DNA of 40,468 nt from Desulfohalobiaceae bacterium (GTDB taxonomy: Bacteria; Desulfobacterota; Desulfovibrionia; Desulfovibrionales; Desulfothermaceae), in NCBI GenBank assembly GCA_027013815.1, contig JALWFY010000100.1, positions 1 through 40,468 of the forward strand. Reading direction: 5' to 3'. Shown piece after piece: positions 1 to 40,468 of the stretch; within the stretch, counting starts at the first letter, position 1, and every line of letters starts with the position of its first letter. The position numbers were made by a program, and so were the translations under genes. The notes beneath the pieces are model-generated. The model was given only the letters and a program-made list of their open reading frames with translations, did no database searches and was not told the DNA's origin.

Positions 1-1071
1 AACAACGTAAGGACTCCTGTTGAAAGAGAGGGGGATCTTAGGGCACAGATTATGGCCAATGTGATTGGAATAGAGAGGATAAGGGAACTTGTCAATAAAT
101 ATGGAATAGATATGGTAAAGTTTTATTGTACGGCGATGCTGAATTATTCTGAAAAGGTGCTCAGGAATTTAATAAAAGAGATAAAAGATGGGGTATATGA
201 ATTTGAGGACTATTTGGACGATGATGGCCTTGGTACAGAGGATATAAAGATAAGGCTGAAACTCTCCATAGACAATACCCAGGCTATTTTAGATTTTTCA
301 AAGACCGATATCCAGACAAGGGGTAGTATAAATGCAGTGTATTCTATTACCTTGTCTGCAGTACTATATGTGTTTAGGGCCTTAATAAAAGATGATATAC
401 CCACTAATTCAGGCCTCCTTAGACCCCTTAAGATAATTACCAGAAAAGGGACCATAGTTGATGCATGTTTCCCTGCACCAGTAGCAGGAGGAAACGTGGA
501 GACATCTCAAAGGATTGTAGATGTGATACTAGGGGCCTTGTCCAAGGCCATTCCTGATAAGATCCCAGCAGCCAGCCAAGGGACAATGAACAATATTTCC
601 ATTGGGGGCATAGAGGGAAGGGATGGTCAGCCCTTTGCGTATTATGAGACAGTTGGAGGGGGTATGGGTGCGTCAAAGGACATGCATGGGGAGAGTGGGA
701 TACACTCACACATGACCAACACCTTAAATACCCCAATTGAGGCAATGGAATTTAGCTATCCATTTATGGTGACAAGATATTCTATTAGAAAAGATTCTGG
801 AGGAAAAGGCAAATTTTGTGGAGGGGATGGTATTGTAAGGGAGATAAAGCTCCTAAGTGATGCAGAGGTCACAATATTGTCAGAAAGGAGGAGACATAGA
901 CCATATGGTCTTGAGGGCGGAGGACCTGGTAAACCTGGGAGAAATATAATTATAATGCACGATAATTCTTATGATATGCCAGGAAAATTTAATAACTTTT
1001 TAAAAAAAGGGACCATTATTAGGATTGAGACCCCGGGCGGTGGAGGATATGGAAAGGATAGAAAAAAATGA
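1..1071 (+). CDS. Hydantoinase B/oxoprolinase family protein, C-terminal part
   Basis: The reading frame is open from base 1, so the gene starts before the window; the ATG at 52 is internal. The first residues (VRTPVEREGDLRAQI) match the conserved region where HyuB-type proteins carry a G-D-L-x-A-Q segment. The C-terminus has the Gly-rich tail typical of the family (ETPGGGGYG just before the stop). HyuB-type subunits work with a HyuA partner in ATP-dependent opening or carboxylation of hydantoins, 5-oxoproline or ketones such as acetone and acetophenone; which substrate applies cannot be told here. The partner would be expected upstream, outside the window. The stop codon overlaps the ATG of the next gene by 4 nt (ATGA). 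Confidence 0.9.
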   Translation, partial: NNVRTPVEREGDLRAQIMANVIGIERIRELVNKYGIDMVKFYCTAMLNYSEKVLRNLIKEIKDGVYEFEDYLDDDGLGTEDIKIRLKLSIDNTQAILDFSKTDIQTRGSINAVYSITLSAVLYVFRALIKDDIPTNSGLLRPLKIITRKGTIVDACFPAPVAGGNVETSQRIVDVILGALSKAIPDKIPAASQGTMNNISIGGIEGRDGQPFAYYETVGGGMGASKDMHGESGIHSHMTNTLNTPIEAMEFSYPFMVTRYSIRKDSGGKGKFCGGDGIVREIKLLSDAEVTILSERRRHRPYGLEGGGPGKPGRNIIIMHDNSYDMPGKFNNFLKKGTIIRIETPGGGGYGKDRKK

Positions 1072-1493
1072 CTCGTTATTCTAATATTTATATAATTATA
1101 TTAGCTGCAATTTTACTGACACTAATAGCTGGATATTTTATTGTAGATAGTGAGAGGGATTACAGAGATTCTCTTAATATTGTTAATAATATTGAGACAA
1201 TTAACAAGTTAGACAATGAATTAAATAAGAATATATTAGAATCTAGTTCTTTTTTATATGGAAGTTATGATCAAATCATAAATATTTTTGATAAATTACA
1301 AAAGTATACCGATGAATTACTCCGTAGTTTACAAAACAAAGAAGATAGACACATAAAGAGTATACACATAATAAAAATTTATAAAAAATTATTAAATCAT
1401 AGAAATAAAGATATCTATAATTTTATTAAATATGATTCTATAATTAAAAAAAAATATAATATATATTTCTGTATTTATCCTAAAATACAATAA
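1068..1493 (+). CDS. N-terminal fragment of split membrane GGDEF-EAL protein (helical sensor part)
   Basis: The fragment starts with one membrane helix (about residues 7-23), followed by an all-helical, Lys/Asn-rich extracytoplasmic stretch. Segments such as KLDNELNKNILESSSFLYGSYD resemble the DAHL (double all-alpha-helical ligand-binding) sensor family; that assignment is tentative. The frame stops at 1493 just after an A9 tract (1446-1454). Moving to the +1 frame at that tract gives an open frame running without a stop into the GGDEF-EAL part that ends at 3120, so the two are almost certainly one protein of about 680 residues. ATG overlaps the upstream hyuB stop by 4 nt, suggesting coupled translation. 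Confidence 0.7.
   Translation: MTRYSNIYIIILAAILLTLIAGYFIVDSERDYRDSLNIVNNIETINKLDNELNKNILESSSFLYGSYDQIINIFDKLQKYTDELLRSLQNKEDRHIKSIHIIKIYKKLLNHRNKDIYNFIKYDSIIKKKYNIYFCIYPKIQ
1446..1454 (+). other. A9 homopolymer at the frame change in the GGDEF-EAL gene
   Basis: Nine consecutive A residues sit exactly where the sensor fragment leaves frame. Loss of one A, or gain of two, would fuse the fragments into one reading frame. This could be a sequencing error, a phase-variable switch, or a site of transcriptional slippage. Ordinary -1 ribosomal slippage on A-rich heptamers would give the wrong frame. Confidence 0.6.
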
Positions 1494-1557
1494 TGAATTT
1501 AGTAATATTAATAATACCAAATATCATGAAATTCTCACTAATATTGTTTCGTCTTTA

Positions 1558-3120
1558 TTGTTGATAAGAAACAATCTAAATTTAGATGTATTAAATTCTT
1601 TAAAAGAATATATAAATTTTTTAAAAAGATATAAACCTAATAGTAAATTAGAAAGATTGTCTATTTATAAGATAATAAATCACCTGGAAATTTTTATTAA
1701 ATATTATCCTTACTATATAAATACAATAAAAAAAATAATTAATGGACAATCATTGAATATATTGAAAGAATTGAAAAATGTATATCAAAAGGAAAACGAA
1801 TTTATATTTAAAAAATTTATTTTATTAACAATACTTTTCGCATTTGGACTAATAACGGCAATAGGTTTTATTATATTTTATATAATGCGTCTTAGAAAGG
1901 CCGCTTCTATAGATTATTTAACAGGGCTATATAATAGAAATCGTCTAATCTATGAATTAAGATACAATAAATATCATGTGCTTTTTATAGTAGGTATTGA
2001 AGACTTTAAACACATTAATAATTTTTATGGAGTTAAAATAGGCGATGAGTTTTTAAAATTATTTGCAAAGAGATTAAAAAAACTAGTAAGTAGTTGTTGT
2101 AGGGGAAAGATTTATCGTCTTGGTTCTGATGATTTTGGAATCTTACTTAGAAAGCAATATGTTAATGATCCTGAAACATTAGCGAATTATATTATTAATA
2201 ATATGGAAAACAATGGGTTTAGAATACAACAATGGGATATACCTATATCGATTGCTATTGGTATTTCATTAGAAGAGCCGTTTCTTGAAAAAGCAGATTT
2301 GACTTTAAAATATGTAAAGCAGAATCCTAGGCTAAAATATGCAGTTTATACAGAGGAGATAATGAAGATTGAAAAGAATATTGAGAATAATATGAAGATA
2401 TTAAAGGTGTTAAAATCTGCCTTGGAATCTAATAGAATAGTTCCATATTATCAGCCTATTCTTGATAATAAAATAGGAAAGGTGGTTAAGTATGAGTCCC
2501 TTGTTAGGGCATTTAATGAAAAAGGAGAAATGTTATTACCTGGAGAATTTTTGGAAGTTGCTAAAAAAGGGAAGTTGTATGGCGAGATAACAAAGTGCGT
2601 GATAGAAAAAACATTTGAATATTTTAAAGAAAATCCTTGTGAATTCTCAGTAAATCTTTCAGTTGATGATATAGTAGATGTTTCTATCAGGTTATTTATT
2701 ATTGATAAATTGAGAAAAAATCCAGAACTTTCAAAAAGGGTAATGTTTGAGATTTTAGAGAGTGAAGGTATAGAGAATTTTGATATAGTGTCAAAGTTTA
2801 TAAAAGACATTAAACAATATGGTGCAACTATTGCTATAGATGATTTTGGAACTGGATATTCTAATTTTTCATATTTATTACAATTAGATGTAGATTTTAT
2901 CAAAATAGATGGCTCTTTGATTAAAGATATACATATTAATAAAAATTCAGAGATAATTGTTAAGACTATAGTGAATTTTGCAAAGAAGCTTAATATAAAG
3001 ACAGTAGCTGAATTTGTACATAATTATGAAGTCCATAGAAAAGTAATAGAACTAGGTATAGATTATTCTCAAGGTTATTTTCTAGGAAAGCCAAGTCCAA
3101 CTTGCGATTTATCTAGTTGA
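1558..3120 (+). CDS. GGDEF-EAL c-di-GMP protein, C-terminal part of split gene
   Basis: Numbering is from the TTG at 1558, though the frame is open back to 1444. Residues 1-85 complete the helical sensor, 87-110 form a second membrane helix, and 115-270 are a GGDEF domain (DYLTGLYNR at 119). Its signature is GSDDF (189-193) instead of GG(D/E)EF, so cyclase activity is doubtful. The EAL domain (about 280-515) keeps the residues needed for phosphodiesterase activity: E313 in YESLVR, N366, E398, DDFGTGYS at 428-435, K449, E485 and QGYFLG at 505. The likely role is degradation of c-di-GMP in response to an extracytoplasmic signal. No good ribosome binding site precedes 1558, which supports expression only as a fusion with the 1068 fragment. 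Confidence 0.88.
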   Translation: MLIRNNLNLDVLNSLKEYINFLKRYKPNSKLERLSIYKIINHLEIFIKYYPYYINTIKKIINGQSLNILKELKNVYQKENEFIFKKFILLTILFAFGLITAIGFIIFYIMRLRKAASIDYLTGLYNRNRLIYELRYNKYHVLFIVGIEDFKHINNFYGVKIGDEFLKLFAKRLKKLVSSCCRGKIYRLGSDDFGILLRKQYVNDPETLANYIINNMENNGFRIQQWDIPISIAIGISLEEPFLEKADLTLKYVKQNPRLKYAVYTEEIMKIEKNIENNMKILKVLKSALESNRIVPYYQPILDNKIGKVVKYESLVRAFNEKGEMLLPGEFLEVAKKGKLYGEITKCVIEKTFEYFKENPCEFSVNLSVDDIVDVSIRLFIIDKLRKNPELSKRVMFEILESEGIENFDIVSKFIKDIKQYGATIAIDDFGTGYSNFSYLLQLDVDFIKIDGSLIKDIHINKNSEIIVKTIVNFAKKLNIKTVAEFVHNYEVHRKVIELGIDYSQGYFLGKPSPTCDLSS

Positions 3121-3554
3121 GAATATAGAAGGATTCTAACAAAGGTTGGGAAAAGATAGCTTTTTATCTAAATCAATTTTAAATAGCTAATCATTATAAC
3201 TTTTAAAACAAATTTAATTACACTGATTTTATGATTAGAAGAGCAAGTAACATTATTTGTGTAAATATCTATTTTGTAAAGTAGTATGCCATCAAAGGCT
3301 ATTATGCAAGATGCAATATATTGGTCCCAGTGTATCTCCTACTCAGATATGTGTTAGTTCTCCTAGGAATTCTAAACAATAGTCTCATTTGACATAGGCG
3401 AAAGATAAGGATTATATCTGCTTATGAGCAAAGCATCTGTGTGGCAATTATTTCTTCATCCTTATGGTGAAAATGCTCCATATGGGGTCCACCTCAAAGT
3501 AAATGAGCCTGAGCTTTGGGGTAACACAATACTAAAAAATTGAGAGGTTAATTT
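3121..3554. other. Intergenic region with one dubious 39-codon frame
   Basis: These 434 bases are AT-rich and hold no recognisable gene. A frame at 3424-3543 (+) encodes 39 residues (MSKASVWQLF... ending NTILKN) and stops 12 nt before the permease. It has no clear ribosome binding site and I recognise no family. It could be the C-terminal remnant of a lost gene or chance. Confidence 0.3.
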
Positions 3555-4850
3555 GTGAAAGATCAACAAGAAAAATTAGGGCTGAAAGAATTGGTTTCCA
3601 TGGGAGTGGGAGGAATGGTGGGAGGAGGTATTTTTTCCGTTCTTGGCCTTTCTGTTAGTGTAGCAGGTCACGCTGCTCCTATAGCCTTTGGCCTTGGTGG
3701 GATTGTAGCTTTGGTCACAGGATGGAGTTATATCAAACTTGCCTTAAAATACCGTTCAGATGGAGGAAGTTTTACCTATTTGGAGCATGCTTTTTCATGG
3801 CCAAATATTGCGGGACTAGGTGGATGGTTACTGCTAACTGGATATGTTGGTACCCTAGGTCTCTATGCTTATACTTTTGGGGTTTATGGTAGTGCAATTC
3901 TAGGGCATTCTCAAGGGGGAACTCTTGTATCTCATGTGCTTTCCTCAGGGATATTGCTTACCTTTCTTGGAGTAAATCTATATGGAGTTAAGGCCTCTGG
4001 GCAATCCGAGGATGTATTGGTATTGATAAAAGTTTTGATTTTATCGTTATTTGCTTTTGTAGGACTTTTTTATGTGCGTTCAGATCATGTGTTGCCGGTT
4101 TTTAATACTGGATGGATGGGAGTTTTTATGGGCGCTGCCCTAATTTTTGTAGCGTATGAGGGGTTTGAGTTGATTCCTAACGCAATAAATGAAATGAAAG
4201 ATGTACAGCATAATCTGGCGCGAGGGATTTTTATTTCTATAGTGATAACAACCCTAATTTATATTCTGGTTTCTTTGGTAGCTGTGGGGAACTTATTACC
4301 TGAACAGATATCTCGATACAAAGAATATGCCTTGGCTGTGGCTGCAAGACCTTTTTTGGGTCATGCTGGGTTTATGTTAATTAGTCTGGGAGCACTGTTA
4401 TCTACAGCATCTGCAATAAATGCAACCCTCTTTAGCACTGCACGCTTAGGTATGGCTATTTCCCTAGAAGGAGATCTTCCTAAGGCTTTCTCTCATAAGG
4501 AACGTAGAGGCAATATACCCTATGTTAGTTTAATTGTAATTACTTTGATTTCAGTAGTCTTTGTGAATACTATGAACCTTACTATTATATCCTCATTTGC
4601 TAGTTCTACTTTTTTGTTGATTTTTGCATCAATTAACCTTTCAGCATTCCGCTTGCGTAGGAAAATCGGTATTCAACCATTCCTGCCAATACTGGCCATG
4701 ATAGCCTGTCTGGCCTCTTGGATTGTGTTGATTGGTTATTTGTTCAAGACTTCATCATGGGACCTCACATGGATTCTTGGTACCTACCTTGTGATCTCTT
4801 TAGCAGAATTCCTTTTTAGTAAGAGAAGGGTAATTATGCGAAAGCTATAG
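3555..4850 (+). CDS. APC-superfamily amino acid/amine permease
   Basis: This 431-residue protein has about twelve hydrophobic helices and no signal peptide. The first helix carries the family signature as GVGGMVGGGIFSVLG (about residues 17-31; consensus G-x-G-x-x-x-G-x-G-I-F), which forms the unwound substrate-binding part of TM1. The length matches APC transporters, which are inner-membrane proton- or sodium-coupled carriers for amino acids and amines. The substrate cannot be read from sequence. The GTG start at 3555 is preceded by GAGAGG at 3542-3547. The gene stands alone, with a 434 nt gap before it and a broken TonB receptor after it. Confidence 0.88.
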   Translation: MKDQQEKLGLKELVSMGVGGMVGGGIFSVLGLSVSVAGHAAPIAFGLGGIVALVTGWSYIKLALKYRSDGGSFTYLEHAFSWPNIAGLGGWLLLTGYVGTLGLYAYTFGVYGSAILGHSQGGTLVSHVLSSGILLTFLGVNLYGVKASGQSEDVLVLIKVLILSLFAFVGLFYVRSDHVLPVFNTGWMGVFMGAALIFVAYEGFELIPNAINEMKDVQHNLARGIFISIVITTLIYILVSLVAVGNLLPEQISRYKEYALAVAARPFLGHAGFMLISLGALLSTASAINATLFSTARLGMAISLEGDLPKAFSHKERRGNIPYVSLIVITLISVVFVNTMNLTIISSFASSTFLLIFASINLSAFRLRRKIGIQPFLPILAMIACLASWIVLIGYLFKTSSWDLTWILGTYLVISLAEFLFSKRRVIMRKL

Positions 4851-4917
4851 ATGATAAAATAACTTTTTTATCTTGATAATTCTTTAATTAACCCCTTACA
4901 ATTTTTCCTTCCTGGAG

Positions 4918-6726
4918 ATGTCTTGGTTCAGCGTGGATTGGAGTATGATTCCTTTAGAGGACTTTAGGTATATAGAGATATCAAAGGGTGCATTTAGTGC
5001 AAAGTATGGTAATACACTTGGTGGATATATAAACCTTGTATCACCTGACACAGTAACAAATGGATTATATTTTAGTTCTGGTTATAAACGGTATGATACT
5101 TATTTTTTAACAGGGGGAAGTTCTTTTAGATATTCTAATTTTGGGATTAAATTAACTTCAGGATATTATTCAACAAATGGATATTTAAGAAATAGTGAAG
5201 CGCAACGCTCGGATATTTCTGGAGATCTATATTATTTTTTTCAAGACAATGGACGTATAAAGTTCAGTCTTGCATACAGTAAAGGTGATTTCCACATGCC
5301 TGTGGAAAATAATAAGGATAAGATAGGATTTGATTCCCATTATCCCGAGAGCGCAGGTACTTATCTAGCAGGACCAGGCATTAGATTTAAAAATGGTGAT
5401 ACAAATGGGGATAATTCATTTTATAGAAAGAAGAGGACGCAAATTGATGTTTCACTTAAAAAAAAGATTTTGGGTTTTGATAGTGACTTAGCCTTTTATT
5501 GGGACAATGAGGATAGAAAAGATATTATCTATTCTTATCTTGAGGATAAAAAAATATTAGAAAGAAAGGCCACACCTGACAGGACTTATGGATGGCATGC
5601 AATTTTTGGATATTTTTTAAATAACCATCATATAACATTTGGTGGAGACGGAAATTATCAAGGCTATGGTGGAACAAAGAACACTTTTGTGTCATCAAAA
5701 TATTTTTACTGGCCCCCAATAGATGGGAGCGATGAATGGGACGCCTCTAGGTACCATGGTATTTACATAGATGACACATATAAATTGAATAAAAATCTTT
5801 CTGTGTACTTAGGGCTTAGATATGAGAACTATTATGCAGATCAGAGTGTTGACCAGGTTGTTGGGTATAATTCCTTTGGTAAACCTATTGGTTGGGAAGA
5901 GGTTGACAAGACATTTGATAAATCTGTGTTTTTGCCTAAGTTTGGTTTGGACTTAATATTAAATAAATATATATCTCTTTACACCCACATTGCAAAGGCT
6001 GCAAGATTTCCAGATAATCCTGCATTTTATTGGTATTATGCTGGATATCGTCCAGAAATTGATCCCAATTCAAATATAAAGAGAAAGGACTTAACTTATG
6101 AAGATGCAACAGAATCTGAACTGGGATTAAGGACAAATTTGTTTGACAGGGCATATATTGATTTTTGCCTTTTTAATTATGTTGTTGATAATTATATTAG
6201 GTGGATATTTGGATATGCCCCAAGTAGAGTTGTATACAATATAGATAAAGTGAGAATTGATGGCCTAGAGATGAATACTAATATTAACTTAATGAATTAT
6301 CTATATTTATTTGGAAATTTTACATGGCAAGAAAGCAAAAAGAGTGGAGATGTATTAGATGGTTCTAATAAACTTAGTAGTGGATTATCAGAACTTCCCA
6401 AATGGAAGTTTAATACTGGTATAAAATATGAGAGACCAGATGGAATGGTTGTAAAGACAACACTCCATTGGGTTGATAAAAGATACGTACCTTATTTAAA
6501 CGGCGCTGCGCCGGATGGTACTCCATTGGGAAGACCAATAGTCTTAAAAAAGCTCAGTTCCTATTCAGTGGTAAATGCATTGGTTAGATATCCTATATTA
6601 ACTCATAGAGTAAAGGCTTTTTTGACTGCAGGTGTAGATAATTTATTTAATAAATATTATGAAGAAGAATTAGATTTTCCAGCTCCCAAAAGAACGTTTT
6701 ATATGGCATTTGAAATGAAATTTTAA
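4918..6726 (+). pseudogene. TonB-dependent outer-membrane receptor lacking signal peptide, TonB box and half the plug
   Basis: The open frame begins inside the plug domain: IPLEDFRYIEISKGAFSAKYGN matches the conserved plug segment that normally lies 80-120 residues into the precursor. After this comes a complete-looking beta barrel with alternating strands and a C-terminal aromatic residue (FEMKF). No signal peptide, TonB box or N-terminal plug half exists in any frame upstream: an in-frame stop lies at 4885, and the permease ends 67 nt before the ATG. The only GGAG abuts the ATG directly, so initiation would be poor. Without an export signal the protein cannot reach the outer membrane, so this is probably a remnant left by a deletion. 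Intact relatives import metal chelates, cobalamin or other ligands. Confidence 0.65.
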
Positions 6727-6748
6727 TTTAAATGGCGGGGAGGATAAA

Positions 6749-7267
6749 ATGAGCAAAATTGCCAATATAAATTTAATACCAATTGGCATTGTTGATAATA
6801 CATTTAAAAAAACTATGCCAAGGCCAAAAAATGGTACACCAGATGATGATTATTATGATGAGTTAAAGGAATATTTTAAGAAAATAGAATCATTAGAGTC
6901 TGATATTAGAATTTTTCCAGAGTATGAGGCTGCTTTAGAAGGGATAGATGAATTTTCACATATACTTGTGTTGTTTTGGCCCCATTTGATATCAGAAGAA
7001 AAGAGGTCTACCCTTTGTGTCCATCCAATGGGAAGAGGGGATATACCTAAAAAAGGGATTTTTGCAACTTGTAGTCCAATTAGACCCAATCCAGTATTGT
7101 TGTCCCCCGTTAGATTAATAGAAAGACACAAAAATATTTTAAAGGTAAAGGGATTGGATGCCCTAGATAAGAGCCTTGTTGTAGATATTAAGCCATATTT
7201 AGGTCATTATCATTCAATTGAAGGGACTAGGTGTGCTGATTGGATGGAAAAAATAATAATGAGATAA
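6749..7267 (+). CDS. TrmO/TsaA-like S-adenosylmethionine-dependent methyltransferase family protein
   Basis: This 172-residue protein shows the TrmO fold motifs in order: PIGIVDN near the start, GIDEFSHILVLFWPH in the middle, GIFATCSPIRPNP, then GLDALDKSLVVDIKPYLG. TrmO methylates N6-threonylcarbamoyladenosine at position 37 of tRNA-Thr. Two family positions differ here: the Arg in the usual FATRSP is Cys, and the GLS after RPNP is LLS. The protein may therefore be a paralogue with another role. It lies 22 nt after the TonB receptor remnant, with GGCGGGGAGG as ribosome binding site, and 63 nt before the CooC-like gene. Similar TrmO-like genes sit next to metal-transport genes in anaerobes (from memory). 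Confidence 0.8.
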   Translation: MSKIANINLIPIGIVDNTFKKTMPRPKNGTPDDDYYDELKEYFKKIESLESDIRIFPEYEAALEGIDEFSHILVLFWPHLISEEKRSTLCVHPMGRGDIPKKGIFATCSPIRPNPVLLSPVRLIERHKNILKVKGLDALDKSLVVDIKPYLGHYHSIEGTRCADWMEKIIMR

Positions 7268-7330
7268 AATATAATTTACTGTAAGAATTTAAAAATTTAT
7301 TTATACAATTAAATTATGGAGGTTTATACC

Positions 7331-8119
7331 ATGAAGATAGCTGTATGTGGAAAAGGTGGCAGTGGGAAAAGTACTGTGCTAACATTAATTACAAAGTCTC
7401 TTTTAAACACTGGAAAAAAGGTAGTGGTGTTAGATTCAGATGAGTCTAATTCAAGTTTGTATTGGATGCTTGGATTTGATTCTTTGCCTCTGCCTTTAAT
7501 GGATTCCTTGGGTGGGAAGAAAAAGGTCCAAAAAAAGTTGATTGAACGTTTCAAGGATGGATTTAAGGAGCCTGAGATCTCCATATGGATGGAGGATGAA
7601 ATTACATATAAATCCCTTATGCCCAAATTTGTACTTGAAAAGCAAGGTGTTAAATTAATTCAAACTGGCAAGATACATCAGGCTTTAGAAGGTTGTGCTT
7701 GTCCCATGGGGGTTGTTACAAGGGAATTTTTAAAAAAATATAGATTAGAGCCAGAGGAGGTCATGGTTATAGATATGGAGGCAGGTATTGAACATTTTGG
7801 CAGGGGCATAGAACAAAGTGTGGATCAGGTCTTGAGCGTAATAGAACCTTCCCTTGAATCTATTTCACTGGCTGAAAAGATAAGTGAATTAAGTAGATCA
7901 GTTGGGGCCTGTTTTAAAGGAGGTATATTAAACAAGATCATGTCTCAAGACCAAGAATCTTATCTTTGTAGTGAACTCCAAAAAAGAGAGATCCCTGTGC
8001 TCGGTGTTATACACTATTATCCAGAAATCCAATCTGCCTGTCTTATGGGAAAGAATATACACCATGAAAAGGCCCTAAAGGAATCAGAATATATAATAAA
8101 GAAGATTATATCCATATAA
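7331..8119 (+). CDS. CooC-like P-loop ATPase (nickel/metal insertion factor family)
   Basis: The start at 7331 is preferred over 7316 because GGAGGT lies at 7318-7323. The 262-residue protein has a deviant Walker A (GKGGSGKST, residues 7-15), the aspartate switch DSDESN (35-40), a CAC motif within GCACPMG (C122 and C124), and a Walker B with the CooC signature VIDMEAGIEHFGRG (146-159). In CooC the CxC cysteines bind nickel at the dimer interface, and the ATPase matures carbon monoxide dehydrogenase. Related MinD-family ATPases serve other metalloenzymes. No CODH gene is in the window, so the client is unknown. Confidence 0.88.
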   Translation: MKIAVCGKGGSGKSTVLTLITKSLLNTGKKVVVLDSDESNSSLYWMLGFDSLPLPLMDSLGGKKKVQKKLIERFKDGFKEPEISIWMEDEITYKSLMPKFVLEKQGVKLIQTGKIHQALEGCACPMGVVTREFLKKYRLEPEEVMVIDMEAGIEHFGRGIEQSVDQVLSVIEPSLESISLAEKISELSRSVGACFKGGILNKIMSQDQESYLCSELQKREIPVLGVIHYYPEIQSACLMGKNIHHEKALKESEYIIKKIISI

Positions 8120-8205
8120 AAAGAACCATCATCTCCATAAAAAATTAGATTATATAGAAAATAGCCTGTTATTAAAATAGTGCAAGTTAGTTGATGTGTA
8201 TTCTA

Positions 8206-8234
8206 TTGACTAAAGGGGTATTGAATATTAATAA
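8206..8234 (+). promoter_or_regulatory. Promoter of the TetR-family operon
   Basis: TTGACT at 8206-8211 and TAATAA at 8229-8234 are separated by 17 nt. The -10 box touches the left edge of the perfect palindrome at 8234-8259, as expected for an autorepressed TetR promoter. A similar TTGACTAAAG -35 region lies before the gene at 10886. Confidence 0.6.
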
Positions 8235-8259
8235 TTATAACTAACAGGTTAGTTATAAT
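8234..8259. promoter_or_regulatory. TetR-type operator, copy 1
   Basis: This is a perfect inverted repeat with 12-nt arms (ATTATAACTAAC and its complement) around AG. It overlaps the start-site region of the TetR promoter. The inner TATAACTAAC-N2-GTTAGTTATA core is identical to that of the palindrome at 10898-10925. Confidence 0.8.
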
Positions 8260-8307
8260 CTAAATTGATATAATTTTGATTAAAGGAAATAACAGGGATT
8301 TAAATTT

Positions 8308-8925
8308 ATGGCGAAGAAGAGACTGAGTTCAGAAAAGAGGAAAGAGCTGATATTAGCAAAGGTAAAAGAGTTGTGCACAAAAAAGGGATTTGCTGGCACC
8401 ACATTGGATGAGATTGCAAGGAGCGCTGGGGTGAGTAGGGCATTGGTTATTCAACTTTTTGGCAATAAAGAAGGTCTTTATAAGGAGCTTTTAGATGATA
8501 TATTTAAAAGCCATCCAATGGAAAAAGATCCAGATATAATGTATTATGCAAAACAGGACAATGATTTAGGAGTATTTTTGGCATTTGCTGAACATATTTA
8601 TAAAAATATGGCAGTAGAAAATTCTGTATCTCCTCTTAGGCTCTTATTATTTATTATGTTAGAAAAACCAGATATATATAGAGAACATTTTCAAAACAGG
8701 AGGTTAAAAGGACTTAAAGTCCTTGAAGAATATATTCTCAAGGGAATTACACAGGGGAGATTTCAGAAAGTGGATGTGGGACATATATCTATTTGTTTTT
8801 CTTCAATGATAATATATATACTGCTAGAGAAAATTACTCTACAAGGCAGAGTAAACAAAGAGGAGTTTTTGAATATAATAAAGACAATGGCTCTATCCAT
8901 TTTAAATGGAATAAAAAGGAGGTGA
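8308..8925 (+). CDS. TetR/AcrR-family transcriptional regulator
   Basis: This 205-residue protein has an N-terminal TetR helix-turn-helix (residues 12-58). The segment TTLDEIARSAGVSRALVIQLFGNKEGLY holds the recognition helix, although the usual Tyr-His-F after the turn reads QLFGNKE. The C-terminal part (60-200) is helical and of typical size for ligand binding and dimerisation; the inducer cannot be inferred. It is first in a tight operon with the zinc-ribbon/winged-helix gene (5 nt gap) and the flavin reductase. The palindrome upstream indicates autorepression, and its twin upstream of the flavodoxin-AhpD gene indicates that gene is a second target. Confidence 0.9.
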   Translation: MAKKRLSSEKRKELILAKVKELCTKKGFAGTTLDEIARSAGVSRALVIQLFGNKEGLYKELLDDIFKSHPMEKDPDIMYYAKQDNDLGVFLAFAEHIYKNMAVENSVSPLRLLLFIMLEKPDIYREHFQNRRLKGLKVLEEYILKGITQGRFQKVDVGHISICFSSMIIYILLEKITLQGRVNKEEFLNIIKTMALSILNGIKRR

Positions 8926-8930
8926 TGGTA

Positions 8931-9293
8931 ATGAAGTGTGAAAGATGTGGGACTACATTAAATTCACAGGAGGATTTATACGAATATGCCGGGCAAAAAT
9001 TATGCGAAGATTGCTATTTAGAGTTGGTGTCTACTCCTAAGACCTGTGATCCCTGGGCAGTACATAGTGCAAAAGGATTTGCTGATAAGAGAGATGGCCT
9101 GACTCCTATTCAACAAAAGATACTAGATATACTAAAAGATAAAGGCCCAACTAGTGCAGAGGAAATTTGTGCGTCCCTTGGAATAGATGAAGGGGAATTT
9201 AGGTCCAATTTTGCCCCATTGAGACATATGGAATTAGCCCGTGCGTGTAAGGTAGGGGAGAAAGTCTGTTACACATTATTTAATGGATCTTAA
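8931..9293 (+). CDS. Zinc-ribbon/winged-helix small protein
   Basis: ATG 8931 is chosen because AGGAGGT ends 7 nt before it, within the end of the TetR gene; ATG 8925 is the alternative. The product is 120 residues. Residues 1-30 form a treble-clef-like zinc ribbon (CERC at 3-6, CEDC at 26-29). Residues 55-120 look like a winged helix: LTPIQQKILDILKDKGPTSAEEICASLGID, then LRHMELARACKVGEKVCYTL. Such a layout suits a small DNA-binding or sensor partner of the TetR regulator. The gene is in an operon with it and lies 45 nt before the flavin reductase. No named family is recognised. Confidence 0.75.
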   Translation: MKCERCGTTLNSQEDLYEYAGQKLCEDCYLELVSTPKTCDPWAVHSAKGFADKRDGLTPIQQKILDILKDKGPTSAEEICASLGIDEGEFRSNFAPLRHMELARACKVGEKVCYTLFNGS

Positions 9294-9338
9294 GTACTGC
9301 ATGGTTATGTATAACAATGTAAATTAATGGAGATTTAT

Positions 9339-9902
9339 ATGGAATTGAGACCAAATATGTTTAAAAAGATACTTCCTGTTCCCTTGACCCTGATAACTAC
9401 TATTGACAAGCAAGGGATTATAAATGCCGCTCCATATGGCTGTGTAATGCCAATTCTAAGGCCACTAGATTTAATAGCAATTGCCTCTGCTCATGTTAGG
9501 GATACACTAAAAAATATCAGGGAAACCCGAGAGTTTGTGGTGAATGTAATGGGCGAGGATGACTTTAGGAAGACAATTAAGTGTGCAAAGAATTTTCCGC
9601 CCCATATTAATGAACTAGATGCTGTAGAAATTGAGTCCTTGCCATCAAAGATGGTCAAACCCCCTCGAGTGAAAAATGGTATTGGATGGATTGAAGCAAA
9701 ATTAGATAGAGAGATTCAAGGGGAAAACTATTCAATAATAATCGGCAAGGTGGTATGTGCAGAGATAAATGACAGATATGTGGAAAATGGCGAGTTAATA
9801 CAAGATCCACTTGTGATACTTATGTCGGGGTTTAGAAAAATAGGGGAACAGGTGGCCCTTCAAAAGGAATTTATAGATGATCTAAAGGCTATAAAATTTT
9901 AA
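9339..9902 (+). CDS. Flavin reductase-like (FMN-binding split barrel) protein
   Basis: ATG 9339 is preferred over 9327, because the GGAG at 9329-9332 serves it. The 187-residue protein has the split-barrel layout of the flavin-reductase/flavoredoxin family: PVPLTLITTIDKQGIINAAPYG in strands 1-2, an AHVRDTLKNIRETREFVVNV segment, and a late strand with an ENYSIIIGKVV core. These proteins bind FMN and pass electrons between NAD(P)H or flavodoxin and acceptors; flavoredoxin of Desulfovibrio belongs here. It is last in the TetR operon and faces the flavodoxin-domain gene, giving a matched pair of flavoproteins. A 13-bp hairpin separates the converging genes. Confidence 0.85.
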   Translation: MELRPNMFKKILPVPLTLITTIDKQGIINAAPYGCVMPILRPLDLIAIASAHVRDTLKNIRETREFVVNVMGEDDFRKTIKCAKNFPPHINELDAVEIESLPSKMVKPPRVKNGIGWIEAKLDREIQGENYSIIIGKVVCAEINDRYVENGELIQDPLVILMSGFRKIGEQVALQKEFIDDLKAIKF

Positions 9903-9945
9903 AACACAAAGAATGAATATCTATAATAGAGATCCAATAGATTTT

Positions 9946-9984
9946 AACTATTAGGACGTTCGTTTATGGAGCGTCCTAATAGTT
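9946..9984. terminator. Hairpin between convergent genes
   Basis: A perfect 13-bp stem (AACTATTAGGACG, 9946-9958, pairing with 9972-9984) closes a 13-nt loop. It lies between two converging genes and probably ends transcription from both sides. Neither strand has a run of T after the stem, so it is not a standard intrinsic terminator. Confidence 0.55.
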
Positions 9985-10010
9985 GGGTAAAAAGAGAATT
10001 AAAGTGTTTT

Positions 10011-10886
10011 TCAAATAATCCTTAGCTCATCCAATACATCAAAGGCAAAAGACAAAAATGGAGGCCCTCCTATTATGGCCCCACAAAATATTGCATCTTG
10101 TATTTCTATATCTGTTACCCCGTTTTTTAGTGCTTCTAAAATATGGTATTTTAAACAATCACGACATTTGTAGCTGGCTGAAAGCGCGATTTTAATGAGT
10201 TCTTGAGTGGTTTTGTCCAATGAATTGGTATTTTTTTGACATTCAATAACTTGTTTGAATTTATTTAAAAAATCTTGGTTTTTCATAATAAACCTTAAAC
10301 TACCTGGAATAAATTCCTCTTCTATATCATGTCCATTGTCCCTATCTTTGTCTTTAATCCTGTTCACAATATTTCTTACTTTATACTGGATTTCTAAAAG
10401 GTCTTTTGTATTGGGGCGTCCCTTTATGTTCCCAAGTGTTCCTTTAGTGGAAAGCTCCTCATTTTTATGAAATTCCCCAACTATATACCATTCTCCTAAT
10501 ACTGAAAATCTGAGGTGTTCAAAAAATTGTTCCATATATTTATTTGCAGGGATTGCCTCCCTTATCCCTGTATGGGGACCTGAATAGGTAACGTATGAAA
10601 CAGCATATTTGCCAGGTAATTTAGGAGAGCAAGGGATAATATCTCCTTTTTTTCTGTGTAACATGAGTTGAGAATGGATAAAATCAAGTACTGGTTTGCA
10701 CGGAAGGAATTCTATCACTGGGGTACCCAGAAAAACAAGGTCATAATCATATAAGTCAATATTTAAGTCCTTGGATACCTTTTTTATCTCAGGTATAACC
10801 CCTTGATTTTTTAATGCATCCTCAATTGAATAGGTAACCTTTTCAGTATTTTTTGTAAAAGATTGATACAAGATTAAAGTCTTCAT
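10011..10886 (-). CDS. Flavodoxin-like/AhpD-like (carboxymuconolactone decarboxylase) fusion
   Basis: The 291-residue protein joins two redox modules. Residues 1-150 are flavodoxin-like: LILYQSFTKNTEKV has the phosphate-binding loop shape, DLVFLGTPV follows, and YSGPHTGIR comes later. Residues 195-291 are an AhpD/carboxymuconolactone decarboxylase domain with the catalytic pattern E229...C241-R-D-C244-L-K-Y-H248 (CxxCxxxH), as in AhpD alkylhydroperoxidases. A possible role is reduction of peroxides or disulfides with electrons from flavin. AGGAGGT precedes the ATG at 10886, and the TetR-type operator lies immediately upstream of that ribosome binding site. The gene is therefore predicted to be repressed by the TetR protein at 8308. 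Confidence 0.82.
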   Translation of the reverse strand: MKTLILYQSFTKNTEKVTYSIEDALKNQGVIPEIKKVSKDLNIDLYDYDLVFLGTPVIEFLPCKPVLDFIHSQLMLHRKKGDIIPCSPKLPGKYAVSYVTYSGPHTGIREAIPANKYMEQFFEHLRFSVLGEWYIVGEFHKNEELSTKGTLGNIKGRPNTKDLLEIQYKVRNIVNRIKDKDRDNGHDIEEEFIPGSLRFIMKNQDFLNKFKQVIECQKNTNSLDKTTQELIKIALSASYKCRDCLKYHILEALKNGVTDIEIQDAIFCGAIIGGPPFLSFAFDVLDELRII

Positions 10887-10897
10887 AATTACCTCCT

Positions 10898-10925
10898 GTT
10901 TATAACTAACATGTTAGTTATAAAC
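10898..10925. promoter_or_regulatory. TetR-type operator, copy 2
   Basis: This perfect inverted repeat has 13-nt arms (GTTTATAACTAAC and its complement) around AT. Its core is identical to the operator at 8234-8259. It lies just before the ribosome binding site of the minus-strand gene and overlaps that gene's -10 box. A further imperfect half site (CTAATGTGTTAG) follows at 10925-10936. Confidence 0.8.
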
Positions 10926-10950
10926 TAATGTGTTAGGAATCTTTAGTCAA
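10922..10950 (-). promoter_or_regulatory. Promoter of the flavodoxin-AhpD gene
   Basis: On the minus strand, TTGACT (10950-10945) and TAGTTT (10927-10922) are 17 nt apart. The geometry mirrors the TetR promoter, including the shared TTGACTAAAG sequence and an operator starting at the -10 box. Confidence 0.5.
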
Positions 10951-11126
10951 TATAAAAATAAATATCTTATTTAGTATTAAAATGTCCTATAAGCCCAAAA
11001 GATACTCTTTTTTTATAATGGGACATTGAGTCCTATAACCAAAACCAATTAATAGACATAATTATATTGGAATATAAATTGGTTAGATTTTTGTGCTACT
11101 ATTTCTATATTTGTATTATTTTTGTC

Positions 11127-11155
11127 TTGATAATTTAATTTTTTTATTCTATAAG
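11127..11155 (+). promoter_or_regulatory. Promoter of the FmdE-like gene
   Basis: TTGATA (11127-11132) and TATAAG (11150-11155) are separated by 17 nt. The next gene starts about 20 nt after the -10 box, giving a short leader. Confidence 0.6.
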
Positions 11156-11175
11156 AGCAAAAAAGGTATAGGTAT

Positions 11176-12141
11176 GTGATGGATAGATATAGTATACTCA
11201 GGTCAATTAACCTAGATCTCATTGAATATATTCAAAAGAAGGTAAGGGTAAAGTTTGATTATAGATCTAGGGTGCCACTATGCTTTTATTTTAAGGATAA
11301 ATGTTACTGGATCCATGAGATTGTACTAGCTGTAAAGACATATAAGGAGCTACCAATAAATGGATTTATTGTGAGGTCTAACAAAGAGATATTTTTTTTA
11401 TATTTTCATTTTTTTAATTTTAACAAAAAAAAGGTTTTTAATGAAGGCAATTGGGTGTTGAGTTATAAAATTTTAAACAATGATGAAACAATGTATTTTT
11501 ATAGGGAAGAGAGAAATATGTTAGTAAACATGACATTAAAACGCATAGCAGATTTTCATGGACATGTTTGTCCTGAATTGATTATAGGGGCAAAATTTTG
11601 TGAATATGTGATGCAACTTATAAATCAAAAGGGATCAAAAAATAGTAATATATTCATTATAGCAGAAAATTCTACTTCAGCTATAGATGCAATACAAATA
11701 TTATTAGGTACTACACTGGGAAATCAACGTTTAAAAATAATAGACAAGGGCAAGCATAATTATTTGGTGTATTTTTTGAATGAGATGGTATCCCTTAAAT
11801 TTGCATTTAAGTATAGTTCATTCATAGATGGAATTGATTTTATTTCCATTGAAAAGAAAATCCTGGAAAACAATGCTACAATAGACGATGTAATTCAATA
11901 TCAAGATCTTATAGATAATAAGATTACTACCTTAATGAATTTGTCTCCAAGCGATGTATTTAATGTAGAAAAGATTCAATGGAAAGAACCAGAATATGAA
12001 ATATCTGGTTCATATTTCATGTGTTCAAGTTGTAAGGAAATAGTACTTCGCTCAAAATTAATATATTACAAGGGTAAGTTCTATTGTTCAACCTGTTTTA
12101 ACAAAATAAAATGCAGAGCAGAGTATTTAAACATACAATAA
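11176..12141 (+). CDS. FmdE-like protein with N-terminal extension and C-terminal zinc ribbon
   Basis: GTG 11176 fits the AAAAGG at 11161-11166 best; ATG 11179 is the alternative. Residues 1-115 are a beta-rich domain that I do not recognise. Residues 118-200 are FmdE-like: ADFHGHVCPELIIG (H128, H130, C132), ENSTSAIDAIQILLGTTLGNQR and DKGKHNYLVYF. In typical FmdE the second motif has Cys (D-S-C-G-V-D-A) and the third reads G-C-T-F-G-K; both cysteines are Thr here, so the metal site must differ. The C-terminus has CSSC and CSTC pairs forming a zinc ribbon. FmdE was named from the molybdenum formylmethanofuran dehydrogenase operon and has no settled function. The gene is monocistronic, with its own promoter and terminator. 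Confidence 0.78.
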   Translation: MMDRYSILRSINLDLIEYIQKKVRVKFDYRSRVPLCFYFKDKCYWIHEIVLAVKTYKELPINGFIVRSNKEIFFLYFHFFNFNKKKVFNEGNWVLSYKILNNDETMYFYREERNMLVNMTLKRIADFHGHVCPELIIGAKFCEYVMQLINQKGSKNSNIFIIAENSTSAIDAIQILLGTTLGNQRLKIIDKGKHNYLVYFLNEMVSLKFAFKYSSFIDGIDFISIEKKILENNATIDDVIQYQDLIDNKITTLMNLSPSDVFNVEKIQWKEPEYEISGSYFMCSSCKEIVLRSKLIYYKGKFYCSTCFNKIKCRAEYLNIQ

Positions 12142-12201
12142 ATTCACACAAAAACAGTTAAATAATCCCCTCTCTTTCTGTTTGATAGATAATTAGGATT
12201 A

Positions 12202-12226
12202 GGGGGCAGGTTGCCCCCATTTTTTT
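12202..12226 (+). terminator. Intrinsic terminator after the FmdE-like gene
   Basis: GGGGGC (12202-12207), a 5-nt loop and GCCCCC (12213-12218) are followed by A and seven Ts. The T run reaches into the stop of the convergent adk gene. The same stem could serve adk on the minus strand, but it has no T run there. Confidence 0.85.
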
Positions 12227-12899
12227 ATCCCTCTATTTTTGATAAGAGTTCTTGCTTAATGGTCTCAATATCCCGTGATCCATCTACTTCCACGTACTTG
12301 GTCTTACCCTGGGCTGCTAGGTCTTTAAAGAAATAGGCTGCAGCTAGAGTCCCTGTCTCTGTGTCATAATAGATATCATGCCTTTTGTTGATTGCAGCTT
12401 CATCCTGGTCATCAGACCTTGTCTTTAGTGCGCCACCACAAACCCTACACTTATCCCCATTTGGCTTAATTGCATCTATATAGATATTGTTTGGATGATT
12501 TGGATCATTTTCACAAAGTCTTCTGCCCATAATCCTGTTTTTTGCAATTTCTCTATCCAATTTAATCTCAACTACATAGTCTAAATTCATCCCAGCTTCC
12601 TGAAGTGCCTCCCATAATTTTTTTGCCTGTGTAATATTCCTTGGAAAACCATCGAGGAGCCATCCATCCTTTCCTTTTTCTTTTAATGTCTCTAATACCA
12701 TGGGAATTGTTATTTCATCAGGTACCAATTCCCCCTTATCTATATATTCTTTTGCCTTTTTTCCCAGCTCTGTGCCATTTTTGATGTGATCTCTGAAAAT
12801 AGCACCTGATTCTATGTGTGCAAGATTAAATTTCTTCTTGAGTAAAGAACCCTGGGTCCCTTTTCCACTACCATTTGGTCCAAAGATAAGTATGTTCAT
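12225..12899 (-). CDS. adk: Adenylate kinase
   Basis: Adenylate kinase interconverts ATP + AMP and 2 ADP in the cytoplasm. The 224-residue protein has the P-loop GPNGSGKGT (residues 7-15), an AMP-binding region (ESGAIFRDHI), GWLLDGFPRNITQA, and a long LID domain (RIMGRRLCENDPN...). The LID holds three cysteines (RRLCEN and CRVC) plus a downstream Asp in RSDD, a layout known to bind zinc in other adenylate kinases. AAGGAGG precedes the ATG at 12899. It is transcribed away from the PhnN-like gene. The opening MNILIFGPNGSGKGTQG closely resembles Desulfovibrio adenylate kinases as I remember them. Confidence 0.96.
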   Translation of the reverse strand: MNILIFGPNGSGKGTQGSLLKKKFNLAHIESGAIFRDHIKNGTELGKKAKEYIDKGELVPDEITIPMVLETLKEKGKDGWLLDGFPRNITQAKKLWEALQEAGMNLDYVVEIKLDREIAKNRIMGRRLCENDPNHPNNIYIDAIKPNGDKCRVCGGALKTRSDDQDEAAINKRHDIYYDTETGTLAAAYFFKDLAAQGKTKYVEVDGSRDIETIKQELLSKIEG

Positions 12900-12941
12900 T
12901 TTGGTCCTCCTTATAAGGATTTTGATTTAACCTATACAAAT

Positions 12942-12971
12942 TTGACTAGTTATTCCCTTTTTGCTTATATA
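12942..12971 (+). promoter_or_regulatory. Promoter of the PhnN-like gene
   Basis: TTGACT (12942-12947) and TATATA (12966-12971) are 18 nt apart. They lie in the divergent gap between adk and the PhnN-like gene and would give a leader of about 100 nt. Confidence 0.55.
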
Positions 12972-13078
12972 GCTTTCAGCTAAAAACTCTGCATTTAAGA
13001 AAAAAATGGAAAACAATAATTAGAGAAATTTTTCACAAAATCTTTAGCTTTTAACTACAAGGGTTGTCAATAGTTTTT

Positions 13079-13639
13079 ATGGAACGTATTGTATTAATCT
13101 GTGGCCCAAGTGGTGCTGGAAAAGATACACTTCTAAAAGAGGCAAGGGAATATTTTAAAGATTATCCCAATGTTAATTTTGTAACAAGATATATAACTCG
13201 CTCACCAGATGAATTTGAAGACAATTTTTATGTATGTACACGTGCCTTTAATATTTTAAAAGAATCAGGCTTTTTCCTAATAGATTGGAGTGCATACGGT
13301 TATTTTTATGGTATCCCTAAGTATCAGATAAGGGAAGGTTGCTGTAATTTTATCTCTGTATCTAGGAGTGCGGTGCCCCTATTTGAGCAGAAATTCGAGG
13401 ATGTGCATACCGTATTGATTACAGCAAATATAAAGACCATAGAACAGAGGCTGCACACAAGAAATAGAGAATCTCCTGTTCAGGTAAGAGAGAGAATAAA
13501 GAGGTATTTTATTGATTTTAACGCGAAAAATAAGATTGAATTTAAAAATGAGGGAACTTTTCAAGTGGTGAGGGAAGGTTTTATCTCTCTTTGTCAAGGG
13601 TTGATATTAGATTTTTTTCAAGGGCAAGATAAAAAATGA
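13079..13639 (+). CDS. phnN: PhnN-like ribose 1,5-bisphosphate phosphokinase (guanylate kinase-like fold)
   Basis: The 186-residue protein has a P-loop GPSGAGKDTLL near the N-terminus, then RYITR and an SAYGYFYGIPK segment. These align well with E. coli PhnN (GPSGSGKDSLL, RYITR, NGLYYGV, from memory). PhnN phosphorylates ribose 1,5-bisphosphate to PRPP in phosphonate breakdown. No other phn gene is nearby; the neighbours are adk, hisD and purC, and PRPP feeds both the histidine and purine pathways. ATG 13079 puts the P-loop at the usual distance from the N-terminus; TTG 13064 is possible. A nucleotide kinase with another substrate cannot be excluded. Confidence 0.75.
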   Translation: MERIVLICGPSGAGKDTLLKEAREYFKDYPNVNFVTRYITRSPDEFEDNFYVCTRAFNILKESGFFLIDWSAYGYFYGIPKYQIREGCCNFISVSRSAVPLFEQKFEDVHTVLITANIKTIEQRLHTRNRESPVQVRERIKRYFIDFNAKNKIEFKNEGTFQVVREGFISLCQGLILDFFQGQDKK

Positions 13640-13654
13640 ATAGAATGGTATAAC

Positions 13655-13908
13655 TTAACAAACTAAAGTTCCGAAAACTGTAGGTTAATAGGTAAAGACG
13701 GCAAAAGGCACATGAGGCAAAAGGCTAAAGGGCTCTAATATGATTTTGGATGTTGAATTTTGGATTTTGGATTAATTTTTAAAAGGGATTTTGTTCCTTA
13801 TTTTAATTCAAAATTCAAAATTTATAATTCAAAATTTAACAAATAGCCCTTAGCCATTATGAACAATGGGTTAGAATTGAAAAAAACGTAAATTTTTTTC
13901 ACGTTTTT
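13655..13908. repeat. Intergenic repeat, copy A (upstream of hisD)
   Basis: This copy shares about 220 bases with 16152-16371, beginning TTAACAAACTAAAGTTCCG and ending in an ACGTAAA/TTTCACGT hairpin with a T run. Inside it, GGCTAAAGGGCT (13723-13734) and AGCCCTTAGCC (13845-13855) are inverted repeats. They enclose A/T-rich TTTTGGATT-type repeats that can pair with AATTCAAAA-type repeats, giving one long imperfect hairpin. Copy A carries about 35 extra bases of the AATTCAAAA type compared with copy B. No coding capacity is seen; it looks like a non-autonomous intergenic element or a terminator-bearing repeat. Confidence 0.85.
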
Positions 13909-13939
13909 CAGAGGAAAAACATAGCCATGGGGGATTTTT

Positions 13940-15241
13940 ATGATAAAACATTTTGATTTTTCAGAGTTAGACAAGTTAAAGTCCATGTTAAAACAAAGAA
14001 AGACCTCAAACCTCCAAATAGAGCAAGAGGTACGAGATATCCTAAAACAAGTGAGGGAGAATGGAGATTTATATCTAGAGGAAATTACAAGGAAGTTCGA
14101 CTGTCCCAACTTCTCTATTTCAAACATAAAGGTAAAGATAGAAGACATAAAAAGGTCTACCTCTCTTGTCCCAGACCAAGACATTGAAATATTGAGAGAA
14201 GTCATTGAGAATGTACGGAATTTTCACAATCATCAGAAGGATAAATCATGGATACAACCTCAAGATGAGTCCCTTATCCTAGGACAATTAGTTAATCCAG
14301 TTGAAAGAGTAGGGCTATATGTCCCAGGGGGAAAGGGGGGAACTACGCCCCTTATCTCTACCCTTATCATGAATGCTGTCCCTGCCCAGATTGCTGGGGT
14401 GGGGAAGATAGTGGTAGTAACTCCTCCCTCTAAGTCAGGGGATATAAATCCCTATCTTTTGGCCACAGCAAATTTGCTGGGTATTTATGATATTTACAAA
14501 ATAGGGAGTGCATGGGCCATTGGTGCACTTGCCTATGGCACAAAGAGTGTTCCCAAGGTAGATATGATAGTAGGGCCTGGAAATATATATGTAACTATTG
14601 CCAAAAAGCTTCTTATTGGTGAGATAGGGATAGACATGATCGCAGGCCCTTCAGAAATAGTGGTCATAGCAGATGAACATGCAAATCCTTCATGGATAGC
14701 TGCAGACCTTTTGTCACAAGCAGAGCATGATTATATGGCGTGTTCTATTTTTATAACTCCAAGTAAAGGGCTTATTGATAAGGTTGAAAAAGAGATAAAG
14801 GATCAACTTGTATCTCTTGGTAGAAAAGATATAGCAGAAAAATCCCTGAAAGAGTGGGGGGCATTTATCCACACAAAAGACATTGAACAGGCAATAGATG
14901 CAGCCAATGAACTTGCCCCAGAACATTTGGAGATACATGTTATGGAGCCATGGAACTTTATATCCCGCATAAAAAATGCTGGGTGCGTATTTTTAGGTGA
15001 ATTTTGTCCTGAACCAGTGGGAGATTATTTTGCAGGACCAAACCATGTACTCCCAACCACTTCTACTGCTAGATTTTCTTCTGGACTTTCTGTTGAAACC
15101 TTTTATAAAAAGACCAATCTCATCTGGGCAACCAAGGACTATGTAAATAAAAATGCACACAAGATTGCAAGGCTTGCTAGACTAGAAGGGCTTGAAGCAC
15201 ATGCAAGGAGCGCTGAGATAAGGATAAGACAGAATAAATAA
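13940..15241 (+). CDS. hisD: Histidinol dehydrogenase
   Basis: HisD performs the last two steps of histidine synthesis: NAD-dependent oxidation of L-histidinol to L-histidine, with zinc. The 433-residue length is typical. Visible hallmarks are YVPGGKGGTTPLISTLIMNA, VGPGNIYVTIAKKLL, IDMIAGPSEIVVIADE and the metal/catalytic segment LLSQAEHD. Further along come ELAPEHLEIHV and FCPEPVGDYFAGPNHVLPT. GGGGGA precedes the ATG. The gene lies between repeat copy A and purC, 28 nt before purC, and is likely cotranscribed with it. No other his gene is in the window. Confidence 0.97.
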   Translation: MIKHFDFSELDKLKSMLKQRKTSNLQIEQEVRDILKQVRENGDLYLEEITRKFDCPNFSISNIKVKIEDIKRSTSLVPDQDIEILREVIENVRNFHNHQKDKSWIQPQDESLILGQLVNPVERVGLYVPGGKGGTTPLISTLIMNAVPAQIAGVGKIVVVTPPSKSGDINPYLLATANLLGIYDIYKIGSAWAIGALAYGTKSVPKVDMIVGPGNIYVTIAKKLLIGEIGIDMIAGPSEIVVIADEHANPSWIAADLLSQAEHDYMACSIFITPSKGLIDKVEKEIKDQLVSLGRKDIAEKSLKEWGAFIHTKDIEQAIDAANELAPEHLEIHVMEPWNFISRIKNAGCVFLGEFCPEPVGDYFAGPNHVLPTTSTARFSSGLSVETFYKKTNLIWATKDYVNKNAHKIARLARLEGLEAHARSAEIRIRQNK

Positions 15242-15269
15242 AGACACATATTCCAGGAGGTAGATATTA

Positions 15270-16163
15270 ATGAGGGTGGTGACTAAGACCAATATTAAGG
15301 AGTATCCTCTTGTTGCGAGGGGAAAGGTGAGGGATATATATGAAATAGATAAAGATAGCCTGCTTATAGTGACCACAGATAGGATGTCTGCCTTTGATGT
15401 GGTATTAGAAGACCCTATTCCCTATAAAGGTGTAATATTGAATTTGTTAACCTTATTTTGGATGGATAGGTTCAAACATTTAGTGCCAAATCATTTACTT
15501 GAGATCCATGTAGAGGACTTTCCAAAGGATTTGAAAAGATACAAAGATGAGCTTGAAAACAGAGCAGTTATAGTAAAAAAGGCAAATCCACTTGCAATAG
15601 AGTGTATTGTTAGGGGATATATCTCTGGTTCTGGGTGGAAGGACTATGTAAGATCAGGGACCATTTGCGGACACAAACTTCCCCATGGCCTTAAGGAATC
15701 ACAAAGACTTCCAGAACCAATCTTTACCCCTTCTACAAAGGCAGATATTGGGGACCACGATGAGAATATTACCTTAGATGAGGCAAGGGAAAAAATAGGG
15801 GGAGAAATTTTTGAAAAAGTAAGACATATATCCCTTGAAATATATAAACAGGCCAGTGAATATGCCCTTGGTAAGGGGATTATAATAGCTGATACCAAGT
15901 TTGAATTTGGTATTATAGGGGATGAGCTCTATTTAATAGATGAGGTATTGACCCCTGATTCTTCAAGGTTTTGGCCAAAGGATGAATATGAACCTGGTAG
16001 GGGGCAAAAGAGCTTTGATAAACAGTATTTAAGGGACTGGCTGATGGCTAATTGGGACATGAGAGGGACTCCGCCAAGGCTCCCTGAGGATGTAATAGAG
16101 AACACAAAAAATAAATACTTGGAAGCATTATACATGTTAACTGGGGAAAGATTAACAAACTAA
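15270..16163 (+). CDS. purC: Phosphoribosylaminoimidazole-succinocarboxamide (SAICAR) synthase
   Basis: PurC joins CAIR and aspartate with ATP in purine synthesis. At 297 residues it is the longer form. Motifs seen are RGKVRDIYEID, TTDRMSAFDVVLEDPIPYKGVILN, ECIVRGYISGSGWKDY, IADTKFEFGI and LIDEVLTPDSSRFW. AGGAGGT at 15255-15261 sets the start. The last codons (LTN-stop) lie inside repeat copy B, which starts at 16152, so the C-terminal end has been supplied or reshaped by the repeat. Confidence 0.97.
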   Translation: MRVVTKTNIKEYPLVARGKVRDIYEIDKDSLLIVTTDRMSAFDVVLEDPIPYKGVILNLLTLFWMDRFKHLVPNHLLEIHVEDFPKDLKRYKDELENRAVIVKKANPLAIECIVRGYISGSGWKDYVRSGTICGHKLPHGLKESQRLPEPIFTPSTKADIGDHDENITLDEAREKIGGEIFEKVRHISLEIYKQASEYALGKGIIIADTKFEFGIIGDELYLIDEVLTPDSSRFWPKDEYEPGRGQKSFDKQYLRDWLMANWDMRGTPPRLPEDVIENTKNKYLEALYMLTGERLTN

Positions 16164-16371
16164 AGTTCCGAAATCTACAGGTTAATATAAAAGGCGGCAA
16201 AGGGCGAAAGGCTAAAGGGCTCCAATATGATTTTGGATGTTGAATTTTGGATTTTGGATTAATTTTTAAAAGGGACTTTAATTCAAAATTTAACAAATAG
16301 CCCTTAGCCATTAGCCTAATGTAAACAATGAGTTAGGATTCAGAAAAGACGTAAATTTTTTTTACGTTTTT
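16152..16371. repeat. Intergenic repeat, copy B (end of purC)
   Basis: This is the second copy of the element at 13655-13908, in the same orientation, starting inside the last codons of purC. It has the same inverted repeats (GGCTAAAGGGCT 16210-16221, AGCCCTTAGCC 16299-16309) and ends with an ACGTAAA/TTTACGT hairpin followed by Ts (to 16371), which would make a terminator for hisD-purC. Confidence 0.85.
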
Positions 16372-16410
16372 GAAATAAAAAGCTTATTTTAATGTAAAAG
16401 GAAATTTATC

Positions 16411-16557
16411 ATGGATATTTTTTATGGGTTAATAGTTCTTATAGTTATTTGGATCGTGTTGGGTATAGTTTTACCTAAAATGGGTATTGGAGGCTGAGGC
16501 GTAAAAAATAGTTGCAGTATGCAGCATAGAAAACCAAAAGGAAATAGGAGAAATTAG
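16411..16557 (+). CDS. Small membrane protein; candidate selenoprotein (UGA at 16495-16497)
   Basis: AAAAGGAAA (16397-16405) precedes the ATG. Codons 1-28 encode one membrane helix (about residues 5-21) then LPKMGIGG, and the frame meets TGA at 16495. If the TGA ends translation, this is a 28-residue protein (16411-16497). If it is read as selenocysteine, 19 more codons follow (G-V-K-N-S-C..., strongly basic, with a Cys six residues on) to TAG at 16555. The reasons to consider readthrough are the hairpin at 16511-16525, the Gly-Gly-Sec-Gly context and the basic tail that fits a cytoplasmic end. The extended frame ends 13 nt before the glycosyltransferase gene, as in an operon. No known family is recognised. 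Confidence 0.45.
16498..16526 (+). promoter_or_regulatory. Hairpin after in-frame UGA, bSECIS-like
   Basis: GTTGCA (16511-16516) pairs with TGCAGC (16520-16525), with one G-T pair, around the loop GTA. The loop begins 19 nt after the UGA and has G first. Published rules for bacterial SECIS elements, as I remember them, ask for a 3-14 nt loop, G in the first two positions and 16-37 nt from UGA to loop; all are met. A 6-bp stem is short and can occur by chance. Confidence 0.35.
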
Positions 16558-16570
16558 GACTTATATTTTT

Positions 16571-17713
16571 ATGGGAGATGGACATATAGGGGTGAAGGAA
16601 AAGACAAAAATAGCTTTTTTCCTGGCTACATCAGGACACAGTGGCGTGGATAGAGCCATGAAGAACTTAATCCCCTCCATAGCATCTAGGGGATATGAAG
16701 TGGATCTCATTAAAGTTAAGAATCATGGTCCATATCTAGATTCTATACCAGATGGGGTTAATATAATAAAATTACCCACCTCTCATGTCTATTCAAGCTT
16801 TCCATATTTATTGAGATACCTTAAAAAATATCATCCTTATGTATTTTTAACAGATAAGGATAGGGTAAATAGATGTGCTATTTGTGCAAAATTAATCACA
16901 AGGGCCCCTACAAGATTGGTTGTTAGTATTGGGACAACGGTTTCAATAAATTTGAAGAGTAGGGGTATAGTGGAGAGATGGGTTCAGAGAAAATCCATAG
17001 GTAACTTGTATAAATATGCTGATAAAGTAGTGGTCACCTCACAGGGAGTTGCAAGGGATATGGTAGATTACACAGGACTTTCTGAAGAACTAATAGAAGT
17101 TTTGCCCTCCCCAGTAATTGACGCTTCCCTTTTAACAAAAAGGCTACCTCTTCCTCCTCACCCTTGGTTCAAACCAGGCTCTCCTCCTGTGATACTAGGG
17201 GTTGGAGAGTTAGGAATGAGAAAGGACTTTTCTACATTGATTAAGGCATTTAAAATAGTAACTGAACATATGGATACAAGGCTTGTTATATTGGGTAAGG
17301 GTAAACAAAGGGATTTACTCATGTCTTTGGTCAATGACCTTAGCCTCAACCATAAGGTAGATTTTCCTGGTTTTGTGAAAGACCCATATCCTTATATGGC
17401 GCATTCAAAGTTGTTTGCCTTTAGTTCTTTGTGGGAAGGGCTTGGGTTTGTTTTAATAGAGGCATTAGCAGTAGGAACCCCAGTGGTATCTACAGACTGT
17501 CCAAGTGGCCCTGCAGAAATTTTAGAAAATGGAAAATATGGAAAACTCGTGCCTGTAAAAGACCCAGAAAAAATGGCTGAGGCAATTATTGAAACATTAA
17601 AAAATCCAAAGGACCCAGAATTTTTAAAACAGGCAGCAAGGCCATATACAATTGAGCAAAGTACAGATGCATATCTAACCTCTTTTGGACTACCTCTATA
17701 TTGGAATGGTTAA
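16571..17713 (+). CDS. Glycosyltransferase, GT4 type (first of a pair)
   Basis: The 380-residue protein has two Rossmann-like halves. The N-terminal acceptor half contains TSGHSGVDRAMKNL. The C-terminal GT4 half has VGELGMRKDFSTLIKAF, LVILGKGKQRDLL, the EGLGFVLIEALAVGTPVVSTD segment with the E-x7-E pair that binds the nucleotide sugar, and SGPAEIL. No membrane helix or signal is seen, so it is a cytoplasmic or membrane-associated retaining transferase that adds a sugar to LPS core or O-chain. It stands first in a row of three glycosyltransferases and a ligase and is very similar to the next gene in its C-terminal half. Confidence 0.9.
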   Translation: MGDGHIGVKEKTKIAFFLATSGHSGVDRAMKNLIPSIASRGYEVDLIKVKNHGPYLDSIPDGVNIIKLPTSHVYSSFPYLLRYLKKYHPYVFLTDKDRVNRCAICAKLITRAPTRLVVSIGTTVSINLKSRGIVERWVQRKSIGNLYKYADKVVVTSQGVARDMVDYTGLSEELIEVLPSPVIDASLLTKRLPLPPHPWFKPGSPPVILGVGELGMRKDFSTLIKAFKIVTEHMDTRLVILGKGKQRDLLMSLVNDLSLNHKVDFPGFVKDPYPYMAHSKLFAFSSLWEGLGFVLIEALAVGTPVVSTDCPSGPAEILENGKYGKLVPVKDPEKMAEAIIETLKNPKDPEFLKQAARPYTIEQSTDAYLTSFGLPLYWNG

Positions 17714-17715
17714 TC

Positions 17716-18807
17716 ATGAAAGTTGACATTGCTGTATTTATGCCCTCATTTGGTAGTGGTGGTGCAGAAAGAATGACTATTAACTTGTGCAGGGGACTTA
17801 GTGAAGCCAATAAAAAGGTAGATTTGGTGGTAAGGAGTGGAGATATCCCTTTTAAACAAATGTTAAATAGACATATTCGTATTGTTCGACTTAAAGGGAA
17901 CAAAAAGAATATAGTATCTCAACTCATCAATTATTTAAGAGAAAATACCCCCAAGGTCCTTCTTTCCACAAAAGGTGGGGATAGGGAAGCAATTGAGGCA
18001 AAATATAAGGGAAATATGGATGTAAAAGTAGTGCTTAGACATGGCACGACCTTTTCTAAAAGGGATAAAGATAGGTTTTTTTTAAAGAGGATTATTTCAA
18101 GATATAAATTAAAAAGGACCTTACCTAAGGCAGACCTGATAATTGCAGTGTCAAATGGAGTGGCAGAAGACATAATTAGATTAACTAATATTCAAGAGAA
18201 AAAGGTAAAAATCCTTCCAAACCCTACTATAGTTCCAGAGATCTTTGAATTGGCTAAACAGGAAGTGGACCATCCGTGGTTTAGAGAGAAAAAATATCCA
18301 ATTATATTAGGTGCAGGGGGATTTAGAAGGGCAAAGGACTTTCCAACCTTAATAAAGGCCTTTGGGATTGTAAGGTCTCACCTTCAAGCAAGGCTTGTTA
18401 TTTTGGGAGATGGAAGACAGAGGACAAAGGTAGAGGACCTTATTAAGGGATTGGGACTATCAAATGAGGTATGGCTCCCTGGATTTAGAGAGAACCCTTA
18501 TAGTTTTATGAGGAGTGCAGACCTATTTGTGCTCTCTTCTATTTGGGAAGGGTCTCCAAATGTGCTTATTGAGTCAATGGCCTTGGGTACTCCTGTTGTT
18601 TCAACAGATTGTCCAAGTGGACCAAGGGAGATCTTAGCTAATGGCAAATATGGTAAATTAGTGCCCATGCAGTGTCCCAAAGAAATGGCCACAGCTATTT
18701 TACATAGTTTGCGCACACCTATGAGAAGAGAGATCATACAACAAGGTGTAAAGAGATTTGAATTAAAAAATAGTATTCAGGCATATATTGAGGCATTGGA
18801 ATTATAA
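17716..18807 (+). CDS. Glycosyltransferase, GT4 type (second of a pair)
   Basis: ATG 17716 follows the previous stop by 2 nt, so the two are translationally linked. The 363-residue product opens with FMPSFGSGGAERMTINLC, the donor-half signature of many GT4 enzymes. It shares AKDFPTLIKAF, RLVILGDGRQR, EGSPNVLIESMALGTPVVSTDCPSGP and NGKYGKLVP with its upstream neighbour. The pair therefore arose by tandem duplication and diverged mainly in the acceptor-binding half. The likely role is the next sugar in the same LPS oligosaccharide. Confidence 0.9.
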   Translation: MKVDIAVFMPSFGSGGAERMTINLCRGLSEANKKVDLVVRSGDIPFKQMLNRHIRIVRLKGNKKNIVSQLINYLRENTPKVLLSTKGGDREAIEAKYKGNMDVKVVLRHGTTFSKRDKDRFFLKRIISRYKLKRTLPKADLIIAVSNGVAEDIIRLTNIQEKKVKILPNPTIVPEIFELAKQEVDHPWFREKKYPIILGAGGFRRAKDFPTLIKAFGIVRSHLQARLVILGDGRQRTKVEDLIKGLGLSNEVWLPGFRENPYSFMRSADLFVLSSIWEGSPNVLIESMALGTPVVSTDCPSGPREILANGKYGKLVPMQCPKEMATAILHSLRTPMRREIIQQGVKRFELKNSIQAYIEALEL

Positions 18808-18840
18808 AATTAATTGATAAGGGTTAGGGAAAATATAATA

Positions 18841-19917
18841 GTGGATTTTTTATACTTAGGTGTAAGCAGGATCCATAGGAACAGGGCGAATTTGATTCAA
18901 ACCCTACACACTGTATCTGCTATTAAACAGCAAGGTGCAAATATCACATTGTTTTTACCCCCAAAGAAAAAGAAAATAGACATAAGAAAGAGATTGAGGG
19001 AGATGGGGGTGCCAGTAGATATAGACATACGGTTCACTCAGTTTTTACATTCTAGGTGGAAGAGAGTGGATTATAGACCTTTAATTTGGTTTTATAAAAA
19101 GATATTTAACAAGGCAGAGATTGTTTATGTTAGGTCCCCAAGGCTCAGCCTATCCTTGGCAAAGCAAAATATCCCCCATTGCTTAGAGATCCACAATACA
19201 GAAAATCTCTATAAGGAATATTGGTTAGAGCCTATAATACGTTATTATAATGGGCATATTATTAAACACATGTTTCCTATTAGTAAGTCTGCAGCCAGAT
19301 TCCTTGTGAACTCAGGTGCAGAACCAAATAGAATAACAGTAGTCCCATCAGGGGTAAATCTCTCTCTTTTTAATAACATAAGACCCTTTAATGCGGGTAA
19401 GTTAAACTTCCCCAATATCTTTTACATAGGAAGGATAAGCAGGGATAGGGGACTTGAAATACTTACCTCTATAGCCAAACAAGGGTTGGGAAGGGTCCAT
19501 CTAGTTGGGGAGAGTGAGGACACAATAAAACCAATAGATAATCTTATTTATCACGGGCATGTGCCTCATAGGGAAGTGCTTAAATATTATGAACAAAGCG
19601 ATATCTTATTGTTGCCATATCAAGAAGATTTGGATCATATAAAGTCCATAAGTCCTTTAAAACTCTTTGAATCAATGGCCACAGGCAGGCCCATTATTGC
19701 CAGTGACATACCCCCGATTAGAGAGGTCCTGGTACACCAAAAAAATGCATTGTTATGTGATCCATCTGATCCAAGTGCATGGATTTCCTGTGTAAAAAAA
19801 CTTATGTCCAATCACTCACTTGCAGAGGAGATTGGATCAAAGGCACAACAAGAGGCAAGTAAATATACATGGCAAAAAAGGGCAATTAAGATCATTGAAT
19901 CACTAAAACTGGAATAA
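18841..19917 (+). CDS. Glycosyltransferase, GT4 type (third)
   Basis: GTG 18841 is chosen: it follows AGGGA by 10 nt and places the first beta strand (DFLYLGVSR) at the N-terminus; TTG 18814 would add nine residues. The 358-residue protein is a more distant GT4 enzyme: VPSGVNLSLF, FYIGRISRDRGLEIL, YYEQSDILLLPY, and SPLKLFESMATGRPIIASDIPPIREVL, which covers the E-x7-E region. The acceptor half has PRLSLSLAKQNIPHCLEIHNTE. It is in the same operon as the two preceding transferases and 16 nt before the ligase-like gene. Confidence 0.88.
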   Translation: MDFLYLGVSRIHRNRANLIQTLHTVSAIKQQGANITLFLPPKKKKIDIRKRLREMGVPVDIDIRFTQFLHSRWKRVDYRPLIWFYKKIFNKAEIVYVRSPRLSLSLAKQNIPHCLEIHNTENLYKEYWLEPIIRYYNGHIIKHMFPISKSAARFLVNSGAEPNRITVVPSGVNLSLFNNIRPFNAGKLNFPNIFYIGRISRDRGLEILTSIAKQGLGRVHLVGESEDTIKPIDNLIYHGHVPHREVLKYYEQSDILLLPYQEDLDHIKSISPLKLFESMATGRPIIASDIPPIREVLVHQKNALLCDPSDPSAWISCVKKLMSNHSLAEEIGSKAQQEASKYTWQKRAIKIIESLKLE

Positions 19918-19933
19918 CCATTAGGATGGATTT

Positions 19934-21229
19934 ATGAGATTAGCTTTAAATAGAATTAACAGGAGAGATATTGAGATATTTTTTTTATATAGCTTTGCTT
20001 TTTTATGTATGATCACTATTGCAGGGGCAACAATATGTATTTGGACCTTAACCTTTATTGTTATGAGCGATAAAAATAGATGGCACCTCTTTTATAAAAA
20101 TCCAATTTTCATCCTGTTTGTATTGTCTAATATATATGTAATCTTGAGCGGTATTTATGGATATATTCATCTGCCTTTTTGTAAAAATATTCAAATAAGA
20201 GAAACTTTGGATTGGATCCGTTTATGGCTTTTTTTGAGTGTTGGACTAGTCATTAATGGTGATGAGAAAGTAGGTTTGAACGTGTTAAAATTTTTATATG
20301 TAGGTTTTTTTACTTCGATTATATTCTATTTATTAAATAATCCAACCGTTTTATTAACTATGCCAAGGGTAGGATTTGGACATAAAATCCTGTCAATTTC
20401 TCTTTATCTATGTATTGCGATTCTAGGGGTATCAATATTTAGCCAAAGGATGTATTCTAGTGTTAAAGATAAGAACTATTTTTATGCTTATCTAATCTTT
20501 TGGTGTATAAATCTTATACTTATGATAGACGCCTTATTAATTACCCGTTCAAGGACAGCGTGGTTTTCTATATTATTAATACTACCCATAATTTTAATAA
20601 TATATTATAGAAAGAATTTAAATTATAGAAAGATAAATATTAAATGGACTGTAGCTATTCTCACAATAATATTGGTTTCTATTGTTTTTAACTTTAAGTT
20701 GATAAAAAATAGAATGTTGTTGGAGTATCCAACATTTAAAGCCATTTTAGAGGGACATGAAAGTGCAATTAATCTTAATTCCTCTACTGGGGCAAGATAT
20801 TTTTTATATAAATTTGCGATCAAAAAAATTGAGCAAAGGCCATTTTTCGGTTGGGGTGCTGGAGTTACCCCCTGCCTTATAAAGACATCCACTCATCCAC
20901 GGTTACAAGTGAGGGTTGGCAGTGGGTATGAGTGGTTGGATCATTTGCATGATAATTATTTAGAGATACTTGTTCGTTTTGGCGTAATAGGGGCAATCCT
21001 TATGTTATGTACTTTGATAATATTAATTAGACGGTTAACAAGATCATATAGAAAAGGGACCCTGTCACAGGATACCTACCTATTTTTAATAGGCTCCCTT
21101 GCCCTTATAATTTTATGTGGTTTAACGAACTTTAGGCTTCTTCATCCAGATTATCGTTTTTTTTGGGCTTGTATAGGAGGGTTGATTTATGGCCTGGGGC
21201 TATGTTCAGAAAAGAGAGATTTTGGGTAA
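19934..21229 (+). CDS. O-antigen ligase/polymerase-like membrane protein (WaaL/Wzy superfamily)
   Basis: The 431-residue polytopic membrane protein has about ten to twelve helices. Family marks are TRSRTAWFSILL in the middle, FGWGAGVTP, and the periplasmic-loop motif HLHDNYLEILVRFGVIGA with the conserved H-x-x-x-L/Y-E. WaaL-type enzymes join undecaprenyl-linked glycan to lipid A-core in the periplasm; Wzy polymerases look alike, so ligase against polymerase is not decided. GGATGG precedes the ATG. It closes the glycosyltransferase operon. Confidence 0.85.
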   Translation: MRLALNRINRRDIEIFFLYSFAFLCMITIAGATICIWTLTFIVMSDKNRWHLFYKNPIFILFVLSNIYVILSGIYGYIHLPFCKNIQIRETLDWIRLWLFLSVGLVINGDEKVGLNVLKFLYVGFFTSIIFYLLNNPTVLLTMPRVGFGHKILSISLYLCIAILGVSIFSQRMYSSVKDKNYFYAYLIFWCINLILMIDALLITRSRTAWFSILLILPIILIIYYRKNLNYRKINIKWTVAILTIILVSIVFNFKLIKNRMLLEYPTFKAILEGHESAINLNSSTGARYFLYKFAIKKIEQRPFFGWGAGVTPCLIKTSTHPRLQVRVGSGYEWLDHLHDNYLEILVRFGVIGAILMLCTLIILIRRLTRSYRKGTLSQDTYLFLIGSLALIILCGLTNFRLLHPDYRFFWACIGGLIYGLGLCSEKRDFG

Positions 21230-21340
21230 AAAATAGACACTAGTATGGATTAGTAAACTCTTAGGGACAAATTAGAAAAACTTCCAAAACTTTTACTTGT
21301 CAAATAATTGGATTTATACTAAAAGAAAGATTCGTTCTTT

Positions 21341-21431
21341 GGAGAGGTGTCCGAGATGGCCGAAGGAGCACGATTGGAAATCGTGTGTACCGGAAATACC
21401 GGTACCGAGGGTTCGAATCCCTCCCTCTCCG
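21341..21431 (+). tRNA. tRNA-Ser (anticodon GGA)
   Basis: The acceptor stem GGAGAGG pairs with CCTCTCC at the 3' end, discriminator G at 21431, and CCA is not encoded. The anticodon stem CACGA/TCGTG holds the loop TTGGAAA with anticodon GGA. A long variable arm (TACCGG AAATA CCGGTA) marks a class II tRNA, and GGGTTCGAATCCC is the T arm. It reads UCC and UCU. Confidence 0.97.
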
Positions 21432-21434
21432 TTT

Positions 21435-21519
21435 GGAGCCAGACGGCAGGGGCGCTGTGAACCCCGTCAGGCCCGAAAGGGAGCAGCGGTAGCAGGCCTG
21501 CCCCTGGGTGTCTGGTTCC
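21435..21519 (+). ncRNA. ffs: Signal recognition particle RNA, small bacterial type (4.5S)
   Basis: The ends pair (GGAGCCAGAC with GTCTGGTTCC), as do GGCAGGGGC and GCCCCTG. The apical part has the conserved SRP core GTCAGGCCCGAAAGGGAGCAGC, including the GUCAGG and AGCAG sides of the internal loops that bind Ffh. It starts 4 nt after tRNA-Ser and was probably cut from a joint transcript with it. Confidence 0.93.
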
Positions 21520-21520
21520 T

Positions 21521-21555
21521 AAAAAAAGGGACACATCCTATGTGTCCCTTTTTTT
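21521..21555 (+). terminator. Intrinsic terminator of tRNA-Ser/SRP RNA
   Basis: GGGACACAT (21528-21536), loop CCT and ATGTGTCCC (21540-21548) are preceded by seven As and followed by seven Ts. This is a strong terminator that could work in both directions. Confidence 0.95.
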
Positions 21556-21629
21556 ATGGGATAAGGCTGATATAGACACCAGTTATTTTGTTTGTTAAAA
21601 AGGAGCAAAAATAAACGTAGGAGAGATAT

Positions 21630-22910
21630 ATGTTAGATCTAAAATTTATAGAACAAAATCCTGATATAATAAAAAGGGCCCTTGAAAAGAGGAAAGTAGA
21701 TGTTGATATAGATGGATTTTTAGAGATGTGTAATAAACGAAAGTCCTTGATACAAAGGGTTGAGTCATTAAGGGCTAGGCTCAATAAGGAGTCCAAAGAA
21801 CTTGGAAGGCTAAAGGCCAAAGGGGTAGATATACAGGATAAGGCAAGGGAATTGTCTCAATTGTCAGATGAGATAAAGGAGATTGAGAAACAGAGAAAGG
21901 ACATAGAGGCTACAATATTTGACATTAGGTCTCAGATTCCAAATATCCCTGCTCCAGATGTGCCAGAAGGGGACAGTGATGAGGACAATGTAGAAATCAA
22001 AAAGTGGGGTAAAAGGCCTGAATTTTCATTTGAACCAAGGCCCCATTGGGATGTTGGTGCAAGTTTAGGTGGTCTTGACTTTGAGAGGGCATCAAAGATA
22101 GCAGGTGCAAGATTTGCACTTTATTTTGATTGGGCTGCAAGGCTTGAGAGGGCGCTTATTAATTTTATGTTAGATGTTCAGACCAGGGAAAATGGATATT
22201 TAGAGGTCTTGCCACCATTTATAGTAAATTATGACTCTATGTTTGGTACTGGCCAGCTCCCAAAATTTGAAGAAGATCTTTTTAAATTACAGGGATGGGA
22301 CTACTATCTTATACCTACTGCAGAAGTACCTGTAACCAATATCCACAGGGGAGAAGTAATTGAAGAGAAGCAACTTCCCCTTGCCTATACTGCATATACC
22401 CCTTGTTTTAGATCTGAAGCAGGTTCATATGGAAAAGATACCAGGGGATTAATTAGGCAGCACCAATTTAATAAGGTGGAGCTTGTGAGGTTTGTGCATC
22501 CAGATACTTCTTATAAACAACTTGAGATACTCCTCACCCATGCAGAATCTATACTCCAAAGATTAGGACTCCATTATAGGGTAGTTGTCCTGTGTACACG
22601 AGACCTTGGATTTTCTGCTGCCAAGACATATGATATAGAGGTGTGGCTCCCTGGACAAAATACATATAGGGAGATATCTTCTTGTTCTAATTTTGAAGAC
22701 TTCCAGGCAAGGAGGGCCAATATAAAATTTCAGCCTGAAGGTTCAAAGAAAAAAGAGTTTGTGCACACATTAAATGGTTCTGGCCTGGCAGTGGGGAGGA
22801 CATTGGTTGCAATTTTAGAGAACTATCAACAAGAAGATGGTTCCCTGATCATACCTGAGGCACTACAACCTTATATGGGTGGAATTGAGGTCATCGAACC
22901 AGCTAAGTGA
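21630..22910 (+). CDS. serS: Seryl-tRNA synthetase
   Basis: SerS charges tRNA-Ser with serine. The 426-residue protein begins with [18 protein letters not shown] and the long antiparallel coiled-coil arm (about 30-100) that grips the tRNA-Ser long variable arm. Class II motifs follow: motif 2 around [27 protein letters not shown] and motif 3 [27 protein letters not shown] and [15 protein letters not shown] are also typical. AGGAGAG precedes the ATG. It lies just downstream of tRNA-Ser(GGA). It overlaps or abuts gmhB. Confidence 0.98.
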
Positions 22911-22915
22911 GAGAT

Positions 22916-23467
22916 ATGAAGATAAAAAATCTTTTTTTAGACAGGGATGGGACTATAATAGTTGAAAAACATTATCTCAAGGACCCAGATGAGGTAGAGT
23001 TATTACCAAATGCAGTAGATGGTTTAAAGAAATTTGTAGAAAAGGGTGTTAATTTATTCATAGTAACAAATCAATCAGGTATTGGCCGTGGCTATTTTAG
23101 TGTCCAGGATCTGTACAAGGTTAATAAGAGACTTTGTGATATCCTATCTTTGTACCATGTGCAAATTAAAGATATAGAGTTTTGTCCCCATTCTCCTGAT
23201 GATAATTGTAGGTGTAGAAAGCCAAAAACATATATGTGGGAAAAGTTACAGAAAAAATATAATCTGATTTCACATGAAACCGTGGTAATAGGGGATAAAT
23301 TGTCTGACGTACTCATGGGACGAAATGCAGGGTTTATTTTAAATGCATTGGTGTTGACTGGTTATGGTGAATATAGTTTAAAAAAAGGACCAATAGATTG
23401 TTTTGATTTGATTGCAAAGGATCTACTTGATTTTTATTATTTATTGGAAAATAGAGGTTGTTTATAA
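22916..23467 (+). CDS. gmhB: D-glycero-beta-D-manno-heptose 1,7-bisphosphate 7-phosphatase (HAD family)
   Basis: The 183-residue HAD protein has LFLDRDGTI (nucleophile Asp), VTNQSGIGRGYF and the zinc motif CPHSPDDNCRCRKP (C-x-H...C-x-C), which marks the GmhB branch, then VIGDKLSDVLMGRNAG. GmhB removes the 7-phosphate in ADP-heptose synthesis for the LPS inner core. ATG 22916 follows the serS stop by 5 nt; a GTG at 22907 would overlap it. It lies directly before the MsbA-type gene, which fits LPS assembly. A histidinol phosphatase role is possible but less likely. Confidence 0.9.
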   Translation: MKIKNLFLDRDGTIIVEKHYLKDPDEVELLPNAVDGLKKFVEKGVNLFIVTNQSGIGRGYFSVQDLYKVNKRLCDILSLYHVQIKDIEFCPHSPDDNCRCRKPKTYMWEKLQKKYNLISHETVVIGDKLSDVLMGRNAGFILNALVLTGYGEYSLKKGPIDCFDLIAKDLLDFYYLLENRGCL

Positions 23468-23470
23468 TTT

Positions 23471-25234
23471 ATGAAGATGAAAGATAGAGATTTTAGATCT
23501 GGGTGGTTTTATTTTAAAAGGACCTTAAAATATTTTAAGCCCTATACAATTAGAATTTTTTTCTCCATTATATCCATGATGATAGTTGCAGGTTGTACTG
23601 CTTACGCAGCATATCTTGTTCAACCAGCCTTAGATAAGATATTTATTCAAAAAGATGTACACGCATTAAAGACCATACCCATATTAGTTATAATTGTATT
23701 TGCAGTAAAGGGATTTTTTAGGGTAGTGCAGAGTTATGAGATGCAGTATTGTGCAATGAAGGTGTTAGAGACCTTGAGAAACGATTTATATGAGAGAATT
23801 ATAAGGCTCCCTATGGTTTTTTTTGAAGAAAATAGGGTTGGCATGCTAATGTCCAGGATTATAAATGATGTTAATCTGCTTAGAAATAGCGTGCCTGAGA
23901 TTATAAATCTTATTAAAGAATTTTTCACAGTTATAGGTCTTACCTTTGTGGCCTTTTACAGGGATCCATATCTTGCCACATGGGCAATAGTCATCTTTCC
24001 CGTTGCAGTATATCCAATTGTGTATTTTGGAAGAAAGCTCAGAAAACTGGGTAGAAAAAACCAGGAAAAGATTGCTGATATATCAAATATATTACAGGAA
24101 ATATTTAGTGGCATCAAAGTGGTCAAGGCATTTGCAATGGAGAAAAAAGAGACCAAAGAATTTATGGTACAAAATAGAAAGTTGATAAAAATAGCCTTAA
24201 AGAGCATTTTTTATAATGCCCTTTCCTCCCCTGTTATGGAGTTTATTGGGTCCCTTGGAATAGGTCTTGTTATCTGGTATGGTGGGAGCCAGGTAATTGC
24301 TGGCCATTCAACCCCTGGGACCTTTTTTTCCTTTTTAACTGCAGTTATGATGTTGTATGATCCAATAAAAAGACTTAATAAGTCTAATATGGTACTGCAA
24401 AGGGCCATTGCAGGGGCAGAGAGGGTCTTTGAGGTATTGGATTCAAAAGAGGTAAGTATTGAAGATCAGGGGAGTGTTGAGCTAAGACCCCCAATTAAGG
24501 AATTAAAATTTATAGATGTGTGGTTTAAGTACCAAAATACCCCAGAGGAATGGGCACTTAGGGAAATAAATCTAAATATCAGGCCAGGGGAAAAATTGGC
24601 AATCGTTGGTCCTTCTGGTGCTGGAAAGACTTCACTAATAAATTTGATTCCTAGATTCTATGATCCATTAAAGGGAGAAATAATCTTAAATTCACACAAT
24701 CTCAAGGAATATACCTTGACCAGTCTTCGGAGATTTATAGGTATCGTTTCCCAGGAGACCATTTTATTTAATGCCTCTATAAAAGACAATATAACCTATG
24801 GGATATTGGATGTGGATGAAGAGAAGGTGGTAGAGGTTGCAAAGATTGCATATGCACATGATTTTATATCGGGACTCCCAGATGGGTATGATACAATAGT
24901 TGGAGAAAGGGGTGTTCGTCTCTCAGGTGGGGAAAAACAGAGGATCACAATAGCCAGGGCCCTTTTAAAGAATCCTCCTCTTTTGATCTTAGACGAGGCC
25001 ACTAGTGCCCTGGACACAGAGTCTGAGAGAATTGTACAAAATGCACTTGATAATCTTATGAAAAACAGGACTTCAATAATCATTGCCCATAGGTTGTCTA
25101 CTATCTTGAGTGCAGACAGAATAGCTGTTATGGATAAGGGACAGATAATAGACGTTGGGCCACATAAGGAAATACTCAAAAGATGTAAGCTGTATGAAAA
25201 ATTATATAGAATGCAGTTTAAAGATAATAGTTAG
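23471..25234 (+). CDS. msbA: MsbA-type lipid A/LPS ABC exporter
   Basis: This half-transporter of 587 residues has six N-terminal membrane helices (about 25-320) and a C-terminal ATPase domain. The ATPase has Walker A GPSGAGKTS, Q-loop VSQETILFN, signature LSGGEKQR, Walker B LLILDEATSALD and H-loop IIAHRLST. As a homodimer it would flip core-lipid A across the inner membrane. It starts 3 nt after the gmhB stop with no strong ribosome binding site, suggesting coupled translation. Its place in an LPS gene block supports MsbA over a general multidrug exporter, though the two are hard to separate by sequence. Confidence 0.9.
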   Translation: MKMKDRDFRSGWFYFKRTLKYFKPYTIRIFFSIISMMIVAGCTAYAAYLVQPALDKIFIQKDVHALKTIPILVIIVFAVKGFFRVVQSYEMQYCAMKVLETLRNDLYERIIRLPMVFFEENRVGMLMSRIINDVNLLRNSVPEIINLIKEFFTVIGLTFVAFYRDPYLATWAIVIFPVAVYPIVYFGRKLRKLGRKNQEKIADISNILQEIFSGIKVVKAFAMEKKETKEFMVQNRKLIKIALKSIFYNALSSPVMEFIGSLGIGLVIWYGGSQVIAGHSTPGTFFSFLTAVMMLYDPIKRLNKSNMVLQRAIAGAERVFEVLDSKEVSIEDQGSVELRPPIKELKFIDVWFKYQNTPEEWALREINLNIRPGEKLAIVGPSGAGKTSLINLIPRFYDPLKGEIILNSHNLKEYTLTSLRRFIGIVSQETILFNASIKDNITYGILDVDEEKVVEVAKIAYAHDFISGLPDGYDTIVGERGVRLSGGEKQRITIARALLKNPPLLILDEATSALDTESERIVQNALDNLMKNRTSIIIAHRLSTILSADRIAVMDKGQIIDVGPHKEILKRCKLYEKLYRMQFKDNS

Positions 25235-25240
25235 GTTTAT

Positions 25241-26623
25241 ATGAAAAAATGTATTATCTTTTTGATAATATTTTTGTTTTTTTATCAAAGAATTGCAATA
25301 TCTTCTCCTCCTATTTTATTTTTTAAAAAAAGTATTAAGACCAAGAATACAAAAAAGGTTTTTTTTAAATATCGTATAAAAGAAGGAGAATACATATATT
25401 CTATACTCAGGTCATTAAATATCCCAAAGAATAGGTTCGGTTATGTATTAAGAGAAATAAAAAGGTTAAATCCACAGATAAAGGATTTAAGCAAACTTTG
25501 TCCAGGACAATGTATAAAGATACCAATAGATGTGTTGCCCAAGAATGAACCTATAAGTTATATTTCATATAAGATAGACATAAAAAAATATCCATATGTC
25601 CCCAGAAAATACGTCATAAAAAAAGGAGAATATATTGTAGAACTTTTAAATAGAATAGGAGGTATTCCCAAAAATCTTATATTTAATGAGTATTTGTATA
25701 TATTCAAGAGATTGAATCCTTATATTAAGGATATAAATAACATAGCTCCAGGTACCACCATTATCTTGCCCATTAGGCACCCCTTAAACAGTATGTCGAC
25801 TTCGTTAAATCCCGTATCCAAAATAGAGGATTTATTTAATTCAGAAAATATACAGAAAGATTTGAGTTTAAATATTTTGGTGAAATTAGGATTTAGTATA
25901 AGAAGTACAGGTACTATAATATATCCCTTGCAAGATGGAGACTGGATTAGTATAAATTGTGATAACACTCCTATTGTAGAAGATCATGAAGGGGAGAAGA
26001 TTGTGTTACTAAGTGGTAATCAGACTTATGGGTACTATATTAAAGATAACGTATATAGCAGTAACATTATCTTTTGTAGATTATTAGATTGGCAACCCTA
26101 TGAGGTGCTCAAGGACATATCAACTTATGTAAATTCCATAAAATTATGGGATAGAGGTAAGGATCTTATAATAATTGGAGATAATTTTGTTTTAGAATCA
26201 TGGGGGGACTTACAGGTAGTAAAGAAGAAAATAAATGGAGATAATAGTTATTATATCTTTTTTCTGGACCATTTTAAGATCACATATCCTTTAAAATTGT
26301 TAATAAGTTTTTTGTCAAAAGAGAATATCCATATATATTTTTTAGGAGATACTACAAATAGTTTTATAGAGCCCCATGTTGGTTTAAGCAATATTTTATA
26401 TCTTCCAAAAATTTCTGAAAAGGGCAAAAGATATTTGAGTTTCCATAGGTATCATTTGCAAACAATAAGGATGGGATTTGAAAAAAATAAGCTAAGTATC
26501 TCTATTAAGGTTAATAGAGTGGATGGGCTAGATAATAATTCTATTTATTTTCTTGACCAAGATAAACCGTATTTGATTGCCTTACTCAGGGCAAAAGGCT
26601 ATGATTGTTATTTAAGAGAGTAA
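25241..26623 (+). CDS. Exported protein with two LysM domains
   Basis: The 460-residue protein starts with a signal peptide (MKKCIIFLIIFLFFYQRIAISS). Two LysM repeats follow: about 45-103 (YRIKEGEYIYSILRSL ... LNPQIKDLSKLCPGQCIKIP) and 126-183 (YVIKKGEYIVELLN ... LNPYIKDINNIAPGTTIILP). LysM binds N-acetylglucosamine chains of peptidoglycan. The remaining 270 residues contain no domain that I recognise; they mix beta strands and helices and show no transmembrane segment. Asn, Ile, Lys and Tyr are abundant. It follows msbA by 6 nt and precedes the NfeD gene by 28 nt, so it sits in an envelope operon. Confidence 0.78.
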   Translation: MKKCIIFLIIFLFFYQRIAISSPPILFFKKSIKTKNTKKVFFKYRIKEGEYIYSILRSLNIPKNRFGYVLREIKRLNPQIKDLSKLCPGQCIKIPIDVLPKNEPISYISYKIDIKKYPYVPRKYVIKKGEYIVELLNRIGGIPKNLIFNEYLYIFKRLNPYIKDINNIAPGTTIILPIRHPLNSMSTSLNPVSKIEDLFNSENIQKDLSLNILVKLGFSIRSTGTIIYPLQDGDWISINCDNTPIVEDHEGEKIVLLSGNQTYGYYIKDNVYSSNIIFCRLLDWQPYEVLKDISTYVNSIKLWDRGKDLIIIGDNFVLESWGDLQVVKKKINGDNSYYIFFLDHFKITYPLKLLISFLSKENIHIYFLGDTTNSFIEPHVGLSNILYLPKISEKGKRYLSFHRYHLQTIRMGFEKNKLSISIKVNRVDGLDNNSIYFLDQDKPYLIALLRAKGYDCYLRE

Positions 26624-26651
26624 AACTAATTGTGACATTATGGGATTTAAT

Positions 26652-27956
26652 ATGAAAAAAATTTTTTGTTATATAGCTTTTTTAATTATAATCTTATCTG
26701 TATATTGTCCCTTTGTGTATTCTCGTGTAAATAAGGTGAGAGCATTATATGTAAGGATATCTGGAACAATAAACCCAGCCCAGGTAGATCTATTAGAAGA
26801 AGCAAAATTGGTGGCTGTTAAAAAGGGCTACAATATAATAATTATTGGACTTGATACACCTGGTGGGCTTGCAGAATCCATGAGACAGATGGTAAAGATT
26901 ATATTAAATTCTCCTGTTCCAATGGCTGTTTGGGTAGGGCCAAAGGGAGCTAGGGCTGCTTCAGCAGGGGTATTTTTAGTGGCAGCCTCAGATATTGCTT
27001 CTATGGCACCCCAGACCAGTATTGGTGCTGCGTCTCCAGTTGGAATGGGGGGCGGGGATGTGCCTAAGACCTTGGAAAAAAAGATAAAAAATGATCTCAT
27101 GAGCTTGATCAGGGCTGTTGCAAGGTCAAGGAATAGAAATGTTCTATGGTATGAAAGGGCAATTGATGAGGCAGTATCCCTAAATGCTGAGGAAGCAGTA
27201 ATTAAGAGGGTTGTGGATTTAATAGCAATATCCCCAAAAGACTTAATGGTACAAATAGGCAAGAGGGGGATTGATATAAAGGGTCAAAGGGTTAGGTTTG
27301 GTCCAAGGGAATTTGTTATTAATACCTTTAACCCTTCTATGAGATATAAATTTTTGGCTTGGCTTCTGGATCCTCAAATAGCATATTTGCTTTTACTTGG
27401 AGGAATAGCAGGTATATTTTTTGAGCTATCTAGTCCTGGAGCTGTATTTCCAGGTGTATTTGGGGGGATATGTTTACTACTTTCCCTTTATGCGCTTTCT
27501 GTCCTGCCCACAAATGTTGCTGGGCTACTTTTGATATTGCTGGGATTTGTGTTGTTTGTGCTAGAGATAAAGGTAACCAGTTATGGGATGCTTACAATTG
27601 GAGGGCTTGTGTGTCTTTTTTTGGGATCTACTATTTTGTTTAAATTTGAATTAACTTCTCCAGGATTGACCATGAAGACTATTCTGCCATCTGTGTTGGG
27701 TATAGGAGTATTTGTTGGTGTGGTCTTGTATTTAGTCACAAGGGCTCAGGTAAATCCCAGTCCAGTTGGTTTGGAATCTATGGTAGGTAGGATTGGAGAG
27801 GTGGTAGAGTGGGAAGGAAACAAGGGTAAGATAAAGGTAAGGGGAGAGATATGGAAGGCCCAGTCTCTTAGGGGTAATTCAGATCTGAGAAAAGGAACTA
27901 GAGTAAAGGTAATAGCATGTGAGGGGCTCACATTGATTATAGAGCCAGTTAATTAA
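26652..27956 (+). CDS. NfeD-family membrane-bound serine protease (ClpP-class)
   Basis: ATG 26652 is preferred over 26640 by GGGA spacing. The 434-residue long-form NfeD protein has a signal/membrane segment, then a ClpP-like protease domain (about 30-230) with [32 protein letters not shown] (catalytic Ser) and the K-rich helix EKKIKNDLM that supplies the Lys of the Ser-Lys dyad. Next come four to six membrane helices (about 240-360) and a C-terminal OB-fold NfeD domain ([26 protein letters not shown]). Archaeal relatives cleave the stomatin partner. The slipin gene follows 23 nt later, the usual pairing. Confidence 0.93.
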
Positions 27957-27979
27957 AAATAAAAAAAGAGGAGGAAGTT

Positions 27980-28780
27980 ATGTTTTCAATATTACCAATT
28001 TTGATAATATTAGTCTTGTTTTTGGCATCTGCAATTAAGGTTGTAAATGAATATGAAAGGGCAGTTATATTTCGCTTAGGCAGGATTATAAAGGCAAAGG
28101 GTCCTGGTCTGATTATCTTGATTCCCATGATAGATAAAATGACCAAGATATCTCTTAGGATAGTTACTCTAGATGTACCATCTCAAGACGTAATAACAAA
28201 GGACAATGTGAGTGTTAAAATAAATGCAGTTGTATATTTTAGGGTAATGGATCCTGTAAAGGCGGTTTTAGAGGTTGAAGACTATATGTTTGCAACCACT
28301 CAGCTCGCCCAGACTACCCTTAGGTCTATTTGTGGTTCTGTGGAATTAGATGAGATATTGGCTCACAGGGATAAGATAAATTCTCAGATACAAGAGATCT
28401 TAGACGAACATACTGATCCGTGGGGGATTAAGGTTACCAATGTTGAACTAAAATTTATAGACCTTCCCCAGGATATGCAAAGGGCCATGGCCAGACAAGC
28501 TGAAGCAGAGAGAGAGAGGAGATATAAAGTCATTAGTGCTGAAGGTGAGTTTCAAGCAGCTGAAAAACTTGCTCAGGCCGCTGAAATTATATCAAAAAAA
28601 CCAATGGCATTACAACTTAGATATTTGCAAACATTAAAAGAGATGTCCTATGAGAGCAAGGCAAGTACTATTTTGCCAATACCTATAGATCTCTTTAAAA
28701 ATCTTATACCAAATTACTCTACTCCACCTACTCAAGTATCAGAGCAGGTGCAGGACCAGGAAGAAATAAGGCCTGAATAG
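27980..28780 (+). CDS. Slipin (stomatin/SPFH-domain protein)
   Basis: The 266-residue protein has one N-terminal membrane segment (2-20) and an SPFH/PHB domain (about 22-200): [63 protein letters not shown] and [27 protein letters not shown]. The C-terminal tail contains [16 protein letters not shown], common in bacterial slipins. Slipins form membrane oligomers and work with NfeD proteases. GAGGAGG precedes the ATG. It pairs with the NfeD gene upstream. Confidence 0.95.
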
Positions 28781-28839
28781 TTGTTGACTTGGTATTTGCT
28801 TTGTCTTTAATATTGGCCAACAAAAAAAGGAGCATAACT

Positions 28840-29097
28840 ATGGCAGAGAAAAGGTATTGTCCTTATTGTCATGAGGAAATGGAGTATTGGCTTGCCCCTC
28901 CTGAAACAGGATGGGGATATATTTATGTGTGTTTTAATAATAAATGTAAGTTTTATCGAAATTCCTCTGATAATATTAAAAATAAAGGGGAAGATCAGAG
29001 ACATTTTGCAGCACGATATGGAGAAGATCCAGCCAATAATTTCCATCCAATTAACATCCTGGCCTATAATCCATTTGTTAAGTTGGAGAATGGATAA
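28840..29097 (+). CDS. Small zinc-ribbon protein, conserved hypothetical
   Basis: ATG 28840 follows AAAGGAG; the frame upstream to 28789 is probably untranslated. The 85-residue protein has CPYC (8-11) and C...C (CFNNKCKFY) pairs forming a zinc ribbon, with W/Y-rich strands between them (YWLAPPETGWGYIYVC) and a charged helical tail with NIKNKGEDQRHF. It resembles short zinc-finger proteins of sulfate reducers, but no function is known to me. It lies 59 nt after the slipin gene and is closed by a hairpin. Confidence 0.78.
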   Translation: MAEKRYCPYCHEEMEYWLAPPETGWGYIYVCFNNKCKFYRNSSDNIKNKGEDQRHFAARYGEDPANNFHPINILAYNPFVKLENG

Positions 29098-29110
29098 GGA
29101 CTAACTTTTT

Positions 29111-29139
29111 AGGCCCAGAAATAGCTGGGCCTTATCTTT
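29111..29139 (+). terminator. Hairpin terminator after the zinc-ribbon gene
   Basis: AGGCCCAG (29111-29118) pairs with CTGGGCCT (29125-29132) around AAATAG, followed by TATCTTTCT. The T run is broken, so termination may be partial. Confidence 0.6.
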
Positions 29140-29145
29140 CTAAAA

Positions 29146-29634
29146 ATGGATAAGCTCTACACAATAAAGGAAATAGCCTCTGTCTTAAATGTACCTGAAA
29201 GTACCCTTAGATATTATAGGGATAGGTTTGAAGAATTTATCCCCTATGTGGGTAAGGGAAGAAAGAGGAGGTATAAAAAAGAGGCACTTGCGATATTTCG
29301 GTTAATTATAGATGGTTATGAGCAGGACCTTTCCTTTAAACAAATAAAAAGTCAATTATTGCACACAATATCTAAGACTGAAATTAAAGGGGGATTAGAT
29401 CAGGATTTAACAGAAAGGATTCTGCAAAAACAAGGGGAAATACTAGAGATCTTGGCAAAAGACCTATCAAAAAAGAAGGATATTTATAATCATATAAATG
29501 AGTTAGAGGCTAGATTAAAAAAAATAGAACAAGGGCTTTTAAGATTGGCTAAGGATTATTCTTTATTTAAGAGACAATTAGATGGTAAATTGGATGAGTT
29601 AGCAAATCACAAGGAGGTAAAAAATGGAGAGTGA
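29146..29634 (+). CDS. MerR-family DNA-binding regulator
   Basis: The 162-residue protein has an N-terminal MerR winged helix (4-70): LYTIKEIASVLNVPESTLRYYRDRF, then VGKGRKRRYKKEALAIF. From about 90 to 155 it forms a long coiled coil (ELEARLKKIEQGLLRLAKDYSLF) used for dimerisation. No Cys cluster for metal sensing is present, so the signal is unknown. Its last 11 nt overlap the start of cobT, and the cobT ribosome binding site lies in its coding end. The overlap suggests a joint transcript and perhaps control of cobalamin synthesis. Confidence 0.85.
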   Translation: MDKLYTIKEIASVLNVPESTLRYYRDRFEEFIPYVGKGRKRRYKKEALAIFRLIIDGYEQDLSFKQIKSQLLHTISKTEIKGGLDQDLTERILQKQGEILEILAKDLSKKKDIYNHINELEARLKKIEQGLLRLAKDYSLFKRQLDGKLDELANHKEVKNGE

Positions 29635-30706
29635 GGCAAAGGTTAAAGAAATTGTTGATAAGATTTTACCTATTGATCAGGATATTTTAAGTAAAGCAAA
29701 AGAGCATACTTCTAGATTGGTTATGCCCCCACGTGCCCTAGGTAGGTTACATGATATATCCGAAAAAATATGTGCAATTCAACGGAGTTTAGAACCAGAT
29801 GTATCTAAAAAAAAGATAATTGTATTTGCAGGAGATCACGGGGTAGTAGAAGAAGGGGTCTCTGCATTTCCCCAGGTTGTATCCCTTGAGATGGTGAAAT
29901 GTTTTGTGGTTGGTGGGGCAGGGATAAGTGCTATAACTAGATTTATAGGCGCAGATGTTTTAGTGTGTGATATGGGCATTATCCCGGATTTTGAACCTGA
30001 GACAGAGGAGCAAAAAAGGAGCTTCAAAAACCTCAAGATAAGGAGAGGAACAAAGAACCTGGCAAAAGGTCCAGCAATGTCCAGAGAAGAAGCAGCCCTG
30101 TCCATATTAAGGGGATTTTCTGTGGGTGAAGAGGCCATTAAACAAGGAGTAAAGATAATTGGTACAGGGGATATGGGAATAGGAAATACCACGCCTTCAT
30201 CTGCTATAGGGGCTGTTTTTACAGGTGAGAAAGTTGAGGTAATGGTAGGTCCTGGAACTGGGGTAGATGATGATGGGATCAGGAAAAAAGTGAATGCAGT
30301 AAAAAAAGGACTTGATATAAATAACCCTGACCCAACAGATGGTCTAGATGTCCTCTCAAAGGTTGGGGGTTTTGAGATCGGCGGAATTGCAGGTTGTATC
30401 TTGGCATGTGCATATTATAGGGTCCCTGTTATGATAGATGGATTTATTTCAACTGCAGGTGCGTTGATTGCAAAATCCATTTGTCCTACCTCAGTTGAAT
30501 ATATGCTCTCAGGCCATTGTTCTGAAGAGCCAGGACACAAGATAATGCTAGATTATCTTGGATTGAAACCTATACTAGACCTTGGCATGAGGCTAGGGGA
30601 AGGGACAGGTGGGGCACTTGCTATGAATATAGTAGATGCAGCATGTCATGTGTTTAATGAGGTCATGACCTTTGAACAGGCAGGTGTCTCAGAAAAAGAA
30701 GATTAA
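29624..30706 (+). CDS. cobT: Nicotinate-nucleotide--dimethylbenzimidazole phosphoribosyltransferase
   Basis: CobT makes alpha-ribazole phosphate, the lower ligand precursor of cobalamin. At 360 residues the length is standard. Hallmarks are VFAGDHGVVEEGVSAFPQ, FVVGGAGISAI, GTGDMGIGNTTPSSAI, VGPGTGVDDDGI, GGFEIGGIAGCILA, PVMIDGFISTAGAL and the catalytic Glu in LRLGEGTGGALAM-type sequence (here MRLGEGTGGALAM). AAGGAGGT sits before the ATG inside the MerR gene. It is followed by an intrinsic terminator at 30756. No other cobalamin genes are in the window. Confidence 0.96.
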   Translation: MESEAKVKEIVDKILPIDQDILSKAKEHTSRLVMPPRALGRLHDISEKICAIQRSLEPDVSKKKIIVFAGDHGVVEEGVSAFPQVVSLEMVKCFVVGGAGISAITRFIGADVLVCDMGIIPDFEPETEEQKRSFKNLKIRRGTKNLAKGPAMSREEAALSILRGFSVGEEAIKQGVKIIGTGDMGIGNTTPSSAIGAVFTGEKVEVMVGPGTGVDDDGIRKKVNAVKKGLDINNPDPTDGLDVLSKVGGFEIGGIAGCILACAYYRVPVMIDGFISTAGALIAKSICPTSVEYMLSGHCSEEPGHKIMLDYLGLKPILDLGMRLGEGTGGALAMNIVDAACHVFNEVMTFEQAGVSEKED

Positions 30707-30755
30707 TTATTTAACAGATTGTATATCGCTAATTGGAGTTTTTTTAGATCAAGGT

Positions 30756-30788
30756 GGCCCGCGTGTTTAAAAATCGTGGGCCTTTTTT
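30756..30788 (+). terminator. Intrinsic terminator after cobT
   Basis: GGCCCGCG (30756-30763) pairs with CGTGGGCC (30775-30782), with one G-T pair, followed by six Ts. The Ts end right at an ATG (30789), so that ATG is unlikely to start thiE. Confidence 0.88.
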
Positions 30789-30812
30789 ATGTTAAATATA
30801 GGGGTAGTTATT

Positions 30813-31448
30813 ATGGAAGACCTAGATATAACTTGTCCATTTTTATATCTAGTAATAGATAGGGGTTCCTGTCTAGGGAAGGATATCTTTTCTGTGCTAT
30901 ATAAGGCGATTGAGGGGGGAGTGGATATTGTCCAACTGAGAGAAAAGGAGATTGGCTCAAGGGAATATGTGGAACTTGGTAAAAGGGTAAAGGGGTTTTT
31001 AGATAGATTTCATGTGCCTTTGATTATTAATGATAGGGTTGACGTTGCATTGGCAGTGGGGGCTAGTGGGGTGCATGTTGGACAGGAGGATATTCATCCC
31101 AATGATATAAAGAGGTTTGCTCCAAGTGATTTAATTATTGGACTTAGTGTAAATACAATAGAACATGCAAAAGAGGCAAATAAACTAGACATTGACTATG
31201 TTGGAATAGGACCAGTATTTCATACATCTACGAAAAAAGATGCCAAGCCAACGTTAAATATTGATGGTCTTAAGAGGATAGTTGGATTGATTAATAAACC
31301 TGCTGTTGCAATAGGCGGTATTGGTATTCAAAATTGTGTTCAGGTGATAGAAACAGGGGTTAAAGGTATAGCAGTAGTATCAGCTATTTGTGGTGCCAAG
31401 AATCCATATCTTGTGGCAAAGGAGATGAAGGAAAAAATTATTACTTAA
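30813..31448 (+). CDS. thiE: Thiamine-phosphate synthase
   Basis: ThiE joins the pyrimidine and thiazole phosphates to thiamine phosphate. ATG 30813 follows AGGGG and is preferred to 30789, which abuts the terminator. The 211-residue TIM-barrel protein shows FLYLVIDRG, GGVDIVQLREKE, LIINDRVDVALAVGASGVHVGQED, GLSVNTIEHAKEA, DYVGIGPVFHTSTKKDAKP and AIGGIGIQN...GVKGIAVVSAI. No TPP riboswitch is visible in the short leader. The gene stands alone. Confidence 0.94.
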   Translation: MEDLDITCPFLYLVIDRGSCLGKDIFSVLYKAIEGGVDIVQLREKEIGSREYVELGKRVKGFLDRFHVPLIINDRVDVALAVGASGVHVGQEDIHPNDIKRFAPSDLIIGLSVNTIEHAKEANKLDIDYVGIGPVFHTSTKKDAKPTLNIDGLKRIVGLINKPAVAIGGIGIQNCVQVIETGVKGIAVVSAICGAKNPYLVAKEMKEKIIT

Positions 31449-31860
31449 ACAGTATCTTAAGTTAGAGCAGAATAGGATATATCTTAAATTATTTTTACAT
31501 AATATTATTTTATTGAATTAGTAAAATAAACAATATGCTGCTTTTATTTATAAAATTGGCTTAAGATAATTGGTTTATAGCTTGACTATCAACATTAGCC
31601 ATAATAAAAAGATCAACTTCGTGAATACTATAAAGGTATCCATATCTTTTTTAAATTTACCATTAAGAAAATGTGATAGTATATAAGAAATACAAGGTTT
31701 AACCTAGTAGTTATAATAATTATTAGACTAGAAAAATTTCCACTTATGCAAGTTTATATTTTTTTTATAGTAGTTAACACTTAAAAATATCTTGACATAA
31801 AAGAGTTTATTTTATTATTCAATTGAAAACTCTAACCCTATATTAAAGGAGGTACAGGTT
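31449..31860. other. AT-rich intergenic region before the TauE gene
   Basis: These 412 bases hold no gene that I can support. The sequence is strongly AT-rich with no long inverted repeat. The last 70 bases carry the promoter listed at 31792-31820 and an AAAGGAGG ribosome binding site. Confidence 0.5.
31792..31820 (+). promoter_or_regulatory. Promoter of the plus-strand TauE gene
   Basis: TTGACA (31792-31797) is a perfect -35 box. TTATTC at 31815-31820 lies 17 nt downstream as a weak -10 box. The transcript would start about 30 nt before the ATG. Confidence 0.5.
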
Positions 31861-32883
31861 ATGCTAGATATTAAATGGTTGGAAGTGGCAGGGCAGACCT
31901 ACCATATCAGTGCCTTGGTGTATTTTTTATGGTCCATATGGGTAGGATGGATCTTTTCTTCTGTTGGTGCATTTGGCGGCATCATGGCTGGTGTTGGTCA
32001 TTTATCTATTCTTGGAATTGGTAAGTGGGCAGGTTCTTTAAAAGGCACTCATATTAAGATTGGTCATTATAATGATGCTGGTAAATTTGTGACAGACAAT
32101 ATTCGTTTTTCTAACAACTTATTGACATTGGTAAACTCCACATCCAGTACAATTAATTGGTATACTCAAAAGAGGTTAGTATGGCCTGCAGGTATTGCCC
32201 TTGGTGTTGGAGCTATATTAGGTGCTCAGGTGGCAATATGGACTACAGGTGGTGCCTTGGGCATTAAAGTTTACAAAGGTATATTTGGTATTTGTACTAT
32301 CCTTGTTTCCCTTTATATGTTTTATCAACTTACCCCTCATGTTAAGTCTCAAAAATCTGCTGGCAAGGCCGCTGCTGAGAGATTTAAAAAAAGGGTACAG
32401 GAACTAAAGGCTCAAGGAAGGCTCCATGAATTAGAGGGAGTTGAAAATCTAAAACTCACATCAAAGGCCGCAGAGTTTGATTTTTTTAATGAACATTTTG
32501 AAGTAAAACATTATGTACCATTTGGTTTTGGGTTGTTAGTTGGATTTATTGCAACATTAATTGGTGTTGGCGGTGGATTTTTATTGGTTCCATTTTTGAC
32601 TGCAATTGGACTACCAATGTTCATAGCCCCTGGCATATCTGCTCTGGCTGTTATATTAAATCAAATATCTGCAGTTGCTGGGTGGTTTATGCAGGGTCAA
32701 ATATTTCCAATTGCAGTGGTTGTTGGTTGGTTTGGGATCCTAATAGGTTCATACATTGGTCCTAGGACTCAGAAATATCTTCCAATGGGTTTTATGTATG
32801 GTCTGTTTGGAGTTTTGGCTTTTTATGTTGGCCTTAGATATATTTTGGCTGGGTTCTGGGGTATTAAACTTCCACCAGCTTAA
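31861..32883 (+). CDS. TauE/SafE-family sulfur-anion permease, long form
   Basis: The 340-residue inner-membrane protein has about eight helices. It carries two TauE/SafE half repeats: SVGAFGGIMAGVGHLSILG near the N-terminus and LIGVGGGFLLVPFLTAIG after residue 230. A hydrophilic, helical loop of about 60 residues (SQKSAGKAAAERFKKRVQELKAQGRL...) separates the halves, which makes it longer than standard members. The family exports or imports sulfite, sulfoacetate, taurine and other organosulfur anions; the substrate is not decided. AAAGGAGG lies before the ATG. It is followed by a small membrane protein, and a second TauE gene lies on the other strand. Confidence 0.9.
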   Translation: MLDIKWLEVAGQTYHISALVYFLWSIWVGWIFSSVGAFGGIMAGVGHLSILGIGKWAGSLKGTHIKIGHYNDAGKFVTDNIRFSNNLLTLVNSTSSTINWYTQKRLVWPAGIALGVGAILGAQVAIWTTGGALGIKVYKGIFGICTILVSLYMFYQLTPHVKSQKSAGKAAAERFKKRVQELKAQGRLHELEGVENLKLTSKAAEFDFFNEHFEVKHYVPFGFGLLVGFIATLIGVGGGFLLVPFLTAIGLPMFIAPGISALAVILNQISAVAGWFMQGQIFPIAVVVGWFGILIGSYIGPRTQKYLPMGFMYGLFGVLAFYVGLRYILAGFWGIKLPPA

Positions 32884-32909
32884 AATTTTAACCATAATAA
32901 AAGAGTTAG

Positions 32910-32929
32910 ATAAGAAATCTTATTTTTTT
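32910..32929 (+). terminator. Weak terminator-like hairpin
   Basis: ATAAG and CTTAT arms with a 4-nt loop are followed by seven Ts. The stem is short and AT-rich, so it would at most reduce transcription into the next gene. Confidence 0.35.
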
Positions 32930-32951
32930 ATTTAATGTAGAGATAATAATT

Positions 32952-33401
32952 GTGTATATTATAATTTACTACGTTATAACCTTTTTAGTGGTGCTTGCAG
33001 TAGAGAGACTTACTTTTAAACTTGTAGGTGTGATATTTAAATCCCATTTAAAGAACATGGAAGAAAGAGAATATGAGATACTAGAATATCAGGAGCTCAT
33101 GATACTTGCTTTAGCTGCAAAGGATAAGGATGCATATAAGGGACTCAATCAGATGGCAGATGAGCTTTACTGGAAGGTGTTCTTTAGGAAGTTGATTATT
33201 TTTTCAACCTCTTTCTTCCTATTATTTTCACCTTACATTATTTTTTCCATCTATTTTCTAAAGCACAAGATAAGAGGTACTGCGGGAATTGATTTTGTGG
33301 TAGCGATTTCTTACTTTATGTTGAAGACCATATGGCAGTATATCAGGAATGTAATAGAAACTAGAAGGAATTACAGAGAATCTAGGTTGAGTAAAGATTA
33401 A
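32952..33401 (+). CDS. Small membrane protein, unknown
   Basis: This 149-residue protein starts with GTG and has three membrane helices: about 2-22, 76-98 and 110-128. Between the first and second lies a charged amphipathic stretch (HLKNMEEREYEILEYQELMILALAAKDKDAYKGL), and the C-terminus is basic (RNVIETRRNYRESRLSKD). The layout, TM then coiled coil then TM pair, recalls the DUF106/EMC3 insertase-like group, but no motif secures that. It lies 68 nt downstream of the TauE gene and ends at a strong terminator, so it is probably its partner. Confidence 0.7.
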   Translation: MYIIIYYVITFLVVLAVERLTFKLVGVIFKSHLKNMEEREYEILEYQELMILALAAKDKDAYKGLNQMADELYWKVFFRKLIIFSTSFFLLFSPYIIFSIYFLKHKIRGTAGIDFVVAISYFMLKTIWQYIRNVIETRRNYRESRLSKD

Positions 33402-33407
33402 ATTTAA

Positions 33408-33434
33408 GGGGGGACATGCCCCCCCCGTTTTTTT
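33408..33434 (+). terminator. Intrinsic terminator
   Basis: GGGGGG (33408-33413), loop ACATG and a run of eight Cs (33419-33426) are followed by G and seven Ts. It ends the TauE/membrane-protein transcript and touches the 3' end of the convergent DUF169 gene. Confidence 0.88.
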
Positions 33435-34272
33435 ATTTTCTGGGCTTTGTAAATACAAGGAGGGGACATAATTTACACACATCATAACCTGGATAAGTAT
33501 ATCCAGTTCTTGGGTAAGATGCACCCCCATCCCTAACAGTCCTCTCTAGGGTCCATTTTAGAGTAGGTTCTAGGTGGGAATAAGGCATTATAATGTTTAT
33601 TTCACCTTGTTCGGTCTTACCAGAGGTATAGCTTCCACTACACATTTGAGTGATATTGGGTTTTTGAGTGACATATGTAGCTACACAACCATGACATACA
33701 GATGAATTCATGGTCATTGTCATTTCAAAAGGATGACTATCAAAAGCAGCATCCCAGTCATTTCCTATATGATAGGACTGTAGTACGTCACACATCATAT
33801 GGATTACATCAGGCTCAAAATTTGCCTTGTGAAGAGGGGCCGTGGCAAATGCCTTGAGTCCTGGTTGTAATCTTTTTTTTGTCTTTACAAATCTAATGGC
33901 TTGGTCTTTGTCTTTTGTGTATTTTAAATGTCCTTTTATCTCTGATTCATCAAATTCCTTCCACCCTAAGACAAATTTGGCATTGGAACATCCCATTTTT
34001 TCCTGTTCGCTGAATAAAATTTCCCCCTGTTGTCTTGATGCAGCTACATAATGGCAAAAAGTTAGAGGCTTTACAGCTAATTTAAATTCATTATTCTTTT
34101 TAAAATCTTCTATTTCCTCGTCTTTGTAAAAATATTTTACTGCAACTGGGTAATACTTAAATTTGTAGATATTTCTCAAAATGAATACTAGATCTGCATT
34201 TGAAAATCTTTCTTTTTTTAACATCTCCTTAGAAAATTCTACGTCATCCAACAATAAATTTGTGTCTATCAT
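33433..34272 (-). CDS. DUF169-family protein
   Basis: The 279-residue soluble protein has the DUF169 layout: YYPVAVKYFYKDEEI near the N-terminus, LTFCHYVAASRQQGEILFSEQEKMGCSNAKFVLG, then APLHKANFEPDVIHMMCDVLQSYHI, a Cys-containing segment SSVCHGCVATYVTQKPN and a C-terminal CKLCPLL. At least eight conserved-looking cysteines suggest a metal or redox site. DUF169 has no established function; its genes are common in anaerobes. GGGGGAT precedes the ATG. The gene is separated by 257 nt from the TauE/FmdE operon transcribed in the same direction and may have its own promoter. Confidence 0.85.
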   Translation of the reverse strand: MIDTNLLLDDVEFSKEMLKKERFSNADLVFILRNIYKFKYYPVAVKYFYKDEEIEDFKKNNEFKLAVKPLTFCHYVAASRQQGEILFSEQEKMGCSNAKFVLGWKEFDESEIKGHLKYTKDKDQAIRFVKTKKRLQPGLKAFATAPLHKANFEPDVIHMMCDVLQSYHIGNDWDAAFDSHPFEMTMTMNSSVCHGCVATYVTQKPNITQMCSGSYTSGKTEQGEINIIMPYSHLEPTLKWTLERTVRDGGASYPRTGYTYPGYDVCKLCPLLVFTKPRK

Positions 34273-34492
34273 TTACTATCCCCCTTTTTTATTAGTTAAA
34301 GAAATAAAATTATTCCCACCAATTTTTAAGATATTTAGTACTGAAAATTTTTTGTTCCAAGGAACCTATACAATTTTGTCTCTTTAGTCAATATAATTAC
34401 TAAAGACTATAGCTAATAATATTTTACAAATGATGTGCATAAGAAGATTTGTGTATTAATCTTTATTAATATATTAGGATTGTTAGAGGGGG

Positions 34493-34528
34493 TATATATC
34501 GTGGATTATTAATAATCCACGATATATA
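34493..34528. repeat. 36-bp perfect palindrome after the minus-strand TauE gene
   Basis: The left arm TATATATCGTGGATTA (34493-34508) is mirrored exactly at 34513-34528, with a self-complementary TTAA centre. It begins one base after the stop codon of the minus-strand TauE gene. It could form a terminator stem, but no T run follows on either strand, so a protein-binding site is also possible. Confidence 0.85.
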
Positions 34529-34529
34529 T

Positions 34530-35324
34530 TTAATGAACGGTATGAAGAAGTTGTTTTATTAGTTCTATATAATAGACATGATTTTTCCAGAACAATTTTA
34601 TCCCAACTCCAAGTAGGATAACCCCAAACATCTGTTTTATCCATTTTGCCTTCATCTTTTCTTTCATTACCTTGGCCCCTATCTGGGAGCCGATTATAAC
34701 TGCTATTGTTGTGGCCAACATAAAGGGTAGGTTAAAATGTCCTTCTGCTATATGTCCTGCAAACCCTGAAAAAGAGGAAAAGATAACCACAAAACTACTT
34801 GTTGCAGCAGCCTGCTTGGTCTTGTAGCCCATGGCAAGCATCATTGGAACAAAGAGGAAACCTCCACCAACACCAAGGAGTCCAGCAATAAATCCAATAA
34901 AAAATCCACCTATGACCATTAATATCATCTTTATACCAAAGGAGATTTGTTTGTCCTTGTCTTCATGGGTAGAGGAGATGAGCATCCTTATCCCAGCAAA
35001 GGACATGGCAATAACAAAGAACAATATGAGTAACTTAGTAGATACGAATTTGGTAAAATATGCCCCTACTGGTGCACCTAAAAACGATGAAATAATAAGG
35101 GGGATTGATCCTTTTACATCTACCATCTTTGCCCTTAGATAAAAGATAGCAGCAGAGAGCGCAGTCACTCCATTGAGTAGGAGTCCCGTGGGAATTGCTA
35201 TGCTCTTAAAATCATATCCCAACCAATGAAATACAGGGATATAGAGCATGGCCCCGCCTAGCCCTAGCATGGCAAAGATAAAAGATAGGACCAAAACACA
35301 GAGGCTGGAGATTAAAGTCATCAT
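34530..35324 (-). CDS. TauE/SafE-family permease, short form
   Basis: The 264-residue inner-membrane protein has about eight helices and the two family repeats: FAMLGLGGAMLYIPVFHWLGYD at the start and AGLLGVGGGFLFVPMMLAMGYKTKQAAATSS in the middle. This is the standard short form, unlike the long form at 31861. It would move sulfite or organosulfur anions; the substrate is open. It is the last gene of an operon with two FmdE genes and a Cys-rich membrane protein, 18 nt after the FmdE gene. Confidence 0.92.
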   Translation of the reverse strand: MMTLISSLCVLVLSFIFAMLGLGGAMLYIPVFHWLGYDFKSIAIPTGLLLNGVTALSAAIFYLRAKMVDVKGSIPLIISSFLGAPVGAYFTKFVSTKLLILFFVIAMSFAGIRMLISSTHEDKDKQISFGIKMILMVIGGFFIGFIAGLLGVGGGFLFVPMMLAMGYKTKQAAATSSFVVIFSSFSGFAGHIAEGHFNLPFMLATTIAVIIGSQIGAKVMKEKMKAKWIKQMFGVILLGVGIKLFWKNHVYYIELIKQLLHTVH

Positions 35325-35342
35325 GTGTGTTCTCCTATTTTT

Positions 35343-35948
35343 TTAATCCTCGTACCCACTGCAGGGTATACATACCTGGAAGCCATCTTCTAATATTCTG
35401 AGCTTATTTACAAATGTGAGCTCTCCGCACTTTTCACACCTCTTTGCGGAGAATACAGACCTGCCTTTTTGTATGTCAAAGTCAAAGACATCTCCTATGT
35501 CTAGAAATTTTTCCTCTGGTATTTTTAGTACATTTTTGATTAATGGATCTGCGATTTCTGGTTCAATATCCTGGGGAGGGATCCCCTGTTTTCTCTTTTG
35601 TACAAATGGTGAATTTAATGCCTTTTCAAAGAAGTCAGGTTTAAGGGAGACCCTCACTGCCTTGCCCTTCTTTGTATCAATTAAAGTAAATGCCATTTTA
35701 TTGTAATATAGTTTTTTTATATTTGATTTTCCATATGTGCATCCAGTTGCAGCCATTATACCGTCTAAAAAACATCCTGCAGCATGGCCTGTACCTGTTT
35801 CTGATAAGACCATGAGTTCTTTGTCTTTGGCCCTTTCAACCCCTAACTTTTTCATTGCAGCTAGTCCAGCCCTAAGTCCCATAGGCATTGCAGGACACCT
35901 GTGTCCATGGAACTTTAGCCCCATTTCGTATAATTCATTAAATTCCAT
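35343..35948 (-). CDS. FmdE-family protein with C-terminal zinc ribbon (distal copy)
   Basis: The 201-residue protein has the FmdE metal motif [12 protein letters not shown] (H14, H16, C18) and [25 protein letters not shown] (C59 and C70), then [20 protein letters not shown]-terminal zinc ribbon has CEKC and CIPCSGYED. FmdE is found in the molybdenum formylmethanofuran dehydrogenase operon of methanogens and in many sulfate reducers; its role is unresolved. Its ATG lies within the last codons of the small membrane protein gene (11-nt overlap), so translation is coupled. It is a tandem paralogue of the FmdE protein at 36234-36839, with the same CIPCSGY ending. Confidence 0.9.
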
Positions 35949-36228
35949 GATGTTTACCCCCTACATTTTTTAAGGTTAAAAAAATTTTTTTTAAATATAA
36001 ATAAAGGTCCTTAAAATATAAGGCAAAAGTTGAAAAAATGGCACTAAATATCCCTGCAGACGCAAATCCCACAGGACATCCTACCTGTCCACAAAATGGA
36101 CATACAGCAGAAGAAGAATAAAGCCCCATAAATCCCAGCCACCATCCAAAAAAATGTATTAACTTACCCATTAGGGTATGTTTTTGGTGTTTTTTGCCCA
36201 TTCCTTTAACCGTGGCTTGTTTTTCCAT
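35938..36228 (-). CDS. Small Cys-rich membrane protein between two FmdE genes
   Basis: This 96-residue protein has a basic N-terminus, a hydrophobic segment (about 24-40, [19 protein letters not shown]) that runs into [12 protein letters not shown], and a second hydrophobic segment (about 55-70). Three Cys spaced C-x2-C-x4-C between two helices could bind a metal or sulfur species near the membrane. No family is recognised. It starts 5 nt after the upstream FmdE stop and overlaps the downstream FmdE start by 11 nt, so it belongs to this operon. The reading frame has no obvious damage. Confidence 0.82.
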
Positions 36229-36233
36229 ATCTC

Positions 36234-36839
36234 TTACCTATCGTAGCCAGAGCAGGGGATACACATATGTTTGTTTCCAACCACTCTAAGATATGCTCTG
36301 GCAACTAGTTCACCACAATTATCGCATGGTATGAGCCCCATGACTTCGCCAAAGTCTTCATAAGGATGATCCTTTACCTCTTCAATACTAAGCACATCTT
36401 CCTCAGGTGCATCCCAAATAATATTTACCATTGCCATGGCCTCTTCTTCTGGTATTTGTGTAGGGGGAATACCCTGGGCCCTTTTCCTCATAAATGCTGA
36501 TTCAGCAATGAGCTTGTGCCTTGTGGGCTTATATGAAACCCTTACACTCTTTTCATTTTTTTTGTCTATAAGGGTTAGGGCAAGCTTACCCCATCCTGCC
36601 TTTTCAATATTTCCCTTACCTAAGGTGCATCCTGTCGCATATTGGACCCCATCTGCAAAACACTGTGCCCCATGATTTTCTCCTATCTCCAGGATACAGT
36701 GGAGTTCCCCAGACGTACCTGTCCTCTTGACTCCTAAGGCCTTTAGGGCAGCAAGTCCTGCCTTGACCCCTACTGCAGATGCCCAACAAATATGTCCATG
36801 AAATTCAAAGGCCTTTTTTAGAACTTCCCTTTCATCCAT
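36234..36839 (-). CDS. FmdE-family protein with C-terminal zinc ribbon (proximal copy)
   Basis: ATG 36839 is chosen because AGGAGG precedes it; a start at 36872 would include that site in the coding region. The 201-residue product has FHGHICWASAVG (the usual Pro-Gly after Cys is Trp-Ala), GENHGAQCFADGVQYATGCTLGKGN, LTLIDKKNEKSVRVSYKP, and a zinc ribbon with CDNC and CIPCSGYDR. It is similar in length and layout to the distal FmdE copy, so the two arose by duplication and may form a heterodimer. First gene of the operon FmdE - CPFC membrane protein - FmdE - TauE. Confidence 0.9.
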   Translation of the reverse strand: MDEREVLKKAFEFHGHICWASAVGVKAGLAALKALGVKRTGTSGELHCILEIGENHGAQCFADGVQYATGCTLGKGNIEKAGWGKLALTLIDKKNEKSVRVSYKPTRHKLIAESAFMRKRAQGIPPTQIPEEEAMAMVNIIWDAPEEDVLSIEEVKDHPYEDFGEVMGLIPCDNCGELVARAYLRVVGNKHMCIPCSGYDR

Positions 36840-37004
36840 TCTTATTCCTCCTTGAAATTGTTTTGAGTTCAATATATTACCATATCACTTTTTAGTAATG
36901 TTTAATCTGTTTTATTTATTTGTCAAGAAAGATCTTTTGTATTTAGGGATAAGAAATAATCCTTTAAATTTAATGAGATATACATGATTTTTTTGTCTGT
37001 TTGG

Positions 37005-38366
37005 TTAAAATAATTTTGTGGAAAAATTATATACTAGCATTACAAAGACCCAATCAGCCTGGCTGTTAGATGAAATTTTTTTTGCAAACTCACTTGGCCA
37101 AAAATGCCCATATCCCATCTGGATCTCATCTTTTTTGTGGATCTTGAACCTTGTGACTATATCGAACTCACTACCAACCCTATCTCCTGAATTTCCTGTT
37201 TTGTCTCTATATGCCTTAGGATTTAAATACCATGCGTCTTTTTTTTCTGCCAAATAAAACCTATGAAATTCTAATTTGCAATATGTGGACTTAGTGGGGT
37301 AGAGCTCAAGATTTAGTTCCTCATCCCTTAGATTCTCCCATTTAAATAGGTTCATCCTGCCATATGCCTTATCTCTTGATCCATAGGCAGCATCAAAGGT
37401 CTCGTGGGTATGGTCATAAGGGTTGCTGTCTCCAGATGCATAGCTGTATTCACCAGAGATCTTAGGCCTGAAATATAGTGAATCAAATTTATATCCAAAT
37501 AGGATATGGTATGCATAGGCCCTGATCGTGTCTCTAGCATAGTCTCCCCTTTGGGTTAAATATGTTAGGTCAAGGAAAAATCCCTTTAAGTTATTTATAT
37601 ATCCCCTCATTCCAATATAGTAAGAATTTAGGTCCCCAACCCTGCCGTCTTCTCCTTTGTATCTCTTGTGTGTGTCTCTTTTGGTCATGGAAAATGGTTC
37701 TATCCATAATAATTTTTTATATATATTAAGATGTCCATAAAAACCTAGACATTCATAACCATGTCTATGATTTAAACTAAAATCATGGGGATCGTGTATC
37801 TCTGTCCTACCATAGAACACATCAAAGGCGTCCTGATTAAATGTATATGATGCCCTAATAGCATCCCATATCCAACTCCCTGTATTTCCCCATTGACCAG
37901 GGCCAAATACCCTGTTGTCCCCAAAATATATCCTTTGTCTTCCTGCCCTAATTCTTAGAGGTACATCAAAGGGGGATTTGATCTCTAAATAAGAGTCCCA
38001 TAGTTCAAAGGGGTCCCTATATGGGTTATGTTCTCTGTTAAAGTTATATTTATAGAACCTATTGTCTGAAATATTTAGCCCCCATACCCTTGAATCCTGG
38101 AGCCATAGCTTTAGATGTAGGTTCTTGGTATACCAATAATCTATACCTGTTCTAAATCTACCTAAAAGAAAACCATCATCTGCCTTGCCCACAACTGGAT
38201 GGTCTGAATAGGATTTTATGTTAAAATTGTTCTGATATTCATATCTAAATCTTATATTTGTACCAAAATATAGGGAATTGTTGTAAATAGACTTTGCCAT
38301 TACCATGGTTGGTAAAAGTAAACTCAAGTCCAAAAGAAATATCATAATAGAGCTAAATGTTTTCAT
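37005..38366 (-). CDS. Outer-membrane porin of the alginate-export family
   Basis: The 453-residue precursor has a signal peptide (MKTFSSIMIFLLDLSLLLPTMVMA). The mature part is rich in alternating aromatic strands and ends in Phe (YNFSTKLF), as outer-membrane barrels do. The segment RIRAGRQRIYFGDNRVFGPGQWGNTGSWIWDAIRASY matches the alginate_export (AlgE-like) signature. Family members are 16- to 18-stranded channels, but in anaerobes they often serve as general porins; the substrate is unknown. AAAGGAG precedes the ATG. No alginate genes are nearby, so it probably acts alone. Confidence 0.85.
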   Translation of the reverse strand: MKTFSSIMIFLLDLSLLLPTMVMAKSIYNNSLYFGTNIRFRYEYQNNFNIKSYSDHPVVGKADDGFLLGRFRTGIDYWYTKNLHLKLWLQDSRVWGLNISDNRFYKYNFNREHNPYRDPFELWDSYLEIKSPFDVPLRIRAGRQRIYFGDNRVFGPGQWGNTGSWIWDAIRASYTFNQDAFDVFYGRTEIHDPHDFSLNHRHGYECLGFYGHLNIYKKLLWIEPFSMTKRDTHKRYKGEDGRVGDLNSYYIGMRGYINNLKGFFLDLTYLTQRGDYARDTIRAYAYHILFGYKFDSLYFRPKISGEYSYASGDSNPYDHTHETFDAAYGSRDKAYGRMNLFKWENLRDEELNLELYPTKSTYCKLEFHRFYLAEKKDAWYLNPKAYRDKTGNSGDRVGSEFDIVTRFKIHKKDEIQMGYGHFWPSEFAKKISSNSQADWVFVMLVYNFSTKLF

Positions 38367-38518
38367 GACCCAAGTCTCCTTTGGGGTATGTTTTATATAC
38401 CGAAAGAACTACATATGCTTATATGACTATATATTTATAAAGTCAATAAATATAGTGATATTTTTAATATTATATCTAGTTATGAAAAGGTTAGGAGCAA
38501 TATTAGACCAAAGTTTTG

Positions 38519-38546
38519 AGATCCCCTACACGGATCCTGGGGACCT
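38519..38546. other. Imperfect hairpin in the gap after the ATPase gene
   Basis: AGATCCCC (38519-38526) pairs with GGGGACCT (38539-38546) with one mismatch, around a 12-nt loop. It lies about 85 nt downstream of the minus-strand ATPase stop. No T run follows, so a terminator role is weak. The rest of 38367-38629 shows no gene. Confidence 0.35.
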
Positions 38547-38629
38547 TTATCAGCACCTTTTATAGATTTTATTATTCTATGTATGCTGTGGCAGATGCAA
38601 AATAGGCAAGATTTGAGACTGTCTTGATT

Positions 38630-39862
38630 TTATATCTGCATCATTCCAAGAAAATATAATGGAAAAGTGAAGTCTTTTGAGATTTTATAATCTTGCTTAA
38701 AGACAATTTTTTTATAATTATCAGAAATTCCCTTAAATTGTTTAAACCCTTTGCCTTTTCCACCTATTTCTATGACAATTTTTATGTTGTCCATTTTTAT
38801 AAGATAATCTGGTCTTTTTTCTCCTTTTTTCCCTTTTAAATAATAAAAATTTACTCCCTGTTCTTTTAACATATGTACTGCAAAGTCTTCCCTCAATCCT
38901 CCAAGACATTCTTCGTAGTCTCTAAATAATAACCTCAGTGGTGGACTCAGCAAAATCTTTGGCTCTTTTTTTATATTTGTCCCTTTTGGGTAAACAGTAT
39001 TTACCAGAAAACCTTTTTCAAATATTTCTATAAACTGCTTTGCTTTATACTTTGTAATGCCAATGTTTTTAGATATTGAAGAGTAACTTATCCCATCTAT
39101 TTCAGACTTGCCAATGAATTTAAGAATATCTTTTATATCCTGAATATCTCTTATAGATATGTTGTATAATTGGGGAATATCGTCATTAATAATCTTATCA
39201 ACAATACTTTTTAAATTGTCCAGAAAATTACTAACGTCAAGATAAAATGGAAATAATTGTCCTTTAAGATAATTTTTAAATTTTAATTCATACCCATAAT
39301 AATTCATTGGAATGCTAATTTTAGAATCAATTAATTTTTTTAATGAGATGGGACTTAATTTAATGTCATAATAAAAGTAAAGATATTCTATAAAATTAAA
39401 TGGATATAAATATTCAATCTTCACCCTTCTTGATAAATCTGTTTTAAGTTTAAACAGTTGAATAGAAACAGAAGATGTAAATACCACTCTTAATTCTGAA
39501 AAATCATAAATAATTTTTAAAAGTTGAGGAAATTCCGTAAAATAATGTATCTCATCAAAAAAAAATGTTTTTACCTTAAATTGATTTGATATGAATATAA
39601 GGCTCTCAAATATTTCATTTGCTGAGGAATTCTTTAAATTGAAAATATCAAATGATATGTATAATGAATTTTCAATATCACTGCATAATTGTTTTAAAAT
39701 AACAGTTTTTCCTGTGCCTCTTTGTCCAATAATTCCAATTATTCTATCTTTTGCTGAGGAAATTTTTTTATACAAGAACCTTTTTTTGGGATACTTTTGT
39801 GCCTGATGTTTTGCAATAGAACTGAAATTTAAAATAGTATCTATGCTGAAATCATTTGCCAT
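38630..39862 (-). CDS. AAA/DUF4143 ATPase with C-terminal nuclease-like segment
   Basis: The 410-residue protein has Walker A GQRGTGKT (46-53), Walker B FFFDEIHYF (about 100-108) and an arginine-finger-type SSVSIQLFK region, as in AAA_14 ATPases. A winged-helix stretch (about 245-300) follows, with YSSISKNIGITKYKAKQFIEIFEKGF. The DUF4143 region ends with KRPDYLIKMDNIKIVIEIGGKGKGFK, a PD-(D/E)xK-like pattern (PD, ExG, K). Such proteins are widespread in archaea and anaerobes and are often linked to mobile or defence DNA; the function is not established. It has no ribosome binding site of strength and stands alone beside an IS element. Confidence 0.85.
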   Translation of the reverse strand: MANDFSIDTILNFSSIAKHQAQKYPKKRFLYKKISSAKDRIIGIIGQRGTGKTVILKQLCSDIENSLYISFDIFNLKNSSANEIFESLIFISNQFKVKTFFFDEIHYFTEFPQLLKIIYDFSELRVVFTSSVSIQLFKLKTDLSRRVKIEYLYPFNFIEYLYFYYDIKLSPISLKKLIDSKISIPMNYYGYELKFKNYLKGQLFPFYLDVSNFLDNLKSIVDKIINDDIPQLYNISIRDIQDIKDILKFIGKSEIDGISYSSISKNIGITKYKAKQFIEIFEKGFLVNTVYPKGTNIKKEPKILLSPPLRLLFRDYEECLGGLREDFAVHMLKEQGVNFYYLKGKKGEKRPDYLIKMDNIKIVIEIGGKGKGFKQFKGISDNYKKIVFKQDYKISKDFTFPLYFLGMMQI

Positions 39863-40282
39863 ACAAATTTTTTATTAGAATATAGTTATTTTGTCAAATA
39901 ATTTTACAAAATAATAGTTATTTGATTAAAAAATTTATTTAACAGATTATAAATAAAGGAAGGAGAAAAGCCTGATCTTCCCTCTTCTTATGCCCTATAA
40001 TGGAGGTTATGAAGGGCTTAGTTTTGATTATTGTGTTGAATGAAGAAAGTTATAATAATCTAACTTAAAGACGAAAAAAAATTATTTTACCATAATTTTC
40101 TCAGCCATGCCTCGCCCCAACGCCAATCTAAAGTCCTTTATCCCGAGTTTGACAGTTTAAGGAGTTTTCGGAGGTCTTGAGGGGGGGGCGTTTTGGGGAT
40201 ATAAGTTTAATGATATTGGGCAGTTAATTTTTTTTGTTTAAAATTTTGTAGTCCCAACTATTTAAAATAAATTATTATTGTA
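39863..40282. other. Gap between ATPase gene and transposase; likely holds the IS left end
   Basis: No gene is supported. The left part is AT-rich. Around 40110-40200 the sequence is distinctly more GC-rich, including a run of eight Gs near 40182, and differs from neighbouring DNA, so the left end of the IS may lie there. The terminal repeat cannot be identified without the right end. Confidence 0.35.
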
Positions 40283-40311
40283 TTGACGGGTTGGAAAGAA
40301 TTTATTATACT
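40283..40311 (+). promoter_or_regulatory. Promoter of the IS transposase
   Basis: TTGACG (40283-40288) and TATACT (40306-40311) are separated by 17 nt. The match to consensus is good, and the transposase ribosome binding site (AGGAGGAGA, about 40328-40336) follows. Confidence 0.65.
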
Positions 40312-40338
40312 TCTCCTGAAGTAAAACAGGAGGAGATC

Positions 40339-40468
40339 ATATTTTTAAAGGTTTCCAGAGTCAAAGGTTTTGAGTATCTTAGAATTGTTCGTTCTTATAG
40401 AGATCATTTGGGGAATGTTAGACATAAGACTATTGTTAATTTAGGGAGGGCTGATAAGTTGCGGGATA
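40339..40468 (+). mobile_element. IS1634-like transposase, N-terminal part, cut by window edge
   Basis: The frame gives FLKVSRVKGFEYLRIVRSYR and then RDHLGNVRHKTIVNLGRADKLRD, typical of the N-terminus of IS1634/IS4-superfamily transposases. The catalytic DDE residues lie outside the window. The codon where relatives have ATG is ATA here, after AGGAGGAGATC. Either AUA initiates, or the start codon is lost. The promoter and ribosome binding site look intact. Confidence 0.7.

Follow-up and report, generated by a model that had tools for sequence, protein, structure and literature searches.

Does a very short gene that reaches a UGA codon shortly after a predicted membrane helix end there, or is the UGA read as selenocysteine (Sec), and what might a Sec residue do at the membrane surface? 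The question is raised by positions 16411-16557 on the forward strand of a 40,468-nt stretch of DNA from a Desulfohalobiaceae bacterium (contig JALWFY010000100.1), here called the window, where an initial annotation had proposed a possible very small selenoprotein. Direct reading of the sequence bears out the frame, coordinates and codon counts given there. The gene begins with ATG at 16411 and continues through 28 codons, TGA, 19 further codons and TAG (16555-16557), and the next ORF begins at 16571, 13 nt past the TAG. The product would be MDIFYGLIVLIVIWIVLGIVLPKMGIGG-U-GVKNSCSMQHRKPKGNRRN, with 48 residues and Sec at position 29. The claimed ribosome binding site is present as AAGGAA, and the Cys described six residues past the UGA is Cys 35. 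The features are as follows.

16411-16557, + strand: predicted selenoprotein gene, 48 residues, Sec at 29, terminal TAG included (from TGA-column homologues)
16398-16403, + strand: likely ribosome binding site AAGGAA, approximately 8 nt 5' of the ATG (sequence read directly)
16414-16479, + strand: predicted membrane helix, codons 2-23 (AlphaFold2; family hydropathy and charge)
16495-16497, + strand: TGA codon 29, predicted selenocysteine (TGA in 111 of 112 order members, Cys in 1)
16498-16554, + strand: basic tail after the Sec codon, 19 codons (coding-type substitution in relatives)
16511-16525, + strand: SECIS-like hairpin with a 6-bp stem and the loop GTA, which begins 19 nt past the UGA (family compensatory changes)
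16513-16515, + strand: TGC codon for Cys 35, which is predicted to pair with Sec 29 (a nearby Cys in each of 185 proteins)

The reading favored here is that the ORF is a selenoprotein gene whose product serves as a membrane redox couple, and we place the probability of this statement as a whole at approximately 0.75. Its two parts are not equally firm. On comparative sequence evidence the ORF is almost certainly a genuine selenoprotein gene. The redox couple, which is drawn from chemistry, anatomy and the example of SELENOS, stands slightly better than an even chance. The gene belongs to a large, apparently undescribed family of single-pass membrane selenoproteins of 45-65 residues.

If the UGA were instead an ordinary stop, the gene would encode a 28-residue membrane peptide and the remainder would be non-coding. 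Taken singly, the tail and hairpin of the window copy are unexceptional: 19 open codons have a probability of approximately 0.22 at 35% G+C, and this copy could be a chance outcome. The phylogenetic evidence, in contrast, is far beyond chance. The window protein, queried with Cys written for U, has relatives in approximately 25 genomes of the order, and almost all of these relatives contain a single in-frame TGA. A 22-row profile, also built with Cys for U so that TGA was not favored, matches 153 of the 297 order genomes sampled, in 42 of 55 genera (E <= 0.01; a few of the weakest matches may be chance). A match in G119 proved to be chance. Reading of 112 order members showed TGA at one shared column in 111; the exception, G213, has Cys there, in the form KLGIKN-C-GSLPGSCKW, and TAA and TAG are absent from this column in all 112. 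Thus the comparison proposed in the initial annotation, TGA or Cys at position 29 in related genomes, came out strongly for TGA, and the homologues ending at position 28 that it had envisaged as counter-evidence were not found among these members. Seven partial matches gave the impression of stopping there and proved to be a real subfamily with the form SP-U-Q...GGCGG. One genome (G014) carries two tandem copies of the family (C1:158921-159061 and 159107-159247).

The family extends well beyond the order. A 59-row profile (E <= 1e-5) matches 141 of 395 genomes of the phylum, in 97 of 246 genera. A scan of named genome records with the window protein as query gave no matches; with the conserved LNRW form it gave 156 relatives, and of the 80 loci kept, 77 have TGA and 3 have Cys. 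These loci are mostly labelled Deltaproteobacteria, Desulfuromonadales and Syntrophobacterales, and they also come from Planctomycetota, Spirochaetota, KSB1 and a Kuenenia-labelled MAG. Members were found in 31 of 343 genomes of Planctomycetota (30 were read, 25 with TGA and 5 with Cys) and in 26 of 296 genomes of Spirochaetota. Cultured carriers include Desulfuromusa kysingii DSM 7343, Malonomonas rubra DSM 5091 and Desulfacinum hydrothermale DSM 13146. A plasmid search gave no match. Members most often have the form W-x-x-LNRW(I/V)LP(R/K)-x-G-V-x-T-U-M-S-x-S-C. The GGUG context emphasized in the initial annotation is present in the window; it is only a local form, and this other motif is the most widespread one found.

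The sequence past the TGA evolves in the manner of coding DNA. Across 26 close pairs, which are not independent of one another, codon positions 1, 2 and 3 carry 88, 59 and 149 of the substitutions past the TGA; beyond the hairpin the same non-independent pairs give 48, 34 and 70, and the third-position excess was assessed by chi-square. Judged from this substitution pattern, the tail after the TGA appears to be translated. In order members 14-36 codons follow the Sec codon, and the tail frame and the tail Cys are kept across homologues, which removes the concern, voiced with the initial proposal, that the tail might not be conserved.

The hairpin that follows the UGA is likewise a property of the family. 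The window copy has a loop beginning with G and a minimum free energy (MFE) of -6.6 kcal/mol in a 48-nt fold. The initial annotation had described it as obeying bacterial SECIS rules; the G-first loop, the spacing and the other criteria stand, but its energy misses the cut-off of -7.5 kcal/mol in a published bacterial SECIS model (PMC13188914). The rules applied here (a stem of 4 bp or more, a G at loop position 1 or 2, and a spacing of 13-37 nt) are close to the published ones and carry no energy cut-off. They are passed in the MFE fold by 104 of 111 order members, versus 36% of controls in which the protein was kept and synonymous codons were randomized. The window hairpin is no lower in MFE than its own synonymous controls (z 0.03), and the structural evidence is therefore that of the family and not of this copy. 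In 64 distinct sequences, 81.5% of cells pair, a value that leans to the common hairpin because the register of the alignment, anchored by hand at the Cys codon, was picked from it. Sliding the register never brings the pairing above 43%, and none of 500 column shuffles attains either the pairing or the number of compensatory changes that was observed. The pair adjoining the Cys codon alternates C-G, T-A and G-C across the family. A Gln, His or Arg often lies three residues after the Cys, and pairing with the Cys codon largely accounts for it. Of the 77 named TGA loci, 61 pass the same rules, and several of the remainder have a hairpin that is seen by eye and missed in the MFE fold.

The window genome (2.59 Mb, 95% complete) contains all four of the genes selA, selB, selC and selD that the initial annotation had singled out for checking, so that the absence of selB or selC, which would have told against a selenoprotein, does not arise. 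The matches are strong for SelA (E 2e-157), SelB (392 bits), tRNA-Sec (84 bits) and SelD (327 bits). The SelD gene (L287, C111:87474-88391) has an in-frame TGA, and SelD is therefore probably itself a selenoprotein. The exchange of Sec and Cys in the family follows the Sec machinery. Among the Planctomycetota carriers tested, SelA is present in 0 of 7 genomes with the Cys form versus 22 of 25 with the TGA form (Fisher P 3.6e-5, a count that ignores phylogeny). A further TGA-form genome (L231) also lacks SelA, which brings the TGA-form genomes of this phylum with no SelA match to four. Across the order SelA is present in 146 of 153 family-bearing genomes versus 101 of 144 genomes lacking the family (P 2.4e-9, phylogeny again ignored), and seven family-bearing genomes have no SelA match. 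The TGA-form genomes with no SelA match are mostly draft assemblies, which may be incomplete. The converse case is G213, which has the Cys form yet also has SelA. The TGA column, the conserved hairpin, the coding-type substitution of the tail and the Cys that replaces UGA in genomes lacking SelA lead us to reject an ordinary stop, which we regard as having a negligible chance of being correct.

A UGA that is decoded could nonetheless serve as a selenium sensor, in which case the gene would be a leader whose decoding controls the downstream gene and whose product has no function of its own. As a leader might be, the gene is very small and is often followed closely by another gene on the same strand. 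The downstream genes, however, differ by lineage or lie on the opposite strand, and it is the helix, the residues flanking Sec and the Cys that are conserved in the protein. The replacement of Sec by Cys in genomes lacking SelA also argues against a leader, since a sensor based on UGA would not need Cys. A leader peptide is thus disfavored and is very improbable, if marginally less so than an ordinary stop.

The conserved features of the protein suggest how the selenoprotein may work. AlphaFold2, run on the single sequence, predicts a helix at residues 2-23 (pLDDT of approximately 90) followed by disorder (pLDDT 55-60). Hydropathy across the family agrees with the prediction, as does the single membrane helix of the initial annotation. 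The mean net charge across the family is -0.6 before the helix and +2.1 after it, in the tail. With a negative N-terminal side and a positive C-terminal side, the positive-inside rule makes an N-out/C-in topology likely. Gly is found near Sec in many members, not in all. Every one of the 185 proteins checked has a Cys close to Sec. It lies at +5 to +8 from U in most of them, usually 5-7 residues downstream, and in the rest at +2, +3, +17 to +19, or upstream of U. In G160 (L094) the +6 Cys is lost and a Cys directly precedes U (GGCUGP). A Cys that is obligatory yet shifts its place argues for a chemical pair of Sec and Cys and not for a by-product of the SECIS. A Cys near Sec, as in the possible Sec/Cys pair of the initial annotation, is a constant of the proteins checked, and the chemistry proposed for the pair is somewhat more probable than even.

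In the mechanism that we propose, UGA 29 would be read as Sec under the direction of the hairpin 19 nt downstream, with decoding by the SelA/SelB/tRNA-Sec/SelD set of the genome. The N-terminal helix would hold the protein in the inner membrane, most probably with the N-terminus outside. Sec would then lie approximately six residues past the helix, together with its partner Cys, in a disordered, usually basic and probably cytosolic tail. There it may attack an oxidant or a disulfide at the membrane surface. The nearby Cys would resolve Sec through a selenenylsulfide, and the pair would be reset by a thiol reductant of the cell.

The genomic neighborhood was read for partners that might point to such a reductant or substrate, and no conserved operon partner of this kind was found. 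We take the order in the window to be hisD-purC-Sec gene-glycosyltransferases; hisD-purC-fabI-Sec gene recurs in related families. Between purC and the Sec gene, an inverted repeat rich in A+T (ACGTAAA...TTTACGT followed by Ts, at approximately 16349-16373) is seen by eye and could be a terminator or attenuator. As partner enzymes, hisD, purC, fabI and a DegT-type aminotransferase were rejected, being of housekeeping type and confined to related families. Neighbors elsewhere include UspA, a cupin and a HesB-like selenoprotein, and a CpxA-type histidine kinase adjoins the Sec gene in Desulfuromusa relatives. The CpxA-like kinase, UspA/TRAP and the cupin were rejected as partners because each is confined to one clade. 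At one spirochaete locus (L260), the gene upstream of the Sec gene (5519-5821) is HesB-like with an in-frame TGA (GMG-U-GGPRLGL) and sits after an ArsR-type regulator.

Other neighbors bear on a different role for the same selenoprotein, in which Sec and Cys would bind metal or carry sulfane sulfur as a persulfide at the membrane. In 24 of 192 loci (for example L083, L211, L224, L285 and L286) the Sec gene adjoins an FmdB zinc-ribbon gene on the same strand, which precedes it in some lineages and follows it in others. FmdB is the only neighbor that recurs in several arrangements, and it is a possible functional partner. In the Kuenenia-labelled MAG, the Sec gene lies between genes for a rhodanese and a metallo-beta-lactamase-fold protein on one side and a TauE-type exporter on the other, and in Thermogutta the Cys form adjoins a YgaP-like membrane domain. 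Contexts of this sulfur type are nevertheless few, and the other neighbors are unrelated. Each chain offers only two soft ligands, and the distance between Sec and Cys varies widely. Metal binding and sulfane-sulfur handling are serious rivals and still rather unlikely; the redox couple is the best-supported role.

Support for a redox couple by analogy comes from the eukaryotic SELENOK and SELENOS. They share with the family a single N-terminal membrane helix, predicted in the family, and a disordered tail that carries Sec and is expected in the cytosol, and some family members share GGUG around Sec with them. The SELENOK and SELENOS tails are rich in Gly and Pro and positively charged; the family tail is positive on average, with Gly near Sec in many members. 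In SELENOS a selenenylsulfide between Sec and Cys in the disordered cytosolic tail is documented (PMC10650576). The differences are also clear. Sec is second or third from the C-terminus in SELENOK and SELENOS, whereas here it is 14-36 codons from the end. The SECIS of the family, unlike theirs, is of the bacterial type and lies inside the coding region, and the family proteins are shorter. The Pfam models of SELENOK and SELENOS do not match the family. The initial annotation was therefore right to call the likeness superficial: the layout is shared, and kinship is not shown. We suggest tentatively, at odds well short of even, that the family is a bacterial functional counterpart of SELENOK/S, whether convergent or ancestral, that amounts to a minimal membrane-anchored Sec/Cys redox device with no enzyme fold, and that it is among the most widespread selenoproteins of Desulfobacterota and has been overlooked.

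No model in Pfam, NCBIfam or PHROGs matches the family consistently; in NCBIfam this holds for sets of 22, 59 and 16 aligned members, and no relative was found in the PDB. Single matches to PF12669, PsbT, TMEM208 and ATP synthase 8 seem to reflect helix similarity of a generic kind. The FeoB-associated Cys-rich membrane proteins (PF12669) resemble the family in their short length and in having Cys residues after a single membrane helix. Only 1 of 22 members matched that model, weakly (E 0.0041), and 0 of 16 in a second set, and no FeoB gene was recognized among the Sec-gene neighbors read. To our knowledge PF12669 has no Sec form. FmdB proteins are also small and contain Cys residues, and rare Sec forms of the FmdB-type zinc-ribbon family have been reported (PMC2398784); they are zinc ribbons (PF09723) that lack a membrane helix, and no sequence similarity to the family was seen. 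Other small bacterial Sec proteins of unknown or redox-like role, for example NF041197 (dual CXXC motif), NF041239 (CC/Se motif) and the hypothetical proteins DG (NF049953) and DF (NF049942) (PMC13188914), differ in that their models do not consistently match family members. None of the 119 prokaryotic selenoprotein families in a 2026 table fits by name, domain or motif, the terms in which the table was compared (PMC13188914). Earlier genome-wide searches reported other families (PMC2398784, PMC1914089, PMC1794560). Within the open-access literature, and with small hypothetical families such as GOS_A outside the sequence comparison, this is very probably a new selenoprotein family; the remark in the initial annotation that no bacterial family like it was known holds against Pfam, NCBIfam, PHROGs and the 2026 table.

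Gene finders would tend to miss the family because its genes are very short and UGA is normally read as a stop. Selenoprotein finders would tend to pass it over as well, as it is tiny, with a mid-gene UGA and rare Cys homologues; the authors of deep-Sep name rare Cys homologues as a weakness of their own method (PMC12013277). Since the family is present in approximately one third of the sampled genomes of the phylum and also in Planctomycetota and Spirochaetota, published selenoproteome counts for these groups are probably too low. With one helix and one Sec/Cys pair, it offers a minimal system in which to ask why cells pay for Sec at the membrane surface, and it opens a way to test in bacteria what SELENOK/S-like layouts do.

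Two further features of the window are recorded. A tRNA-Ser (GGA) gene is located at 21340-21432. An 18-nt motif, GGCGAAAGGCTAAAGGGC, occurs on the + strand at 16203-16220, 13716-13733 and 21808-21825 with at most 3 mismatches, in intergenic-looking DNA. Three copies compare with 0.01 expected by chance, and the motif is perhaps part of a dispersed repeat.
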